Shown piece by piece: positions 1 to 64,000 of a DNA stretch of 64,000 nt (its first letter is position 1; each line of letters begins with the position of its first letter). Made by a program: the position numbers and the translations under genes. This stretch comes from Acidobacteriaceae bacterium (lineage in GTDB: Bacteria > Acidobacteriota > Terriglobia > Terriglobales > Acidobacteriaceae): the NCBI GenBank assembly GCA_003156805.1, contig PMHV01000007.1:62155-126154 (forward strand), in the 5' to 3' direction. The notes under the pieces were generated by a model. That model did not search any database. It was given only the letters and a program-made list of their open reading frames with translations, and was not told the origin of the DNA.

Positions 1-86
1 TGGTAACCGTAGCGATGCGCGCGAGATCCCTCGTCCCGCTGGTAAAAGCGCGGGGCTTCGGGATGACGCCGATAGGATGACGTTCT
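1..86. other. Intergenic stretch with imperfect palindrome
   Basis: No gene is seen here. Bases 26-64 form an imperfect GC-rich palindrome (ATCCC at 26-30 against GGGAT at 60-64, and CGCT/AGCG around a six-base loop at 37-50). It could be a repeat element or the end of an upstream transcript; the window is cut on the left, so this cannot be decided. Confidence 0.3.
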
Positions 87-1388
87 TTGGCAAAAGCCAG
101 TGATCCGGGAATTGAAGCCGCCGTTGTTTCCCGCCTGATGTGGCGGCTGATGCCGTTTCTGTTTCTTCTCTATATCGTTGCCTACCTGGACCGCATCAAT
201 GTGAGTTTTGCCTTTCTCGAGATGCGGGAACAACTTCATCTCAGCGACCGGGCGTATGGGCGGGCAGCGGGAATGTTTTTTGCCGGATACTTTTTCTTTC
301 AGGTGCCGAGCAATCTGGCGCTGGAACGCGTGGGTGTGCGGCGGTGGATCACCGGCTTGATGGTGGTGTGGGGAGTGGTTTCGTGCGGGATGATTTTTGT
401 GCGCGGACCGATGAGCTTTTACGCGCTGCGATTTCTGCTGGGCGCAGCGGAGGCTGGGTTTTTTCCCGGGATGATGCTTTATTTGAGGCGGTGGTTTCCG
501 GCGGGAGCGCGGGCGCGCGCGGTGGCGTGGTTTATGACGGCGAATCCGCTGGCGGGGGTGGTGGGCAGTCCGATTTCAGGAGGGTTGCTGGGGTTGCACG
601 GCGGAGGGTTGGCGGGATGGCAGTGGCTGTTCGTGATGGAAGGATTGCCGGCAATTGTGCTGGGAGCCTCGGTGTATTGGGTGCTGACGGATAGTCCGAA
701 GGACGCGAAGTGGTTGACGGAGGATCAGCGTGGCTGGCTGATAGAGAATTTGCAGCGGGAACGACAGGCGAATTCCGGGCTGGAGCGGGACAGTGTGTGG
801 AAAGTGCTGGCGAGTGGAAGAATATGGTTGCTGTCGCTGCTATTTTTTGGCGTGCCCGCTTGCATGTATGGGGTAACGCTGTGGTTGCCGAGCGTGATCC
901 GAGGTTTGGCGGGGCTGAGTTATTTTGCGGTTGGGGTGGTGGCGGTGATTCCGTTCCTGGCGACGGCCGTGGCCATGGTGCTGGTGGGAATGCATTCGGA
1001 CCGCTCGGGCGAACGGCGGTGGCACACGGCGTTGCCGGCATTTGCGGGAGCGGCTGGGCTGGCGTTGGCGGCGTATAGCGGGTCGACGGTACCGGTGATT
1101 TTTGGAATGAGCGTGGCCATGATGGGAGCAGAGTCGGTGGTGGGGCCATTCTGGGCGATGGCAACGTCGAAGATGAGTGCGAGCGGAGCGGCGGCGGGGA
1201 TTGCGGCGATCAATTCGATTTCGAACCTGGGAGGGTATTTCGGGCCCTACATTATTGGGTTGGTGCGCTCGGCGAATGGAGGGTTTCGCGGAGGGCTGCT
1301 GGCGATTGGGGCGACGCTGGTGGTGAGTGGGGGGATTGCGGTGGTGGTGGGGCGGGGAACGAACGTGGCGGGCGGGAGTTCGGTCTGA
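87..1388 (+). CDS. MFS transporter, anion:cation symporter-like
   Basis: A 433-residue inner-membrane transporter of the major facilitator superfamily. About twelve hydrophobic segments span the protein. 'YLDRINVSFAF' near residues 33-43 and 'FLLGAAEAGFFPGMMLYLRRW' near residue 115 are typical of the anion:cation symporter (ACS) branch, whose members take up organic acids such as tartrate, phthalate or sugar acids. The substrate cannot be read from sequence. The first start in frame is TTG at 87; ATG at 138 (residue 18, just before the first membrane helix) is an alternative. It lies 103 bases upstream of the acyl/lipid cluster on the same strand, but nothing shows that it belongs to it. Confidence 0.85.
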   Translation: MAKASDPGIEAAVVSRLMWRLMPFLFLLYIVAYLDRINVSFAFLEMREQLHLSDRAYGRAAGMFFAGYFFFQVPSNLALERVGVRRWITGLMVVWGVVSCGMIFVRGPMSFYALRFLLGAAEAGFFPGMMLYLRRWFPAGARARAVAWFMTANPLAGVVGSPISGGLLGLHGGGLAGWQWLFVMEGLPAIVLGASVYWVLTDSPKDAKWLTEDQRGWLIENLQRERQANSGLERDSVWKVLASGRIWLLSLLFFGVPACMYGVTLWLPSVIRGLAGLSYFAVGVVAVIPFLATAVAMVLVGMHSDRSGERRWHTALPAFAGAAGLALAAYSGSTVPVIFGMSVAMMGAESVVGPFWAMATSKMSASGAAAGIAAINSISNLGGYFGPYIIGLVRSANGGFRGGLLAIGATLVVSGGIAVVVGRGTNVAGGSSV

Positions 1389-1491
1389 GCGACCGGCAAA
1401 CGGTGCGGTTTCGTGGATTTGCGGGGATTGTTTACAATAGAAGATTCGTCCGCCCGGAGGACGGGAATCTGTCTGCTGGGCGAAGATTAAA

Positions 1492-3819
1492 TTGGAACAG
1501 CCAAACCACAATCCCAGCACGTCCCCCAGCGTGTACTGGCGCGTGGAGGGGAGCCTGCTTGACCTGACCGTGGTCGAGCCGGTGGCGTTTTTTACCTGGA
1601 ACGCGCAGACCTTCGCGGAGCGGTTCCGGCGGCGAGGGCAGATTTTTCTGATGGCGGCGCTGCGGCCGCTGCTGTACTCGACGAACCGCAAGTTCGCGAC
1701 CCGCGCCATGCACACCGTTTTGCGGGGCGTGACTCGCGACCGCCTGGATCTGCTGGGCGAAGAATACTTCCAATACAAACTGAAGCCGCGGTTGAAGACG
1801 CGGGGCGTCGAGAAGGTGCAGGAACTGGTGCGCGCGGGCGCCGACGTGGTGCTGGTGAGTCAGGGTTTGGATCATGTGATGAAGCCGCTGGCGCGGCATT
1901 TGGGGGTGAAGCGGGTGGTAGCGAACCGGTTGGATTTCCGCGACGGAGTGGCCACGGGAAGACTGCTGGACCCGGTGATCCGGCCGCGGGGAGCGTTTGC
2001 GCGCATCCAGGATGAGCAACCGGATGGGAGGCGCGCTCCGAAGACATTGGCGAGGCAACTGGATATTTCGGTGGAGAGTTTGCGGGCGGCGGTGATTCCG
2101 GCGGCGCGGCAGGCTGCGGTTGCGGAGCGTCCGGTGGTGCATTTTGAGGGGCAGAGACAACGGGCGGCGTTTTCGGTGCGGCGGGCGCTCGAAGGCAGGC
2201 GCGTCCTGCTGATCGGCGTGACCGGATTTATTGGCAAGGTTTGGCTGGCGAACACACTGATGGATTTGCCGAAGATTGGGCGGATTTATTTGCTGATCCG
2301 GCGGCAGAAATCGAATCCGGCGGAGCAGCGCTTTGAAAAGATGGTGGAAGATTCGCCGGTATTCGATCCGCTATTTGAAAGGTATGGAGCGGGACTGGCG
2401 GATTTTCTGCGCGACAAGGTGGAAGTGATCGAAGGCGATGTAACCCAGGCGGAGCTGGGGTTTTCGCCGGAGTTAGCGCGGAGGCTGCAGAGGGACTTGG
2501 ACTTGGTGGTGAACAGCTCGGGGTTAACGGATTTCAATCCGGATTTGCGCGACGCGCTGGCCACTAACACGGATGCGGCGGTGAGCATCCTGGAGTTTGT
2601 GCGGGGAACGGATCACGCAGGGCTGCTGCATTTATCGACGTGCTATGTGGCGGGCGAACGCGATGGGCGAGTGACGGAGAAGCTGACTCCGAATTACAAC
2701 CCGCATCACTTGCCGGAATTTGACGCGGAACGCGAGTGGCAAGCGCTGCATGAGTTGATCGAGCACGCGGAGGCTCAGGCGGAGAGCGCGGAAGTGAGCG
2801 CGGGATTGACCAAACAGGCGCTGGCCAGGGAACATGCCGCCAGAGATTTGCAGGGCGCGGCGCTGGAGAATCAAGTGCGCAAGAATCGCATCCGCTGGCT
2901 GAAGACGCACCTGACCGAAGCCGGTTCGCAGCGGGCGAAGGAATTGGGTTGGCCGAATACTTATACGCTGACCAAGAGCCTGGCGGAGTCGCTGATTGCG
3001 AAACATGGCGAGGGGCTGCCCATTGCAGTGGTGCGTCCGGCAATTGTGGAGACTTCGGTGGCCAAGCCGTTTGTAGGTTGGAACGAGGGGATCAATACGT
3101 CGGCTTCGCTTTCGTATTTGTTGGGGACTTATTTCCGGCAACTGCCGTCGAATGAAAGCAAGCGGCTGGATATTCTTCCTGTGGACGCAGTGTGCGCGGG
3201 AATGACGCTGATTGCGGCGGCGATTGTGGAGCGGCGGCACGACCGGCTGTATCAACTGGCGACTTCAGTGACGAATCCGTGCGACATGGGACGGTCGATT
3301 GAATTGACCTCGCTGGCGCACCGCAAACATTACCGGGCGCAGGAGGGGCTGGAAGCATGGCTGCGGCTGCGCTTTGATGCGATTCCCGTATCGAAGACGC
3401 GCTATAACCGCATGTCGGCGCCGGCGCAGAAGGCGATTGTGAAGTCGATTCAGCGGGTGATGGCGCCGCTGCCGTTGAAGAAGACGCCGCTGGCGAAGGC
3501 CGAACGCAATCTGGAGCGGGTGGAAAAACTGATCGAATTGTTCGAGCCGTTCATTTTGCTGAACGAGCACGACTTTGCCGCCGACAATGTGGAGAAACTT
3601 TCACATGCGCTGGTCGAGGACGAGCGGGAACAGTTCGGATACGAGGCGCGGTCGCTGGATTGGTGGGATTATTGGATCAATGTGCATATCCCGGCGCTGC
3701 GGCGCTGGACGTATCCGCTGATCGAGGGCAGGCCGCTGGAGGCGCGTGCGCCGAGGAGCTTGCATCTGGCGGGAAATGGGGAGACGGTGAGGACGGGAAC
3801 GAACGGGCGGACGTGGTGA
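1492..3819 (+). CDS. Fatty acyl-CoA/ACP reductase (SDR) with degenerate N-terminal HAD-like domain
   Basis: A 775-residue two-domain protein. Residues ~13-205 resemble a HAD-IB phosphatase (DxDGT region, then 'VVLVSQGLDHVMKPLARHLG' and 'VVANRLDFRDGVATGRL'), but the nucleophile motif reads WRVEGSL (16-22), so the catalytic aspartate is replaced by arginine. Residues ~230-775 are an extended SDR of the fatty acyl reductase/male-sterility type: dinucleotide motif GVTGFIG at 242-248, catalytic Y491 and K495 in 'YTLTK', then a FAR-type C-terminal part. By family this domain reduces acyl thioesters to aldehyde or alcohol with NAD(P)H. Translation appears to start at TTG 1492 (stop upstream at 1438-1440, no ATG or GTG between); the ribosome site is weak. 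First gene of the acyl/lipid cluster. Confidence 0.8.
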   Translation: MEQPNHNPSTSPSVYWRVEGSLLDLTVVEPVAFFTWNAQTFAERFRRRGQIFLMAALRPLLYSTNRKFATRAMHTVLRGVTRDRLDLLGEEYFQYKLKPRLKTRGVEKVQELVRAGADVVLVSQGLDHVMKPLARHLGVKRVVANRLDFRDGVATGRLLDPVIRPRGAFARIQDEQPDGRRAPKTLARQLDISVESLRAAVIPAARQAAVAERPVVHFEGQRQRAAFSVRRALEGRRVLLIGVTGFIGKVWLANTLMDLPKIGRIYLLIRRQKSNPAEQRFEKMVEDSPVFDPLFERYGAGLADFLRDKVEVIEGDVTQAELGFSPELARRLQRDLDLVVNSSGLTDFNPDLRDALATNTDAAVSILEFVRGTDHAGLLHLSTCYVAGERDGRVTEKLTPNYNPHHLPEFDAEREWQALHELIEHAEAQAESAEVSAGLTKQALAREHAARDLQGAALENQVRKNRIRWLKTHLTEAGSQRAKELGWPNTYTLTKSLAESLIAKHGEGLPIAVVRPAIVETSVAKPFVGWNEGINTSASLSYLLGTYFRQLPSNESKRLDILPVDAVCAGMTLIAAAIVERRHDRLYQLATSVTNPCDMGRSIELTSLAHRKHYRAQEGLEAWLRLRFDAIPVSKTRYNRMSAPAQKAIVKSIQRVMAPLPLKKTPLAKAERNLERVEKLIELFEPFILLNEHDFAADNVEKLSHALVEDEREQFGYEARSLDWWDYWINVHIPALRRWTYPLIEGRPLEARAPRSLHLAGNGETVRTGTNGRTW

Positions 3820-3828
3820 TATTAGGCA

Positions 3829-3900
3829 TTTCAGGGGCTGAAGCCCATTTGTAGAAAGGACGATCATCGCAGCGCTGAAGCGCTGCGCCACCCAAAAGCT
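3829..3900. repeat. REP-like element with two GCT-GA-AGC palindromes
   Basis: The 115-base gap between the two reductase genes holds two perfect palindromes of the same design: GGGCT-GA-AGCCC at 3835-3846 and GCAGCGCT-GA-AGCGCTGC at 3869-3886. The shared core GCTGAAGC and the spacing are what a REP-type intergenic element would look like. There is no T-tract, so a classical terminator is unlikely. Only this copy was noticed in the window. Confidence 0.55.
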
Positions 3901-3934
3901 ACTCATATCGGTGGTGGGAAGACGCGGAATCGGA

Positions 3935-5068
3935 ATGGCAATTTTTCTGACGGGATCGACGGGGTACATTGGGGCGCATGTGGCGGCGAATCTGCTGCAG
4001 GATCACGGCGCGGCATTGAATGTGCTGGTGCGCGCGCGCGATGCGCGGGAGGCAGAGTTGCGATTGTGGCAGGCTCTGCAATTGCATCTGGACTTCGCCA
4101 GGTTTTATGAGCACCTGCAGACCCAGGTACGAGTCTTCTGCGGAGATTTGACTTCGCCCGGATTTGGACTGGCGCGCGACGAATACGACCGGCTGGTACA
4201 CACCACGGATTCGGTGATCCACTGCGCGGCGTCGCTGAACCGGAAGTCGGAGAAGAGCTGTTTGAACGTAAACTTGCGCGGCACGCTGGAAGTGCTGACC
4301 CTGGCGCGGCATGCGGAACATTATCATGGGCTGCGGCGCTTCAGCGAAGTGAGCACGGTGGCGGTCGCCGGGAAGCGCAGCAATGAAGTGGTGACGGAAG
4401 AGGGGGCCATCGAGTGGGACCGGTCGGACTACGATCCGTATGCGCGGACCAAGAAATTCTGCGAGCACATGACGCAGGTGTTGCTGCCGGAGACGCCGAA
4501 GACGGTCTTCCGGCCGAGCATCGTGCTGGGCGACAGCCGTTATCCTGAGACCACGCAGTTCGACATGGTAAAGGCGTTTGTGTTTCTGGCCGGGCTGCCG
4601 GTGCTGCCGTTTCGGTCCACGGACAAGATCGATATCGTGAACGTGGACTTCGTGGCGAATGCGATTGCCACGCTGCATCAGAAGGATCAGCCGGAGCATG
4701 AGATTTATCATCTTTCGTCGGGGGTTTCGGCGCAAACATTTCGTGAGATCACCCGTGCGCTGGCCGCGGCGCAGAACAAGCGGGCACCGGTATTTGTGCC
4801 GATCGTGGAGAAGCCGTTTGCAGGCGGAGTGAATTTTCTTTCGAGCCGGAAAGGCACGGTCGGGCATGGCGCTTCGCTGCTGAAAGTGTTTCTGCCGTAT
4901 CTGGTGTGGAATACGGTGTTTGATAACACGCGAGTAACGGCGGAGTTGGGCAAGAAGCCGGCGCGCTTCTCGGACTATTGCTTTCCGCTATTGAAGTTCA
5001 GCCGCGAGAATCAGTTTGCGTATCGGTATCAGCCCTGGCCGGCAAAGGCGGGAGGGTCGGCGGCATGA
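3935..5068 (+). CDS. Extended SDR / thioester-reductase-like NAD(P)-dependent oxidoreductase
   Basis: A 377-residue NAD(P)-binding Rossmann protein. '[13 protein letters not shown]' at the very N-terminus carries the TGxxGxxG cofactor motif, and Y169 and K173 in 'YARTK' are the SDR catalytic pair. The overall pattern (RxxA...D, 'VIHCAASLN', 'RPSIVLGDS', '[12 protein letters not shown]') matches extended SDRs of the thioester-reductase/NAD-epimerase group. GTG at 3911 is also in frame, but ATG 3935 puts the Rossmann strand at the usual position. Its stop overlaps the next start (ATGA at 5065-5068), so it is probably translationally coupled to the pyruvyl transferase-like gene. A reducing step on an acyl thioester or a sugar are both possible. 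Confidence 0.75.
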
Positions 5069-6474
5069 TGGACCTTATTCTGGAAGCGTGGGTGAGCAGC
5101 TCCATCGAGCGGGCCAAAGCGGGATGGATGCTGGGCGCGGGCAAGCGCTGGCAGCCGGGCGAGAAACTGAAGCTGCTGTTTGCCGGCTACAACGGAACGC
5201 GCAATATGGGGTCGGATGTGCGGGTGGAAGAGATGCTGCGGCAGATCCGTCACATTCTGCGCGCGGAGCGGGTGGAATTCAGTGTGATGAGCCAGAACTT
5301 CGAATTCTCGCGGGGATATTTTGAGGGCACCAAGCAGGTGCGTCTGCCGGATATTTTTCCGCCGTTTCTGGCCGACGAGGTTCCCCGGCACGATGGAGTG
5401 GTGGCGTGCGAAGGGTCGATGTTCAAGAGCAAGTTCGCCAACGCGCTGACCACGATGATGATCGGTTCGCTGGGCATTGCAGCGGCGCAGAATAAATTAT
5501 CCGTGGGCTATGGCGCGGAGGCGGGACAAATGGATCCGCTGGTGGCGAAGATGTGCGGGCGGTATTGCCGGAATTCTTTCGTCATTACGCGCAATGAGGA
5601 GTCGCGCGGCGTGCTGCGCGGACTTGGCGTGCCGACGGAACTGGGTACAGACACGGCATGGACGTTTGAGCCGCGTTCGCCGGAGTACGGGCAGAGCGTG
5701 CTGCGACAGGTGGGCTGGGACGGGCGGACACCGGTGCTGGTGGTGTGCCCGATCAATCCGTTTGAGTGGCCGGTGAAAGCGTCGGTGGCGAAGTATGCGC
5801 TGCGCAGTCTCACTGGAGTCTACAAAGATAGCCACTACCGCACCGTTTATTTTCATAACTCCGGGCCGGCGGCGGAACAGGCATACCAGAAATATCTGAC
5901 AGCGATTGCGAACGCCGTGAGTGCGTTTCGCAAGAACAAGAATGTTTTCGTCATTCTGGTGGCGACGGAGCGGCTGGATGCGCGACCGGCGAACCGCATC
6001 TCCGAGAAGCTGGGAGGCGTGCCGGTTCTGACCTCCGACCAGTACAACATGTATGAACTGGTAAGCATTCTGCGGGCGTGCCACATGATGGCCTCGTCGC
6101 GCTATCACGGGATTGTGACCTCGATGCCGGGGCTGGTGCCCTCGGCAGGGATCACGATGGATGAGCGTATCAGGAATCTGATGCGGGAGCGCGGGCATCT
6201 GGACTTGCTGATGAATGTGGACGATCCGGATCTGGAAGGAAAGCTGCTCGTGGCGTTGGAGAAGCTGAGTTGTGAGGGCGAGGCGATCGCGGCTGGGATT
6301 GCGCGGACCGTAGTGAAGAATTTGAAAGTGATGGCGCGGATGGGAGTGTACTTCGAGGAAGAAGTACAGCGGAGATATCCGGAATTCCCGACCCGCCATG
6401 GCGAGTGGAGCTGGGAGGATTATTTGCCGCCGATAAGCGCCCCGCTGCGGGAGTTGGTGGTGGCGTACAGCTAA
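5065..6474 (+). CDS. Polysaccharide pyruvyl transferase family protein
   Basis: A 469-residue cytoplasmic protein. '[20 protein letters not shown]' near residue 45, 'DTAWTF' near residue 194 and '[20 protein letters not shown]' near residue 350 fit the PS_pyruv_trans family, whose known members transfer pyruvate from phosphoenolpyruvate to make ketals on cell-surface sugars. ATG 5065 overlaps the stop of the upstream SDR gene and is followed at once by a second ATG. A longer in-frame extension to 4978 would run inside the SDR gene and is not favoured. Family members are usually found in exopolysaccharide loci; here the neighbours are acyl-activating and acyl-reducing enzymes, so the acceptor may be a glycolipid. 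That is an inference. Confidence 0.7.
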
Positions 6475-6516
6475 GTTGAGTGGTCGTTCCGGCGCATAAC
6501 ACGGGTACGTACAAAG

Positions 6517-8187
6517 ATGCTTTTTCTCGGAGAAATCCTTTCGCAACTGAAAGCATCAGCCGACACGCGGATTCTCGCCGAAATTCGCGAGGACCAAGTT
6601 ACGGGCGTAACCGGCAGCGAGTTGCTGGAGTTGATCGGAGAAGCGAGGACCTTTCTTGCTGCGAAGGGATTGAAGAAAGGCGATCGCTGCGGATTGCTGG
6701 ATGCCAACAGCATCCGCTGGGTGGCGATGGATTTGGCCATCATGGCCGAGGGGCTGATCGTGGTGCCGCTGTACTCGCGCCAGGCTCCGGCGGAATTGGT
6801 CGCCATGATGAAGGATTGCACACCGTCGCTCGTGTGCTGCGGGGACGCGGCGCTGCGGGATAGGATTGTGGAGCAATGGGCGGACGCTCCGACGGCGTTC
6901 TTGTTCGACGAGATCTTTGGCGGAGTAGAAGGAGTGGCGCTACAGCGTCCGCAAGTGGAAAGCGATGATCCGGTGACGATCGTTTACACCTCGGGAACGT
7001 CAGGCGAGGCCAAGGGCGTGGCACTGACGGCAGCGAACGTGGGCTTCATGCTGGAGCGGACGAGCGGGCGGCTGGACGAGTTGATGGCGGGGGCGGCCGG
7101 ACCAGACCGCATCCTTCCCGGACAGGACCGCATCTTCCATTATCTGCCGTTCACATTTGCGGCTTCGTGGATTGCGCTGCTGACGTTTCTGAAGCGGCGG
7201 AGCCTGGTGACGCTGAACATGGATTTGACCAAGATCGCGGCCGACATGCGCGCCGTGGCTCCGGATTATTTTCTCAATGTGCCGCAATTGCTGGAGCGAA
7301 TGCGGCGCGCGGTGGATGAGCAACTGTGGCAGACGGGCGGCGTGGCCCTGGCAATTTATTCCAGGGCCAAAGGCGCATGGGCGCGTAAACACGAAAAGCG
7401 GCCAAAGTCTGGCGATAGCCTGTGGCTATGGCTGGCTGACAGGCTGGTATTTCCGACCATTCGCAAGAAAATGATCGGGTCCAACCTGCGGGCCCTGATC
7501 TGCGGGTCGGCTCCGCTGAATCCTGAAACGCAACTCTGGTTCCTGATGCTGGGGATTCGTGTGTTGCAGGTTTATGGGCTAACTGAGACTACCGCGATCT
7601 GCACCATGGACGATCCCAATCGCGTGGAAGTAGGGCGAGTGGGGCCGGCAATTACTGGGATGGAAATGAAGTTGGGAGAGAACGACGAGATTCTGGCTCG
7701 TGGACCGAACCTTTTTCCGGGATACTGGAATCGTCCGCAGCAGACCGCGGAAGCATTGCGGGACGGCTGGTTTCATACCGGCGACCAAGGCGAAGTGAAT
7801 GCGGCGGGGAATTGGCGGATTGTGGGCCGGGTAAAGAACCTGATTATTCTGGGGTCGGGGCACAAGATATCACCCGAGGCGGTGGAAGATGCTATCGGCA
7901 AGAATCTGACGGAGGCACAGCAGGTGGTGGTGGTGGGAAATGGGCGAGGATATCTTTCGGCTATTATTACGGGAACCGTGACCGAGGAGCAGGCGCAGGC
8001 AGCGCTGGACCGGGTAAATCGGGATCTGCCGCACTACAAGCAGGTGCGGGCGTTCCGCCTTCATACCGCGGCCTTCTCGATCGAAAGCGGGACCATGACG
8101 GTGAATGGAAAGCTGAAGCGGGACACAATTGCTGCGCAGATGAAGAACGAAATCGAGGAGATGTACCGGGTGAAGCAGGCGGGGTAA
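6517..8187 (+). CDS. AMP-forming long-chain acyl-CoA synthetase/ligase
   Basis: A 556-residue ANL-superfamily enzyme that activates a carboxylic acid, most likely a long-chain fatty acid, as the acyl-adenylate and passes it to CoA or an acyl carrier protein. Visible motifs are the P-loop 'YTSGTSGEAKG' near 157, 'YGLTETTA' near 352, 'GWFHTGDQG' near 418, the hinge 'KNLIILGSGHKISPEAVE' near 440 and the C-terminal 'NGKLKR' carrying the adenylation lysine. The layout resembles FadD/LACS enzymes. ATG 6517 follows the pyruvyl transferase-like gene by 42 bases. A second, different ligase lies 1.4 kb downstream with an ACP between them, so one may serve CoA and the other the ACP. Confidence 0.85.
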   Translation: MLFLGEILSQLKASADTRILAEIREDQVTGVTGSELLELIGEARTFLAAKGLKKGDRCGLLDANSIRWVAMDLAIMAEGLIVVPLYSRQAPAELVAMMKDCTPSLVCCGDAALRDRIVEQWADAPTAFLFDEIFGGVEGVALQRPQVESDDPVTIVYTSGTSGEAKGVALTAANVGFMLERTSGRLDELMAGAAGPDRILPGQDRIFHYLPFTFAASWIALLTFLKRRSLVTLNMDLTKIAADMRAVAPDYFLNVPQLLERMRRAVDEQLWQTGGVALAIYSRAKGAWARKHEKRPKSGDSLWLWLADRLVFPTIRKKMIGSNLRALICGSAPLNPETQLWFLMLGIRVLQVYGLTETTAICTMDDPNRVEVGRVGPAITGMEMKLGENDEILARGPNLFPGYWNRPQQTAEALRDGWFHTGDQGEVNAAGNWRIVGRVKNLIILGSGHKISPEAVEDAIGKNLTEAQQVVVVGNGRGYLSAIITGTVTEEQAQAALDRVNRDLPHYKQVRAFRLHTAAFSIESGTMTVNGKLKRDTIAAQMKNEIEEMYRVKQAG

Positions 8188-8238
8188 CGCCGGTGTTCTC
8201 GGCACGGATGAGTGGAGCGTGACGGTGCTACATCAGCC

Positions 8239-9042
8239 ATGAATAAATTTCGCGGGCAGGCGCTATCGTGGGAGCTGAAACGCGGCGTCATCGAGCTGGC
8301 GCTCCACCGCGAGCCGTGCAACGAGTTGGGCTCGCTGGCGCTGGGAGAATTCGAGGAGTTCGCAACGAGACTCGATGCGATGCAGCGGGAAGCGCATGCG
8401 CTGATTGTCTATAGCGAGTTGAAGCCGGGTTTTTGCGCGGGAGCGGATTTGCGCGAGCTCTACCAGCGGTCGCAGGCCATGGAAAAGCGGGAGGCAGTGA
8501 AAGGCGTCCGCAATTTTCTAGAGCGAATTCATCGCGTGCTGAACCATATTGATGACTCGCCGTTGACGACGATTGCGGCGGTGCATGGAGTGACATTTGG
8601 TGGAGGTTTTGAACTGGCGCTCGCCTGCGATGTGATTATCGCCGACAAGATGGCGCGGTTTTGTTTTCCCGAGCTGCGGCTGGGGCTCATCCCAGGGTTC
8701 GGTGGGATTCCGCGTCTGAAACGCGATTTGGGCAATGCGGTGGTGCGAGATCTGTTGCTGACGGGGCGCAGCTTCAACGCGACGAAAGCGCAGCAGGTCG
8801 GTTTGGTAAGCCAAGTGGTGGGCGAGGGCGAAGCGTTGCGCGCGGCGCGGGCTACGGCGCTGCAGTTGGGGAAGTTTGACCGGGCGACGGCAGCCGCGGC
8901 GAAGAAGTTCATCAAACCGATTCCGCACGAAGAGCTGCGGCGCGAGATCGATCTATTCTGCGAGTTATTCAGTCAGCCGGCGGTTGAAGCGGGCTTGAAG
9001 AAGTTTGTGGAGAGCACGGACGCGCAGCCGTATCTGCCTTAG
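8239..9042 (+). CDS. Enoyl-CoA hydratase/isomerase (crotonase) family protein
   Basis: A 267-residue crotonase. The two oxyanion-hole segments 'GFCAGADL' and 'GVTFGGGFELALACD' and the glutamate-bearing 'FPELRLGLIPGFGGIPRL' are intact, so hydratase or isomerase chemistry on an acyl thioester is expected. GTG 8212 is in frame, but ATG 8239 starts directly before the conserved first strand and is preferred. It sits 51 bases after the first acyl ligase and 97 bases before the ACP. In this setting it could hydrate, dehydrate or isomerise an acyl intermediate, or act on an unrelated beta-oxidation substrate; sequence alone does not say which. Confidence 0.85.
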   Translation: MNKFRGQALSWELKRGVIELALHREPCNELGSLALGEFEEFATRLDAMQREAHALIVYSELKPGFCAGADLRELYQRSQAMEKREAVKGVRNFLERIHRVLNHIDDSPLTTIAAVHGVTFGGGFELALACDVIIADKMARFCFPELRLGLIPGFGGIPRLKRDLGNAVVRDLLLTGRSFNATKAQQVGLVSQVVGEGEALRAARATALQLGKFDRATAAAAKKFIKPIPHEELRREIDLFCELFSQPAVEAGLKKFVESTDAQPYLP

Positions 9043-9139
9043 AGAGTGCGGAGTGGCGAGTACGAGTACTGGGTGGGAAACAGATTCTTCACGGCCGAAG
9101 GCTGTTTGGAAGGACAAGATTGGTTCAGAGTTGATCCCG

Positions 9140-9382
9140 ATGTCTACTGTGGAAAAAACTCTCGATGAAATCCTGAATTTGGCGGCAGCGCACTTTAAGG
9201 TGCCCCGAGAAAAACTCGTTCCCGACGACGACTTTTTTAAGACGCTGGGCATTGACAGCCTGCAGACGCTCGACCTGCTGACCAAGCTGGAGAATCACTT
9301 TCATGTCGAGTTGCCTGATTATGAACTGCAAGGGGTTTCGGATTTCCGTACCTTGGCGAGAAAGATTCAGGCCAGGCTCTAG
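9140..9382 (+). CDS. Stand-alone acyl carrier protein
   Basis: An 80-residue acidic carrier protein. 'GIDSL' with S40 as the 4'-phosphopantetheine attachment site lies where expected for an ACP, after 'DDDFFKTL', and the helix pattern (residues 4-17, 40-54, 70-79) fits the four-helix fold. The start is ATG 9140; a longer frame from 9005 overlaps the crotonase and adds unrelated residues. It is not the housekeeping acpP by context, since no fab genes are near. It lies between a crotonase and an acyl-adenylating enzyme, so it likely carries the acyl chain handled by this cluster. Confidence 0.88.
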   Translation: MSTVEKTLDEILNLAAAHFKVPREKLVPDDDFFKTLGIDSLQTLDLLTKLENHFHVELPDYELQGVSDFRTLARKIQARL

Positions 9383-9389
9383 CGAGGAC

Positions 9390-9532
9390 TCACCACGGAC
9401 CACAGAGGCACCGACAAACACCAAGCCGGGAAACCGCTCCACGCAGCTTCGGCCACCTTTCCGCTTCTGCAGGTGGTGAACTGATTAACACTTTGACACT
9501 GTTTTCTCCGTGCCGCTGTGTCTCTGTGGTGA
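9390..9532. repeat. Inverted-repeat element (~143 bp) between ACP and second ligase
   Basis: Two arms of about 32 bases, 9390-9421 and 9501-9532, are imperfect reverse complements (both read TCACCAC..GA..CACAG..GGCAC from the outside in), enclosing about 79 bases with no coding signal. The arrangement resembles a small non-autonomous element or a long transcript hairpin. It separates the ACP from the second acyl ligase. Its outer arms are far more alike than chance, but no target duplication was recognised. Confidence 0.5.
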
Positions 9533-9544
9533 AATAGACGATTA

Positions 9545-11254
9545 ATGCTTGATCTCCAAAAATACACCTGCCTGGGCTCGGCCTTGCGCGACGCGCTCGA
9601 CCGCTTTGCTGGCGAAACGTGCGTGATTGAGGCCGACCGGGATCGGGAGAAGACGCGGCTCACCTACTCCGACTTCACAGAGATGGCCACACCGCTGACG
9701 CGGGCGCTGGAGGATGCGGATCTGGACGCCGGCGACCGCGCGGCGATTATTATGACGAACCAGTCGAAGTGGCTGATTTCGGCATATGCGATTTTCTATT
9801 GCGGAGGCGTCCTGGTGCCGCTGGACTACAAGTTGACGGCGGCGGAACATCTTCAGCTGCTGGCACACTCCAAGGCCAAGGTGCTGATCGTCGAATATTA
9901 CCTGTGGCGGGCGATCATGCAGGCGCCGGAATTTCAAGATATAAAGACCAAACTGGTGTTGGTGACGGAGGCTCCGCTGGGCGCCGATCTGGCGGGTGCG
10001 TTCCGCTGGGAAAACTTCAGGCGCAAAGGCGCGCCTGACTTCGTGATGCGGCAGCGCCACGATGTGGCGTGCATTGTGTATTCCTCGGGCACAGGTGGAC
10101 GGCCCAAGGGCTGCGTGCTGACGCACGAAAATTATCTGGAGCAGTGCCGGGCGCTGACGGCCTGGTATCCGTTTTGGCCGGGGGTGCGCTATTTGAGTAT
10201 TCTGCCGACGAACCACGCAATTGATTTCATGGTGGGATTCATCGGGCCATTTATGTGCGGAGCGTGCGTGGTTCATTTGCGGACGCTGCGTCCGGAATTT
10301 GTGCGCGATGCCTTCGTGCGCTACCGGATCAGCTACGTGGCGCTGGTGCCGATGATCGTCAAGAATCTGGAGCGCGGCCTGCGCGCGAAGTTCGATGAGT
10401 TGCCTTCGTGGAAGCGAATGATCCTGGACCGAATGATTGCGTTGAACCGGATAGCCACTCGGCGCAAGCCGCACGTGAGGCTGAGCCGCCTGCTTTTGGC
10501 GCAGGTGCATCGGGCGTTTGGTGGGGAACTGTTGGCTCTAATTACGGGCGGAGCGTTCATGGAGCCTTCGACGATGCAATTCTTCTACGATCTCGGAGTC
10601 CCCGTGGTGAACGGATACGGGCTGACCGAGGCAGGAACGGCGTTGACGTTGAACGATCTGCGTCCGTTTCGTGCCGATACGGTGGGCAAGCCGCTGCCAG
10701 GGGTGGAGTTGCGGATACTGAATCCAGACGGGGAAGGGATCGGGGAGGTGGCGGCGCGCAGCAAAACGCTGATGTCGCATTACCTGGATGACCCGGAGTT
10801 GACGCTGGAGACGATAGTTGATGGATGGCTGCTGACGGGCGATCTTGGCCGATTTGACGAACGCGGTCATCTGCAATTGTTTGGGCGCAAGAAGAACATG
10901 ATCGTCAGCGAGGGAGGAAAAAATGTTTATCCCGAGGATATTGAGAACGTATTTGACGGGCTGCCGGTGAAGGAATACTGCGTCCTGGCAGCGAACTACG
11001 TTTGGCCGCGCAAGGAACTGGGCGGCGAAATGCTGGCAATCGTATTGCGGCTGGAGCAGGGCCAGAAGTTCGACGGTAAGCTACTGGAAGAGATTATGGC
11101 CCGCAACCAGCGGTTGCCAGACTATAAACGCGTGCATGCACATGTGATTTGGGAGAAGGATTTTCCGCGGACGGCGTCGATGAAGATCAAGCGGCAACAG
11201 CTGGCAGAAGACATAGGGAAGAGCGTGGAGCGTGAAGCGATGGTGGAGCTCTGA
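9545..11254 (+). CDS. Second AMP-dependent acyl ligase (acyl-CoA/acyl-ACP synthetase-like)
   Basis: A 569-residue ANL-family adenylating enzyme clearly distinct from the one at 6.5 kb. It shows '[19 protein letters not shown]' near 179, '[10 protein letters not shown]' near 354, '[21 protein letters not shown]' near 428, '[19 protein letters not shown]' near 448 and a C-terminal lysine in 'TASMKIKR'. ATG 9545 is well placed. Being next to the free-standing ACP, it may load a fatty acid onto that ACP. Both ligases keep all core motifs, so both are probably active. Alternative roles include plain acyl-CoA synthesis or aryl acid activation. Confidence 0.83.
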
Positions 11255-11432
11255 GATCGTGTAGTGCAGCGGACAGGGCAGCGGATCAAGAACATTCCAG
11301 TCCGTGCTGCCGATAGCGCAGACGGCGATGGCTCCTTTGACTCCGCACAGCAACTCACAGCAATTCGCCAGCGAATCGGTGCTCTGCTCCGAATGACATT
11401 CGCGAAACTTTGTCTGACGAGGGCGCTTCGTC
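11255..11432. other. Intergenic gap in the lipid cluster
   Basis: A 178-base gap before the lipid kinase. No strong hairpin with T-tract, no RNA gene and no clear promoter was recognised, so the kinase may be co-transcribed with the ligase or have its own promoter. Confidence 0.3.
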
Positions 11433-12350
11433 GTGGAGCAATCGTATCTGGGCATAGTAAATCCGGCGGCGGGTGGAGGACGAAGCCGAAAGATGCTCGG
11501 TCCGGCGCTGGAGCGGTTGCAGCGCGGAGGCATCCGAGTGGAGGTCGCCGAAACGCAGGCGGCCGGCGATGCGACGCGGATTGCCCGCGAAGCATACTTA
11601 CGGGGCGTGCGGCAGTTCATTGGGGTGGGGGGCGATGGGACCGCGTATGAGATTGTGAACGGATTATTTCCCGAGGCCGGGAAAGCTGAGGCGAACGCGG
11701 AGCAGCGCCCCACACTGGCGTTTCTGCCGCTGGGCACGGGTAATTCCTTTCTACGCGATTTCAGCGGCCGCGGCGTGGAGCACGCGATTGAATCGTTGAT
11801 TGCAAGGCGAAGCCAGGGTTGCGATGTCTTGCGGCTGCGCCATCGCGGGGGAGTGATTCACTATATCAACCTGCTAAGCGTGGGCTTTCCGGCCGACGTC
11901 GCCACGCTGCGGGCGCGGCGCTTCAGCGGGTCGGGGGAATTGGGGTATGTGATTTCGATTTTTCTAACACTGGCGCGATTCAACCGGAGACCATTTCCGG
12001 TGCGTGTGGAAGGGCAAGCGGGATTTGACCGGCGGCCGTGTTTGTTTCTGACATTCAATAACAGCAAGTTTACCGGCGGGACGATGATGATTGCGCCCAA
12101 AGCAGACGTGCACAGTGGATTGATTGAATACGTCCGCTGGGGGCCGATCGGGCGGCTGGGGCTGATTCGGAATCTTCCGGGGCTTTATGACGGCACGCAC
12201 ATTGAGCATCCTCTGGCCGAACGAAAAGCTGTGAGGCGAGTGGAATTCGATCTGGACGCGCCGGTAGATGTGATGGTGGACGGGGAAGTGCTGACGCTGC
12301 ATTGCGAAGAGCTGGATGTTCTGCCGCGCGCGCTGGACGTGGTGGCGTGA
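11433..12350 (+). CDS. Diacylglycerol kinase catalytic-domain lipid kinase (YegS/DgkB-like)
   Basis: A 305-residue cytoplasmic or membrane-associated kinase. 'VNPAAGGGRSRK' at the N-terminus, 'GVGGDGTAYEIVNG' with GGDGT at 66-70, and 'LPLGTGNSFLRDF' near 100 are the nucleotide-binding signatures of the DAGK catalytic fold; the C-terminal 'DVMVDGEVL' strand is also typical. By family it phosphorylates a lipid hydroxyl such as diacylglycerol, a long-chain base or phosphatidylglycerol. The start is GTG 11433, directly before the first conserved strand. As last gene of the acyl cluster it may phosphorylate the cluster's alcohol or glyceride product, which is an inference from position. Confidence 0.82.
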   Translation: MEQSYLGIVNPAAGGGRSRKMLGPALERLQRGGIRVEVAETQAAGDATRIAREAYLRGVRQFIGVGGDGTAYEIVNGLFPEAGKAEANAEQRPTLAFLPLGTGNSFLRDFSGRGVEHAIESLIARRSQGCDVLRLRHRGGVIHYINLLSVGFPADVATLRARRFSGSGELGYVISIFLTLARFNRRPFPVRVEGQAGFDRRPCLFLTFNNSKFTGGTMMIAPKADVHSGLIEYVRWGPIGRLGLIRNLPGLYDGTHIEHPLAERKAVRRVEFDLDAPVDVMVDGEVLTLHCEELDVLPRALDVVA

Positions 12351-12386
12351 CGAGCGGCACAAACGGCGTGATATAAGAAATAAATC

Positions 12387-12812
12387 GTGTCCGAAGAGCG
12401 GCGGAAAAAGCAGCAGCAACAATCGGGAACAGCCGGGGCGAGTCTACGCTTGCGCAAGTTCGCCACCTGGAGCGGAGTCGTAGTGTTGCTGGCAGCGGCC
12501 TACGCTGCAGGATGGTATCGGCATAACCACCGCTACGATGGCTTTGCCAAGTGCCTGGCTTCGAAGCAGGCGAAAATGTACGGGCTGTATTGGTGTCCGC
12601 ATTGCGCCGAACAGAAAGAGATGTTTGGAAAGTCGTTTGAGTATGTACCTTATGTGGAATGCGCGATCAAAGGCTCGCATGACGAGGCGCCGGAGTGCAA
12701 AGCCGCCGGAGCAAAGTTGTTTCCGAGTTGGCAGTTCGGGAGTGATCCGCCGAAAGAAGGGGTTCTGCGCTTGGAGCAGTTGAGCGAGAAAACCGGGTGC
12801 GGCTTGCCGTGA
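12387..12812 (+). CDS. Membrane-anchored thioredoxin-like protein, VKOR partner domain
   Basis: A 141-residue protein with a lysine/glutamine-rich cytoplasmic tail, one membrane segment (~27-44) and an extracytoplasmic thioredoxin-like region holding C70-P-H-C73 in 'YGLYWCPHCAEQKEMFG'. This matches the thioredoxin-like domain that in many bacteria is fused to vitamin K epoxide reductase (VKOR) homologues and accepts or donates disulfides. Here it is a separate gene and lies upstream. Its stop overlaps the VKOR start (GTGA at 12809-12812), so the two are almost certainly made together. Further cysteines (C56, C85, C95, C138) may form structural disulfides. Confidence 0.75.
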   Translation: MSEERRKKQQQQSGTAGASLRLRKFATWSGVVVLLAAAYAAGWYRHNHRYDGFAKCLASKQAKMYGLYWCPHCAEQKEMFGKSFEYVPYVECAIKGSHDEAPECKAAGAKLFPSWQFGSDPPKEGVLRLEQLSEKTGCGLP

Positions 12813-13288
12813 GGATCTCCTCTGGAAAGCCGCCGCGGGAGGATCCCGTTCCCCCGAAGAACAATCGAGCTTTGTTTCTGGCGATTTCGGCGTGGGCCGT
12901 GGCTGGGCTCGTCGTCTCGGGGTTGTCGCTGCAGCGGCACTATGCGAAGTCGGCAACCTCGTACTGCGGGTTTGGGGAGAAGTTCAATTGCGACATTGTG
13001 AACCGAAGCGAGTATTCAACCGTGATCGGAATTCCGGTGGCGGGGATTGGGGTGGTGGGCTACGGAGCACTGCTGGCATTGGCGACACTTTATCGCGCGC
13101 GCGCCGGAACGCCTACGCAGTTGCTGGCGGCGGCAGCGGCGGGATTAGCGTTTGCGCTTTATCTGACGTATATCGAGGGTTACGTGCTCGCCACGTGGTG
13201 TGTTTTGTGTCTATGCTCGCTGGGGATCATTACGGCGATTGCGGTTCTCGCAGCGGTCACGAAAGTTCGGACGGCGAGAAACTCATGA
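12809..13288 (+). CDS. Vitamin K epoxide reductase (VKOR) family protein
   Basis: A 159-residue membrane protein with four predicted helices. The redox residues of VKOR are present: loop cysteines C53 and C61 ('YCGFGEKFNCDIVNRS'), the helix-capping 'SEYSTVIGIPVAGIGVVGY' and the CxxC C131-V-L-C134 in 'ATWCVLCL'. By family it re-oxidises a periplasmic thioredoxin-like partner and passes electrons to quinone, replacing DsbB. GTG 12809 overlapping the upstream stop is the likely start; GTG 12797 is also in frame. With the preceding gene it forms a split VKOR-thioredoxin pair for oxidative folding of exported proteins. Confidence 0.85.
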   Translation: MRISSGKPPREDPVPPKNNRALFLAISAWAVAGLVVSGLSLQRHYAKSATSYCGFGEKFNCDIVNRSEYSTVIGIPVAGIGVVGYGALLALATLYRARAGTPTQLLAAAAAGLAFALYLTYIEGYVLATWCVLCLCSLGIITAIAVLAAVTKVRTARNS

Positions 13289-13355
13289 GCAGGCAGCGCT
13301 TCTCGGCGCGATGCACGCCTGAACTGTTTGCCGCGGGCGCGCTCCAGATTTCCTG

Positions 13356-14207
13356 ATGGAAGAAATCCACAACCGAAAGAACGCAGCGGAAACGGCTTCT
13401 GCGGTGATTCGCGCCAGCGGCGCCATGGGAGATCTTCGGCTGCACAAGTTTCGCAGCCGGGTTTTCCGGAACACACGGTTCTTACGGGTGTGGCTGCCGC
13501 CGGGATATGACGATGCCGAAAACCAAGGCCGGCGATATCCGGTGCTATACCTGAACGATGGGCAAAACTTGTTTGAGGCATCGACGGCGTTTGTTGGAGT
13601 CGAGTGGCAAGTGGATGAAACGGCCGACCGGTTGATCCGCGGGGGCGTGATTCCTCCGATGATTATCGTGGGCATGGATCACGCCACCGCGGACCGGCCT
13701 CGGGAGTACGTGCCGCATCGATCTCTGCATCCGATGATGCTGCGGGTGCAAGGGAAGTATTATCCGGATTTTCTAATCAAAGAAGTGATGCCATTTGTGG
13801 GTCGGAACTATCGCGTGGCCAAAGGGCCGGAGAATACCGGCCTGGGCGGATCGTCGCTGGGGGCGTTGATTGCGCTTTACACGGTGATCAGGCGGCCGGG
13901 AGTGATTGGGCGGCTCCTGCTGGAAAGCCCGTCGTTGTGGGCAGGAAATCGGCAGCTGATTCGCGAGAGCCGCAGCGTGCGAGATTGGCCGGAACGCATA
14001 GTCTTGGCTATCGGAACGGAGGAGTCGCAAAGCAAACAGAGAAACCGGACCGTAGTGGATGACGTGCGAGAGCTGGCGGGAATCTTGCGGCGTGCCGTGT
14101 TGAGTGAGAAGCGGCTGCGGCTGGTGATTGAGGAAGGCGCATCGCACAACGAGGCCGCATGGGCGCGGCGATTCCCGGAAGCGCTCGAGTTCTTGTTTGG
14201 GAAGTAG
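13356..14207 (+). CDS. Alpha/beta-hydrolase esterase (enterochelin-esterase/CE1-like)
   Basis: A 283-residue hydrolase. 'VWLPPGYDD...YPVLYLNDGQNLFE', the nucleophile elbow 'GGSSLGA' with S167, and 'GASHNEAAWARRFPEALEFL' with H264 match the putative-esterase family that includes enterochelin esterase and CE1 feruloyl/acetyl esterases. No signal peptide is seen, so a cytoplasmic protein is expected. ATG 13356 is used; the first ~35 residues are poorly conserved-looking. It lies 67 bases after the VKOR gene on the same strand, and its 3' end faces the minus-strand membrane-protein cluster. Substrate unknown. Confidence 0.75.
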   Translation: MEEIHNRKNAAETASAVIRASGAMGDLRLHKFRSRVFRNTRFLRVWLPPGYDDAENQGRRYPVLYLNDGQNLFEASTAFVGVEWQVDETADRLIRGGVIPPMIIVGMDHATADRPREYVPHRSLHPMMLRVQGKYYPDFLIKEVMPFVGRNYRVAKGPENTGLGGSSLGALIALYTVIRRPGVIGRLLLESPSLWAGNRQLIRESRSVRDWPERIVLAIGTEESQSKQRNRTVVDDVRELAGILRRAVLSEKRLRLVIEEGASHNEAAWARRFPEALEFLFGK

Positions 14208-14215
14208 GAGCGCGC

Positions 14216-15442
14216 TCAAACCAGCGCGGTGTTTGGTGCCGATCTTTCGCCGATCTGCGATATCACATACAGGATCACCAGCATGGCTGGAACAGAAAGC
14301 TGGAAGTGTGTCCAGCGCGCCAGCGGGCCGAGTAGAGGGAGCGCATAGGCTAGGTAGAGCAGGATCTTGAGCGGCGCAGCGGCGGCCTCCATAGGATGGG
14401 TGACGATCCAGTTGGCAAGCAGGAGAAATGCGGGGGCGAGAATGACGAGGTCGTAGACCGTGAGATGCGGCGCGACCAGCACGGTCGCCAGCAGAAGCGC
14501 GGAATAGCGCAGGGCTAACGAAAGCTTGTTCCGCCAGCATACGATCGTTAGAAATAGCACGAGAACTGAGCAGATGATATACAGCGCGAGAGCGAAGCCA
14601 GGCCACGGCACCAGCATCGTCCAGAACGTGCGCAGAGAATGAGTTTGATACAGTTTCGGCTCAAGCATTGGAAGAAGGCTGGGTGTGCGTAGAAGCACAT
14701 GGATCCATTCGCGGAGCGGCTCTGGTCCGTAATACATCCACGCCAGAGCCAATTGGGCAAAAGCTGAGAGCAGCGCGCCGGCGATCACCTTCCATCCGCG
14801 CGCGGCAACGAAGACGATTGCGGCGGCGACTCCGAGTTGCGGCTTGAAGATTAGGCATCCAAGAGCGAGTCCCGCAAGGAATTCGCGGTCGGCGCGCAAT
14901 GCGAAGAAGGCGAGGGTGAAACAGATCAGGACGAGAGCCGAGGTCTGTCCCCAGGCGATGAGGTGCCAAAAAGCTGGATAAGCTGCGGCGAGGATGAAGA
15001 CCGTGAATCCTACGCCGCGCAAGCCGCGGCCTGCCCGCCAGAAAGCATAGACACAGGCGGCATAAATCAAGGTGCTCAGCATTAGCCAGAGGATGAGTGC
15101 CTGCGCATACGAAAGACTAGCCAACGGAGCGAAGAACATAGAAACCTGCGGCGGATACAGAGGCAAATATCGAATATCCGCTGCGTCAGGGACACGGCGG
15201 GCTACAAGTTGCGCCTGGGCTTGCATGTCATAGAGATCGGCTCCCTTGTGCGCGAGGGCGAGCGAGCCGAGTGTGTAGAAATGCAGGAAGTCGGTGCCTT
15301 TGAAGTTGCCGGCGCGATCACGCAAGCCGGGCGTGGCCATGTCCCACGTATAGACCGACCAGAGGCAGAGCGCGAGTATGAGGCCATGCGCTTGCAGGCG
15401 GCGGGCGGTGAGCCATGCGGCGGGATTAGATCGGTCAGCCAT
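14216..15442 (-). CDS. Polytopic membrane protein, GT87 (DUF2029)-like glycosyltransferase
   Basis: A 408-residue protein with roughly ten membrane helices. 'GTDFLHFYTLGSLALAHKGADLYD' near 50-73 and 'YLPLYPPQVSMFFAPL' near 92-107 are typical of DUF2029/GT87 membrane enzymes, which use polyprenyl-phosphate sugars to glycosylate lipids or glycans on the outer face of the inner membrane. The acidic residue in the first loop ('GTDF') fits a GT-C active site. It is the last of three similar minus-strand genes, 8 bases after its upstream neighbour, so they likely form one transcript. Sugar and acceptor are unknown. Confidence 0.65.
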   Translation of the reverse strand: MADRSNPAAWLTARRLQAHGLILALCLWSVYTWDMATPGLRDRAGNFKGTDFLHFYTLGSLALAHKGADLYDMQAQAQLVARRVPDAADIRYLPLYPPQVSMFFAPLASLSYAQALILWLMLSTLIYAACVYAFWRAGRGLRGVGFTVFILAAAYPAFWHLIAWGQTSALVLICFTLAFFALRADREFLAGLALGCLIFKPQLGVAAAIVFVAARGWKVIAGALLSAFAQLALAWMYYGPEPLREWIHVLLRTPSLLPMLEPKLYQTHSLRTFWTMLVPWPGFALALYIICSVLVLFLTIVCWRNKLSLALRYSALLLATVLVAPHLTVYDLVILAPAFLLLANWIVTHPMEAAAAPLKILLYLAYALPLLGPLARWTHFQLSVPAMLVILYVISQIGERSAPNTALV

Positions 15443-15450
15443 TTCTCGCC

Positions 15451-16788
15451 TTAAGTCTTAGCTGTCCTGAAGATATCTGGCCTCGGAGTCACGGCGGCGG
15501 GTGAATTCGTGGGGAGAACTCTGATCAGAAGAATCAGCAGACCGAGAACCGCGAAGGGAAGTTCGAGACTGACATAGAGCGGTACCAATCCCATCTTCAC
15601 CGCCGAAGCATGTCGCGGGATCAGCAGTGCCGTCGCGACCACGAGAGCTAGCAACCAGGGAAGAAGTGCGAGCCCGCACAGAAACGCGCCGGCAATCCGG
15701 GACACGAGATCCTTTGACCAAACTTCTTTCCAGTGGCGAATGATGAGCAGGACGGCGGGCAGAAGCAATACGTGATTGTAGGGCGGAACGACCGCTGGAA
15801 TCACCGTGACTGTCAGTGAGAGCGCCACCGCGAAAGCGAGAATGAACCAGGGAGAATGCGCCGGCTGTTGCCGCATCCGCCAACAGAACATCGCCGCGGC
15901 GATCAGGCCAATGCTCGCGATCAGCCGGCCCAGTATGGAAGGCAAGAACACGGCGAGCAGAGACGTGGCGCCCGTGTACTTCGCATACGCGATGAGCGCG
16001 CTGGGATAGCGCACTACCCAGCCCGGCAGCAGCCATTCAGAGGCGAAGATAAGAACGGCCAGCGTCGCTGCAAATCCCCAAAGCAGAGAGCGTCGCTGGC
16101 GCCAATTGCCCGATACCCACAGGACGAACCATGCGATCGCGAGTATCGACAGTTGTGGCTTGATCGTCGCCAAAGCCAATAACATTCCTGCAAGAAACAA
16201 ATGTCCGGAGACGGCGGCCGCGCCCGCCCCGGCGAGAAAGCAGGAGACCAGCAGGCCCAACTGCAACAGGCTGAGGCCTTGGGCCACCGGGATGCTGGTC
16301 AGAACCATGGCGAACAGAGTTGCCAGGGCGAGCTTCGATAGCTGCACACGAATGGCAGAGAGCCAGAGGGCGAGACTGAGAGCTGCGACAGCCGCCAGCA
16401 GCCACCAGAAGACGACACGCACGGTGTCGAACTGCATCTTGATCGTGGGAGCAAGGAAAAAGACGACGTACAGGGGATAAGCGAATCGTTGCTCGTCGGT
16501 CGCATCACCTGCGCGAGAAGGTCTCAACTCCTTGCCGTAGTAGGCGATCTGGATTTCGCGGGTGACATCGGCACCGTAAGGATCGCGGTGATGAAGGAGG
16601 AGCTCGCGGGATCCATACCAGCGCGGATAAAGATCCGTGAGTCCTTTGGCCCTGACCAGGCTCGAGGACATCGCCGCCGCGCCCGGGACAAGCGGAAGGT
16701 GGCTCCGATAGAAGCACATGCTGGCCGAGCAAAGTAACAGGAAATACAGTCGAGCCTGGTTTGTTGACAGCCATCTGGTCGTTGCCAT
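15451..16788 (-). CDS. Polytopic membrane protein, GT87-like
   Basis: A 445-residue membrane protein with about ten to twelve helices. The N-terminal loop 'GLTDLYPRWYGSRELLLHHRDPYGADVTREIQ' followed by 'QRFAYPLYVVFFLAPT' parallels the GT87/DUF2029 layout of its downstream neighbour, though overall identity looks low. Start ATG 16788, 35 bases downstream of the third membrane-protein gene's stop. A polyprenyl-phosphate-dependent sugar transferase is likely but not proven; no substrate can be inferred. Confidence 0.6.
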   Translation of the reverse strand: MATTRWLSTNQARLYFLLLCSASMCFYRSHLPLVPGAAAMSSSLVRAKGLTDLYPRWYGSRELLLHHRDPYGADVTREIQIAYYGKELRPSRAGDATDEQRFAYPLYVVFFLAPTIKMQFDTVRVVFWWLLAAVAALSLALWLSAIRVQLSKLALATLFAMVLTSIPVAQGLSLLQLGLLVSCFLAGAGAAAVSGHLFLAGMLLALATIKPQLSILAIAWFVLWVSGNWRQRRSLLWGFAATLAVLIFASEWLLPGWVVRYPSALIAYAKYTGATSLLAVFLPSILGRLIASIGLIAAAMFCWRMRQQPAHSPWFILAFAVALSLTVTVIPAVVPPYNHVLLLPAVLLIIRHWKEVWSKDLVSRIAGAFLCGLALLPWLLALVVATALLIPRHASAVKMGLVPLYVSLELPFAVLGLLILLIRVLPTNSPAAVTPRPDIFRTAKT

Positions 16789-16823
16789 GAATTCCTGCGG
16801 AAACCTCTTACTCCTTCGCCAAG

Positions 16824-18383
16824 CTAGTGTGGGCCGGCCAGCGGGAATAAGCCAGCAGTTTGGGCGCAGGACTGCCTTCCTCGGGCCAGTGCGTCGTTCG
16901 ATTGCCGATCAGTACCTTCCCAGGCGATCTCCCCTGCCTGCAACGAACGAGTGCAGACATTGCCCCCCTTGGGGCCGCACTCGTAGAGCAGGTAGATGGG
17001 TAGATCGCGGTTTTGCACGATATAAGTGCCAGTCTGAACAGCGTTGATGTCAGCGAAGTTGTCCAGGACGATTCCGTTCCCTGGTTGGGCACGAACGCGA
17101 AACTGCCGCGATGACGGCTCATAATTCGCGTAGCTGAAGCATCGCCCGATGCACGCACGGTCAACGGCATGTTGCGCAGAACTCAAACGGGAAGACCAAG
17201 GGGGAATGGAACTGATGACTCGTTGTCCCGGGGGCAGGCGCGCTACCGCGACATCGACGCGGTCTTCCAGCCGATTGAGTGCCCTTGAATCGACATAGAG
17301 AAACCCGAAGAACAGCACCGCGATCAGGGCAACGCCAACCTTTTCAAAGGTGCCAGGCCGTGCCGCGGCCACAACTGCGCATGCGCTCAGTGCGGCCATC
17401 AACGAGAGGCGATCCGCGATGTAGCCGAAGGGCAGCCCAAATTGCGGAAACATTTCGCGGTCGGGGATCAGCAACACCGCAGCGGCGTTCAACAACCAAA
17501 GTTGAAACGGGAGTGTCAAAATCAAATCGGCCATTCCGCACTCTCGGACGAGACTGCGAAACAAGACCAGCCATATTAACAACAGGCTGGCGGACAGAAG
17601 CACATACTTCGCTCCGTAAAGTACTATCTGGTTTGTGCCAATCACTAAAGACGCTTGATTGATCGACCAAGAATACCAGTACCGACGAGTGAGCGCGTAT
17701 CGCGCCACTACGAGCGCGAAAAGGGCGAGCGTCACCAGCGGCAGACGGCGCCTTGGCTCGAAGCTTAGCGCTGCGCCAGCGTAGATGGCGGTGCCCAGTG
17801 CCCATACCACCGGAAATGGGTGGGCGATCCAGGCCAGCAGTAGAAGAGGTGTAGCCATCGCCCGCACCTTCCAGTTATTGCGCCAAACGATCGCGAGATA
17901 CCAAAGGCACACACCCAGGGATAGATAAAAATTGAAGAAGCCCATGTGATAGATGAAGCCATAGGCAAGCATCGCCACGCATGGCATGACAAACCACCAA
18001 TTGGCATCCCTGGTTGCGCGCGAGATGAACAGAACGGCGCCCCACCCAAATACGAGGACCGATGCGGACACTGCCAGCCGCTGTGCTAGGCCTGGGCCCA
18101 CGCGCTTGAACAGCCACTCCAGGATCAGGTCGAAGAGGACATTGTTGGATTGCGCCGAAATCCACAGCCTCGGAGCTTTACCTTGACCGATCAGGGTTGC
18201 GAGCCAGCAGTTGTAAATGTGGCTCGATAGATCGCCGGCTTGAATCCGCGACTGCCAGAAACACGGGATCAACAGGGCGACGGAAAAAAGTACGATCACA
18301 GCCCGGCGTTGCGGCGAGCCACTCCTGTGGCCGGAAGGCACGCCGGTCAGAGACGGATTCATCGATGCGGAATCAGCCTGCAC
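16824..18383 (-). CDS. Polytopic membrane protein, GT-C-like, with C-terminal extracytoplasmic domain
   Basis: A 519-residue protein. About eleven membrane helices fill residues ~25-370, including 'QAGDLSSHIYNCWLATLI' in the first outer loop (an acidic-residue position like that of GT-C glycosyltransferases). Residues ~375-519 form a soluble tail with several cysteines (C409, C413, and a pair near 473-482) that probably lies outside and could be disulfide-bonded. GTG 18383 is the longest start; ATG 18362 is equally possible. It lies 36 bases after the phosphofructokinase gene on the same strand. Not assigned to a named family. Confidence 0.55.
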   Translation of the reverse strand: MQADSASMNPSLTGVPSGHRSGSPQRRAVIVLFSVALLIPCFWQSRIQAGDLSSHIYNCWLATLIGQGKAPRLWISAQSNNVLFDLILEWLFKRVGPGLAQRLAVSASVLVFGWGAVLFISRATRDANWWFVMPCVAMLAYGFIYHMGFFNFYLSLGVCLWYLAIVWRNNWKVRAMATPLLLLAWIAHPFPVVWALGTAIYAGAALSFEPRRRLPLVTLALFALVVARYALTRRYWYSWSINQASLVIGTNQIVLYGAKYVLLSASLLLIWLVLFRSLVRECGMADLILTLPFQLWLLNAAAVLLIPDREMFPQFGLPFGYIADRLSLMAALSACAVVAAARPGTFEKVGVALIAVLFFGFLYVDSRALNRLEDRVDVAVARLPPGQRVISSIPPWSSRLSSAQHAVDRACIGRCFSYANYEPSSRQFRVRAQPGNGIVLDNFADINAVQTGTYIVQNRDLPIYLLYECGPKGGNVCTRSLQAGEIAWEGTDRQSNDALARGRQSCAQTAGLFPLAGPH

Positions 18384-18419
18384 TCGAAATCGAATCTTCC
18401 AGTCAGCATCATCAGGATT

Positions 18420-19496
18420 TTAGTCGCCGACGGCTTGTTTGTTGGCGGTCTTTTCGAACAGCCCGTTAACGGTGTCGATCATCTCGTTATCCACCACGCG
18501 ATTGCGGGAGATGGCTTCTTTCAGCGGAATCGAAATAATCTTATTCGCGCGCAATGCCGCCATGCATCCGAATTCGCCGCGGTGAACCATATCGATGGCG
18601 CCGAGTCCGTAGCGCGTGGCCAGGACGCGGTCGAAGGCGCTGGGCGAGCCGCCGCGCTGGATGTGTCCGAGCACCACGGCGCGGGTTTCAAAGCCGGTGC
18701 GGCGCTCGATTTCGCGTGCCAGCACGTTGGCGACGCCCCCCAGCTTCACATGACCGAACTCGTCTTTTTCCGCGTCCTGCAGAACCGGCGCAGCCTGAGA
18801 AGACTGAGCATTGGCGGAGAACTTTGCGCCCTCGGCGACCACGACAATCGAAAAATAACGGCCGCGTTCGTGGCGCTGTCTTAGAGATTCGGCTACTCTC
18901 TCGATGTCGAAGGGGCGCTCAGGAATGAGGATCACGTCCGCGCCGCCTGCGATGCCGCTGTACAGGGCGATCCAGCCGGCGTCGCGGCCCATTACCTCTA
19001 CCACCATCACGCGGTTGTGGGCCTCGGCGGTGGTGTGCAGGCGGTCGATGGCTTCGCAGACCACGTTGCAGGCAGTATCGAAGCCGAACGTGTAATCGGT
19101 TCCGCTGAGATCGTTGTCGATTGTCTTGGGAACCCCCACCACCTTGACGCCGTTCTCGTGGAGCTTTTGCGCGACCGAGAGCGTGTCGTCACCGCCAATC
19201 GCGATGAGAGCTGCGATCTTGTTCTTTTCCAGTGTGGCTGCGCAACGTTCGATGCCGTCGGGGCGTTTGGCGGGGTTCGTCCGCGAGGTGCGCAGGATGG
19301 TGCCTCCGCGCGGCAAAATGCCACTCACCGCGTCGAGGTTCAAAGGCATGCTCTTGTCCTCGATCACACCGCGCCAGCCTTCCAGAAAACCCAGGAAATC
19401 GTCTTCGTAGTGAAAAATTCCCTTGCGCACCACCCCGCGAATCACCGCATTCAGGCCCGGGCAGTCGCCCCCTCCGGTCAATATGCCAATCTTCAT
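18420..19496 (-). CDS. pfkA: 6-phosphofructokinase, pyrophosphate-type active site
   Basis: A 358-residue group-III-like phosphofructokinase: phosphorylates fructose 6-phosphate in glycolysis. 'GILTGGGDCPGLNAVIRG' at the N-terminus, GGDDT at 101-105, 'PKTIDNDL' at 123-130 and 'MGRDAGWIAL' at 169-178 are present. The residues corresponding to positions 104 and 124 of the E. coli enzyme are Asp (D104) and Lys (K124), where ATP enzymes have Gly and Gly. Asp and Lys are the known pyrophosphate-dependent combination, so PPi is the likely phosphoryl donor and the reaction may be reversible. The start is ATG 19496, preceded by AGGAG six bases away; an in-frame codon at 19526 is less likely. Confidence 0.9.
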   Translation of the reverse strand: MKIGILTGGGDCPGLNAVIRGVVRKGIFHYEDDFLGFLEGWRGVIEDKSMPLNLDAVSGILPRGGTILRTSRTNPAKRPDGIERCAATLEKNKIAALIAIGGDDTLSVAQKLHENGVKVVGVPKTIDNDLSGTDYTFGFDTACNVVCEAIDRLHTTAEAHNRVMVVEVMGRDAGWIALYSGIAGGADVILIPERPFDIERVAESLRQRHERGRYFSIVVVAEGAKFSANAQSSQAAPVLQDAEKDEFGHVKLGGVANVLAREIERRTGFETRAVVLGHIQRGGSPSAFDRVLATRYGLGAIDMVHRGEFGCMAALRANKIISIPLKEAISRNRVVDNEMIDTVNGLFEKTANKQAVGD

Positions 19497-19755
19497 GATC
19501 TGCTCCTGTGCAGGTTTACGGGTCAACTCGATTCCGTGGAATGCACCCCGAGCGCCGGGGTCGCATCAGAAGCGGCCCCCAAAGCAGGGTTGGCAGTCGT
19601 TCGGATGAATTAGACTATCACTAAAACAAGAGAGGCTGGAACTGCTTCCTGGCTCCCGGTGCTTCGCGAGGTACGCTCGATGAAGGCAGCGCTTTTTTCG
19701 CATTGCGCCGAAGCGCGAGATTGGGCACAATGGCCGACCGGGACACTAAAACGCC

Positions 19756-21798
19756 ATGAAAAAAACCTTATCGATACTGCTGTGGTGCGCGGTCGCGCTT
19801 CTCGGCGCGCTAGCTGTTGGAGTGGTCGCATTGCGGCGCGGGGAGCCGGTCAATGCATTGTGGCTCGTGGTGGCCGCGGTCTGCTGCTATGCCTTGGGAT
19901 ACCGTTTCTACAGCCGATTCATTGCCACCAAGGTTCTTGCGCTCGACGCGCGGCGCGCCACTCCCGCCGAGCGGTTGGAAAACGGCCGCGATTTTCTCGT
20001 GACCAACAAGTGGGTAGTATTCGGGCATCACTTCGCGGCCATCGCCGGGCCGGGGCCGCTGGTGGGGCCGGTGCTGGCCGCGCAATTCGGCTATCTGCCT
20101 GGGACTTTGTGGGTGCTGGCGGGAGCCGTGTTTGCCGGCTGCGTGCAAGACTTCGTGATTCTGCTGTTTTCCGTGCGCCGCGATGGCAAGTCCTTGACAG
20201 AAATGGCGAAGGAAGAAATTGGCCCCGTGGGCGGATTTGTCGCCTACGCCGCGGTAATTTCCATTCTGATTATTCTCCTGGGCGTAGCGGCGTTGATCGT
20301 GGTCAACGCTTTGAAATCAAGTCCATGGGGCACGTTTACCATCGCGATGACCATGCCCATTGCGTTGCTGATGGGCCTTTATTTGCGGCGCATTCGTCCA
20401 GGGAAAGTGCTCGAGGTGTCGATTCTGGGGTTCGCGCTGGTTCTGCTCGCTATCTGGGGCGGACGCTGGGTGTCGCTCGACCAGACGATGGCGGGCGTGT
20501 TCACACTGAGCGCGCCCACGTTGGCGATTCTGATTATCGTCTACGGATTCCTGGCATCGGCGCTGCCAGTGTGGCTGCTGCTGGCGCCGCGCGATTACCT
20601 CAGCACGTTCGTAAAGCTGGGAACCATCGCGCTGTTGGCTGTGGGAATCGTAGTGCTGCATCCCGCATTGCACATGCCCGCGCTGACCCGATTCGTCGAC
20701 GGTACCGGGCCGGTATTTGCGGGAAAAGTTTTTCCTTTCGCTTTCATCACTATCGCCTGCGGAGCCATCAGCGGATTTCATGCCCTGATCTCCAGTGGGA
20801 CCACGCCAAAGTTGATTGCGAGGGAGACGGAAACGCGCATGGTGGGCTACGGCGCGATGATGGCCGAATCGGCCGTGGCGGTGATGGCCATCATTGCGGC
20901 GTGCGTGATGCAGCCGGGGATTTACTTCGCGATTAATAGTCCGGCGGGGCTTGTCGGGCAGGCGCCGGAGTCGGCCGCGACGACGATTTCCAGTTGGGGA
21001 TTTCCGGTGACGGCCGCGGAGATGCAAGCCCTCGCGCACGCAGTCGGCGAGCAGACCTTGTACAACCGCACTGGCGGCGCGCCCGCTTTTGCCGTCGGGA
21101 TGGCGCACATCTTCTCGCGCAGTCTGGGCGGCGAAGCCTTGATGGCGATCTGGTATCACTTTGCCATCATGTTTGAGGCCTTGTTTATTCTCACTATCCT
21201 CGACGCCGGCACTCGCGTGGCGCGCTTCATGGTGCAGGATGGATTGGGACACTTATACAAACCGCTCGGCCGGACCAGTTGGTATCCCTCGATTCTCGCA
21301 ACCAGCGCGCTGATCGTTGGGGCATGGGGATATTTTCTGTGGCAGGGAGTGAAAGACCCGTTGGGCGGTATCAATTCGCTGTGGCCGTTGTTTGGCATTT
21401 CCAACCAACTTTTGGCGACGGTGGCGCTCTGCGTGGCCACGACCATCGTCATCAAGCTCCACCGGGCCAAATATGCGCTGGTCACGCTCGGGCCTTTGGC
21501 ATGGCTGGTGGCGGTGACTTTTACCGCGTCATGGCACAAAGTTCTTGATCCCAATCCGCGCGTCGGTTTTCTGGCGCAGGCGCGAGTGCTTGAGGCGGGC
21601 TCGGTCACGAGCGCCACCACGCGCCTCATCTTCAACAACCGGCTGGATGCGGCGGTCACAGCGGCACTGGTGGTGCTGGTAGCGCTGGTGCTGGTGGAAT
21701 CGGCGCGGCAATGGATTGCAATCTTGAGTGGAACCAGGGAAGGGCGCACGCGGGAAGCTCCATTTGTGATGACCCGTCTGGCGGAGGAACAGGGATGA
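19756..21798 (+). CDS. cstA: Carbon starvation protein CstA (pyruvate/peptide transporter)
   Basis: A 680-residue inner-membrane protein with about sixteen to eighteen helices. '[36 protein letters not shown]' near 77-112 is the CstA hallmark, and 'GVQDF'-like '[18 protein letters not shown]' follows. Known members import pyruvate (E. coli BtsT/CstA) or peptides. ATG 19756 is preceded by a short hydrophilic start. Its stop overlaps the ybdD-like start (ATGA at 21795-21798), matching the conserved cstA-ybdD arrangement. Regulation is not visible; no two-component genes are adjacent. Confidence 0.92.
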
Positions 21799-22025
21799 AA
21801 CGCCTTTGGAGGAAGCGCTATCTGATGAAGTGCTACTTGAAGCCTGCCGCAGCGTTCCTGGTGGACGTAGGCAGAACCTTGCTTGCCATACTGCGAGAAG
21901 TGTTCGACGAAACCGCTTACGCGAGATTTCTGAAGCAGGCCCGGATTGCTTCTTCCAGGCAGGCCTATGCAGCCTTTCGGCGAGAGCGCGAGTGTGTGCA
22001 GGAGCGCCGGCCACGGTGCTGCTAG
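21795..22025 (+). CDS. YbdD/YjiX family small protein (CstA partner)
   Basis: A 76-residue protein that starts inside the cstA stop codon with a strong GGAGG eight bases upstream. '[24 protein letters not shown]...[21 protein letters not shown]' has the features of the YbdD/YjiX (DUF466) family, including the conserved 'FFRER'-like segment ('FRRER') and the C-terminal Arg-Cys-Cys. Members of this family are found next to cstA-type transporters and are thought to be needed for transport activity. The first ~15 residues are longer than usual; ATG 21825 is an alternative start. Confidence 0.85.
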
Positions 22026-22046
22026 AGCAGCCCCAGCCAGCAATCA

Positions 22047-22889
22047 TCAGGCCGCAGCGATCGCAGCCTCGTCGGGCTTGGCCGAGGCTCGAGCGGGAGC
22101 GCGGCTGGAGGCAGCAACAATGGGCATCAGCGTGGTCCGCAAATGTGAGAGTACGGCTACGGCGTGGCGGAACTTGGCTCCCGTCACATTGTGGAGTTCC
22201 GCCACCAGCGACGATTCGCGCACATCGCCCAGTTGTTCTCTGGCGGTTTGCGTGAGCATGAGCCAATCATGCCAATCGCCGAGCGCGTCCTGCATCCGTT
22301 TCAGAGCGGCGATGAATTGCGTGGCATCGGCCGACTTTGGCGCAAACTCCGCTACATACCGCGCCCGCTTGCCCAGAATGCGGTATCGGTGGAGCGACGG
22401 CTCGGTGAGCGGAGCGTCCGGCTGATCCACTCGTTCCAGCATCTTTCTGGCAACGGCTAAAGGATCGCGTTTGCGCTCCAGGTTGAAGTCCTCCGCCGCC
22501 CGCTTCAGCCGCTTGCGAATTTCGCGGATCGTCACTCTGTCAAGCGCTTTTCCCAGCTTTTTTTCGTGCCGCGCCCGCAGTTCGATCAAGCTCCGCATCA
22601 ACTGGGTCTTGCGTCGCGGCTCCTGCGAGATCTTCAGTCGGCGCAACGCCGCCAGCTGCACATCCAGATCGCGCACCTTGCCGGCTCGCTTGCGTGCCCG
22701 GCTGAGCAACTTGAGAAGCTTTTTCTGATTCCGATCGCTCTCTGGTGCAAGTTCCTGCAGCAGCGTCTGCAAGCGGCGAGTTCCCGTCCGGAAGCCGTGG
22801 ACATTCTCCGGCAACTGCTTCAAGGAAACCTTCATCAGGTCAGCCTCAAGCTTGTCAAAGATAGTCCTATGCTGCGAAGCCTTCGCCAT
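22047..22889 (-). CDS. CHAD domain protein (predicted polyphosphate-binding)
   Basis: A 280-residue, strongly basic, all-helical protein. 'VHGFRTGTRRLQTLLQEL', 'LSRARKRAGKVRDLDVQL' and 'LHRYRILGKRARYVAEF' plus 'MQDALGDWHDWLML' carry the spaced His/Arg/Lys residues of the CHAD (conserved histidine alpha-helical domain), known in other bacteria to bind inorganic polyphosphate. ATG 22889 is chosen; a TTG 54 bases upstream is also in frame. It is divergent from pstC and shares the 174-base region that contains a Pho-box-like repeat, which fits a role in phosphate or polyphosphate storage. It converges with ybdD with only 21 bases between. Confidence 0.85.
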   Translation of the reverse strand: MAKASQHRTIFDKLEADLMKVSLKQLPENVHGFRTGTRRLQTLLQELAPESDRNQKKLLKLLSRARKRAGKVRDLDVQLAALRRLKISQEPRRKTQLMRSLIELRARHEKKLGKALDRVTIREIRKRLKRAAEDFNLERKRDPLAVARKMLERVDQPDAPLTEPSLHRYRILGKRARYVAEFAPKSADATQFIAALKRMQDALGDWHDWLMLTQTAREQLGDVRESSLVAELHNVTGAKFRHAVAVLSHLRTTLMPIVAASSRAPARASAKPDEAAIAAA

Positions 22890-23020
22890 AAAGCAATACG
22901 AATCGGGAAATGAACAGGATAGCCGCTTCTCCTCAAAAAGCAATCCCCCCCGGAGCGGTTTCCAAAACGCTTGAATGACCCTGTGGGAGTATTAGAGCCC
23001 TGAACGGAAAAGCCCTGCTA

Positions 23021-23039
23021 TTTTAACATCCTTTTAACA
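23021..23039 (+). promoter_or_regulatory. Pho-box-like direct repeat upstream of pstC
   Basis: TTTTAACA occurs twice, at 23021-23028 and 23032-23039, with an exact 11-base period. PhoB/PhoP-type regulators bind direct repeats of about 7 bases spaced by 11, often of TTAACA or TGTCA type. The site ends 24 bases before the pstC start, so it could activate the pst operon and possibly the divergent CHAD gene under phosphate limitation. Confidence 0.55.
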
Positions 23040-23063
23040 GGAGTTTGATACGGTTAGAGTCGG

Positions 23064-24101
23064 ATGGCTAACCCTGCCTTACCTCAGCCCGATATGCCTG
23101 GACCGCAACCCGTTGAAGCGACAAAGTTTACAGATGCACCGGCGGCGGACCGGCGGGTCATGCCTCTGCTGCGCGGACCCGGCGGCGAGGCTTCCGATCA
23201 CGTTTTCAAGGCCGCAATAACGGCGTGCGGTCTGGCTATTCTGGGGTTGCTGGTATTGATCGTCTATGAACTGGTGCTGCGCTCAAGTCTCTCCTGGCAT
23301 GCCTTCGGCCTCAAGTTTTTTGCCACCAGCGATTGGAATCCGGTTAACGAGCAGTTCGGAGCTCTGCCCTTTATCTATGGAACCCTGTTGTCTTCCTTTC
23401 TGGCGCTTGTGATCGCGGTTCCGCTCGCGGTGGGAGTTGCCGTGTTCACCACCGAAATGTGTCCGCGGGTGCTGCGCGGCCCGCTTTCGTTTTTCGTGGA
23501 ACTGCTCGCCGCCATTCCCAGCGTAATCTACGGATTATGGGCCATCTTCGTGCTCATCCCGCTCCTCAGCAACTATGTCGAGCCGTTCCTTATCAAAACG
23601 TTAGGCTGGACCGGATTTTTCGCTGGCGCGCCCTTTGGCTACGGCGTTCTGGCCGCGGGAATTATCCTGGCCATCATGATTATTCCGATTATCTCCTCGA
23701 TCACGCGCGAGGTGCTGATGGTGGTGCCGCAGCACCAGCGCGAAGCTGTGCTGGCGCTAGGTGCAACCCGCTGGGAAATGATTCGCATCGGCGTGCTGCG
23801 TAATGCCCGCGCGGGAATCGTCGGCGGAATCATCCTCGGCTTGGGACGCGCTCTGGGAGAGACGATGGCGGTCACCATGGTGATCGGCAACAATCCGCAG
23901 ATTGCGAAATCGCTGCTGGCTCCGGGCTACACCATGGCTAGCGTGCTGGCCAACGAGTTCAGCGAGGCTACTGGCGATGTATATTTGTCGGCTCTGATTG
24001 AAATTGGTTTGGCGCTGTTCCTGGTGACAATTGTCGTGAATGCCTTGGCGCGGTTGCTGGTGTGGACAGTTACCGGCCAGACCGCGAGGGCGAATGCCTG
24101 A
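23064..24101 (+). CDS. pstC: Phosphate ABC transporter permease PstC
   Basis: A 345-residue inner-membrane permease, half of the channel of the high-affinity phosphate importer. Six helices follow a ~50-residue hydrophilic N-terminus that is longer than usual. 'AIPSVIYGLWAIFVLIPLL' and the EAA-like loop 'VPQHQREAVLALGATRWEMIRIGVL' mark it as PstC. ATG 23064. First gene of pstC-pstA-pstB-phoU; its stop overlaps the likely pstA start by eight bases. No pstS is found upstream, where the divergent CHAD gene lies instead. Confidence 0.93.
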   Translation: MANPALPQPDMPGPQPVEATKFTDAPAADRRVMPLLRGPGGEASDHVFKAAITACGLAILGLLVLIVYELVLRSSLSWHAFGLKFFATSDWNPVNEQFGALPFIYGTLLSSFLALVIAVPLAVGVAVFTTEMCPRVLRGPLSFFVELLAAIPSVIYGLWAIFVLIPLLSNYVEPFLIKTLGWTGFFAGAPFGYGVLAAGIILAIMIIPIISSITREVLMVVPQHQREAVLALGATRWEMIRIGVLRNARAGIVGGIILGLGRALGETMAVTMVIGNNPQIAKSLLAPGYTMASVLANEFSEATGDVYLSALIEIGLALFLVTIVVNALARLLVWTVTGQTARANA

Positions 24102-24975
24102 ACCTTCCTCGGAGTGGAGGCACAGCGTGCCACCAATCAATTTGCGTCGCCGCATCACCGATCACTTCATGACCGGCGTGGCCGTGCTGACCGTCCTTTT
24201 GGTGCTGACGCCCCTGATCGCCATTTTCGGTTATCTCCTGTATCGCGGCGTGAGCTCGATCAACTGGGCCTTTCTCACCCAGACGCCGAAACCCGTGGGC
24301 GAAGCCGGCGGCGGCATGGCCAATGCCATCGTTGGGTCCGTGTTCCTGCTGGCCCTGGCCAGCGTTATCGGCGTGCCCTTCGGAGTGGGCGCCGGAATCT
24401 ATCTCGCGGAGTATGGCCGCAATCGCCTGGGCGATGTCATTCGTTTCACCGCCGACGTGCTGAACGGCGTGCCTTCGATCGTGATCGGTATCGTGGCCTT
24501 TTCCATCGTCGTGCTCTACCAAAGACATTTCTCTGCGTTGGCGGGTGGAGTGGCATTGGCGATCATGATGATTCCCTCCATCACCCGCACCACCGAAGAG
24601 ATGCTTTTGCTTGTGCCGCAGGCCTTGCGCGAGGCCGCGTATGGGCTCGGCATTCCGCGCTGGCGCACCACTCTGTCCATCACGTTGCGCACTGCAACTT
24701 CCGGCGTGATTACAGGAATTATGCTGGCCTTTGCCCGGGTCGCCGGCGAAACCGCTCCGCTGCTATTCACCACGCTCGGGAATCAATTTTGGAATCTGAA
24801 AGTCAACGAGCCTACCGCGGCGCTGCCCCTGCAGATATACACCTACGCCCTTTCTCCCTACGACGACTGGCACCGGCAGGCGTGGGCAGGGGCGTTCGTG
24901 CTTATCAGTTTAATCGTTACTGCGGTCGCGGCCGTGCGCTTCGCCGTACGCCGGGGTACCTTCGGAGCGGCCTAG
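24094..24975 (+). CDS. pstA: Phosphate ABC transporter permease PstA
   Basis: A 293-residue permease with six helices, the second channel subunit of the phosphate importer. 'LNGVPSIVIGIVAFSIVVLY', 'MMIPSITRTTEEMLLLVPQALREAAYGLGIPRW' (the EAA loop contacting PstB) and 'FARVAGETAPLLFT' are characteristic. ATG 24094 overlaps the pstC stop; GTG 24127 is a shorter alternative. The gene is 3 bases upstream of pstB, so the operon is tightly coupled. Confidence 0.92.
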   Translation: MPEPSSEWRHSVPPINLRRRITDHFMTGVAVLTVLLVLTPLIAIFGYLLYRGVSSINWAFLTQTPKPVGEAGGGMANAIVGSVFLLALASVIGVPFGVGAGIYLAEYGRNRLGDVIRFTADVLNGVPSIVIGIVAFSIVVLYQRHFSALAGGVALAIMMIPSITRTTEEMLLLVPQALREAAYGLGIPRWRTTLSITLRTATSGVITGIMLAFARVAGETAPLLFTTLGNQFWNLKVNEPTAALPLQIYTYALSPYDDWHRQAWAGAFVLISLIVTAVAAVRFAVRRGTFGAA

Positions 24976-24978
24976 TCT

Positions 24979-25737
24979 ATGGGTGTTGAAATCAATGTTG
25001 AGAACCTGAATGCCTGGTACGGCAAGACCCAGGCCTTGTTCGACATCGACCTGAAGGTCGTGGCCAATCACGCTACGGCGCTCATTGGCCCTTCGGGCTG
25101 CGGTAAATCGACGTTCATCCGCTGCCTGAATCGCATGCATGAGACGATTCCGGAAGCGCGCGTTGCTGGCCGCGTCCGCATTGGCGAAATCGACGCCTAC
25201 AACGGCACTTCGCCGACCCAGTTGCGCCGCCGCGTGGGCATGGTGTTTCAGAAGGCCAACCCTTTTCCGACCATGTCAATCTACGACAACGTGGCCTCCG
25301 GCCTCAAGCTGAATGGCTTCCATGATCGGCAGAAGCTGAAGGAAGTCGTCCAGCGCTCGCTCGAATCCTCGGCGTTATGGGACGAAGTAAAGGACCAGCT
25401 CCACAAGAAGTCGGGCGCCAGCCTTTCCGGCGGGCAACAGCAGCGCCTTTGCATCGCCCGAGCCTTGGCGGTCGAGCCCGAGGTTCTGCTGATGGACGAG
25501 CCCTGTTCCGCCCTCGACCCCATCTCGACTGGTAAAATTGAGGAGTTGATCTTTGAGCTCAAAGAGCGTTATACCATCGTTATCGTGACTCACAACATGC
25601 AGCAGGCCGCGCGCGTCGCGGAATTTACGGGTTTTTTCCTGCTCGGCAAGTTGATTGAATTCGACAAGACGGAAAAGATTTTTACCAAGCCGTCGCATAA
25701 GCGGACGGAAGACTACATCACAGGCAGATTTGGATAA
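24979..25737 (+). CDS. pstB: Phosphate ABC transporter ATP-binding protein PstB
   Basis: A 252-residue ATPase that powers phosphate import. Walker A 'GPSGCGKS' at 37-44, signature '[16 protein letters not shown]' near 151, Walker B '[13 protein letters not shown]' near 172 and the H-loop '[24 protein letters not shown]' are all intact; the length is standard for PstB. ATG 24979. The 29-base gap to phoU contains three GGATAA repeats. Confidence 0.95.
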
Positions 25738-25766
25738 GGCTGATCTGGATAAGGAAGGTTCGGATA

Positions 25767-26483
25767 ATGCGCACGCGCTTTCAGCAAGGGCTTGACGATC
25801 TGCGCCAGAAGCTGCTTCGTATGGGCGGACTGGCGGAGCAGGCAGTGGACCGCGCCCGTCAGGCTTACATCGATCGCGATCTCACCCGCTGCCAGATGGT
25901 GTTGGAAGGCGAGAGCCTGATCAACACTGCCGAGCGGGAAATCGACGAGGCCGCCTTCGACCTCTTGGCGATGCAGCAGCCCATGGCGGTAGATTTGCGT
26001 TTCATTCTGGCTGTCACCAAGATTAATTCCGACCTCGAGCGCGTGGGCGATCAAGCCGTCAACATCGCCGAGCGCGTCATGGACATGGTCGACCTCCCCG
26101 TGGCCGATCTCCCCGTGGACATCGCTCGCATGGGCGCAGCAGTCAGCGCGATGGTGCGGCGCGCCCTCGAATCTTTTATCGAGGGCAAAGTCGAACTTGC
26201 CCAGGCCGTGCTCGAAATGGACAACGTAGTCGACCGCATGAAGGATGATGCTTTTATCCAACTCGTCAAGGCCATGAACCAGCGTTCCGATGTGGTGCGG
26301 CAAGCTCTGGACGCTCTGTTAGTAGCCCGCAACCTGGAGCGCGTCGCCGACCACGCCACTAATATCGCCGAAGATGTCATCTTTTGGGTGCAGGGCTCCG
26401 ACGTCCGCCACAACGTAGCCGTGGAAGAGCATTCCGAAGCACCGGCCGAGCCAGAAGGATCCCCGCGCGCGTCTGGCATCTAA
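25767..26483 (+). CDS. phoU: Phosphate-specific transport system accessory protein PhoU
   Basis: A 238-residue helical protein made of two similar three-helix bundles, as in PhoU. The metal-binding patterns 'KINSDLERVGDQAVNIAERV' near 87-106 and 'LVARNLERVADHATNIAEDV' near 186-205 are complete. In other bacteria PhoU links the Pst transporter to the PhoR sensor and restrains uptake and Pho signalling when phosphate is plentiful. ATG 25767. The C-terminal ~20 residues are low-complexity. No phoB/phoR genes lie in the window. Confidence 0.94.
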   Translation: MRTRFQQGLDDLRQKLLRMGGLAEQAVDRARQAYIDRDLTRCQMVLEGESLINTAEREIDEAAFDLLAMQQPMAVDLRFILAVTKINSDLERVGDQAVNIAERVMDMVDLPVADLPVDIARMGAAVSAMVRRALESFIEGKVELAQAVLEMDNVVDRMKDDAFIQLVKAMNQRSDVVRQALDALLVARNLERVADHATNIAEDVIFWVQGSDVRHNVAVEEHSEAPAEPEGSPRASGI

Positions 26484-26585
26484 CCCCGTAAGCGCTAACC
26501 TTCGACCGAGGAAGAGAATTCGGCCCATTTCCTACCATTCCGGTAACCAGATAGTGTTCGTTCGAAAAAAATAAAGGAGCTGGCA

Positions 26586-27266
26586 CTGAGCGAGGCCGAG
26601 AATAGCTGCCTAGGGTTACTCGGAGGACTTGGGGTCGGAGCCACAGTGCATTATTACCAGGCTCTGGCAAAGGCCCATGAACAGCTCCACAAACCTCTTC
26701 GCCTCTTGATCGTTCATGCCGACATGCACAAAGTGCTTGGCTATGTGCGGGCGAAACAATTAGGAAATTTGACAGAGTATTTAGCCATGCTCATTGGACA
26801 CTTGAAGGATGGCGGAGCAGATTTTGCCGCTGTAACCGCAGTGACTCCCCACATCTGTATCGGTGAGCTTGTTCCAAGATCGCCGTTGCCGCTCGTAGAC
26901 CTTTTGAAGGTGGCCCACGAATCAGTTTTCGGAAAGCGTATCGCTCTGTTTGGGACCCGTTTTACCATCGAAACCGATCTATTCGGTGCGCTGCAAGCGG
27001 AGAATACTATTCGGCCACAACCAAGTGAAGTGGATCAAATCCACGAGGCTTACATGCGAACAGCCTTGAGGGGCGAAGGCGCGGAAGAAGATCGTCAAGC
27101 TTTAACTTTGCTGGCGCATAGGCTGATCCAGCGGGAGCGATTGGAAGCTATTGTTTTCGCAGGCACTGATCTCGCTCTACTTTTCAACCGATCGAACACG
27201 ACGTTTCCGTTCATTGACTGCTCGCAGCTACACATCGACGCGATCATGAAAAGACTCTTTCCCTAA
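26586..27266 (+). CDS. Aspartate/glutamate racemase family protein, probable CTG start
   Basis: A 226-residue protein if translation starts at CTG 26586, six bases after AAAGGAG (26573-26579). The first ATG/GTG/TTG in frame is GTG 26646, which would remove the conserved first strand 'LGLLGGLGVGATVHYYQAL' that begins family members; an in-frame stop lies at 26544-26546. 'LIVHADMHKV', 'AVTAVTPHICIGEL', 'GTRFTIETDLFG' and 'IVFAGTDLALLF' follow the family plan. Both positions where racemases carry catalytic cysteines appear to be non-cysteine (T-P-H and A-G-T), so activity as a cysteine-dependent racemase is doubtful. It sits between phoU and the phosphoesterase fusion. Confidence 0.7.
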   Translation: MSEAENSCLGLLGGLGVGATVHYYQALAKAHEQLHKPLRLLIVHADMHKVLGYVRAKQLGNLTEYLAMLIGHLKDGGADFAAVTAVTPHICIGELVPRSPLPLVDLLKVAHESVFGKRIALFGTRFTIETDLFGALQAENTIRPQPSEVDQIHEAYMRTALRGEGAEEDRQALTLLAHRLIQRERLEAIVFAGTDLALLFNRSNTTFPFIDCSQLHIDAIMKRLFP

Positions 27267-27389
27267 ATGCGGCGGGTCCCGTCCAAGGTTGTCCTCTGCA
27301 GGTTCTAATTCACTTTGACCGCAGGTTCCCAACTGGATTACGCTCATCTTTCTTCTACTCTATTGCAGATCAAATACTGCGGAGGCGCC

Positions 27390-30236
27390 GTGATCCGATT
27401 CTCGCGCATTTTCCCCTTGGTTGTTTTCCTCGCCTTTCAGATTGTGCTTCTAGTCGCACAGGAACGCAAGCCCGAGGTCTCATCGATCTCGTTGCCTACC
27501 AGCAAGACGCTAACCGTCCCGTCGCCCGGTCGCGTCGGCAGCTCCAATAGCTTTCCCGCCACCATCGCGCTCAGCCCCGATGGCCGCTACGCGGCGCTGC
27601 TGAACAACGGCTATGGCACGCAGGAAACCATGGCCATGCAATCGATCGCGGTTCTCGACCTGAAAACCAATCAGCTCTCCGATTTCCCCGACAAGCGCTT
27701 CGGCGAAGAAGTTCACCAGAGCTACTTCCTCGGCTTGGTCTTCAGCTCAGACGGCGAGCATCTCTATGCCTCGGTCGGTTCCATCACCGATCCCACGGGA
27801 GAGAAATCGGGCGATACCGGCAACGGAATCGCAGTCTACAGTTTCGCGGCCGGAAAGGTTACGCCCGAGCGCTTCATCCCTATCGCCCCGCAGCCGCTCG
27901 CTCCGCAGAAGAAAGTCGCCATAGCCTTGCAAACCACTCCGCCGGGAACTGCCATTCCTTATCCCGCAGGCCTTGCTCTGATTTCTGCCGGAGGCCACGA
28001 CCAACTCCTCGTTGCCAATAATCTCTCCGACAACGTCGTCCTGCTCGATGTTGCCAGCGGAAAAATATTGCAGCGCTTCGATCTCAGCACCAGCGATCTC
28101 GTTCCGTCTTCATTTCCGTATACCGTCGTGGGCACTCGCGATGGCCGCCGCGCCTGGTGCAGCTTATGGAACGCTTCGCAGGTCGCCGAACTCGATCTTA
28201 GCACCGGCCAGGTCATTCGTTGGATCAAGCTGAAACAGCCGGCCGACCCCATCGCGCCGGGATCGCATCCCACCGCGATGCTGCTCAGTCCGGATGAACA
28301 ACTTCTTTACGTCGCCCTCTCCAATGAAGACGAAGTCGCCGTCGTCTCCACCTCCGATGGCCAACCACTGAGCTATCTCTCAACCATCGCTCTCCCGCAA
28401 AGCTATGCCGGCTCCTGGCCCACGGCCTTAGCCCAATCCACGGATGGCAAACATCTTTTCGTGGCGGATTCTTCGCTCGATGCTGTGGCCGTGTTCGATA
28501 CGCAGCTCATAATCCAGGATGCGTCTGCGCAGAATCCTCAGAAAAAGAATTCGCAGAAAAACGATTCCCAGAAAGCCGAAGGCTTCATCCCCACCGATTG
28601 GTATCCCAGCGCGCTCGCCGTGAACGGCGACGATCTGCTCATCGCCACCGCCAAAGGCCAGAGCACAAGACCGAACAAAGGCCTCGGCAAGACTTCTTGG
28701 GAGACCAGGCACCGCGAGCATTCCTACATTCCCACGCTGCTCCGTGGTTCGCTCGCACGCCTGAATATTTCCTCCACCCTCGGCAAGCTCGACGAACTCA
28801 CGCGCACCGTCGACCATGACAACCTATTTCATAACAATCCGGGGAGGATTCAGTTTGCCGGCGGCAAGAATCCTATCAAGCATGTGATTTATGTGATCAA
28901 AGAAAACCGCACCTACGATCAAATCCTCGGCGACCTCAAAGTCGGAGACGGCGACCCCACGCTCACTCTCTACGGAGCCGACATCACTCCCAACCAGCAC
29001 AAGCTCGCGTTGCAATTCGGCGTGCTCGACAATTTCTACGATAGCGGCGAAGTTTCCGGCGACGGCCATCTCTGGTCGACCGCTGCCATCACCAGCGATT
29101 ACAACGAAAAAACCTGGCAGATCGCCTACCGCGGCCACGAGCGCACTTACGATTTCCAGGGCCAGGTCGCCGACGAATATCCTCTCGATCACAACCAATC
29201 CGATATCGACGATCCCTCCACCGGCTTTCTCTGGGATAACGTCGCCCGCCACGGACTTTCCTATCGCGACTATGGCGAGTTCGTGAACGCCGCCTGGTGC
29301 AATGAAAAGAAAAAAGCGTCCACTCCGAAGCAGGGAACTCCTTCCGGGCAGCAATCTCCCTGCCCTCGCACTGAGGTTCACAAAGGTGAGCCTCTGGCGC
29401 CGAATGTCGGCGATCCTCATGCCGGCCCCAGCCCGTTTCCGTGGGCCGTGCCTCTGTTCAACCGGGTGAAGCCCACTAAAGCCGTGCTGCGCGATCACAT
29501 CGATCCCCTCTTCCCCGATTTCAACACCGAGTATCCCGACCAGCTTCGCGCCGACGAATTTCTCAACGAGTTTCAAGCTTATGTGCACGCGCGCCAGGCC
29601 AACGAAGGCCCATCCTTCGAACTGCCCGCTTTTGTTCTGCTCTATCTGCCGGATGATCACACCGGCGGCACGCGCCCCAACTTTCCCCGTCCTGCGGCGT
29701 CAGTAGCCGATAACGATCTAGCCGTCGGCCGCGTCGTCGACGCCGTATCCCACAGCTCCTACTGGGACGACACCGCCATCTTCATTCTCGAAGACGACGC
29801 CCAGGATGGCGGCGATCACGTCGATGCCCATCGCTCCATCGCCTTCGTCATCAGCAAGTATTCTCCCGGTTCGCCCGCGCGGCCCTACGTCGACCATCGC
29901 TTCTACACCACCGTGAACCTGATTCACACCATGGAGGCCCTGCTCGGTCTTCCTCCCATGAACCAGAACGACGCCTACTCGCCGCTTATGGCGCCCATGT
30001 TCTCCGGCGCATCGCAGCCAGCATTCCAGGCCGACTATCGCAACCGCGACAACGGCCTCATCTATGAAATCAATCAGCGCGGCGCTCCCGGAGCCGAAGA
30101 ATCTTCGCTCATGGATTTCTCCCGCCCAGACGCGGCCGGCGTAACGAGTTTGAACCAGGTCCTCTGGCGCGACCGAAAAGGCGACGCACCCATGCCCGCG
30201 CCCAAGCACACTGTTCTTCCTACCGGGAGCGATTAG
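27390..30236 (+). CDS. Exported YVTN beta-propeller / phosphoesterase fusion protein
   Basis: A 948-residue predicted exported protein. GTG 27390 behind GGAGG (27381-27385) gives a clear signal peptide ('RIFPLVVFLAFQIVLLVAQ'); an upstream GTG at 27315 gives a poorer one. Residues ~50-480 hold YVTN/NHL-like repeats ('ALSPDGRYAALLNN', 'LLVANNLSDNVVLLDVASGK', 'HLFVADSSLDAVAVFD'), a seven-bladed propeller by pattern. Residues ~495-948 match the phosphoesterase family of PF04185 (phospholipase C/acid phosphatase): 'KHVIYVIKENRTYDQILGDL', 'DSGEVSGDGHLWST', 'FILEDDAQDGGDHVDAHRS'. It could release phosphate from organophosphates outside the cell, which would fit the pst neighbourhood. Confidence 0.82.
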   Translation: MIRFSRIFPLVVFLAFQIVLLVAQERKPEVSSISLPTSKTLTVPSPGRVGSSNSFPATIALSPDGRYAALLNNGYGTQETMAMQSIAVLDLKTNQLSDFPDKRFGEEVHQSYFLGLVFSSDGEHLYASVGSITDPTGEKSGDTGNGIAVYSFAAGKVTPERFIPIAPQPLAPQKKVAIALQTTPPGTAIPYPAGLALISAGGHDQLLVANNLSDNVVLLDVASGKILQRFDLSTSDLVPSSFPYTVVGTRDGRRAWCSLWNASQVAELDLSTGQVIRWIKLKQPADPIAPGSHPTAMLLSPDEQLLYVALSNEDEVAVVSTSDGQPLSYLSTIALPQSYAGSWPTALAQSTDGKHLFVADSSLDAVAVFDTQLIIQDASAQNPQKKNSQKNDSQKAEGFIPTDWYPSALAVNGDDLLIATAKGQSTRPNKGLGKTSWETRHREHSYIPTLLRGSLARLNISSTLGKLDELTRTVDHDNLFHNNPGRIQFAGGKNPIKHVIYVIKENRTYDQILGDLKVGDGDPTLTLYGADITPNQHKLALQFGVLDNFYDSGEVSGDGHLWSTAAITSDYNEKTWQIAYRGHERTYDFQGQVADEYPLDHNQSDIDDPSTGFLWDNVARHGLSYRDYGEFVNAAWCNEKKKASTPKQGTPSGQQSPCPRTEVHKGEPLAPNVGDPHAGPSPFPWAVPLFNRVKPTKAVLRDHIDPLFPDFNTEYPDQLRADEFLNEFQAYVHARQANEGPSFELPAFVLLYLPDDHTGGTRPNFPRPAASVADNDLAVGRVVDAVSHSSYWDDTAIFILEDDAQDGGDHVDAHRSIAFVISKYSPGSPARPYVDHRFYTTVNLIHTMEALLGLPPMNQNDAYSPLMAPMFSGASQPAFQADYRNRDNGLIYEINQRGAPGAEESSLMDFSRPDAAGVTSLNQVLWRDRKGDAPMPAPKHTVLPTGSD

Positions 30237-30749
30237 CAGACGTCGCAACTAGCGGGCGCCGAGTTGCGTCATCAATGTCCCGGGAAGGGCACGACTCTTA
30301 GTCGTGCCGCGAGTGCGACCGTTGCCCCGACGCTCGACAAACAATCCCGCACAATCTCCTTGACCCTCGATTCTCAAAATGCCATTCTAAATCTCTACAG
30401 CAACCCGGTCTTTGGCATCTGAATAGCAGATAGATGTAAGTCCCGTGAATGCAATATTTTGCGGGTGGTTAACTGATTCTAAAGCACTTAGCCGAGAGAG
30501 GCGCGCCCAAAGCGCTCCCAAGTCCTTTGTCCACAATATTTTACGGACAAATCCTTTGCTTACAATATCTAGCTGGAGTTGGAAGAGATCCGAAAGCCAC
30601 AACTCACTGATTCCAAGGATCTTATCGGTCGCGGCAAGAAACTTTTGATCCCGACCGCAGCCTGACAATCCGCAGTCGTAGCCGAAGGTCGAAGCTCGGA
30701 AGCCGCCGCCCAACTTGGCCTCAGCTAACCTCGGCCTTACACTAAATAT
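30237..30749. other. 513-base intergenic region with hairpins and a 29-base-period repeat
   Basis: No convincing gene. Two perfect palindromes lie just after the phosphoesterase gene: CGCAACT/AGTTGCG at 30244-30268 (11-base loop) and GGCACGACT-ctt-AGTCGTGCC at 30288-30308. Further on, TCCTTTGTCCACAATAT (30523-30539) recurs as TCCTTTGCTTACAATAT (30552-30568). CAATATTTT followed by CGG occurs at 30452 and 30534. The region is lower in GC than its surroundings and may carry the nadE promoter. Confidence 0.5.
30288..30308. repeat. Perfect REP-like hairpin after the phosphoesterase gene
   Basis: A nine-base perfect stem with a three-base loop (GGCACGACT / AGTCGTGCC), 52 bases after the stop codon. 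There is no T-tract on either side, so it is more like a REP element or an mRNA-stabilising stem than an intrinsic terminator. Confidence 0.5.
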
Positions 30750-32390
30750 GTGAAGATTGCGCTCGGCCAAATCAATCCCACCGTCGGAGACTTCTCCGGC
30801 AACGCTGCCAGGATCGTCGATTTCTCGCGCCGCGCACAGGCCGCGGGCGCGGGACTGATTCTTTTTCCCGAGCTTTCGGTTTGCGGTTATCCGCCGCGCG
30901 ATCTGGTTGAGCGTCCGTCTTTTGTCGCGCGCAATCGTGAGACTGCCGAGCGCATCGCCGCGGAAACTCAGGGCATCGCCGTGATCTGCGGCCTGGTCAC
31001 GCCCGCCGAATCCGCCACCGGAAAGTCGGCGATGAACTCCGCCGCGCTTCTGCAGGATGGCAAAATCGCTTTTGTTCAGTCGAAAATGCTTTTGCCCACC
31101 TATGACGTTTTCGACGAGATGCGCAACTTCGCTCCCGCCAAGAGCCAGGACTTATTTTCCTTCTGCGGCAACCGCATGGCGCTCACCATTTGTGAAGATG
31201 CCTGGAACGATCAGCGCTTCTGGAACAAGCGCCTCTACACATTCGATCCCGTGGAAGCCCTCGTCCGCGCCGGTGGAAACTTTGTGCTCAATATTTCCTC
31301 GTCGCCGTTCTGGATCGGCAAGCGCGAACTGCGCCGCGACATGCTGATCTCGATTGCTCGTCATCACAAAGTTCCGGTTGCGCTGGTCAACCAGGTCGGC
31401 GGCAACGACAGCCTGGTGTTCGATGGATCGAGCATCGTGCTCAATCGGGAGGGCCACGTCATCGCGCAAGGCCGCAGCTTTGAAGAGGACTTGATCTACT
31501 TCGATTCGAAAACTCTCACCGGAGACATTCATGAACAAATCGCCGGTGAAGAGGCCAGCGTCTACGGAGCTTTGGTTCTGGGCACGCGCGATTACATGCG
31601 CAAATGCGGATTCCGGAAGGCGATCATCGGACTCAGCGGCGGCGTCGACTCGGCGCTCACCGCAGTCATCGCCGCCGACGCAGTCGGCCCGGAGAACGTA
31701 ATCGGTGTAGGCATGCCCGGACCTTACTCGTCGACCGGTTCAATCGACGACGCTCGCTCGCTCGCGCAGAATCTCGGCATCCGCTTCGAGTTGCTCTCGA
31801 TCAATCAAGCCTTCGACGCCTACAAACAAACCTTGACAGGAGTATTCGCGGGCCAGAAAGAAGACGTCACAGAAGAGAACATTCAGTCGCGCGCGCGCGG
31901 AACAATGTTGATGGCGCTCTCCAACAAGTTCGGGGCGATCGTGCTTTCCACCGGCAACAAGAGCGAGCTAGGGGTGGGCTACTGTACACTCTATGGAGAC
32001 ATGGTCGGAGGTCTCGCGGTCATCTCGGACGTGCCGAAAACGCTGGTCTATCGTTTGAGCCGCTACGTGAACTTGCGCCGTCCCGTGATTCCCGCGCCTA
32101 CGCTGGAAAAGCCGCCGTCGGCCGAATTGCGGCCGAACCAGAAGGATAGCGACTCGCTTCCGCCTTATGAAGTTCTCGACGCCGTGCTCGAAGATTACGT
32201 GGAAGACGCGCATTCGGCCGAGCGCATCGCATCCGATCACGGCTTCGATTTGGAAACCGTGAAGCGGGTCGTTCGCATGGTGGAGCGGGCCGAGTATAAG
32301 CGCCAGCAGGCGGCGCCGGGAATCAAGATTTCGCCCAAAGCGTTCGGTTACGGCCGCCGTTTTCCCATTGCCGCAAAAGGCGAGGTTTAG
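30750..32390 (+). CDS. nadE: Glutamine-dependent NAD+ synthetase NadE
   Basis: A 546-residue two-domain enzyme making NAD+ from nicotinate adenine dinucleotide with ATP and glutamine. The N-terminal nitrilase-type glutaminase carries E41 ('LFPELSVCGYPPRD'), K112 ('KMLLPTYDVFDE') and nucleophile C148 ('TICEDAWN'). The C-terminal synthetase has the P-loop 'GLSGGVDSALTAVIA' near 293-307, 'STGNKSELGVGYCTLYGDMVGG' near 400 and 'KISPKAFGYGRRFPI' at the end. The start is GTG 30750. The gene stands alone, with a long upstream region and a downstream DsbA-like gene. Confidence 0.95.
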   Translation: MKIALGQINPTVGDFSGNAARIVDFSRRAQAAGAGLILFPELSVCGYPPRDLVERPSFVARNRETAERIAAETQGIAVICGLVTPAESATGKSAMNSAALLQDGKIAFVQSKMLLPTYDVFDEMRNFAPAKSQDLFSFCGNRMALTICEDAWNDQRFWNKRLYTFDPVEALVRAGGNFVLNISSSPFWIGKRELRRDMLISIARHHKVPVALVNQVGGNDSLVFDGSSIVLNREGHVIAQGRSFEEDLIYFDSKTLTGDIHEQIAGEEASVYGALVLGTRDYMRKCGFRKAIIGLSGGVDSALTAVIAADAVGPENVIGVGMPGPYSSTGSIDDARSLAQNLGIRFELLSINQAFDAYKQTLTGVFAGQKEDVTEENIQSRARGTMLMALSNKFGAIVLSTGNKSELGVGYCTLYGDMVGGLAVISDVPKTLVYRLSRYVNLRRPVIPAPTLEKPPSAELRPNQKDSDSLPPYEVLDAVLEDYVEDAHSAERIASDHGFDLETVKRVVRMVERAEYKRQQAAPGIKISPKAFGYGRRFPIAAKGEV

Positions 32391-32470
32391 AATATCCGGT
32401 CAGATCGCTGTTGCGCACCTGCTGTTACTGCGCCGTTGCCGCAAGACTTGTTTTGATCCGAAAGGAAATC

Positions 32471-33388
32471 ATGCGCGGTTCTTTTAATCTGATTCTCGTT
32501 TGTGCCCTGACGTCTGTGCTGGCCCGAGCCCAACAATCCCCAACTGATTCAAAACCAACTGCAAAGACCGCGTCAGCGCCGGCGGTCAATCTTCCCTCCG
32601 TCAATCTTCCTTCTGAGGCTGCGGTCGATTCTTTTCTGCAGCAGACCTTCGGTTATGACCCGCAAGTCAGCTGGAAGATCTCCAGCATCAAGCCCGCGCC
32701 CGTGCCGGGCCTGGCCGAAGTTGACGTAATCTTAGCCCGCGATCAGGGCCAGCAACTGAGCCGCTTCTTCGTTACGCCCGATGGCGAGCATGCGGTGGTC
32801 GGCGACATCATTCCCTTCGGCGCAAAGCCTTTCGGACCCACTGAGGGCCTTCTGGAAAAGGGAGTGACAGGCCCGGCAAGAGGGCCCAAGGATGCGCCGG
32901 TGTTGATTGTCGAGTTTGGCGATTTGCAGTGTCCGGTGTGCAAGGCATCGCAGCCCGCGGTTGAGGGTCTGATAGCGGCCGAGCCCAATGCGCGCTTCGT
33001 GTTTCAGAATTTTCCGCTCGAAATGCACAACTGGGCCGCAAAGGCAGCGGCTTACGCCGATTGCGTTGGCCGGGCCTCGAACGATGCCTTCTGGAAGTTC
33101 GTCGCCAAGACCTACGATTCTCAATCCGACATCACGGCAGAAAATGCCGACGACAAATTAACCGCGCTGGCCGCTGCAGCGGGTGTAAAGGGCGAGGATA
33201 TTGCCGTCTGTTCCGCAACTCCGCAGACGAAAGCCAACGTCGATGCATCTCTGGCGCTGGGGCGGGACGTGGAAGTGACGGGTACGCCGACAATCTTCGT
33301 GAACGGCCGCAGGATCGGCAGCGTGGCTCAGATTCCGCCTGAAACGCTGAAGGGGTTGGTGGAGTTTGCCGCCAAGCAAGGAAAGTGA
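32471..33388 (+). CDS. Exported DsbA-like thioredoxin-fold protein
   Basis: A 305-residue protein with a signal peptide ('FNLILVCALTSVLARA'), a low-complexity proline/threonine-rich linker (to ~45), a ~100-residue N-terminal domain and a DsbA-like domain of the thioredoxin_4 type with C154-P-V-C157 ('FGDLQCPVCKASQP') and the cis-proline segment 'VTGTPTIFVNGRRIG'. Likely a periplasmic disulfide oxidoreductase. ATG 32471 is preceded by AAAGGAA. It could be a partner of the VKOR system at 12.4 kb, though it is far away. The intervening 80 bases after nadE show no terminator. Confidence 0.83.
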   Translation: MRGSFNLILVCALTSVLARAQQSPTDSKPTAKTASAPAVNLPSVNLPSEAAVDSFLQQTFGYDPQVSWKISSIKPAPVPGLAEVDVILARDQGQQLSRFFVTPDGEHAVVGDIIPFGAKPFGPTEGLLEKGVTGPARGPKDAPVLIVEFGDLQCPVCKASQPAVEGLIAAEPNARFVFQNFPLEMHNWAAKAAAYADCVGRASNDAFWKFVAKTYDSQSDITAENADDKLTALAAAAGVKGEDIAVCSATPQTKANVDASLALGRDVEVTGTPTIFVNGRRIGSVAQIPPETLKGLVEFAAKQGK

Positions 33389-33459
33389 ATCGCGGTTGAC
33401 GGTCGACCTTTCGTCTTCGTGATTTCAGGTGTCGCGCACCAGCGACGAAGACTGCGGCT

Positions 33460-35337
33460 CTACCTCCCGCTCACCCAAATTTCTTCCGACGTGCGATCGT
33501 GGTTGGCAAGCACGTGGGGTGTGATGATGATGAGGAGTTCATCGTCTTCTTTCTGGCGCGTGTTGTTGGACGCGATCTGACTGAGGCCGGGGATGAATCC
33601 AAGGCCGGGGATACCGCTCATCGAGAGTTGGTCGCTGGCCGAAATTTCGCCGGCCACCACAGCCGGTTCACCATCCTCGAGGCGAATGCTGCCTTTGTAT
33701 TCGCGGTTGGCAATCACGGGCACACCGTTTGAGCTGTCTCCTGTGAGCGACCGCACCTGCAACTCCAGAGCCAGGCTTACCCCGCCGTTGCCATGTACGA
33801 CGGGCTTGGCTTTGACGTTGAGTCCAAGGTCTTCATAGCTGACCGATGGAAACGGCGCTTGGTAGCTTTGATTGCCGATCACTTGAGAGATCGCCGGCGA
33901 GTTGTAAATGGGCGCGTAAGAAGCGTTCAGAATCGGATAGCGCTCTCCCAGGTGGAAGCTGGCTTCGTTGCCCTCGGCGGTGTACATGGTGAGGTGCGAG
34001 AGGCTGCGAGCCCACGATTCGTTGAGCGAGAGCGCCGCCGAAAGTTGATCGAGGCTCACGCCCGAGAATGTAAGGCCACCGCCAAAGGTAGCGAGAGGCT
34101 GGCTGAAGATGGAACTGCTCTGCCCCTGCAGTTGCGCCAACAGTCCGGAAATCGCCGTGCTGCCGGCCTGGTTCACGCCGCCGGAAGAAATCAACTGATT
34201 GACCAGCGACGTAATGCTTTGCCCGGCCAGCCCCACCAACGCCACGGCGGGAATGTTGTACATAGTGAAAGTATCTGGAATGTGCAGGCCGACGTTCCTG
34301 GTGAACTGGTGGTCAATCGCGTACACCTGAATATCGAGCATCACCTGTGGACGGCCACGGGTCAGCCCCTGCAGCAGTTTCGTGCAAGCCTCCAGCACGG
34401 GTTGTGGGGCGCGTACTTCCAAAGTGCCGCCCTGCCCCGAGCTGATCTTCTGGAAGTCACAAATATTACGCAGTGAGTTGATCAGTTCATGCGCGTCCTG
34501 CTCCGTGCCTGAGGAGGGCAGGCTGAACGTGGCCAGCGACATACGATCAAACTGCTTATGGTTTTCGACCGTATCCGAGGCCACGAGGAACTCCTGAGCG
34601 CTGAGCGGAGTCCACATCGCTTTCCCCACCTTGGAGGCCAGGCCGAGCGCGGTAAAAAAATCCACGTCGTCCACGTAAAAGCGCGCCGGCTTGCTGGGCA
34701 CCGAGTCGTCGAAAACCACGCTCATGCCGTAAGAGGATGCCAGTTGGGTAAACAGGCCGCGAACATCGCCGCGATAGTGAAAAGAAGCGCGAGCCTGGTT
34801 GGGCTGAAGATGGAGTTCGACTGCGTCCTCGAGGAGCGCAGGCACGCCCCTGGCTACGGCAAGGGCGGGGTTGCTGGTGGAATCCTGCAGCCGCTGCTGC
34901 GCGAATTCATTGTAGGGGTCGAGCTTCAGCGCAGCGCGAAACTCGAGGGCCGCTTGCTGGCGATTAGCGTCGGCCAAGAATGCGTTTCCGCGCTCCACGC
35001 GCGCATACACCAGTTGCGCCTTTACGACTTCCCGCGCCGAAAGGAACAGGATGTCTTGCGGAACCAGATGCGAGGCCTGGTCAAACTGCGCGAATGCGTC
35101 GTCCAAGCGATTATGCTGCTGGAGCTTAAGTCCGCGGGAATAGGCGTCGCGCGCTTCTTTCAGATCTTTCTTGGTGGCAATGCAGTTGACGCCGCCGGGA
35201 ATACCGCTGTCACAAGTGGTGGGAGGTGCGTCGGCTGCGGGCGCACTTGGGGTCGCGTCGCTTCGTGCAAATGCCGGAAGCCCCGGCATCGCCGCGGCAA
35301 AAAGACACACGGCCAGACTGGAATACAACTTGCGCAT
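33460..35337 (-). CDS. Secretin (GspD/PilQ family) with N-terminal TPR-like region
   Basis: A 625-residue outer-membrane secretin subunit. After a signal peptide ('LYSSLAVCLFAAAMPGLPAFA') residues ~50-150 are TPR-like helices ('DAFAQFDQASHLVPQD', 'AALEFRAALKLDPYNEFA'), residues ~165-255 look like an STN/N0 domain ('VRGLFTQLASSYGMSVVFDD'), and residues ~310-615 hold the secretin core, ending 'LSMSGIPGLGFIPGLS...KEDDELLIIITPHVL'. ATG 35337 is chosen because it gives the signal peptide; the frame extends to 35520. It stands alone, converging with the DsbA-like gene, with no other type II secretion or pilus genes nearby. Confidence 0.85.
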   Translation of the reverse strand: MRKLYSSLAVCLFAAAMPGLPAFARSDATPSAPAADAPPTTCDSGIPGGVNCIATKKDLKEARDAYSRGLKLQQHNRLDDAFAQFDQASHLVPQDILFLSAREVVKAQLVYARVERGNAFLADANRQQAALEFRAALKLDPYNEFAQQRLQDSTSNPALAVARGVPALLEDAVELHLQPNQARASFHYRGDVRGLFTQLASSYGMSVVFDDSVPSKPARFYVDDVDFFTALGLASKVGKAMWTPLSAQEFLVASDTVENHKQFDRMSLATFSLPSSGTEQDAHELINSLRNICDFQKISSGQGGTLEVRAPQPVLEACTKLLQGLTRGRPQVMLDIQVYAIDHQFTRNVGLHIPDTFTMYNIPAVALVGLAGQSITSLVNQLISSGGVNQAGSTAISGLLAQLQGQSSSIFSQPLATFGGGLTFSGVSLDQLSAALSLNESWARSLSHLTMYTAEGNEASFHLGERYPILNASYAPIYNSPAISQVIGNQSYQAPFPSVSYEDLGLNVKAKPVVHGNGGVSLALELQVRSLTGDSSNGVPVIANREYKGSIRLEDGEPAVVAGEISASDQLSMSGIPGLGFIPGLSQIASNNTRQKEDDELLIIITPHVLANHDRTSEEIWVSGR

Positions 35338-35580
35338 TGGCTTGATTCTACCTTGGCGGCGGGCCTTTGCGGAGACGCCGATGGGACCCAGTACCTTTGG
35401 GTTCAACTCGGAATCGTACCGAACCTGAATCGGACCAAACGTCGGAACGGGGGCTCGCTGAAAATGGAAGAGTAGAGAATCCACGCTATAGAACGCCAGC
35501 GTTTCGCTTTCTTGCGACAAAAAGCGCCGCGCGAAAGACCGGGGGAGTGGCAGAGTGCGCGTAAGGCTCCGATACTGAAC

Positions 35581-36372
35581 TCAGCTCAACATGACCCGCT
35601 CAATCTTCCGGGCCTTGCCCGTGTGCTCGTCGCAGTCGATGACTACAGCGCAGAACCTTACGTCGCCGGTGGCGGGCTCAAAGCGCACCGGCATGTTGTG
35701 GAGAAACTTTTCCACGACCAGTTCTTTCTTTACGCCGATCACGCCGTCATAAGGGCCGGTCATACCCACATCGGTGATATAGGCGGTGCCGTTGGGCAGC
35801 ACGCGCTCATCCGCCGTGGGCACGTGCGTGTGCGTGCCGATCACCGCGGTGACACGGCCATCGAGATACCAGCCGAGAGAAATTTTTTCCGAAGTCGCCT
35901 CGGCATGGATGTCGACCAGAATGATCTTGGCCTCGACTTGCTTGAGAAGTTGGTCGGCAATGCGGAAGGGATCATCATTCGAGGCCATGAACACGCGCCC
36001 CTGCAAGTTGATCACAGCGTAAGGAAGTTTTCCTTTGCGGCCCTGATACAAACCCCATCCCGGCATATCGGGAGGATAATTTGCCGGCCGCAAGACGCGC
36101 CGCGCGGGGCCGTGGCCGTTGCCCTCGACCATCTGAAAATAGTCGACGATCTCGCGCTTATCCCAGACGTGGTTGCCGGTGGTGATGACATCGATATTCA
36201 ACTCAAACAGTTCTTCTGCCAGAGCCGGCGTGATGCCGAAGCCGGCGGCCGAGTTTTCGCCGTTGGCAACGATGAGGTCGATGCCCTGGTCGCGGACGAC
36301 GCCGGGCAGGCGATCTTTGACGATCGTGCGTCCGGGACGTCCGAAAATATCGCCGATGAAGAGAATGCGCAT
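35581..36372 (-). CDS. ymdB: Metallophosphoesterase YmdB (TIGR00282-like)
   Basis: A 263-residue binuclear metallophosphoesterase. 'MRILFIGDIFGRPGR' (D8), 'DLIVANGENSAAGFGI' (N and E ligands), 'ITTGNHVWDKREI' (G-N-H motif), 'LVDIHAEATSEK' and 'VIGTHTHVPTADERVLPNGTAYITDVGMTGP' form the complete YmdB pattern. Known members hydrolyse 2',3'-cyclic nucleotides and affect RNA turnover and biofilm behaviour. ATG 36372. It is the last gene of the minus-strand series starting at mutS, 36 bases after the restored end of the frameshifted SRPBCC-like gene. Confidence 0.92.
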   Translation of the reverse strand: MRILFIGDIFGRPGRTIVKDRLPGVVRDQGIDLIVANGENSAAGFGITPALAEELFELNIDVITTGNHVWDKREIVDYFQMVEGNGHGPARRVLRPANYPPDMPGWGLYQGRKGKLPYAVINLQGRVFMASNDDPFRIADQLLKQVEAKIILVDIHAEATSEKISLGWYLDGRVTAVIGTHTHVPTADERVLPNGTAYITDVGMTGPYDGVIGVKKELVVEKFLHNMPVRFEPATGDVRFCAVVIDCDEHTGKARKIERVMLS

Positions 36373-36463
36373 GTGTAACTAAGCAACGTCGATGGTAACA
36401 CGCGAATTCAGTCGGAATGCGGCTCGGCGATTCGCTTGACCTCGTGCAGCATGGCTTTGCGGA

Positions 36464-36949
36464 TCACCCGGAAAAAAGACTGACCAGGAGCCAGTATGCG
36501 CGGAACTTCAAGGTTGCGGAACGGCCGAACGTCTGCACATCGGTTTCAGTCGTAAGCAGCGTGCCCTCATGGACCGGTGTGAGTGAGAAATTCCAAACCC
36601 CTCTGGCATAGCCTTCGCGGTGAAAATCTGCAAACTGCTGCGGCGTGAAGCCGCGAACGATGCCGCCATCCGGCCTCCAGAAGCGGCCGGCAATGCCCAG
36701 GACTACTTCGCGCGGTGCGACCGCCGCGAGTCGGAGAAAAGATCCGCGCCCGAATTCTTCGGCGGCGGACTCTGGAGTTCCGCCGCGGCCGAGACGATAG
36801 CCCCGAAGGCGCATAAGACCTCGAACGATGGGAAGATTCGAGAAATTGGCGTGTTCTAAAGCGGCGTACGCTTTTTCTTCCGAGGCATGCACGAGAATGG
36901 AATGGCTGGCGCTGACCTGATAGTGCGGCAGCCATTCGTCAATGGCCAT
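36464..36949 (-). CDS. SRPBCC-like protein with apparent 3' frameshift
   Basis: As read, a 161-residue protein ('ILVHASEEKAYAALEHANFSNLPIVRGLMRLRG', 'GSFLRLAAVAPREVVLGIAGRFWRP', 'FTPQQFADFHREGYARGVWNFSLTPV'), similar in layout to SRPBCC/START-type ligand-binding proteins. The frame stops at 36464 just after 'YWLLVSLFSG'. A one-base shift at the six-T run (36472-36477 on the plus strand) restores 'VIRKAMLHEVKRIAEPHSD' and a stop at 36408-36410, a natural-looking helix end 36 bases before ymdB. So this is either a sequencing slip or a real late frameshift. ATG 36949; GTG 36958 overlaps the upstream stop (GTGA). Function unknown. Confidence 0.65.
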   Translation of the reverse strand: MAIDEWLPHYQVSASHSILVHASEEKAYAALEHANFSNLPIVRGLMRLRGYRLGRGGTPESAAEEFGRGSFLRLAAVAPREVVLGIAGRFWRPDGGIVRGFTPQQFADFHREGYARGVWNFSLTPVHEGTLLTTETDVQTFGRSATLKFRAYWLLVSLFSG

Positions 36950-36954
36950 CGCTC

Positions 36955-38547
36955 TCACTGCTCTAGCTCCGCCGCACGCAGAAAGTCGTAGTTTCCAGCA
37001 GGATTCAATTGCAGATTGTGGACGCGCCGGTTGTGGACGAGAACGTTATCGAGATACCAGAGATCGATGTAGGGAAGCTCCGCGGCCAGAATGCTTTGCA
37101 CTTCGGCATAGAGCGGCTTGCGCACGCTGGGATCGACTTCGCGGCGGGCGCGATCAATGAGAGCGTCGACGCGCGGATTCGAGTAATAGCCGCGGTTGGC
37201 GCCGTTGGGCGGGAACTTCGCCGAGTCAAAGGCGTATTCGAAGATATCGGGATCTTCGTTGCCGCCAATCCAGCGAAGACTGTAGAGCTGAAAAGCTCCG
37301 TGAGTCACGTCGCTGAAGAAAGTTGCTGACTCGAAACTGCGAATGTCGAGCGCAATCCCCACTTCACGCAGCTGCTGCTGTATGACGGCGACCATCAAAC
37401 GGGTGCTCTCGGTTGTGGAAGTCTTCATGGTGATGTGAAAGCGGACGCCGTTTATCGCAGGATAGCCCGCCGCATCCAGCAGCTTGCGGGCTTTGCCGGG
37501 ATCGTGGTCGTAGCGCGGCACGTCTCCGTTGTAAGCCCAGCTCTGCGACGGCAGAACGCTGCGCGCCGGTTGGGCTTCGCCGCGCCATAAATATTCGATC
37601 ATCGGCGCGCGGTCGAGGGCATAGGCGATGGCCTGACGCACGTGCACATCTTTCAGGATGGGATCGCGCAGATTGAATCCCAGATACTGCATCTCGGTGC
37701 CGGGTTCGGACTCGACGGCAAGGGACGGGTCGCGCTGCAGAGTCAGCACAGTGTCGGGTGGGAATGAGGCGTTGATAATGAGGTCCGCACTGCCTTTGCG
37801 AAGTTCGAGAGCTTGCGTAGTCGCGTCGGGAACCACGGCAAAGCGCACGCGCGCGAGGTGAGGCTTCTCGCCCCAGTAATCGTCGTTGCGCTCGATGACG
37901 ATTTCTTTGTCCGTTTCGGCGGAGACAAACTTGAACGGCCCAGAGCCGATGGGATAGCTCGCGATTTCATTTCCGCTGCCGTAAGGGACGATGCCGATTG
38001 CACCGTCGGACAGATTCCACAGCAGGGTGGCGTCCCGCTCTTTCAGATGAAAGATCACGGTGTAATCCTCCGGTGCATCGATGTGATCGACGAAACGGTA
38101 GGCCGCTGTCTTCGTACTCCGAATCTTGCCTTGGAGCAGAGAATCGAAGGTCCATTTCACATCGCGCGAAGTGAGCGGGCGGCCATCGTGGAACGTGACG
38201 CCGTGATGCAGGTGAAAAACATAGGTGAGCGGATCGGGAATCTCCCAGCGTTCGGCGAGGCCGGGAGCAACGTTTAACTTGCTTCCGCGCGAAAGCAAAT
38301 CGTCGAAGATCAAGTTGTCGATGCGCTCCGAATATGCATCCAGACCTACGCGTGGATCCAGGTTTGTGGGACTCGATTCGATCACCATCACCAGCGTGTT
38401 GGGATCGGGCTTGCTGGCGCAGGAGAGCAGGGAAGACAGCAGGGCAAGCGCGGCGAAGGAACTACCGAGCTGGAATGAATGAGACTTGGTCCAGCGGTTG
38501 AACGCCGGAAAGTTCGGCCGGCCGCAACATGCACGAGCGATACGCAT
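36955..38547 (-). CDS. Peptide-type ABC substrate-binding lipoprotein (SBP family 5)
   Basis: A 530-residue exported solute-binding protein of the DppA/OppA group. After a long N-terminus (~30 residues) comes a lipoprotein signal ending 'LLSSLLSC', so it should be anchored to a membrane. 'TNLDPRVGLDAYSERIDNLIFDDLL', 'YVFHLHHGVTFHDGRPLTSRDVKWTFDSLL', 'PIGSGPFKFV' and 'VRQAIAYALDRAPMIEYLWRGEAQPARSVLP' are family hallmarks. No permease or ATPase genes accompany it. It overlaps DUF1697 (TGATG at 38545-38549) and the SRPBCC-like gene, downstream of nagZ-anmK, which suggests binding of muropeptides; this is inference. Confidence 0.85.
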   Translation of the reverse strand: MRIARACCGRPNFPAFNRWTKSHSFQLGSSFAALALLSSLLSCASKPDPNTLVMVIESSPTNLDPRVGLDAYSERIDNLIFDDLLSRGSKLNVAPGLAERWEIPDPLTYVFHLHHGVTFHDGRPLTSRDVKWTFDSLLQGKIRSTKTAAYRFVDHIDAPEDYTVIFHLKERDATLLWNLSDGAIGIVPYGSGNEIASYPIGSGPFKFVSAETDKEIVIERNDDYWGEKPHLARVRFAVVPDATTQALELRKGSADLIINASFPPDTVLTLQRDPSLAVESEPGTEMQYLGFNLRDPILKDVHVRQAIAYALDRAPMIEYLWRGEAQPARSVLPSQSWAYNGDVPRYDHDPGKARKLLDAAGYPAINGVRFHITMKTSTTESTRLMVAVIQQQLREVGIALDIRSFESATFFSDVTHGAFQLYSLRWIGGNEDPDIFEYAFDSAKFPPNGANRGYYSNPRVDALIDRARREVDPSVRKPLYAEVQSILAAELPYIDLWYLDNVLVHNRRVHNLQLNPAGNYDFLRAAELEQ

Positions 38548-39095
38548 CAGGCGCAGCTCAGGGACATCTCGTAGAGTTTGTTGACTGTGTTCCAGTTGCG
38601 AGTTGTGGTGACTACCGACAGCGCGCGGTCGAGAGGACTTTTCATCAAACTACTTTCGGAGGCGCCGTTGGGAAGGTAGAGATAAATCTCCTGGAGGCAA
38701 CAACGAGACTCGTCGGGTTTTGTGGTTAACGTTTCTAATCTCTTTATGGCGGAAGGAGCGAGCTTCGCGGATAGAAACATAACATGAAGCTTTGCCGGGT
38801 CGATTTCGGGCCGCTTGAAGAACGGGTTGTTTTCGATCATCTGGCGTAATTCGTCGCCGGTGCGAGAGATGACGGAGGACGAGAATCCGAAGTCGCTGAG
38901 AATTCTTTCTTCGATTCGCTTGGACAGTGCACTGGAGGAACGCTTAGCGGTTTTGAAAACCACATTGCCGCTCTGGATATAGGTTTTGACCTGCTCGAAA
39001 CCCAACGCCTCGAACGACCTTCGAAGAGCGTCCATCTTCATTCTCTTATTCTTGCCGACGTTAATTCCGCGCAGCATCGAGATGTAAACCGGCAT
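38547..39095 (-). CDS. DUF1697 family protein
   Basis: A 182-residue cytoplasmic protein. 'YISMLRGINVGKNKRMKMDALRRSFEALGFEQVKTYIQSGNVVF' at the N-terminus is the strongly conserved start of DUF1697 proteins, and the 'IYLYLPNGASESSLM' and 'TTRNWNTVNKLYEM' segments agree. Biochemical role unknown. Its stop overlaps the start of the substrate-binding protein gene (TGATG), and it follows anmK by 40 bases. Confidence 0.88.
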   Translation of the reverse strand: MPVYISMLRGINVGKNKRMKMDALRRSFEALGFEQVKTYIQSGNVVFKTAKRSSSALSKRIEERILSDFGFSSSVISRTGDELRQMIENNPFFKRPEIDPAKLHVMFLSAKLAPSAIKRLETLTTKPDESRCCLQEIYLYLPNGASESSLMKSPLDRALSVVTTTRNWNTVNKLYEMSLSCA

Positions 39096-39135
39096 GATTC
39101 ACCTGCTCACTGTTTATTGACGGCTGTTCAGTCAC

Positions 39136-40383
39136 CTAAGGATACGAGATTGTTCCCAGCACAGCCGGGTGTTTCGCTCCGGTCGCCGAAGGAACATTCG
39201 ACGGCCGCCGATGCCAGGTTTGGTGGGCAAGCACGGCAAAGGCAACAGCCTCTTTCGCTGCTGAGGGCAAGCCGAACTCCTCACTCAGCCGCACCTGCAA
39301 ACTGAGCGGAGCGAGTTCGCGGGCCAGCATTGCGATCAGAGTGTGGTTCCTTGCTCCTCCGCCGGAAACAATTATCTCGCGATACGAGGCCTTGGGTCTG
39401 TCTTTTGCGCGCTTCAGCACAAACCGATGTATCGCATCCGCGATCGACCGGGCAGTCAGGGCGGTCGCCGTGGCTACAATATCCTGCTTGCGTGCGCGGC
39501 CCGAAAGGTGGAGCAATTGTTGCACGAACTCGCGTCCGAATTGCTCGCGCCCGGCGCTTTTCGGCGGCCTTTGCCGGAAAAACTTTACGCGCATCACGCG
39601 GCCAAGCACATCCTCATCGGGCACTCCCGAAGCTGCAATGTTTCCATCACGATCATAGGGCCGGCCGAATAGTTTTTCCGTCACGGCATCGATGACCATA
39701 TTCCCAGGCCCGGTGTCGAAGGCGATCACATCCGCGGCGGCCGACTTTGCGGGTATTGCGGTCAGATTTGCGATTCCACCAATATTTTGTACCACGCGCC
39801 CAGCGCGCGGACTGGCGAACAGCAAGTAGTCGAGAAAAGGAACCAGCGGCGCACCATTGCCGCCCACAGCCATGTCAGCGGGACGAAAGTCGGAGACTAC
39901 GGGCACGCCCACGCGGGCGGCAATTACGGCGGCCTCACCCGTCTGCCAAGTTACGGCCAACTTGCGTCCGAGAAAGCGCCGCGCTGCGCTCTGATGATAA
40001 AGCGTCTGCCCATGACAGCCCACCAGTTGAACTCTTAGTTTGAATTGATGCTGCGCGGCCAACACGGCATCGGCATAAAGCTCGCCCAGCAGAAAATTGA
40101 GCCGAGCCAGATCGGCCACGCTTGCCCGCGGCGCATTCATCGCCGCCAGCACAGCGGCGCGAACGTTCCTTGGATAAGGATATTCATCGTGTCCAAGCAA
40201 ATCGAGCTTTGTGTGAACAGGGGCGGACCGTCCGCGCGATTCGGGGACTGCATTATTGGCCTGGTGTGGCCCGACTTCGAGACGACCGCTTATGCGCACC
40301 AGCGCCACGTTGATGCCGTCAGCGGACGTCCCGCTCATCACGCCCGCGACGATTATGCCCGCGTCCCTCGGTCTTAACGCCAT
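39136..40383 (-). CDS. anmK: Anhydro-N-acetylmuramic acid kinase AnmK
   Basis: A 415-residue sugar kinase of the ASKHA fold that phosphorylates and opens 1,6-anhydroMurNAc during cell-wall recycling. 'VAGVMSGTSADGINVALVRI' near 12-31, 'VGCHGQTLYH' near 118, 'TWQTGEAAVIAARVGVPVVSDFRPADMAVGGNGAPLVPF' near 145-183, 'NIGGIANLT', 'FDTGPGNMVID' and 'VSGGGARNHTL' are complete. ATG 40383 directly follows the nagZ stop (TGAATG), so the two recycling genes are coupled. Confidence 0.95.
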   Translation of the reverse strand: MALRPRDAGIIVAGVMSGTSADGINVALVRISGRLEVGPHQANNAVPESRGRSAPVHTKLDLLGHDEYPYPRNVRAAVLAAMNAPRASVADLARLNFLLGELYADAVLAAQHQFKLRVQLVGCHGQTLYHQSAARRFLGRKLAVTWQTGEAAVIAARVGVPVVSDFRPADMAVGGNGAPLVPFLDYLLFASPRAGRVVQNIGGIANLTAIPAKSAAADVIAFDTGPGNMVIDAVTEKLFGRPYDRDGNIAASGVPDEDVLGRVMRVKFFRQRPPKSAGREQFGREFVQQLLHLSGRARKQDIVATATALTARSIADAIHRFVLKRAKDRPKASYREIIVSGGGARNHTLIAMLARELAPLSLQVRLSEEFGLPSAAKEAVAFAVLAHQTWHRRPSNVPSATGAKHPAVLGTISYP

Positions 40384-41538
40384 TCACGCGCCCGCCTTGT
40401 CAGCAGATGCTTCGGCAGTTGTCGGCTCGGCAGTGATCGACTCGGCATTCGGCGCACGCAGCCGGACCTCTTCACTGAATTCCCAGAGGTTGCGCGTGAG
40501 CCTTTTCACAGTCGTGTCGGAGGGCGCTTTCCCGCGGCGCAGCAGCTTCGCCGATTTATTCTTGAACGTTAGCACGCGCCGCGCCGATTCGTCCACGCGC
40601 CGCGCGAACTTTGGATTCTTTTCTGCGGTCTTCACCAGTTCTTCGTAAGCGTGTGCGATGTAATCTTCGCGATGGCAGACCAGACACAAATCTCCGCCGG
40701 ATCGAACAAACTTAACGGCGGCCTGGCCGATGGGCGCGGCTGATAGAACGCCGCCCATTTCTAAATCATCGGATACGATCAGATTGCGATATCCGATACG
40801 CTTGCGGAGGATATCGCTGATCCATTTCCTGGAGAGTGACGCCGGTGTCTTATCGCCTGTCACTTGCGGGTATGCCGCGTGCGAAATCATCACGAAGGGC
40901 ATCTGCGGTTGAAGAAACCGATAGGGAACGATGTCTTCGGCCCAAAGTTTCTTGAGTGGTTTTTCGATGACCGGCAATTCGTGATGGCTGTCAAGTTTCC
41001 CCTCGCCGAGGCCGGGAAAATGCTTGCCGCAGCCCAGCACGCCCGCGATGCGCAGGCCCGCGAGAAAATCTCGCGCATATTTCACGACTTCTTTCGGATC
41101 GGCCGAAACCGATCGCGAACTCATGACGCTGCGCGAAGCTTCGAAGGCAAGGTCGAGCGCGGGAGCGAAATCAACCTTAAATCCAAGCGAACGGCAGTTC
41201 TCGCCGATCATCTGTCCGTGCTTGCGGAAAAGCTTGCGGTCGCCGGTGGCGTATACATCCGCGGCTGAAGGTGCTGGTCCCAGCACTTCGCGAAAGCGAT
41301 CCACGCGGCCGCCTTCGAGATCGACGCAGGTAAACAGGGGCGTGGAAATGCATTTCCGGCAATCGTGCAGCAGTCGCCATGTCTGCTCGACGCTCTTGAT
41401 GTTGCGCGCGAACAGAATTACTCCGGCCGGCTGGATGCGCGTGAGCAGGGAACTGATCTGCGGCGTCATCTCTGTGCCGTCGAAGCCGACGATCAGGAGT
41501 TGGCCGACTTCCGGGGATGGCCGCGAGGATCGGGTCAT
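40384..41538 (-). CDS. nagZ: Beta-N-acetylhexosaminidase NagZ (GH3)
   Basis: A 384-residue glycoside hydrolase family 3 enzyme. 'LLIVGFDGTEMTPQISSLLTRIQPAGVILFARN' opens the barrel; 'KHFPGLGEGKLDSHHELPVI' carries the NagZ loop histidine; 'LIVSDDLEMGGV' holds the nucleophilic aspartate. It removes GlcNAc from anhydro-muropeptides in the cytoplasm. No signal peptide is visible. The C-terminus is extended by an alanine/threonine-rich tail. ATG 41538 overlaps the stop of the upstream membrane-protein gene (ATGA). Confidence 0.93.
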   Translation of the reverse strand: MTRSSRPSPEVGQLLIVGFDGTEMTPQISSLLTRIQPAGVILFARNIKSVEQTWRLLHDCRKCISTPLFTCVDLEGGRVDRFREVLGPAPSAADVYATGDRKLFRKHGQMIGENCRSLGFKVDFAPALDLAFEASRSVMSSRSVSADPKEVVKYARDFLAGLRIAGVLGCGKHFPGLGEGKLDSHHELPVIEKPLKKLWAEDIVPYRFLQPQMPFVMISHAAYPQVTGDKTPASLSRKWISDILRKRIGYRNLIVSDDLEMGGVLSAAPIGQAAVKFVRSGGDLCLVCHREDYIAHAYEELVKTAEKNPKFARRVDESARRVLTFKNKSAKLLRRGKAPSDTTVKRLTRNLWEFSEEVRLRAPNAESITAEPTTAEASADKAGA

Positions 41539-42011
41539 CGCTCTCCCGCTCGATTCTGAGATGGGGGAACCCAGCGAATCTTACGCCTGAACCATTCGGC
41601 AATTGCGACAAGGAAGATCACAAGGGCGATTTGCCCAGCCCCTGATCCAGCGACGGCCATTGTATGCCGGGTGACTGGTGAAACATGAAGCCAACTCAGC
41701 GCGACCCTGTAGACGAGGTCCGCCCCCATCAAAACACATGCGAGCTTTACGGAATTCTTAGGCAACGTAATTGCAATAATAAAAAAATAGATGGCAGTGA
41801 TGACCACTGAAACCTTCATGAAAATACCGAAGAAGCTCTTGTGCAGAGGCTCCGGCGCGATGAAATGACCTTGAACAAAGCTGCGGATTTCGCCAGTCAG
41901 GAACAGAGCGCAGAATAGGAAAAGGACGGCTAAAAAGACAGTGGTGAACCGATCGCTATCTATAGTGATTTCGCCATTGTCTTCGGGCTCGGTTTTCGGC
42001 TCCTGGGTCAT
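41535..42011 (-). CDS. Four-helix membrane protein of unknown function
   Basis: A 158-residue protein with an acidic N-terminal tail (~22 residues), about four membrane helices (roughly 24-42, 60-84, 88-106, 120-140) and a basic C-terminal tail. I do not recognise a family. Its start overlaps the mutS stop and its stop overlaps the nagZ start, both by ATGA, so it must be made from the same transcript as both. Between a repair gene and wall-recycling genes, a transport or envelope role is conceivable, but no residue supports it. Confidence 0.75.
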
Positions 42012-44692
42012 TCAATTTGCCTCTTCAGCTCCGCCAGCAGATTCAGTGCTTCCAGCGGCGTGAGCCGGTTCAAATCCACTTCGCGCAACTTTTCCAGAAC
42101 GGGCTGCGAAAGGGGCGTGAAAATGGTCAACTGCGCCGGAGGAGGCGTCGCGCCCGGCGAAAGATGTCCCGTGGCCAACCGCTCGACGGATTCATGCTCG
42201 GCCAATACCTCTCGCGCCCGCGCAATTACTTCGTTTGGCAGTCCCGCCAGCTTGGCGACTTCGATGCCGTAGCTGCGGTCGGCGGCTCCGGGCTCAACTT
42301 TGCGCAGGAATGCGATGCCGCCGCTGGTTTCTCTCACCGAGACGTGACAGTTCTTGACGCCCGAAAGCTGCTCGGCCAGTTCCGTCAATTCGAAATAGTG
42401 CGTGGCGAACAAAGTCTTCGCCCGCACACGCGCGTGAAGATACTCGATCGCGGCCCAGGCAATCGCTAGGCCGTCGTAAGTCGACGTGCCGCGACCAACT
42501 TCATCGAGAAGAATCAAAGATCGCGGTGTTGCGGTATGCAGAATCGCCGCCGTTTCCGTCATTTCGACCATGAAAGTCGAGCGCCCGCGTGCCAGATTGT
42601 CGCTGGCGCCGATGCGAGTAAAAACTCGATCCACCACGCTCAGTCGTGCCGAGCGCGCCGGTACAAACGATCCCATCTGAGCCAGAATCACAATCAGCGC
42701 GGCTTGTCTCAAGTAGGTCGACTTGCCGCCCATATTTGGCCCGGTCAAAAGCATGATCGTCTGCGTGGTCGAGTTCAAGTAGAGGTCGTTCGGCACGAAG
42801 CGCTCAGTACCGCCGGCCATCTCCTGCTGCTCGATCACAGGATGACGGCCTTCGACAATCTCCAGATCTCCCACGTGGCCGTCACGAGAGTCGAGAAACT
42901 GCGGCCGGCGATAGTTATGCAGCGCAGCGAGGTGCGCCATCGACGCCAGTACATCCACTTCGGCTAAGGCCAGCGCCGTCTGCCGGATTCGTTTTGCCTC
43001 CCTCGCAATCGTGGAACGCAATTCTGTAAACAGCCGCCGCTCGATCTCGACAATTGTTTCCTGAGCGTCGAGAATCTTGGCCTCGTACCCCTTCAACTCT
43101 GGGGTGGTGAAGCGCTCGGCGCCCACCAGGGTTTGCTTGCGGTCATAATCCCCAGGCACGAGATGGAGGTTCGGTTTCGAGACTTCAATGTAGTAGCCAA
43201 AAATGGAATTGAACTTGACCTTCAGCGATGCGATTCCGGTGCGTGAGCGCTCGCGCTGTTCGATCTGGGCCAGCACTTGCTTGCTGTTGCGGGAGAGATC
43301 GCGCAGTTCGTCCAGCTCGCTGGACACTCCCGAAGCAATCACGCCGCCATCAGCAAAGCTCAGCGGCGGCTCGGGAACAATTGTTTTTTCAATGCGCTCG
43401 CGCAGGTCCACAAGTTCATCGAGGGATGCGTGCAACGTCTTCAGGCGTTCCGCCGTCATGCGAGCCACGGCAGCTTTGACCGCCGGAATTTTTCCCACGG
43501 ATGCCGCGAGCGCCAGCACGTCGCGCGGGTTCGCCGTCTCCAGTGTGATGCGGCTCAAGAGCCGCTCCAGATCGAGCACACCATCGAGCGCTCGGCGCAA
43601 CTCCTCTCGGGCGACGAGGTTCTTCACGCCCGCTTCCACGGCATCGAGCCGGCCGGTGATTTCGCTCAGATCGAGAGACGGCCGCAGCAGCCACGAACGC
43701 AGTAGCCGTTTGCCCATCGGAGTAACCGCACAATCGATGGAACGAAACAAAGTAACGCCGGCATCTGCGCCCGCGAACAGCGGCTCAATCAGTTCCAGAT
43801 TCCGCACGGTGACCGCATCCAGCACCAGGCAGTTGTGGCGCTCGTACCAGCCGATGCGGTCCACGTGATCGAGCGAGCCGCGCTGCGTGGAGCGCACGTA
43901 GTAGAGAATCGCTCCCGCCGCGGCCGCCGCCGCAGTTCGACCGGCAAGGCCAAAGCCCTCGAGTGACAAGACTCCGAAATGATTTTCCAGCAGCGGAATG
44001 GCGTGGTCGGGAGCGAAGATCCAATCTTCGACGGGAGTCTCGGTGCAGGTGGCTCCTGCAGCTCTGGGCCGAGGGGAAAGAGCAGCCTGAGAAGGCCGCG
44101 ACCCTGCCTCAAACAACGGCGCGGAAGAACCATATAACAGCTCTTTGGGGCGCAACTGCTCTAACTCTTCCTGCACCCGACGTAGCGCGCTCTCGCCGGT
44201 AAATTCGGTGGCCCGGAATTCTCCCGTGGAAACATCCAGCGCTGCGAAGCCCACGGCGTCGCCCACCTGGGCCAGCGCCGCCAAAAAATTGTTTTCTTCC
44301 GATCCCAGCGACGCATCGGCTGCGGTTCCGGGAGTGACCACGCGCGTCACTTCGCGCCGCACCAATTTCCCGGCGATCTGTTTTCCAGCCATCTGCTTGT
44401 GGGCGAGGTGAGCATCTTCCATCTGCTCGCAGATGGCGACCTTGTATCCCTTGCGAATGAGTTTGCCGATGTAACCCTCGGCCGCGTGATAAGGCACGCC
44501 ACACATGGGCACGGCGATGCCTTTTTCTTTATTACGCGAGGTGAGTGTGATCTGAAGTTCCTTGGCGGCCAGCACGGCATCGTCGAAGAAAAGCTCGTAG
44601 AAATCACCCAGGCGGAAGAACAGCAATGCGGAAGGGTGTTCGTTCTTGATGGCGGCATACTGCCGCATCAGCGGCGTGGAGGGCTCGGTCAT
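42008..44692 (-). CDS. mutS: DNA mismatch repair protein MutS
   Basis: An 894-residue MutS that recognises mismatches and starts repair. The N-terminal mismatch-binding motif 'FYELFFDDA' near 31-39, connector, lever and clamp regions, then the ATPase with Walker A 'GPNMGGKST', the 'STFMVEM' segment, Walker B '[23 protein letters not shown]' and '[11 protein letters not shown]' are all present. A ~25-residue insertion ('[27 protein letters not shown]') lies in the connector region. ATG 44692. It appears to head the minus-strand run to ymdB and is divergent from the GalT-like gene with a 118-base shared upstream region. Confidence 0.97.
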
Positions 44693-44810
44693 TTACAGGC
44701 TTCGAGCGCGGATTATAGCAAACCACGCTGCACCGCTTCTGTGGCGGAGATCACGCGCAAGCGGTGGAAATCGCAGTTGACTCCCTGCGCCCGCAATGCT
44801 TTCCTAGTGC

Positions 44811-45800
44811 ATGGAACTTCGCAAAGACCCGATCACGCGCTCGTGGGTCATTACTGGCGACGATCCCGCCGAGATCACGCCGCAAGCCGCATGCCGTTTT
44901 TGTCCCCAATCTCCGGCCGTGACTCAGGTGATTGCCGCGATGCCCAGCGCGGTGGGAACGACCTGGTCGGCGAGGGCCGTGGTACATCCCACTCCGCTCT
45001 ATCACATTGAAGGGGAACCCGGACGCCGCGGTGATGGCATCTACGATCGCATGCGTTCCGTCGGCGCCCACGAGGTTCTTGTGGAGAACCGGCACCACGA
45101 CCGCCATCTATGGCGAGCCACCGACGCGGAAATCGAACTCTTCCTCCGCCTGGCAGCCGAGCGCATCCTCGATCTCAAACGCGACGCGCGCATCAAATAC
45201 GTCAGCTTCTTCAAAGACTACGGACCCAATGCTGGCCAGGAATTCAGCCACCCCACCTCACAAATCACCGCCACGATGTTCGTGCCCCGGCGCGTGCTTT
45301 ACGAACTGCGCGCCGCGCGCGAATATTTTCAGGCCAAAGAACGCTGCGTTTTTTGCGACATCGTGAGCCAGGAAGAGCGCCAGGCTCTGCGCGTGATCGA
45401 AACCCGCGGAGACTACATTGCCCTTTGCCCCTACGCGCCCCGCGTGCCCTATGAAACCTGGATTTTGCCCCGCACCCACATGGCTGGCTTCGGACGCACG
45501 GGCGTGGTGCGGCCCGGCAACCTGATCGATTTCGCCGCCATTTTGCGGCGCACGCTGCAACGCGTGCGCACCATTACGGAAGAATTTCATCTCGTGTTGC
45601 ACACCGCTCCCAACAGTTTTCATCCCTCCAAGAGCCTCGGTTATTGGAAGACCATTGACGACGACTATCACTGGCACGTCGAGATTCTTCCCGTCGTCGG
45701 CGCCAAGGCGCGTTCTTATACCTTCAAGGAGGTGTACTATTCGCCGGTGAGTTCGGAGACCGCCGTTAAGGCATTGCGGGAGGCCCGAATCGATGCGTGA
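44811..45800 (+). CDS. GalT-like HIT-superfamily nucleotidyltransferase lacking the usual nucleophilic His
   Basis: A 329-residue member of the galactose-1-phosphate uridylyltransferase family. 'LRKDPITRSWVI' at the start, 'HEVLVENRHHDRHLW', two CxxC pairs (C28/C31 and C179/C182) and H287-W-H289 ('YHWHVEILPV') follow the GalT plan. The active-site motif usually reads His-Pro-His-x-Gln with the second His forming the nucleotidyl intermediate; here it is H147-P-T-S-Q151, so the nucleophile position is Thr149. The enzyme may use a different mechanism (for example phosphorylase-like) or be inactive as a transferase. ATG 44811, divergent from mutS. No other Leloir genes are near. Confidence 0.75.
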   Translation: MELRKDPITRSWVITGDDPAEITPQAACRFCPQSPAVTQVIAAMPSAVGTTWSARAVVHPTPLYHIEGEPGRRGDGIYDRMRSVGAHEVLVENRHHDRHLWRATDAEIELFLRLAAERILDLKRDARIKYVSFFKDYGPNAGQEFSHPTSQITATMFVPRRVLYELRAAREYFQAKERCVFCDIVSQEERQALRVIETRGDYIALCPYAPRVPYETWILPRTHMAGFGRTGVVRPGNLIDFAAILRRTLQRVRTITEEFHLVLHTAPNSFHPSKSLGYWKTIDDDYHWHVEILPVVGAKARSYTFKEVYYSPVSSETAVKALREARIDA

Positions 45801-45856
45801 AGTTTTCCGAAAAACCGACGGAGGACTCGCGGAGTTTATCGGAGAGTCCGGACCGA

Positions 45857-46507
45857 CTAACCTCGCTGATGGCTAGTGGCTGATGGCTGACGGCTGATCC
45901 GGTTCTGCCAATGCGTCCACACAAAGTAGGCGACGCCGGCGATGAGCGCCGCGCCGATCACCGCATCGAACTGATGGAAATATTTCCCGAGTTCGCGCCA
46001 GTTCTGTCCGAGCTTCATGCCCAGGTAGGCGAGGGCCAGGCACCACGGCCACGATCCCAGAAACGTGTAGACGTGAAAACGTCCGCGGGGCATGCGTGCG
46101 ATTCCAGCCGGCAGCGCGATGAATGTGCGAATTACGGGCAGAAGCCGCGCGACAAATACGGCCAGGTATCCCCAGCGGGCAAAGAAGCGGTCGGCCCAGT
46201 CGAGTTCGCGGCGGCCCATCAAGATCCAGCGCCCATAGCGCTCCACCAGCGGACGCCCGCCATAGCAGCCAATCTCATAGGCCACCAGCGAACCAACATT
46301 GCAGCCGACGGCCCCGGCGGTCGCCACCCATAGCAGCTTGAACCTGCCCGCAAACACCAGATAGCCGGCAAACGGCATGATCAACTCGGAAGGCAGCGGA
46401 ATGCACGCCGACTCGATCGCCATAAGCAAGGCGATGCCGCTGTATCCAGTAGCGGCGATTACCGATTTGATGAACACGAAGAGAATCGCCAGTATTTTTT
46501 CGGTCAT
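45857..46507 (-). CDS. DedA family membrane protein
   Basis: A 216-residue inner-membrane protein of the DedA/VTT (SNARE-associated) family. 'GYSGIALLMAIESACIPLPSELIMPFAGYLV', 'GCNVGSLVAYEIGCYGGRPLVERYGRW', 'FFARWGYLAVFVARLLPVIRTFIALPAGIARMPRGRF' and 'GSWPWCLALAYLGMKLG' are the conserved blocks. Members act in undecaprenyl-phosphate or phospholipid flipping and membrane homeostasis. The last ~12 residues are encoded by a heptanucleotide tandem repeat, so the C-terminus may vary between strains. ATG 46507. Confidence 0.92.
   Translation of the reverse strand: MTEKILAILFVFIKSVIAATGYSGIALLMAIESACIPLPSELIMPFAGYLVFAGRFKLLWVATAGAVGCNVGSLVAYEIGCYGGRPLVERYGRWILMGRRELDWADRFFARWGYLAVFVARLLPVIRTFIALPAGIARMPRGRFHVYTFLGSWPWCLALAYLGMKLGQNWRELGKYFHQFDAVIGAALIAGVAYFVWTHWQNRISRQPSATSHQRG
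45865..45898. repeat. GGCTGAT heptanucleotide tandem repeat in the dedA 3' end
   Basis: About five copies of a 7-base unit (GCTGAT, GGCTAGT, GGCTGAT, GGCTGAC, GGCTGAT) lie in the last codons of dedA. Because the unit is not a multiple of three, loss or gain of a copy would change the C-terminal frame. Confidence 0.6.
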
Positions 46508-46972
46508 GAATGTGAGCGCATGGTTATCGGTCGTCAGTCACAAGTTCTCACTCAAGAACGGGCTCGGTCACACTAAAAGACTGCGGATTGAAAGCAGACC
46601 CAGTGTAACGGAAATTTCCTTCGAGGCGGACGATCCTGCACTTCAACAACGAAGTGCAAGAACTTGCATCTTGTTTCTAATAATCGTGCGAAGTAACATT
46701 GCCTCACCTCCGGGCCCGAATGTCCAATTTCGGGCTGTTCGCCGGTTTCCCTCGACCTCATTCGCAGGAGACGCAGCTCATGACCCGCCCGACTTTTTCG
46801 TCCATCGCGATTTTAGGAGGGAAATTATACGGGGTGACCGGGACCAGCGCGTTTGAGATCACGCCGTAGAATAGATTGGTTTATTTTCGTCGCCTTCGCA
46901 GCAGAAGAGTCGCAGGTACATCGGCGGTTGGATTGTTGAAAAGCAGCCATCCCTCGAGGAGGAGTTTCACGT
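46508..46972. other. 465-base intergenic region upstream of the GloVer gene
   Basis: Between divergent dedA and the GloVer gene. Apart from the gene remnant at 46816-46869 and a strong ribosome site (GAGGAGGAG at 46954-46962) for the GloVer start, no gene is supported. A small ORF crossing 46377-46856 overlaps dedA antisense and lacks coding features. Confidence 0.4.
46816..46869 (+). pseudogene. 3' remnant of a GloVer-repeat protein gene
   Basis: Read in frame, this piece gives 'GGKLYGVTGTSAFEITP' and a TAG stop. The complete GloVer gene 1.4 kb downstream ends 'NLYGTTGYGG...GIVFEITP' and TAG, and both share the same 18 bases TTTGAGATCACGCCGTAG at the end. It therefore looks like the last repeat of a deleted or truncated paralogue. 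No start codon or earlier repeats can be found upstream. Confidence 0.6.
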
Positions 46973-48283
46973 ATGACAAAGCAAAAGTCCGCAATCGCTC
47001 GGCTTCGTGCCGCTTTCGTGGCATCGCTAGTATTTGCCAGCGCAGGTCTTGCTTCCGCGCAGACTGAGACCGTGATTCACGCGTTCCCGTCCGAGAGCAA
47101 AACGGACGGAGCCTATCCTTTCAGTTCGCTCACCTACAGCGGTGGTGTTTTATACGGCACCACGAACGACGGCGGCCAACACAATGCTGGCGCTGTTTAC
47201 AGGCTCTTGCCGCCATCGACAGAAGGCGGAACGTGGAAAGAAGGACTCATATCTTCTTTCGGACACACGAACGGACAGTGGCCACAGGCAGCCGTGCTTC
47301 GCGACGCAAACACTGGCAACATTTACGGGACAACCGCGGGAGGCGGCGCGAGCAATTATTGGGGCGCCGTTTACGAACTCACACCTCCTGTCTCCGGGAA
47401 TCACTGGACGGAAACGGTGATCTACAGCTTCACCGGGCAGAGTGATGGTGGATTTCCCAGATCGAGCCTCATTTCCGACGGGAAAGGAAATCTCTATGGC
47501 TCGACTGACCAGGGCGGCAAGGGTGGTGGCGGCGTGGTCTACGAGCTGTCGCCTCCGGCTCAATCCAGCGATCCGTGGACTGAGACGGTGATTCACGGAT
47601 TCACTTTCGGCGGAGCCGACGGAAGCGGGCCTTCCAACCTTATTTTCGACAGCCTCGGAGCGCTGTACGGCGCGACGCAGTCTGGAGGAGACGCCACCTG
47701 CAACGCCGGTTGCGGCACCGTGTTCAAGCTGACTCCGCCAGCAAAGCAGGGCGGAGCCTGGACCGAAAGCGTTCTCTACAGCTTCCATGCGACTGACGGA
47801 CTTTCTCCCGAAGGCGGCCTGATTTTTGACGGCAGCGGTGCGCTTTATGGGACCGCCAATGACGGTGGCCAGGGGCAGACGCGAAATTATTGCTGTGGCA
47901 CGGTTTTTCAGCTGACGCCGCCCGCCGGTGACGGGGTTCCGTGGACCTTGACCACTCTCTATGCGTTTAGCGGCGGCAGCGACGGCGGTTATCCCACGGG
48001 CGGAGTGATCTTCGATAGTACGGGTACGCTTTACGGCACAACCACGGGCGGCGGCTCTCTGCCCTGTGGTCCCGAACATAACGGTTGCGGCGTGGTCTTC
48101 GCGTTGAATCCACCGTCGACGCAGGGCGGTGCTTGGACCGAACAGGTGCTGCATGCCTTTGTTGGCGGCGATGATGGAGAAGATCCCCTGGCTGGCTTGC
48201 TTCTCGTCGGCAACAACCTGTACGGAACCACGGGCTACGGCGGCCCGGCTGACACCGGAATCGTGTTTGAGATCACGCCGTAG
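46973..48283 (+). CDS. Exported GloVer tandem-repeat protein
   Basis: A 436-residue protein with a signal peptide ('AAFVASLVFASAGLASA') and then about seven repeats of ~55 residues, each built as 'GG(L/V)IFDSxGxLYGTTxxGG...GxVFxLTPP' followed by 'W(T)ETVLYxFxGGxDG'. This is the choice-of-anchor tandem repeat GloVer family, common in Acidobacteria; seven repeats suggest a closed beta-propeller. No catalytic residues or anchor are seen; the protein ends with the last repeat. ATG 46973 follows GAGGAGGAG at a normal distance. Function unknown; surface or matrix binding is a guess. Confidence 0.8.
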   Translation: MTKQKSAIARLRAAFVASLVFASAGLASAQTETVIHAFPSESKTDGAYPFSSLTYSGGVLYGTTNDGGQHNAGAVYRLLPPSTEGGTWKEGLISSFGHTNGQWPQAAVLRDANTGNIYGTTAGGGASNYWGAVYELTPPVSGNHWTETVIYSFTGQSDGGFPRSSLISDGKGNLYGSTDQGGKGGGGVVYELSPPAQSSDPWTETVIHGFTFGGADGSGPSNLIFDSLGALYGATQSGGDATCNAGCGTVFKLTPPAKQGGAWTESVLYSFHATDGLSPEGGLIFDGSGALYGTANDGGQGQTRNYCCGTVFQLTPPAGDGVPWTLTTLYAFSGGSDGGYPTGGVIFDSTGTLYGTTTGGGSLPCGPEHNGCGVVFALNPPSTQGGAWTEQVLHAFVGGDDGEDPLAGLLLVGNNLYGTTGYGGPADTGIVFEITP

Positions 48284-48381
48284 TTTTTCGCGCAAGAGAT
48301 CGGCGAAGGGAATTGTGTCGCGGTCAGGTATTGTCCCGTGGCTGAAACTAATTTCGGGCTGCGTGACAAAGTAGGGACCAG

Positions 48382-48606
48382 CTAGAACGAACCTTCTTGA
48401 GTAAAAGTGTAGCCGGGCAGCGCCGCACCCTGCGGGCTTTTCGTCACTTTGATGCGGACGGTCTGAGCTTCCGGCGCAGCAATTCCGGCCGGCCGCAGCA
48501 TCGCGTATTGCGTAAAGACTTCGCTGTATACCTTTGTAACAAGATAGTCTTGGCCGTCGCTATCGCTGCGCCAGACCTGCCCGAGTTGAATGGAATTCAC
48601 GGCCAC
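48382..48606 (-). CDS. Small conserved-looking hypothetical protein
   Basis: A 74-residue protein 'VNSIQLGQVWRSDSDGQDYLV...LPGYTFTQEGSF' with a regular alternation of beta-strand and turn residues and no frame irregularity. The start is GTG at 48606 or 48600. It reads like a compact all-beta domain rather than an antisense shadow, since no gene lies opposite. Family not recognised; role unknown. Confidence 0.55.
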   Translation of the reverse strand: MAVNSIQLGQVWRSDSDGQDYLVTKVYSEVFTQYAMLRPAGIAAPEAQTVRIKVTKSPQGAALPGYTFTQEGSF

Positions 48607-48878
48607 GCTCTTGTCCTGAATCTAGTCTTGTCCTGGATCTCGATGAACGCTTCCAGACTACCGGGGGCCTTGGGATGCGTCAATTGCCAACGAGGTTACG
48701 GAGGGACAGGGCACCGATTGGCTAATGTCGCGGTTCGCCAACGCCGCAGCCCCGAACAGAGAATCTCTTCATGCGCTGCCTGTGTCAAGAAAATTTGGCA
48801 GGCCAATTCTTTTTATTGAGTGTCGGGCCCTCGAAGCTGGAAAAGCGCAGGTCCCGGGTTTGCTAAGATGATTGCTCT
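48607..48878. other. Intergenic region between small hypothetical and nth
   Basis: A 272-base divergent gap. No RNA gene, repeat or clear promoter hexamers were recognised; it must hold the nth promoter. Confidence 0.3.
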
Positions 48879-49721
48879 ATGTCGCGGGGAACCACACCAA
48901 GACAGCCTCGGCAGGGGCGGATTCCGAAGAGCCCAGCGGCCACGCGCCCCATCAGCATGAAAGCGAACAATAAATCTGCGCGGCCAAGCCAAAGAGTACC
49001 AGAGCGCGGCAGGGCGGCGAGCGCGAAAGGCAGCACTCCCAGCTACAGCGCGCTCGCCCCCCGCCGCATCGCCGAAATCCTGAAGCGCCTCGACCAGCTC
49101 TATCCTGGCGTCACCTGTGCGCTCACTCACTCGAGCGCATGGGAACTCCTGGTCGCGACCATTCTTTCGGCTCAGTCCACCGATGTAAATGTCAACCGGG
49201 TTACGCCCGAACTCTTCCGCAAATATCCCACGGTCGAAGCCTTCGCCGCGCTGACGCCCGAACAACTCCAGCCCGACGTTCGCTCCACTGGTTTCTTTCG
49301 CAATAAATCCAAGTCTGTCGTTGGCGCCGCGAAGAAGATCGTCGCCGAGTTCGGCGGCCAAGTCCCCGACGACATGGAGGAACTCCTCACCCTGCCCGGC
49401 GTCGCCCGCAAAACCGCCAACGTCGTGCTGGGCACGTGGTTCAAGAAGGCCGAAGGCGTAGTCGTCGATACCCATGTGCATCGCATCTCACGCCGTCTTG
49501 AACTCACCACGCAAGACGACCCACAGAAAATTGAACAGGATCTGATGAAGATAATCCCGCGCGAGAAATGGATTCTCTTCTCCCACCAGATCATCTGGCA
49601 CGGACGCAAACTCTGCATCTCCCGCAAACCCAAGTGCGTCGACTGCCCGCTCGAAAACCTCTGCCACGCCGCCGACAAAACCTGGAGCACGGTGGAGCTG
49701 CACAAGAACGCAAAAGCGTAG
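48879..49721 (+). CDS. nth: Endonuclease III (DNA glycosylase/AP lyase) Nth
   Basis: A 280-residue base-excision repair enzyme for oxidised pyrimidines. The helix-hairpin-helix 'LLTLPGVARKTANVVLG' holds the catalytic lysine, 'VVVDTHVHRISRRL' the catalytic aspartate, and C246-x6-C253-x2-C256-x5-C262 binds the 4Fe-4S cluster. Compared with the usual ~210 residues it has a ~60-residue basic, disordered N-terminal extension (rich in R, P, S, A); ATG 48957 would shorten this by 26 residues. Divergent from the 74-residue gene. Confidence 0.95.
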   Translation: MSRGTTPRQPRQGRIPKSPAATRPISMKANNKSARPSQRVPERGRAASAKGSTPSYSALAPRRIAEILKRLDQLYPGVTCALTHSSAWELLVATILSAQSTDVNVNRVTPELFRKYPTVEAFAALTPEQLQPDVRSTGFFRNKSKSVVGAAKKIVAEFGGQVPDDMEELLTLPGVARKTANVVLGTWFKKAEGVVVDTHVHRISRRLELTTQDDPQKIEQDLMKIIPREKWILFSHQIIWHGRKLCISRKPKCVDCPLENLCHAADKTWSTVELHKNAKA

Positions 49722-49851
49722 CCCGATGCTTGGTCATCCCAACCGACTTGTCATCTTGCGCGAGGCCGGAACCTCTGCAATTCCGTCCGCAAGTTAGGTG
49801 GACGCACTCTGCTACACTTTCCCTTCGATCCTCATCCGAGGCTCGCAGCCC

Positions 49852-51876
49852 ATGCGCACCTTCATCCCATTTGTTATCGTCATACTTATGAGCACAGTCG
49901 TTGCTGAAACCGTCGCGGCCCAAACCCTGAACGCTCCGGAGGCCGTTACCGATCCTAAGCAGATCGCCTCCAAGCCCAACGCGCAGGTCGAGTCGCGCAG
50001 CCTGACCATCGAGAAGCTCTACATGACCCGCCAGGTCGGCCGGGCAACGTGGTCACCAGACGGCAAAAGCATCGCCTTCATCTCCAACATGAGCGGGCGC
50101 AACAACCTCTGGCTCGTGCCCGCCGAAGGCGGATGGCCGGTGCAACTCACGGTCAGCGACCAGCGCCAGACCGCTCCAGCGTGGTCGCCCGACGGTAAGT
50201 GGATCGCCTATCAATCTGATTACGACGGCGACGAACTCTGGGACATTTTTCTGGTCTCGCCCAAGACCGGCAAAGTCGTCAACCTTACGCAGACGCGCGA
50301 GACCGCCGAAACGGATCCGACCTGGTCGCCCGACGGCCGCTACCTGGCGTATTTGGTGAAACCAAAAGCATCAGCAGCCTACGAGATCGACGTCTACGAC
50401 ATGGTGATGCGTGCAGTGAAGCACGTCACGACGAATACTCCACAAGACAAACGCAACTCCAACCCCATCTGGTCAAAAGGCGGGGAGTACATCGTCTACT
50501 CGCAAGAGCAGGCCAAGGGAACGGATTCAAACATCTTCATCGTTGACGTGGGGACGGGAAAGAGCACGCTGCTCACGCCCCACGAGGGCGAACAACTCTA
50601 CTTTGCCAACGATGTCTCGCCTGGAGTAGACCGAGAAGAGATACTGATTACGTCCAACGCCGCAAACGGATACGACAACATCGGAATTCTTGGCGTCGGT
50701 ATGAAAGGAGCGATCGTTGGACATCTCGTTCCAGAGAAAATCAAATGGCTGACCAAAGACAAATGGGAAATTCGTGGCGGCGAGTTCTCGCGCGATGGCA
50801 AGCACATCACCTTCAGCGCCAACGTTGACGGCAACGAAGATATCTACTTGCAAGATTTGACGACCGGCAAATCCGCGATGTTGCTCATTCCGACAGGCGT
50901 GAACGAACCCGCCGGCGGGCATTCTGCTTTCACCAAAGACGGCTCGCGTCTGCTCTACAACCACAACGGCCCCACCGCGCCGGGCGATCTTTGGGTGTAT
51001 ACGCTGGCGACCGGCAAGTCGCAACAGATCACGCATTCGCTTGTCGCTGGCGTACGGTCGGAAGACATGGTCGAGCCTTATCTCGTGCACTATCCCAGCC
51101 GCGACGGCAAGTGGACCATCTCCGCGTTTCTCTACGTTCCCTTCAACATGGCGCGCAACGGACAGAACGCCGCCATCGTTTACATTCACGGCGGGCCGAC
51201 TTCGCAAACCATGAATTCCTTTAATCGGTTCATCCAGTACGCATCCGATCAGGGATACATGGTTCTCGCACCCAACTATCGCGGTTCGACGGGATACGGA
51301 AAAGAATTTCAGCAGGCGAATTTGTTCGATATGGGGGGCGGTGACTTGAAGGACGTACTCGCCGGCGTCGACTGGATCAAACAAACTGGCCATCTCGATC
51401 CCAAGAAGATCGCCGTCATGGGCGGAAGCTACGGTGGCTATCTCAGTATGATGTCGGTGACTAAGTCGCCGGAAGTGTGGGCTGCGGGCGTACCCATCGT
51501 GCCTTTCGTCAACTGGTTCACCGAAATCGAGAACGAAGATCCGGTGCTTCAGCAATCCGACCTCGCAACCATGGGCGATGTGGTGACAAACAAGGCCCTG
51601 TACGAAGATCGCTCGCCCATCAACTTCATCGATCAGATTAAGGCTCCGCTGCTGTTGCTCGCCGGCGGACACGACCCGCGCTGCCCTAAGTCAGAAACGC
51701 AGCAAGTGGTCGACGCCATTACGAAGCGCGGCGGGACGGTCGACTATAAGATCTACGAAAACGAAGGCCACGGCTTCGCCCGCGTCGAAAATCAAATCGA
51801 CGCCTATAAACGCGTCGCGGATTTTCTGCTGGCGCACGTTCCCCCAGCGGACTGCAGTTGCTCAGTGAACGAGTAA
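49852..51876 (+). CDS. Exported S9 family prolyl oligopeptidase-like peptidase
   Basis: A 674-residue serine peptidase. ATG 49852 gives a signal peptide ('FIPFVIVILMSTVVAETVAA'); an upstream GTG at 49798 is in frame but would bury it. Residues ~60-400 are a WD40-like propeller with PD40 motifs ('ATWSPDGKSIAFISN', 'PAWSPDGKWIAYQSD', 'PTWSPDGRYLAYLV'). Residues ~420-674 are the alpha/beta-hydrolase with S526 in 'MGGSYGGYLSM', D608 in 'GGHDPRC' and H640 in 'NEGHGFARVEN', the DPP-IV/acylaminoacyl-peptidase triad. Probably degrades peptides in the periplasm. Confidence 0.92.
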   Translation: MRTFIPFVIVILMSTVVAETVAAQTLNAPEAVTDPKQIASKPNAQVESRSLTIEKLYMTRQVGRATWSPDGKSIAFISNMSGRNNLWLVPAEGGWPVQLTVSDQRQTAPAWSPDGKWIAYQSDYDGDELWDIFLVSPKTGKVVNLTQTRETAETDPTWSPDGRYLAYLVKPKASAAYEIDVYDMVMRAVKHVTTNTPQDKRNSNPIWSKGGEYIVYSQEQAKGTDSNIFIVDVGTGKSTLLTPHEGEQLYFANDVSPGVDREEILITSNAANGYDNIGILGVGMKGAIVGHLVPEKIKWLTKDKWEIRGGEFSRDGKHITFSANVDGNEDIYLQDLTTGKSAMLLIPTGVNEPAGGHSAFTKDGSRLLYNHNGPTAPGDLWVYTLATGKSQQITHSLVAGVRSEDMVEPYLVHYPSRDGKWTISAFLYVPFNMARNGQNAAIVYIHGGPTSQTMNSFNRFIQYASDQGYMVLAPNYRGSTGYGKEFQQANLFDMGGGDLKDVLAGVDWIKQTGHLDPKKIAVMGGSYGGYLSMMSVTKSPEVWAAGVPIVPFVNWFTEIENEDPVLQQSDLATMGDVVTNKALYEDRSPINFIDQIKAPLLLLAGGHDPRCPKSETQQVVDAITKRGGTVDYKIYENEGHGFARVENQIDAYKRVADFLLAHVPPADCSCSVNE

Positions 51877-51980
51877 AGTGTTCTCGATTTGTTTCCGGGT
51901 TGCCTTCCGCCCTCGCGTGACCTCGCCGTCCTGGGCGGTTAACGCAGCAGTCCCGGCCGCAGATGCCTGCCAAACCAGTC

Positions 51981-52325
51981 CTACATTGCGCTGTTGCCCA
52001 GGGTCTTCGGCTGTTCCATTCTCAGTTCCCGCATATAGAGAAACATCGGCAAGCCGAGAGAAACCCCGACCGTGAGCACCGCCAACACTGGAAGCCATCT
52101 CCGGCGAATATTCAGCCGGGCGCTCTCGACTCGCAGGAAGACAACCAGAACCACGGCTGAGACCAGGACATCCATCCCGAAGAAGGCGCTGATCCGGTTC
52201 ACGAATAGTTCGCGGACGAAGAGCGGTAGGTTCAGACCGTTGTGCACCACCCACGGAATGAACTGCCAGTATGGAAGCAACGCCCCGGCGAAACAGAGCA
52301 TGAGGTAAATCGTCTTCGGTTTCAT
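51981..52325 (-). CDS. DUF2834-like small membrane protein
   Basis: A 114-residue protein with three membrane helices. 'MLCFAGALLPYWQFIPWVVHNGLNLPLFVRELFVNRISAFFGMDVLVSAVVLVVF' fits the DUF2834 family of small integral membrane proteins with unknown function. ATG 52325. It is 9 bases downstream of hemD on the same strand, so probably the last gene of the heme operon transcript, though a link to heme is not indicated by sequence. Confidence 0.7.
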   Translation of the reverse strand: MKPKTIYLMLCFAGALLPYWQFIPWVVHNGLNLPLFVRELFVNRISAFFGMDVLVSAVVLVVFLRVESARLNIRRRWLPVLAVLTVGVSLGLPMFLYMRELRMEQPKTLGNSAM

Positions 52326-52334
52326 TCCGGCAAT

Positions 52335-53249
52335 CTAGCGATGCCGCGCTACCGGTGTCAACAGGCGCGCATAACCCTGAGCGGTAGACGCGGTCGGCTC
52401 GCCCATGTTCTGCACAATGGCCTCGACCAGCCCCGGGATCGTGAACTCTTTGGCTTCGATATCGGCCCGCAAACCAAACTCGCGCAATGTGGCAGAAGTG
52501 ACCGGGCCAATCGAGGCGAGCCGTATCCCACCGAGGCTCGTGTGGGTGCGAACGGCCCGCCCGCGCGATTGCTGACCCTGCCCATCGGCCTCGCGTGAGT
52601 CGAGCAATGCCACAAAGTTACGCACGGTCGAAGAGCTGGTGAATGTAACCATTTGCGGGCGCCGCCGCGGATTCTTCAGCGCGCTGCGCAATCGCGTGCG
52701 CGACGATTGCGGCACAACTGTTTCATAGGCCTCGACCACATCCACGTGTGCGCCGGCCCTGCGAAGCTCTCGCGGAATCACGTCGCGGGCAACTTTGGCA
52801 CGCACCAGCAGCACCCGCTTTCCTTTCACACGCCGCCTTAGGCTGTGCACCACGGACTCCGCTACGTACTCCGTGGGGACAATGTCCACCTGACCGCCAC
52901 GTTGCTCAATCGCTTTTTTCGTCGCCGGGCCAATGGCGGCCACACGGAAGTGCCTGAGACTTGTTTTCGATAAACGCAGCCTGGCCAGCCGTCCCCACAT
53001 AGCGTCGACTCCGTTCACACTGGTAAGAATCAGCCAGTCGTAGCTCGCAAGATTCTTCAGAGCAGCGTCTAAGGCATCGAACGATCGCGGTTTGCGAATT
53101 TCGATGAACGGAATCTCAAGCACCGTCGCGCCCATCTTGCGCAATTCACTCGACAGCGCACCTGCCTGATGCCGCGCTCGGCCCACCAGCACGCGAACGC
53201 CGGCCAGCGGCCGCGATCGCGGTTTTGCGAATTGTTTACCGCGGCTCAT
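52335..53249 (-). CDS. hemD: Uroporphyrinogen-III synthase HemD
   Basis: A 304-residue enzyme that cyclises hydroxymethylbilane to uroporphyrinogen III. HemD is poorly conserved, but 'GVRVLVGRARHQAGALSSELRKMGATVLEIPFIEI', 'YDWLILTSVNGVDAMWGRL', 'VAAIGPATKKAIEQRGG' and 'MVTFTSSSTVRNFVALL...LASIGPVTSATLREFGL' give the two-domain pattern. Residues ~205-230 carry an insertion ('DSREADGQGQQSRGRAVRTHTS'). It follows hemC on the same strand, separated by two non-heme genes. Confidence 0.87.
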   Translation of the reverse strand: MSRGKQFAKPRSRPLAGVRVLVGRARHQAGALSSELRKMGATVLEIPFIEIRKPRSFDALDAALKNLASYDWLILTSVNGVDAMWGRLARLRLSKTSLRHFRVAAIGPATKKAIEQRGGQVDIVPTEYVAESVVHSLRRRVKGKRVLLVRAKVARDVIPRELRRAGAHVDVVEAYETVVPQSSRTRLRSALKNPRRRPQMVTFTSSSTVRNFVALLDSREADGQGQQSRGRAVRTHTSLGGIRLASIGPVTSATLREFGLRADIEAKEFTIPGLVEAIVQNMGEPTASTAQGYARLLTPVARHR

Positions 53250-53258
53250 GTTGCGCGA

Positions 53259-53879
53259 TCAGATTCCCAGGCCTTGCTTCTGCATCAGTTTAGCGATTCC
53301 GGCAACGGCTGAGTCCGTACTCTGTCCCAAAGAGTTAATAATCGCGGTCTGGTCCGCCTTGGTGCGATTTTGACTGATCTTGAACTTGGTCTCGATCCGG
53401 GTGGCCAGCATCTCGAAGCCGACGATGTGCTTCAACATCCCATGGCGAAACTTTTCACTGAGGCTGCTCCATTGCGCGAAGTAAGCCGGATCAAATGCGT
53501 GGATAATTTCCCGCACCTCTTCTAGAAGGTGTTCGGGCTCGGAAACCGCGCAGGCATGCCCGTATACGTGCACGGCAGCGTAGTTCCAGGTAGGAACGCT
53601 CTCTCGACTTTCATACAGGCTGGGGGAAATATAAGCGTGGGGTCCGTGAAAGATAACCAGCGACTCCTGACCACCTTCCAGAAGACCCCAGTGCGGATTC
53701 GCCTTGGCCATGTGTCCGTGCAGCACCATCCGATTGTCTGCGTCCCGGGCGAGGATGGGCAGATGAGTGGCGAACGGACCGCCGTCCGAGGCAGAAACCA
53801 GAATGGCGAACGGATTCGCCTGGATAAAAGAGACTGTGTCGGCGTGATCGCGAACCCGGTTGAATTCAGGGATATACAT
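53259..53879 (-). CDS. PaiB-like FMN-binding protein
   Basis: A 206-residue protein of the PaiB/FMN-binding negative transcriptional regulator family (split-barrel flavoprotein fold): 'MYIPEFNRVRDHADTVSFIQANPFAILVSASDGGPFATHLPIL', 'HGHMAKANPHWGLLE', 'VIFHGPHAYISPSLYESRESVPTWNYAAVHVYG'. In Bacillus PaiB affects protease and sporulation genes, but most members are biochemically undefined. ATG 53879. It lies inside the heme gene run, between DUF4442 and hemD. Confidence 0.9.
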   Translation of the reverse strand: MYIPEFNRVRDHADTVSFIQANPFAILVSASDGGPFATHLPILARDADNRMVLHGHMAKANPHWGLLEGGQESLVIFHGPHAYISPSLYESRESVPTWNYAAVHVYGHACAVSEPEHLLEEVREIIHAFDPAYFAQWSSLSEKFRHGMLKHIVGFEMLATRIETKFKISQNRTKADQTAIINSLGQSTDSAVAGIAKLMQKQGLGI

Positions 53880-53968
53880 GTTTCGAGCCTCCTGCTGGTC
53901 TACGGACCAGCGATTCGACAGACCAATGATCTACAGACAGAGGTAAGCTGCACCGTCACGGGCTGCTG

Positions 53969-54451
53969 TCATTTCTTTCGCACGTGCAGAACCTTCCCGA
54001 CTTCGGCGATCACCACTCCCGCTACATCTTTCACTTCCACCACAAACGCCGGCTCATATTTTGGCAACGTTTTCAGTTTCTCGCGAATCTCGTCAATCTG
54101 CGCATCGCTGAGGCGAAATTCGGCGCGAACCGTCCCCCGGCCCGGCTTCTTGTATCGAATGGTCGCAGCTTTGTCCCACACGATATAGTCGCGGCCCAGG
54201 TTCGCCATCAGCATCAGCATATAGAAGGCGTCCGTCATGGCAAAGAGCGATCCACCGAAGTGCGTGCCCACGTAGTTGGCGTTCCACCAGCGCAGGTTCA
54301 TTTCTACGTCGACGGCCTTCATGTCGGGCGCAATGTGTTTGATGCGAATACCGGCGCCTAGAAACGGCGGCCAGAGATTGATCCAACTCCGGAGAGCATG
54401 GGAGCTCTTGGTGCCGCCGAGAATCTGCAGGAGAACGTTCCGGGTCGTCAT
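53969..54451 (-). CDS. DUF4442 hotdog-fold thioesterase-like protein
   Basis: A 160-residue protein. 'LWPPFLGAGIRIKHIAPDMKAVDVEMNLRWWNANYVGTHFGGSLFAMTDAFYMLMLMANLG' and 'WDKAATIRYKKPGRGTVRAEFRLS' are the DUF4442 blocks; the fold is that of PaaI-type hotdog thioesterases, and the asparagine/histidine positions ('NYVGTHFGG') may be functional. ATG 54451; an in-frame TTG 54457 immediately abuts the hemC stop. Substrate unknown. It is embedded in the heme operon. Confidence 0.82.
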   Translation of the reverse strand: MTTRNVLLQILGGTKSSHALRSWINLWPPFLGAGIRIKHIAPDMKAVDVEMNLRWWNANYVGTHFGGSLFAMTDAFYMLMLMANLGRDYIVWDKAATIRYKKPGRGTVRAEFRLSDAQIDEIREKLKTLPKYEPAFVVEVKDVAGVVIAEVGKVLHVRKK

Positions 54452-54457
54452 GCCCAA

Positions 54458-55426
54458 TCACGGTTGCGGCGGCACGGCCAAGCCATGGCCGTAGACGGCT
54501 TCGAGAATTTCGTCTGCGCCGCGGCTAAGCAACGCTTCGCCGGCATCGTTGCCCAGTTGTTCGGGACCGCCGAGATCGCCGTCGCGGGATTCGCGCAGGA
54601 GCTTCGATCCGTCGGGATCGGCGACGATGGCTTCGAGATGCAGCTTGCCATTTCGTGCGTCCTTCAGAACTTCCGCGAATGCGCCGATGGGGACCTGGCA
54701 GCCTCCGCCCATGCGCTGGAGCAGCGCGCGCTCGCAGGTAGTGGCGGCCTGAGCGTTTGCGTCGTTCAAGAGTGCCAGATGATCGCACATAGTCTTGTCG
54801 CCTGCGCGGATTTCGATGCCGAGCGCGCCCTGTCCGGCGGCGGGGCATATGATTTCGGCGGGAATAATCTGTCGGATCAATTCCGTTTTGCCCAGTCGCT
54901 TCAGCCCGGCCGTGGCCAGAATGATGGCATCGTATTCGCCCTGTTCGAGTTTGCGCAGGCGTGTATCGACGTTGCCGCGCAGGGGATGAATGTCGAGATC
55001 GGGCCGGATGGCCTTCAGTTGCGCCTGGCGGCGCAGGCTGGACGTGCCCACGCGGGCGTCCTGCGGCAGATCCTCGATCTTCGAATACAGCCGGGAGCAG
55101 AAGGCGTCGCGTGCGTCTTGTCTCTGTGTGATCGCCGCGATTTGGAATCCCGGTGGAAGTTCGGTGGGCAGGTCTTTCAACGAATGCACCGCCAGGTCGA
55201 TGCGGCCGGCGGCGAGGGCTTCTTCGATCTCTTTCGTGAAAATTCCCTTGCCAAGTCCGCCTTTGGTGCCGACCTGGGCCAGCGGGACGTCGGTGATTTT
55301 ATCGCCCGTGGTGTGGATGATTTCGATTGCGACTTCATGGCCGCGTGCGCGCAACAATTCAGCAACGTGGTTGGCCTGCCACAGGGCGAGTTGCGAGCCG
55401 CGCGAGCCGATACGGAGAGTGGGCAT
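54458..55426 (-). CDS. hemC: Hydroxymethylbilane synthase (porphobilinogen deaminase) HemC
   Basis: A 322-residue enzyme that joins four porphobilinogen units. '[18 protein letters not shown]', 'HTTGDKI', '[34 protein letters not shown]', '[12 protein letters not shown]', '[31 protein letters not shown]' and C243 in '[14 protein letters not shown]' (the dipyrromethane anchor) are all intact. ATG 55426 overlaps the hemA stop (TGATG), so hemA and hemC are coupled. Confidence 0.96.
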
Positions 55427-56766
55427 CAGCGGCGTGACCGCGCTCCCTTGTCGGACGCATCTTTGTTTGACGGTTCTACGTTCCCAGCTTGCGAGGCCGG
55501 CCCTTTTTCCTTGTCTTGCAGATTGAACAGCCGGCGCACCACTTCAATCACCGTGGTGGCTTCAGCTTCACGGGCAGCAGTCTTCAGCGTCGTGACGGGC
55601 GTGTGCATCACCTTGTTGATGATGCCGCGGGTCAAGGCCTCGACGGCCATTTCCTGTTCCGGCGTCAACGGACCCATGCGGCCGCGCACGCGATCGATTT
55701 CGGCCTGGCGAATGGTTTCGAGGTGGTCTTGCAAGCTGACAATCGTCGGGACTACGTCGAGCGTCTGCAGCCGGGCCTCGAAGCGCTCGACTTCACTGGC
55801 GATGATAGCCTCGGCAAGTTCGGCTTCCTTGCCGCGGTCGGCGACGTGGCTGGTGATGGCTTGCTGCAGATCGTCGAGGTCGTAGGTGAAGATGCCGTCG
55901 AGTTTGGCCATTTCGGGCGCAACGTCGCGGGGCACGGCAATGTCGACGAAAAACATGGGCCGGTTCTTGCGGCGGGCAAGAAACTGCTCGCCATGCTCGC
56001 GCCGAAAAATCGCGTGCGGAGAACCGGTCGAAGTGATGACAATATCGGCGCGGTCGCAGATGGAATAAAGATCGTCGAACCTGACGGCCTGGCCATTGAA
56101 TTTATGCGCCAATCCAACGGCGCGCTCGTAAGTACGGTTGGACACGAAGATCGAAGCGCAACCATGGGCCATAAGATGCCGGGCGGCGAGTTCGCTCATT
56201 TTTCCTGCGCCAACGATGAAGACGCTCTTGCCCTGCAGGGTGCCGAAGATCTTCTTCGCCAGTTCCACCGCAACCGAGGCGATGGAAACCGAAGACGAGC
56301 CCACGGCAGTCTCGCTGCGCACGCGCTTCGCTACCGCAAAAGCGCGGGTAAAGAGTTGATCGAGTTGCGCGCGCACTGTGCCCAAGGCGCGGGCTGTAGC
56401 ATAAGCTTCTTTGACTTGGCCGAGAATCTGGGCTTCGCCTACCACCATGGAATCCAGGCTGGACGCGACGCGGAAGATGTGCCGCACGGCGTCTTTTTCT
56501 CGAAACTCATACAAATGGGCGTCCAACTCTTCCGCGGTCAGATCAAAGTGCTCGCGCAGAAATCCGCGCAAGTCGGCGGCGCCGTTCGTGGTGTGGGTCA
56601 CGACTTCCACGCGATTACAGGTCGAGATGACCATGCCTTCTTCGATCCCAGGATAGGCAGCGAGATCACGGCAGGTGTCGGACAGGCGCGACTCGGGAAT
56701 CGCCAGGCGCTCGCGCACTTCGAGCGGAGCGCTTCTGTGATTCACGCCGATGAGTTGGTATCTCAC
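55426..56766 (-). CDS. hemA: Glutamyl-tRNA reductase HemA
   Basis: A 446-residue first enzyme of C5-pathway tetrapyrrole synthesis, reducing Glu-tRNA to glutamate semialdehyde. '[18 protein letters not shown]' opens the protein, nucleophile C50 lies in 'VISTCNRVE', '[18 protein letters not shown]' and the NADPH-binding '[17 protein letters not shown]' follow. GTG 56766 overlaps the stop of the upstream membrane-protein gene (GTGA) and gives the normal N-terminus; the longer frame to 56916 runs inside that gene. The C-terminal ~35 residues are charged and disordered. Confidence 0.96.
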
Positions 56767-57575
56767 GAGGCGGCGAACCTGTGGATGGTGGAGAAATAGT
56801 TGGCGGCCCAGGCCACGATGGCGGCCACGAAGGCGAAAGTGGCGAGAACGGCGGCGCGGCGTCCGCGCCATCCGGAGTTCCAGCGGGTAACGACCATGAC
56901 CATGTAGACCGCCCACATCAGCAGCGACAACAGGATCTTGGGATCCGTAAAGTCGACGTGCCCGTAGGTTGACATGGCCACCACCGAGCCCGTAATCAGA
57001 CCCAGCGTCATGAAAGGAAAGCCCAGCAGCAAAGACCGGTAGCCGATCTGGTCAATCACTTCCAGCGCGGGCAGGAACGAAATCAGGCTGCTGGGCTTCT
57101 TGGCTTTCAGTCGGCTCTCCTGCAGCAGGTAGAGCAGGCTCGCACCAAAGCTCAGCACGAGCGCGGCATAGCCCGTGAAAATGAGGATGATGTGTGCAAT
57201 CAGCCATCCTTTGTGCTGCACGAAAGCGGTCAGCAACACGGGCTGCTCATCCACGGCCGCGATGAAGGTGAGAAAAAACACAATAGGGAACACGACCACT
57301 CCGGGCGAAGTAGTCTGGTAAATGGCATAGATGATCATGAAAAATGTCATCGAGAAAAAAGCCAACAGCGACTCCCCGTTGTGCACTGAAGCCCATACAA
57401 CATGGCCAGAGAGGAAAAGCTCGACTAGCGAGACGAAGTGGAAAACCATGCCCAGGCTGGCGGCGTGCAGGGCGATTCGGCTGAAAAGATCGCTGGTGCG
57501 GGTTAGCGCAAAGAAGGCGTAGATCAGCCCGATGAAGTAGCAAGCCAGCGCGAAACGAAGCCAAAGCAGGGGCAT
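56763..57575 (-). CDS. CcsA/HemX-like cytochrome c assembly membrane protein
   Basis: A 270-residue protein with about eight membrane helices. 'HFVSLVELFLSGHVVWASVHNGESLLAFFSMTFFMIIYAIY' and 'GWLIAHIILIFTGYAALVLSFGASLLYLLQESRLK' fit the cytochrome c assembly protein family (CcsA/ResC and the HemX branch), which handles heme at the membrane. HemX genes lie next to hemA in Bacillus, and the same order is seen here. ATG 57575 is the likely operon start; downstream it overlaps hemA. Confidence 0.87.
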   Translation of the reverse strand: MPLLWLRFALACYFIGLIYAFFALTRTSDLFSRIALHAASLGMVFHFVSLVELFLSGHVVWASVHNGESLLAFFSMTFFMIIYAIYQTTSPGVVVFPIVFFLTFIAAVDEQPVLLTAFVQHKGWLIAHIILIFTGYAALVLSFGASLLYLLQESRLKAKKPSSLISFLPALEVIDQIGYRSLLLGFPFMTLGLITGSVVAMSTYGHVDFTDPKILLSLLMWAVYMVMVVTRWNSGWRGRRAAVLATFAFVAAIVAWAANYFSTIHRFAAS

Positions 57576-57729
57576 GGATATGGGAAGTATCAGAGTCTAC
57601 GTCTACGGAGTTTACGCGAAACCGAGTCAGCTCGCGGAGCCGTCAGGACGCTAATCCTTTCCCCGCATTATAGTCCGCAGCGGGAACAACGAGGGAAGCA
57701 AGAAGAGCCATCGCGGATAACCCTGACTT

Positions 57730-58095
57730 CTACTCCACGCCCAGGCTGGCCAACGCTTCCTCAAGCAAAGCGTGGTGGATAACCAATCGGCGGCCATGGG
57801 TCTTCACATCTTCCAGTTCGTCGAACGCTCGAAACAGGCGCAGCTTCGCGGCGGCGTACTGTTCAGCCTCGCTGAGGTCGCGGCCGTGGCCTGCGGTCCA
57901 TGCTTTCGCTGACTGATCCGGCAGGAACACGCTGACGGCGTAAGTGACCTTGCGATCGGAGGTGACATCGAAAACAAATTCCATGGCCGGGGATTCGGCG
58001 TCACTCTGCAACGCTGCGCGTTTGCCGACGAAATAGTACTGGTAGACGTACCCTTGCGCACCGGCGTAGGTCTTGAGGCGGCGAACCGTCATCAT
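57730..58095 (-). CDS. Hypothetical protein
   Basis: A 121-residue soluble protein: 'TVRRLKTYAGAQGYVYQYYFVGKRAAL', 'EFVFDVTSDRKVTYAVSVFLPDQSAKAW', 'LSEAEQYAAAKLRLFRAFDELED'. An alpha/beta mix with no signal peptide. Starts with two successive ATG codons (58095, 58092). I do not recognise the family. It lies 154 bases upstream of the heme operon start on the same strand, so could be transcribed with it. Confidence 0.65.
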   Translation of the reverse strand: MMTVRRLKTYAGAQGYVYQYYFVGKRAALQSDAESPAMEFVFDVTSDRKVTYAVSVFLPDQSAKAWTAGHGRDLSEAEQYAAAKLRLFRAFDELEDVKTHGRRLVIHHALLEEALASLGVE

Positions 58096-58251
58096 CGACA
58101 CCTGGACATTATGCGCCTCTCAGGCCCAGATGGCCGTCGGGTTTCGAATTCCTGCGCCCCACTCGGACGTTCTCCCACCAAGAACTGCGCGACTCAAAAC
58201 CCTTGCCATCCTGCAAAGACCGCACAACGCCGCTCCATCAGCGGTCTCCGG

Positions 58252-58635
58252 TCATTTTCCCGAGGCCCTAGCCAGTTGCGATGCCACAATCTTCCAACGG
58301 CCTTTCCGCTTGCGCACGACATCCATGTAAACGTAGCGGACAGGGAAGCGCTTTCCATCTTGTTCGACTTCATTTTCTTCCGAGCCGTGCACGACCGCGA
58401 TGTTTCCAAAGAGCCGGATCCGCCGCCCCGTCGAGACCATCGAGACGTAGCGGATCGAGCCGGTCTTCAGAAGATTCAGCACATCTTGCTTGGTGAAGGC
58501 CTTGCCCGAGTCGTCATATTGAATATAGTCGGCGGCGAAAATGCGCGACAGTTCGGCTTGGTCGGCGGCCATCAGGGCGCGGTCTCCGTCCTCGAAGAGT
58601 TTCACAATTTCTTGTTCGTCATCGCGCGCGTGCAT
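58252..58635 (-). CDS. SnoaL/DUF4440-like NTF2-fold protein
   Basis: A 127-residue protein: 'QEIVKLFEDGDRALMAADQAELSRIFAADYIQYDDSGKAFTKQDVLNLLKTG' and 'IRLFGNIAVVHGSEENEV...YVYMDVVRKRKGRWKIVASQLAR' are the standard pattern of NTF2-like ketosteroid-isomerase-fold proteins (DUF4440/SnoaL_3), often of unknown substrate. ATG 58635 is preferred; the frame extends to 58704 with unrelated-looking residues. Confidence 0.8.
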   Translation of the reverse strand: MHARDDEQEIVKLFEDGDRALMAADQAELSRIFAADYIQYDDSGKAFTKQDVLNLLKTGSIRYVSMVSTGRRIRLFGNIAVVHGSEENEVEQDGKRFPVRYVYMDVVRKRKGRWKIVASQLARASGK

Positions 58636-58807
58636 GGATTCGGTCGCGAAACCGCCTTCACCGGGCGCTCTCGGCCAATAAGCGCCTCCTGGCCAAGACT
58701 CCACAGCCCAAACCCTGATCGACCAACGTTCCCGGCTTTGACGCCCGCCACGCCTTAGTGTACAAGCAGGGAATCTGAATCATCTTCACACCTTCGAGGA
58801 GGACTCT

Positions 58808-59263
58808 GTGCTCAAACTATCCCGTTCCCTGGTCGCGCTGCTTCTTCTGGTCATCGCCGCATTGGCCGGTTCTCAAGCCCAATCCGCGCCCGCCGTTTCC
58901 GACAAGCCGTTCGTAATCGAATACTATTACAAGACCAAGTGGGGCCACGCCGACGAATTCCTCAAGCTGTTCAAAAAGAATCATTACCCCGTGCTCAAAA
59001 AGGAAGCCGAGATGGGGCGCATCGTCAAAGTTTGGATGGACCAGCCCCGCTATCACACCACCGAAGACGGCCGCTGGGACTTCCGCGTCACCATCGTTTT
59101 CAAAAACGCGGCCGTCGCCAACGAATCCTTCGACGAAGCCGCCCTCCAGAAACAGTTGTATCCCGACCTGGAAACGTTTCAGCGTGAAGAGCAACGGCGT
59201 TTCGAAATCCTCGATGCGCACTGGGATCTGCCGGTGAAGACGATGGATCTGGATGCAAAGTAG
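58808..59263 (+). CDS. Small exported hypothetical protein
   Basis: A 151-residue protein with a signal peptide ('LVALLLLVIAALAGSQA') and a soluble domain: 'PFVIEYYYKTKWGHADEFLKLFKKNHYPVLKKEAEMGRIVKVWMDQPRYH' and 'WDFRVTIVFKNAAVANESF'. The pattern (strand, helix, 'HYPVLKK') resembles ferredoxin-like dimeric alpha/beta-barrel (ABM/EthD-like) domains, but this is a weak reading. GTG 58808 follows GAGGAGGA. Function unknown. Confidence 0.72.
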   Translation: MLKLSRSLVALLLLVIAALAGSQAQSAPAVSDKPFVIEYYYKTKWGHADEFLKLFKKNHYPVLKKEAEMGRIVKVWMDQPRYHTTEDGRWDFRVTIVFKNAAVANESFDEAALQKQLYPDLETFQREEQRRFEILDAHWDLPVKTMDLDAK

Positions 59264-59522
59264 CCGACGCTCCCCACTGCCGCAAGCCTTAAGACCAAAG
59301 ACGAACACGAGGATTCGGCATCCCCTGGCGCCTCATCGGCGATCCGCGGCCGACCGGTGAGCCCAAGAACGCACTGCGTAGAAGTACCGCGCATGCGTGA
59401 GCCGGTCATGCTGCTAAGATCAAGATTTAAGGGGAAGGTTAAGATACAAGACCGCAAGACCCAGGACCTGAGACAGGAAAGCGGATTCGCGAGAATGACT
59501 CACAACGGCGGAATGAATCGCA

Positions 59523-61058
59523 ATGCATAAACGAAAGCAAGTGAGGAGAGATTTGCGGATGGTCGTCCTACTCGCCGCGCTGCTCAGTGTAACGGCGTGG
59601 GCGCAAACGGGACAGCCTGCGGGTGCGCCGCGATCCGCGAGCCAGTCCGCATCCACACCGGCCGCCGCCACACAGGATCAGCCCAAACCCGCACCGCCCA
59701 AAGAAGAAACAGAAACTAAGATCACGCCGCGTGAGGCGGAAGAGCTTTTCCACTCGGTCGACGAGATTCTGGCCTTCGACAGCAAGCAGACGGGTCTGCC
59801 CATCAAGAAAGAAGTCAAGCGCAGGCTCACCAGCCGCGAAGAAGTTGTGGCCTATCTTACCAAACACATGAAAGATGAAGACGTGCAACGCCTGCGCCGC
59901 TCGGAACTGGTGTTGAAGAAATTCGGCATGTTGCCCCGCGACTTCGACTTGGAGCAACTCCTGGTCGCGCTGCTGAAGGAGCAAGTGGCCGGATATTATG
60001 ATCCGAAGACGAAGACGGTCAACCTGCTCGACTGGGTTCCGCTGGAAGAGCAGGAGCCCGTGATGGCTCACGAACTGACCCACGCGCTGCAGGACCAGTC
60101 CATCAATCTCGACAAATGGATGAAGAAAGGCGAGAAGGACCTGGCGGAAATCAGGAAAGACCCCACCCCCTCCGAAATTGAAGATGACGAGATGGATGAT
60201 GCCCGCGAAGCGGTGATCGAAGGCCAAGCCGAGGCTGTGATGATGCAATACGCTCTCGTGCCCGTGGGGCGGTCGATTATCGATTCGCCCGACCTGGTGG
60301 AGTCGATGGAGTCGGGCATGAGCAGCGGCACTCCAGATTCTACAGTCTTCAAAGATGCGCCGATTTTCCTCAAGGAGTCGCTTACGTTTCCCTACAGCTA
60401 TGGGCTGGCGTTCGTGGTCAAGCTTCTGCAAAAAGGCGGCCGCGAAAAAGCGTTTGCCGGCGTGCTGGCGAATCCTCCGCACACGACGCGGCAGATCATG
60501 GAGCCCGAGACATATCTCTCCGGTGAGCGCATTGAGCCGATGCGCGTGCCTGACTTCGCCCACGACTTCAGGAATTATCGGAAGTTCGATATCGGCGCCA
60601 TGGGCGAGTTTGATGTGGCCGTGCTGGTGGAGCAATACGCAGGAAAAGAATTGTCCAATCGCCTGTATCCGGAATGGCGCGGCGGATATTACTATGCCGC
60701 TCGGCCCAGGAACGACGCGGCGGCGCCCCTGGCGCTGTTGTATGTCTCTCGCTGGTCGAGCGCCGAGAAAGCTTCTGAATTTGCCGGCATTTACGCTCGG
60801 TCGCTGACCGCGCGCTACAAGAAAACAGAAGAGATGAAAGCGCAAGAGAGCGCTACGGTCTCAGCCCAAACTGCGGAGACAGATGATAAGCCGGCGCCCA
60901 CTGTCGAGCACAAGATTGACGTTCTCAAGGGGCGGCACGTGTGGTCTACCGAGGAAGGCCCGGTCGTCATCGAGCAGCAGGGCGATACCGTTCTGGTGAG
61001 CGAGAGCCTGGACGCGGCCACTACAGAAAGAATCGAGCAGGAAGTGTTCGCGAAATAA
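59523..61058 (+). CDS. Exported zincin-like metallopeptidase (HExxH)
   Basis: A 511-residue exported protein. A basic stretch and hydrophobic segment ('RMVVLLAALLSVTAWAQ') form the signal peptide, followed by a proline/alanine-rich linker. H183-E-L-T-H187 in 'VMAHELTHALQDQ' and the downstream 'EAVIEGQAEAVMM' (E233/E237) fit a gluzincin-type zinc peptidase site. 'EQVAGYYDPKTKTVNLLDWVPLEEQE' precedes it, as in several eukaryote-like and bacterial collagenase-unrelated zincins. The C-terminal third is less ordered. ATG 59523. Substrate unknown. Confidence 0.75.
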   Translation: MHKRKQVRRDLRMVVLLAALLSVTAWAQTGQPAGAPRSASQSASTPAAATQDQPKPAPPKEETETKITPREAEELFHSVDEILAFDSKQTGLPIKKEVKRRLTSREEVVAYLTKHMKDEDVQRLRRSELVLKKFGMLPRDFDLEQLLVALLKEQVAGYYDPKTKTVNLLDWVPLEEQEPVMAHELTHALQDQSINLDKWMKKGEKDLAEIRKDPTPSEIEDDEMDDAREAVIEGQAEAVMMQYALVPVGRSIIDSPDLVESMESGMSSGTPDSTVFKDAPIFLKESLTFPYSYGLAFVVKLLQKGGREKAFAGVLANPPHTTRQIMEPETYLSGERIEPMRVPDFAHDFRNYRKFDIGAMGEFDVAVLVEQYAGKELSNRLYPEWRGGYYYAARPRNDAAAPLALLYVSRWSSAEKASEFAGIYARSLTARYKKTEEMKAQESATVSAQTAETDDKPAPTVEHKIDVLKGRHVWSTEEGPVVIEQQGDTVLVSESLDAATTERIEQEVFAK

Positions 61059-61224
61059 CCGGAATAGCGCAAATGGTGTTCCGCAAGGACGCGAGTTCGC
61101 TCGTGCCGCAATCGCCCCAGAATCAGTGCGCCTTTAAGCCGCCGAGGTTAGCCCTTGACTCTGCTCTGCGCTTTCTGCGGTCTTTCCGCCTTCCCGCCAT
61201 TCATTCTTGATCCTGATTGGATTC

Positions 61225-62511
61225 TCAACGCGACTTCCGCTTCGGCGCGTCGCTCTGCTCTGCCTCAGCCAAGAAATGCCGCACCGTCGCCGCAACTGCC
61301 ATTTCCTTTCCTGCCCGCGTGATCGTCAGCCTACGCTCCTGCCCCGGCAAACCTTCCAGCATCGACCAGACTTGTCCCAAAGTTGAACCGGCCACCGGAA
61401 TGCCATCCACGGCCACAAGCTGATCGCCCGCCTGGACCCCCGGCAGGGAAGACTTACCGTCGAAATCGGCAACACCCGCAACGGCAAAGCTGCCGTCGTG
61501 TTCGGAACGCAGAATCAGTCCGATCACGTCGAAGTCGGGAAAATTGAAAGTGCGGCCGATGTCGAAATAGACAGTGGAGTGGGCATAGTCGAGGCCGATG
61601 CGGTAATTCATCAGCGAGTTTGCGCCGATCAGCCCAGCGGCGGCCATGCCGGCGCGCCCCGACGAAAACAAAAAGGAATCTTTAGCTAGTGACGCCACAG
61701 CCACATCCGTCAGATAGACCGGACCAAACTGCAGGCGGTCGATACGCATCAGCTTCCAGGTGACTTCCTCGTTCGCTCCCTGCATGTTCGCAGGCCCCAC
61801 GGCGCCGGTCATACGCGGCCAATCCGGATGTGTGGCGGCCAGCGTATCGAACAGTCCTCTGGCGAGAAAGCTGAACGATGATCCCGTGTCCAGCGCCAGT
61901 CTGTAGGTCTTGTTCTCGATTTTGCTGGAGACGCCGATGAGTCCATTTTCATCGACCTGAATCTTGCTGCCGATTCCCTTGAAGTGAATTGTGCCCGGTT
62001 CGCCGATCGTGAATTTTCGGCCGGGATAGTCGATGAGCACGTCGTAGTGGCGCAGGACCGTGGAAGGAATGCTGATTTCCCCAGCCATGCCGGCAGCCAG
62101 CCCGGAAGCGGCGCTGTCAACCTTCTGCGGGCTTTGCGCTTGGCTGACGCTGGCTTGGTTGACAGCGGAAAGAGGAATCTCCATGCCGCCGATTCCGATC
62201 TGGCTAGGCGGTTTGCCGGAGCAAATATCACCCGCACAAGCCAGTTCCACGCCCGCCAGTTTCGCCACTCGCTGCGATAGATAGAGATCAGGATTGCCGT
62301 CGTTTACCCATCCCTTCACTCGCAGCATCGAGCCATCGGCCAGGGGAAGATCTACGTCGATCATCACCCGGCCATGATCGATGCTGGCCGGCACGGTAAC
62401 GGCCGTGGGTGGCGGCGGCGCTGTAGGCTTATGCGCATCTTGCGCCCACACTATCGCCACAAGGGCCAGCGTCGTCAGCGCAGTTTGGCCGGTCGTGATG
62501 CGAACTGCCAT
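61225..62511 (-). CDS. Exported retropepsin-like aspartyl protease with C-terminal PDZ domain
   Basis: A 428-residue protein. ATG 62511 gives a signal peptide ('TALTTLALVAIVWAQ'); the frame runs to 62610. The second half of an aspartyl-protease pair is clear: D208-T-G in 'LALDTGSSFSFLA' with 'IGANSLMNYRIGLDYAHSTVYF' after it. The first half is degenerate ('VNDGNPDLYLS' in place of DTG...). Residues ~340-415 form a PDZ domain ('SSLPGVQAGDQLVAVDGIPVAGSTLGQVWSML'). Such aspartyl-PDZ proteins are frequent in Acidobacteria. Substrate unknown. Confidence 0.78.
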   Translation of the reverse strand: MAVRITTGQTALTTLALVAIVWAQDAHKPTAPPPPTAVTVPASIDHGRVMIDVDLPLADGSMLRVKGWVNDGNPDLYLSQRVAKLAGVELACAGDICSGKPPSQIGIGGMEIPLSAVNQASVSQAQSPQKVDSAASGLAAGMAGEISIPSTVLRHYDVLIDYPGRKFTIGEPGTIHFKGIGSKIQVDENGLIGVSSKIENKTYRLALDTGSSFSFLARGLFDTLAATHPDWPRMTGAVGPANMQGANEEVTWKLMRIDRLQFGPVYLTDVAVASLAKDSFLFSSGRAGMAAAGLIGANSLMNYRIGLDYAHSTVYFDIGRTFNFPDFDVIGLILRSEHDGSFAVAGVADFDGKSSLPGVQAGDQLVAVDGIPVAGSTLGQVWSMLEGLPGQERRLTITRAGKEMAVAATVRHFLAEAEQSDAPKRKSR

Positions 62512-62963
62512 GAGCAGATTGTACCGGGACGGGGTCCTGAGGGCAGGTACAAGCGCACGATTATGACACCCGTAGGCTGCGAAGAAATGTGCGCCTTCAC
62601 CGGCTGCCATCTAGCTTTGTACTCTTGAGTTCTACCTGTTTTCATCCGCGCGAATCCGTGGCGGAGAAGTTGCACAGCCAAAATGCAATGCAGGCGCCCA
62701 CACCCCCTGCGGTGCGGGCGCCTGTTTCCCCCCAATCCCTCCGGGTGACGGAGGGCGTGAAGGACTCAATCGCCGATCCTGGCGTCCGCTAACAAAGCCT
62801 GCAGTGCGGCTCGGCGTCTCTAAGATTGCGGGGGCTCATCAGGTCAGCTGAGAGAAAATCTGCCCTCCCGACGCAATCCCACAGTACGCAATCCTTGGGC
62901 CTCAATTGTCAACACCGTGTCTTCAATTTGTAAAATGGGCTGCGCGGAATCGGCGGGTCGCCG
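62512..62963. other. 452-base intergenic region with two strong hairpins
   Basis: No gene is supported. It holds a 14-base near-perfect stem at 62691-62724 (one mismatch, six-base loop) and a perfect 7-base stem CCCTCCG-ggtga-CGGAGGG at 62737-62755. Neither is followed by a T-tract on the strand of its neighbours. Confidence 0.45.
62691..62724. repeat. Long GC-rich hairpin
   Basis: CAGGCGCCCACACC and GGTGCGGGCGCCTG pair with one mismatch around CCCTGC. The sequence after it is GTTTCCCCCC on the plus strand and GCATTGCATTTTGG on the minus strand, so an intrinsic terminator is unlikely in the plus direction and weak in the minus direction. Confidence 0.5.
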
Positions 62964-63815
62964 TTACAGCCGCTGCTGCGACTGCGAAGAAGCGCTGGGG
63001 AGAGGCGCCTCCACATGGAAGTATTTGCGGTAGGCGGCGATCCAATCGGTGGAAATGTCGCGCTGCGCCGTCGCCAGGTCGAGATCGCCGTGGCATACCA
63101 TCTGATGCAGCCGGTTCTCTAATTGATCTTTCACCTTCGCGTTCCACACGGTATTGTGGTAGGGCTCCGGCCACAGGTTGCGAACGTCGGTGGCGCCTCC
63201 AAGCTCCGGTGTAATCAGGTAATCCACTTCATAAGCATCCGCTTCCCGGCTCGCGACTCCATACAACTGCAAAACTTGCCCTTTGAGCGCAGCCGGAACC
63301 GCGGCGCTCTCTTGCGCTGAATGCGCAGAGCATACCTCGCTCTGAGTTACCGGAATGGTTGCTCCTGGCGTAAGGCTCGCAATCGGTTCCGCCGGGGATG
63401 CAACTGTCGGCGCGAGGCTCTGCCAGGGTGCGGCGGACTCCCGGCGTTGCACGGCCGCGAATAACAAAGCGATCACGGTCACACCGGCGAAAACCGCTGC
63501 GTACCGGGGACTGGTGAAAGCGCGCGCGGTCAGCCACGGCCGCCATCCGTTCGGGCGTTCGCGTGCTGCCAAATCCGCCAAGTGGGCTTTCAACAGCGCG
63601 CGTGGTCCCGCCGCTGCCGGCAGCTCTCGATGTACCGCCTCCCGATGGGCCTGGCAGAACTCTTCCAGATTCCCTTCCATCGCTTCCAACCGAGTGCGGC
63701 ATTGAGCGCAGGTTTCAAGATGCACCAGAATGCTATGCTCAACTCCCGAGGAGAGTTCTCCGCCGGCGTACAGCAACAAATCTTCGTCGCAGACGTGGTC
63801 CCAGATGCTTCTCAT
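62964..63815 (-). CDS. Anti-sigma factor with zf-HC2 zinc-binding domain
   Basis: A 283-residue membrane protein. The N-terminal 'HSILVHLETCAQCRTRLE' (H32, C36, C39) is the HxxxCxxC anti-sigma zinc domain, one helix at ~105-122 crosses the membrane, and residues ~130-283 are a periplasmic domain ('VLQLYGVASREADAYEVDYLITPELGGATDVRNLWPEPY') that may sense a signal. The ATG at 63815 overlaps the stop of the sigma gene (ATGA), so the pair is co-translated. The target is most likely that sigma factor. Confidence 0.8.
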   Translation of the reverse strand: MRSIWDHVCDEDLLLYAGGELSSGVEHSILVHLETCAQCRTRLEAMEGNLEEFCQAHREAVHRELPAAAGPRALLKAHLADLAARERPNGWRPWLTARAFTSPRYAAVFAGVTVIALLFAAVQRRESAAPWQSLAPTVASPAEPIASLTPGATIPVTQSEVCSAHSAQESAAVPAALKGQVLQLYGVASREADAYEVDYLITPELGGATDVRNLWPEPYHNTVWNAKVKDQLENRLHQMVCHGDLDLATAQRDISTDWIAAYRKYFHVEAPLPSASSQSQQRL

Positions 63816-64000
63816 GTCGAACCTCCGTCTGCCCGGTCCAGCTTGGCCAGTGAGCGTGCCAGTGACGCCGCCACCGAGCCTAGGGAAATGCCCAGCGCAG
63901 CCGCGATTTCGCGGTAGCGCAAGCCTTCGCACCGCAAAAACAGGCAGCCCTGGTCCTGCTCCGGCAGCGCAGTCACCACCGCCCACAAACGTTTCTGCCG
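63812..64000 (-). CDS. ECF-type RNA polymerase sigma factor, C-terminal part (cut by window edge)
   Basis: The last 62 codons of a gene whose start lies beyond 64000. The reading 'WAVVTALPEQDQGCLFLRCEGLRYREIAAALGISLGSVAASLARSLAKLD' is sigma-70 region 4: 'LPEQDQ...LRCEGLRYREIAAALG' is the helix-turn-helix that reads the -35 element. The glycine-rich 'GISLGSVAASLARSLAKL' matches 'GISxGTVKSRLxRA' of ECF sigmas. Its stop overlaps the anti-sigma start. The gene is missing from standard ORF calls because only the 3' end is present. Confidence 0.8.
   Translation of the reverse strand, partial: RQKRLWAVVTALPEQDQGCLFLRCEGLRYREIAAALGISLGSVAASLARSLAKLDRADGGST

What the first reader, a model, noticed from the sequence alone, without database searches (positions are those of the whole stretch)
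44811..45800. GalT-like enzyme with Thr in place of the nucleophilic His
The His-Pro-His-x-Gln motif is changed to H147-P-T-S-Q while the two CxxC pairs and the HWH motif remain. This argues for altered chemistry in a still-structured enzyme.
Basis: partly seen in the sequence, partly recalled or inferred. Interest (0 to 1): 0.5.

Follow-up and report, generated by a model that had tools for sequence, protein, structure and literature searches.

The report
GalT-like protein without its catalytic histidine
A soil-bacterium relative of the galactose-processing enzyme GalT has lost the histidine that does the chemistry, together with most of the sugar-nucleotide contacts, yet the gene is strongly preserved, so the old enzyme fold has probably been given another job.

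Summary
In detail: 44811-45800 (+) encodes a 329-residue GalT-fold protein with H147-P-T149-S-Q151 where GalT has H-P-H-x-Q. It is not an isolated error. All 32 genus-level orthologue rows read lack His at 149 (28 Thr, 3 Ser, 1 Cys). Among 185 distinct subfamily rows, 81 lack it: T 50, N 12, Y 7, S 6, V 3, C 2, A 1. Asn, Val and Ala cannot be nucleophiles, so Thr is not a substitute nucleophile. In the subfamily there are at least 11 His/non-His changes; column 149 evolves at the median rate, while seven of eight presumed zinc ligands never change. The rest of the GalT pocket had already changed: RxxR[PL] 0 of 185, Asn77 to His in 169, Ser161 to Glu/Asp in 165, hexose loop GFE to KSY..KEVY. 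The His-poor group is under strong purifying selection (median dN/dS 0.056), and the genome has a separate GalT with the full motif. Best reading: a zinc-stabilised GalT-fold protein that left covalent nucleotidyl transfer and keeps a rebuilt pocket for an unknown ligand. Real, moderately interesting, a new variant of a known kind.

The parts
44811..45800 (+). GalT/ADP-glucose-phosphorylase-fold protein, 329 aa, lacking the nucleophilic His
   Evidence: Pfam DUF4931_N above cut-off, GalP_UDP_tr_C below it
44892..44903 (+). C28-x-x-C31, with H96 and H147 the presumed zinc site 1
   Evidence: C28 185/185, C31 169/185 (16 Glu/Asp), H96 and H147 185/185
44985..45002 (+). H59 and Y64: subfamily signature; E. 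coli Asn77 aligns with H59
   Evidence: H59 169/185 vs Asn 35/36 in the canonical set; Y64 166/185 vs Leu 100%; HMMER alignment to 1hxp
45216..45242 (+). D136 (E. coli Asn153) and E144 (E. coli Ser161)
   Evidence: column 136: N 128, D 49 of 185; column 144: E 141, D 24 of 185 vs S/T 34 of 36 canonical
45249..45263 (+). H147-P-T149-S-Q151, the HPHxQ motif with Thr at the nucleophile column
45345..45356 (+). C179-x-x-C182, with H223 and H287 the presumed zinc site 2
   Evidence: all four 185/185
45669..45683 (+). H287-W288-H289-V-E291, HIT-like strand of domain 2
   Evidence: H287, W288, H289 185/185, E291 184/185; HIT proteins align to domain 2
45705..45740 (+). rebuilt C-terminal loop, residues 299-310 (KARSYTFKEVYY), in place of the hexose loop GFEWGTGFYIN
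   Evidence: S302 164, Y303 167, K306 163, E307 168 of 185
42008..44692 (-). mutS, divergently transcribed neighbour
   Evidence: Pfam MutS domains I-V; divergent mutS within 1500 bases upstream in 64 of 69 f1-like rows, 0 of 144 other rows

Best explanation
This is a GalT-fold protein of a lineage seen here only within one class of Acidobacteriota (Terriglobia, by the record titles) that has left the covalent nucleotidyl-histidine (ping-pong) reaction. Shown by sequence: most of the residues that bind nucleotide phosphates and hexose in GalT are replaced in the whole subfamily, a different set (H59, Y64, E/D144, S302, Y303, K306, E307) is conserved in their place, the zinc ligands and HWHxE are kept, and the nucleophile His was lost many times, ending as Thr/Ser/Asn in this family. 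Inferred: two structural zincs hold the fold; the rebuilt pocket binds a ligand other than a nucleotide sugar without a covalent intermediate, so the protein acts as a ligand-binding or partner-binding protein, or as an enzyme of different, His149-independent chemistry. The ligand is not known.
For: Column 149 in 185 subfamily rows: H 104, T 50, N 12, Y 7, S 6, V 3, C 2, A 1. On a 109-row subfamily tree built without the motif columns: 11 His/non-His changes and 18 residue changes at 149 against a median of 19 per column; no change at C28, H96, H147, C179, C182, H223, H287, W288, H289 (C31 changes twice). Counting losses only: 14 on 130 rows, 13 of them in the subfamily. RxxR[PL] motif (E. coli Arg28/Arg31): 0 of 185 versus 29 of 36 canonical. 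The pocket signature is alike with or without His149: HY[ED]SYKE in 80 of 104 His rows and 71 of 81 non-His rows. Median dN/dS 0.056 over 124 usable pairs of 134 in the f1-like group of 73 rows, 69 of them without His. The GalT fold is kept. The genome has a GalT with HPHGQ, an ADP-glucose-phosphorylase-like paralogue with HAHSQ, and a galactokinase.
Against: His is kept in 100 of 112 subfamily rows outside the f1-like group, and in all rows of one 28-row clade of the tree, so there the His may still work. Asn153 (128 of 185) and Gln168 (144 of 185) equivalents are partly kept. At least 20 genomes of the window's own family have no match at E 1e-66, so the function is dispensable in some relatives. 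No ligand, activity, interaction or expression is known; no model coordinates were available, so pocket statements rest on alignment to structures, not on geometry.
Confidence: 0.7

Rival explanations
1. Altered-nucleophile enzyme: Thr149 (or Ser/Cys) replaces His and forms a nucleotidyl-Thr intermediate.
For: Thr is the commonest residue in the f1-like group (50 of 73 rows) and Ser/Cys occur too; Gln151 is mostly kept (144 of 185).
Against: Orthologues of the same group have Asn 9, Val 2, Ala 1 and His 4 of 73, and Tyr occurs elsewhere (7 of 112); phosphate-binding residues are replaced; the column evolves at the median rate.
Confidence: 0.05
2. Classical-type enzyme family with a new substrate that still uses His149 in the His-bearing members; in the window's lineage the enzyme died and the protein keeps only a structural or regulatory role (pseudoenzyme of a younger enzyme).
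For: His retained in 100 of 112 rows outside the f1-like group; no losses in a 28-row clade.
Against: Loss of His is not accompanied by loss of the pocket signature (71 of 81 non-His rows keep it), nor by weak selection (dN/dS 0.056); repeated single losses in other families; Glu/Asp at the Ser161 column also in His-bearing members.
Confidence: 0.2
3. The active site has moved to domain 2, where H287-W-H289-V-E291 sits like a HIT-protein histidine triad and H289 is in the HIT nucleophile position.
For: H287, W288, H289 invariant, E291 184 of 185, H264 184 of 185; domain 2 aligns with HIT proteins, among them zinc-bound 3o0m; H260 173 of 185 against Asn 36 of 36 in the canonical set.
Against: H289 and E291 are also in 29 and 28 of 36 canonical proteins, so they are not special to this subfamily; the third triad residue is Glu, not His; no geometry was available.
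Confidence: 0.07
4. Decaying gene or assembly artefact.
For: None beyond the odd motif.
Against: 32 of 32 genus-level rows read share the non-His state; all four Thr codons occur and dN/dS is 0.056.
Confidence: 0.01

Closest known systems
ADP-glucose phosphorylase At5g18200 (PDB 1z84, 1zwj, 2h39)
   Same: Whole-length relative (E 3.3e-79 with profile A1), same fold (Z 33.3 to 2h39), both CxxC pairs and their His partners by alignment
   Different: 1z84 has the second His of the motif (SHSHSQ), RAKRP, Ala-Ser at columns 143-144 and a GFE loop; the window protein has none of these
GalT, hexose-1-phosphate uridylyltransferase (E. coli 1hxp/1gup, human 5in3)
   Same: Fold (Z 30.5 to 31.5), the first His of HPHxQ, Gln at the Gln168 column
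   Different: Nucleophile, Arg28/Arg31, Asn77, Ser161 and the hexose loop replaced; NCBIfam GalT models below cut-off (75.3 vs 448; 62.8 vs 102.1 bits)
DUF4931 (Bacillus cereus 4qvu)
   Same: Pfam DUF4931_N above cut-off over residues 88-153 (26.7 vs 24.1 bits)
   Different: Z 19.3 over 212 residues, less similar than GalT and ADP-glucose phosphorylase; named as domain of unknown function
CWF19-type proteins of the intron-lariat spliceosome (chains in 8ro1 and 6id0)
   Same: Part of the fold (Z 9.3 and 8.8). That these chains are CWF19-like and act inside a complex is recalled, not shown by the call
   Different: Eukaryotic and remote; only a possible precedent for a non-metabolic use of the fold
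Own-genome paralogues at C31 and C60
   Same: GalT family (PF02744 above cut-off)
   Different: Canonical motifs HAHSQ and HPHGQ

Membership tests
GalT (hexose-1-phosphate uridylyltransferase) | GalT fold of two HIT-like halves | tested here: met
   pLDDT 90.6; Z 30.8 to 1gup, 31.5 to 5in3
GalT (hexose-1-phosphate uridylyltransferase) | HPHxQ with nucleophilic second His | tested here: not met
   H147-P-T149-S-Q151
GalT (hexose-1-phosphate uridylyltransferase) | UDP-hexose contacts Arg28, Arg31, Asn77, Ser161 (Asn77 as uridine contact is recalled) | tested here: not met
   RxxR[PL] 0 of 185 rows, window included; H59 for Asn77; E144 for Ser161
GalT (hexose-1-phosphate uridylyltransferase) | hexose loop (human Lys334, Phe335, Val337, Tyr339, Glu340, Gln346; GFEWGTG in the relatives sampled here) | tested here: not met
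   SYTFKEVYY
GalT (hexose-1-phosphate uridylyltransferase) | NCBIfam equivalog cut-off | tested here: not met
   75.3 of 448 and 62.8 of 102.1 bits
GalT (hexose-1-phosphate uridylyltransferase) | uridylyl transfer activity | not testable with these tools
   needs protein
ADP-glucose phosphorylase (At5g18200 type) | overall fold and two CxxC/His/His metal sites | tested here: met
   (by sequence and fold; metals not observed)
ADP-glucose phosphorylase (At5g18200 type) | nucleophilic His (second His of the motif) | tested here: not met
   Thr149 aligned to it
ADP-glucose phosphorylase (At5g18200 type) | phosphorolysis of ADP-glucose | not testable with these tools
   needs protein
HIT hydrolase (through domain 2) | HxHxH(x) triad | tested here: inconclusive
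   HWHVE: third His is Glu; HIT proteins align to domain 2
DUF4931_N (Pfam PF16285) | gathering score | tested here: met
   26.7 against 24.1 bits, residues 88-153 only

The most novel reading that the evidence does not exclude
The rebuilt, conserved pocket (H59, Y64, E144, K/R301-S-Y303, K306-E307, with the zinc-held fold) is the site of a chemistry or a ligand-sensing role not yet described for any GalT/HIT protein, and it arose before the nucleophile was lost, so a nucleotidyl-transferase fold was converted to a His-independent function in one bacterial class.
Probability: 0.3. Interest if true: 0.7.

Novelty: new variant of a known kind. Interest (0 to 1): 0.5.

Why it matters
GalT's nucleophilic His defines its mechanism. 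Here is a bacterial subfamily in which that residue drifts while the fold, the metal ligands and a different pocket stay under strong selection, with lineages that still have it. It is a usable natural series for asking how an enzyme fold is converted to another function, and a warning that a 'galactose-1-phosphate uridylyltransferase' label given by similarity alone could be wrong for these proteins.

Tried and rejected
Thr as substitute nucleophile: rejected because orthologues carry Asn, Val and Ala, and Tyr elsewhere. Sequencing error or pseudogene: rejected. Misalignment: no gap in G142-Q151 against 1z84 and 1hxp, and H147 is invariant, so no other His fits. Functional clue from neighbours: a mechanical gene call on 38 stretches (it sometimes put antisense frames in place of the GalT gene, so it is rough) and Pfam on seven window neighbours gave mutS, a GH3 hydrolase, AnmK, a VTT-domain protein, an HhH-GPD repair protein and two proteins without a family; relatives have hem- and ccs-type genes or a DUF218-like gene nearby (these three named by eye, not by a search). 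Nothing is constant across the subfamily. Heterodimer with an active paralogue, each lending half a site: judged unlikely because both the nucleophile half and the hexose loop are changed (inference).

Literature: searched the PMC library; 'galactose-1-phosphate uridylyltransferase' with 'pseudoenzyme' gave 0 papers and with 'koribacter versatilis' 0 papers. I saw no report of this subfamily in those listings, several of which were capped (for example 12 listed of 5,991); most subscription papers are not held. Only PMC5081055 was opened (passages, and its section 7); the rest were seen as search listings.

Limits: the canonical comparison set (36 rows) was picked by its GFE loop, so its own 100% at columns 301-303 is by construction; the Arg, Asn77, Ser161 and His contrasts are not, and the set includes 5 Ile149 rows and 1 Cys149 row. 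Of 221 subfamily rows (225 bits or more, over 300 residues) 36 duplicates were dropped; shorter rows and relatives that fit neither set (for example L036-L039, L042, L044, L289, L291) were not counted. Genomes can occur both in the genome search and in genome contigs. Not every hit was fetched; of the genus-level orthologues, four full-length ones (G006, G013, G016, G032) were not. Notebook: one entry.

Full report
Observation. The frame 44811-45800 on the + strand encodes 329 residues from ATG. The motif is H147-P148-T149-S150-Q151; the codon for Thr149, ACC, lies at 45255-45257. Both CxxC pairs (28-31 and 179-182) and H287-W-H289 are there. The closest solved structures are the Arabidopsis ADP-glucose phosphorylase At5g18200 (E about 8e-24), a uridylyltransferase (6k5z/6k9z, about 2e-20) and E. 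coli GalT (1.7e-9). With a profile of 68 relatives the match to 1z84 reaches 3.3e-79. Residue-by-residue alignments put H147 on the first His of the motif (a zinc ligand, His164 in E. coli) and T149 on the nucleophile. The roles of His164, His166 and the metal ligands are taken from PMC5081055 (passages).

Fold. An AlphaFold model from the alignment has mean pLDDT 90.6 and pTM 0.90. It matches 6k5z (Z 34.0, 300 residues, rmsd 2.2), 2h39 (Z 33.3), human GALT 5in3 (31.5), E. coli 1gup (30.8) and, less well, DUF4931 4qvu (19.3); HIT proteins, some of them zinc-bound, match domain 2. So the protein is predicted to be a folded GalT relative.

Not an isolated change. In the window's genus all 32 orthologue rows read lack His at 149: 28 Thr, 3 Ser, 1 Cys (rows L002-L030, L045, L050, L063; four further full-length hits were not fetched). 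Wider sampling (relatives; 299 genomes of the class; 80 named contigs) gave 185 distinct subfamily rows: His 104, Thr 50, Asn 12, Tyr 7, Ser 6, Val 3, Cys 2, Ala 1. The f1-like group, which holds the window (73 rows above 440 bits), has His in 4 rows; the other 112 have it in 100. The nearest named relatives, 76-80% identical, include Candidatus Sulfotelmatobacter and Acidobacteriaceae MAGs.

How often, and how fast. On a quick maximum-likelihood tree of 130 rows, built with the motif columns left out, the fewest His/non-His changes are 12; within the 109-row subfamily they are 11. If His is never regained there are 14 losses, 13 in the subfamily. Column 149 has 18 residue changes against a median of 19 for all columns, whereas C28, H96, H147, C179, C182, H223, H287, W288, H289 and W279 have none and C31 has 2. 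The losses outside the f1-like group are mostly Tyr (7) and Asn (3), one base from His; within it Asn (AAC/AAT, 9 rows) is a possible step towards Thr and Ser (codons; the path is inference). A residue that wanders through Thr, Ser, Asn, Ala, Val, Cys and Tyr cannot be a conserved nucleophile.

The rest of the pocket. In E. coli GalT, Arg28, Arg31, Gly159 and Ser161 contact UDP-glucose, and in human GALT Glc-1-P is held by Lys334, Phe335, Val337, Tyr339, Glu340 and Gln346 of one chain with Gln188 and Asn173 of the other (PMC5081055, section 7). In the subfamily the RxxR[PL] motif is in 0 of 185 rows (29 of 36 canonical); H59 stands for Asn77 in 169 of 185; column 144 (Ser161) is Glu in 141 and Asp in 24; the loop GFEWGTGFYIN becomes [KR]SYxxKEVY[YF] (S302 164, Y303 167, K306 163, E307 168 of 185). 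Asn153 (128 N, 49 D) and Gln168 (144 Q, 39 E) are partly kept, Gly159 is kept in 166. The canonical set was picked by its GFE loop, so only the subfamily side of the loop contrast is a free observation. These changes are alike in rows with and without His149: the signature HY[ED]SYKE is in 80 of 104 and 71 of 81. So the pocket was most likely rebuilt first, and the His then became dispensable. An acid where Ser161 met a phosphate, and the loss of both Arg, argue against binding a nucleotide diphosphate sugar in the old way (inference).

Selection. In the f1-like group the median dN/dS is 0.056 (Nei-Gojobori) over 124 usable pairs of 134 with 86 to 99.5% identity. The gene is not decaying. A divergent mutS lies within 1500 bases upstream in 64 of the 69 f1-like rows that have at least 300 bases there, and in 0 of 144 other rows: a conserved place, but no functional hint. 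The subfamily is not universal: 125 of 299 class genomes match at E 1e-66 or better (this cut could also pass a few canonical relatives, as one outside the class reached 2.6e-69), and at least 20 genomes of the window's own family do not. Of the 72 genomes outside the class that matched, 16 rows were fetched: none has the KEVY loop, and 15 of 16 have His.

The genome's other GalT genes. The genome carries a GalT with HPHGQ (C60), an ADP-glucose-phosphorylase-like paralogue with HAHSQ (C31) and a galactokinase-family gene. The galactose pathway therefore need not depend on the window protein (inference).

Reading. Most likely the protein is a zinc-stabilised GalT-fold dimer (dimer by analogy) whose cleft has been rebuilt for a different ligand and which no longer forms a nucleotidyl-His intermediate. 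Whether it binds, senses, scaffolds or catalyses something else cannot be told from sequence. The main doubt is the His-bearing members: His is kept in 100 of 112 rows outside the f1-like group, so a His-dependent activity may survive there, which would make the window's lineage a secondary pseudoenzyme. A move of the active site to the HWHxE strand of domain 2 is possible but not specially supported, because the same residues are common in canonical relatives (29 and 28 of 36).

Noticed in passing
L053, L061, L064, L286, L290 (and fragment L040): A second GalT-like clade, with a canonical-type GFE loop (GFEW or GFER where printed) and one extra residue before the motif, has H-S/A-I-S-Q: Ile at the nucleophile column. 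Another independent loss.
   Followed up: partly
L276 (genome G192, contig C6:195900-198300): A relative with the canonical GASLD and AGFEWGTGFYIN motifs has HPCSQ, Cys for the nucleophile.
   Followed up: no
L093, L098, L103, L105, L107, L108, L110, L112, L114, L118, L121, L126 and others: In one group the first CxxC is CxxE or CxxD (16 of 185 rows), so a zinc ligand appears to have become an acid.
   Followed up: partly
L291 and L289 (outside the class, same phylum): Distant GalT-like proteins with HPFSR and HPHSK in place of HPHSQ.
   Followed up: no
window 46973-48283 (+): 436-aa protein with seven stretches matching the GloVer tandem-repeat model (TIGR03803, E 3e-53).
   Followed up: no
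window 36955-44692 (-): Run of a protein related to peptide/nickel substrate-binding models (all below their cut-offs), an unnamed ORF, AnmK, a GH3 hydrolase, a small ORF without a family and MutS; AnmK, GH3 and MutS homologues recur in this order at the locus in other genera of the family. Possible link to cell-wall recycling, unproven.
   Followed up: partly
L239 and L254: Contigs titled Bacillota and Betaproteobacteria carry copies 51% and 48% identical to the window, like the acidobacterial rows around them; probably mislabelled or contaminated bins.
   Followed up: no
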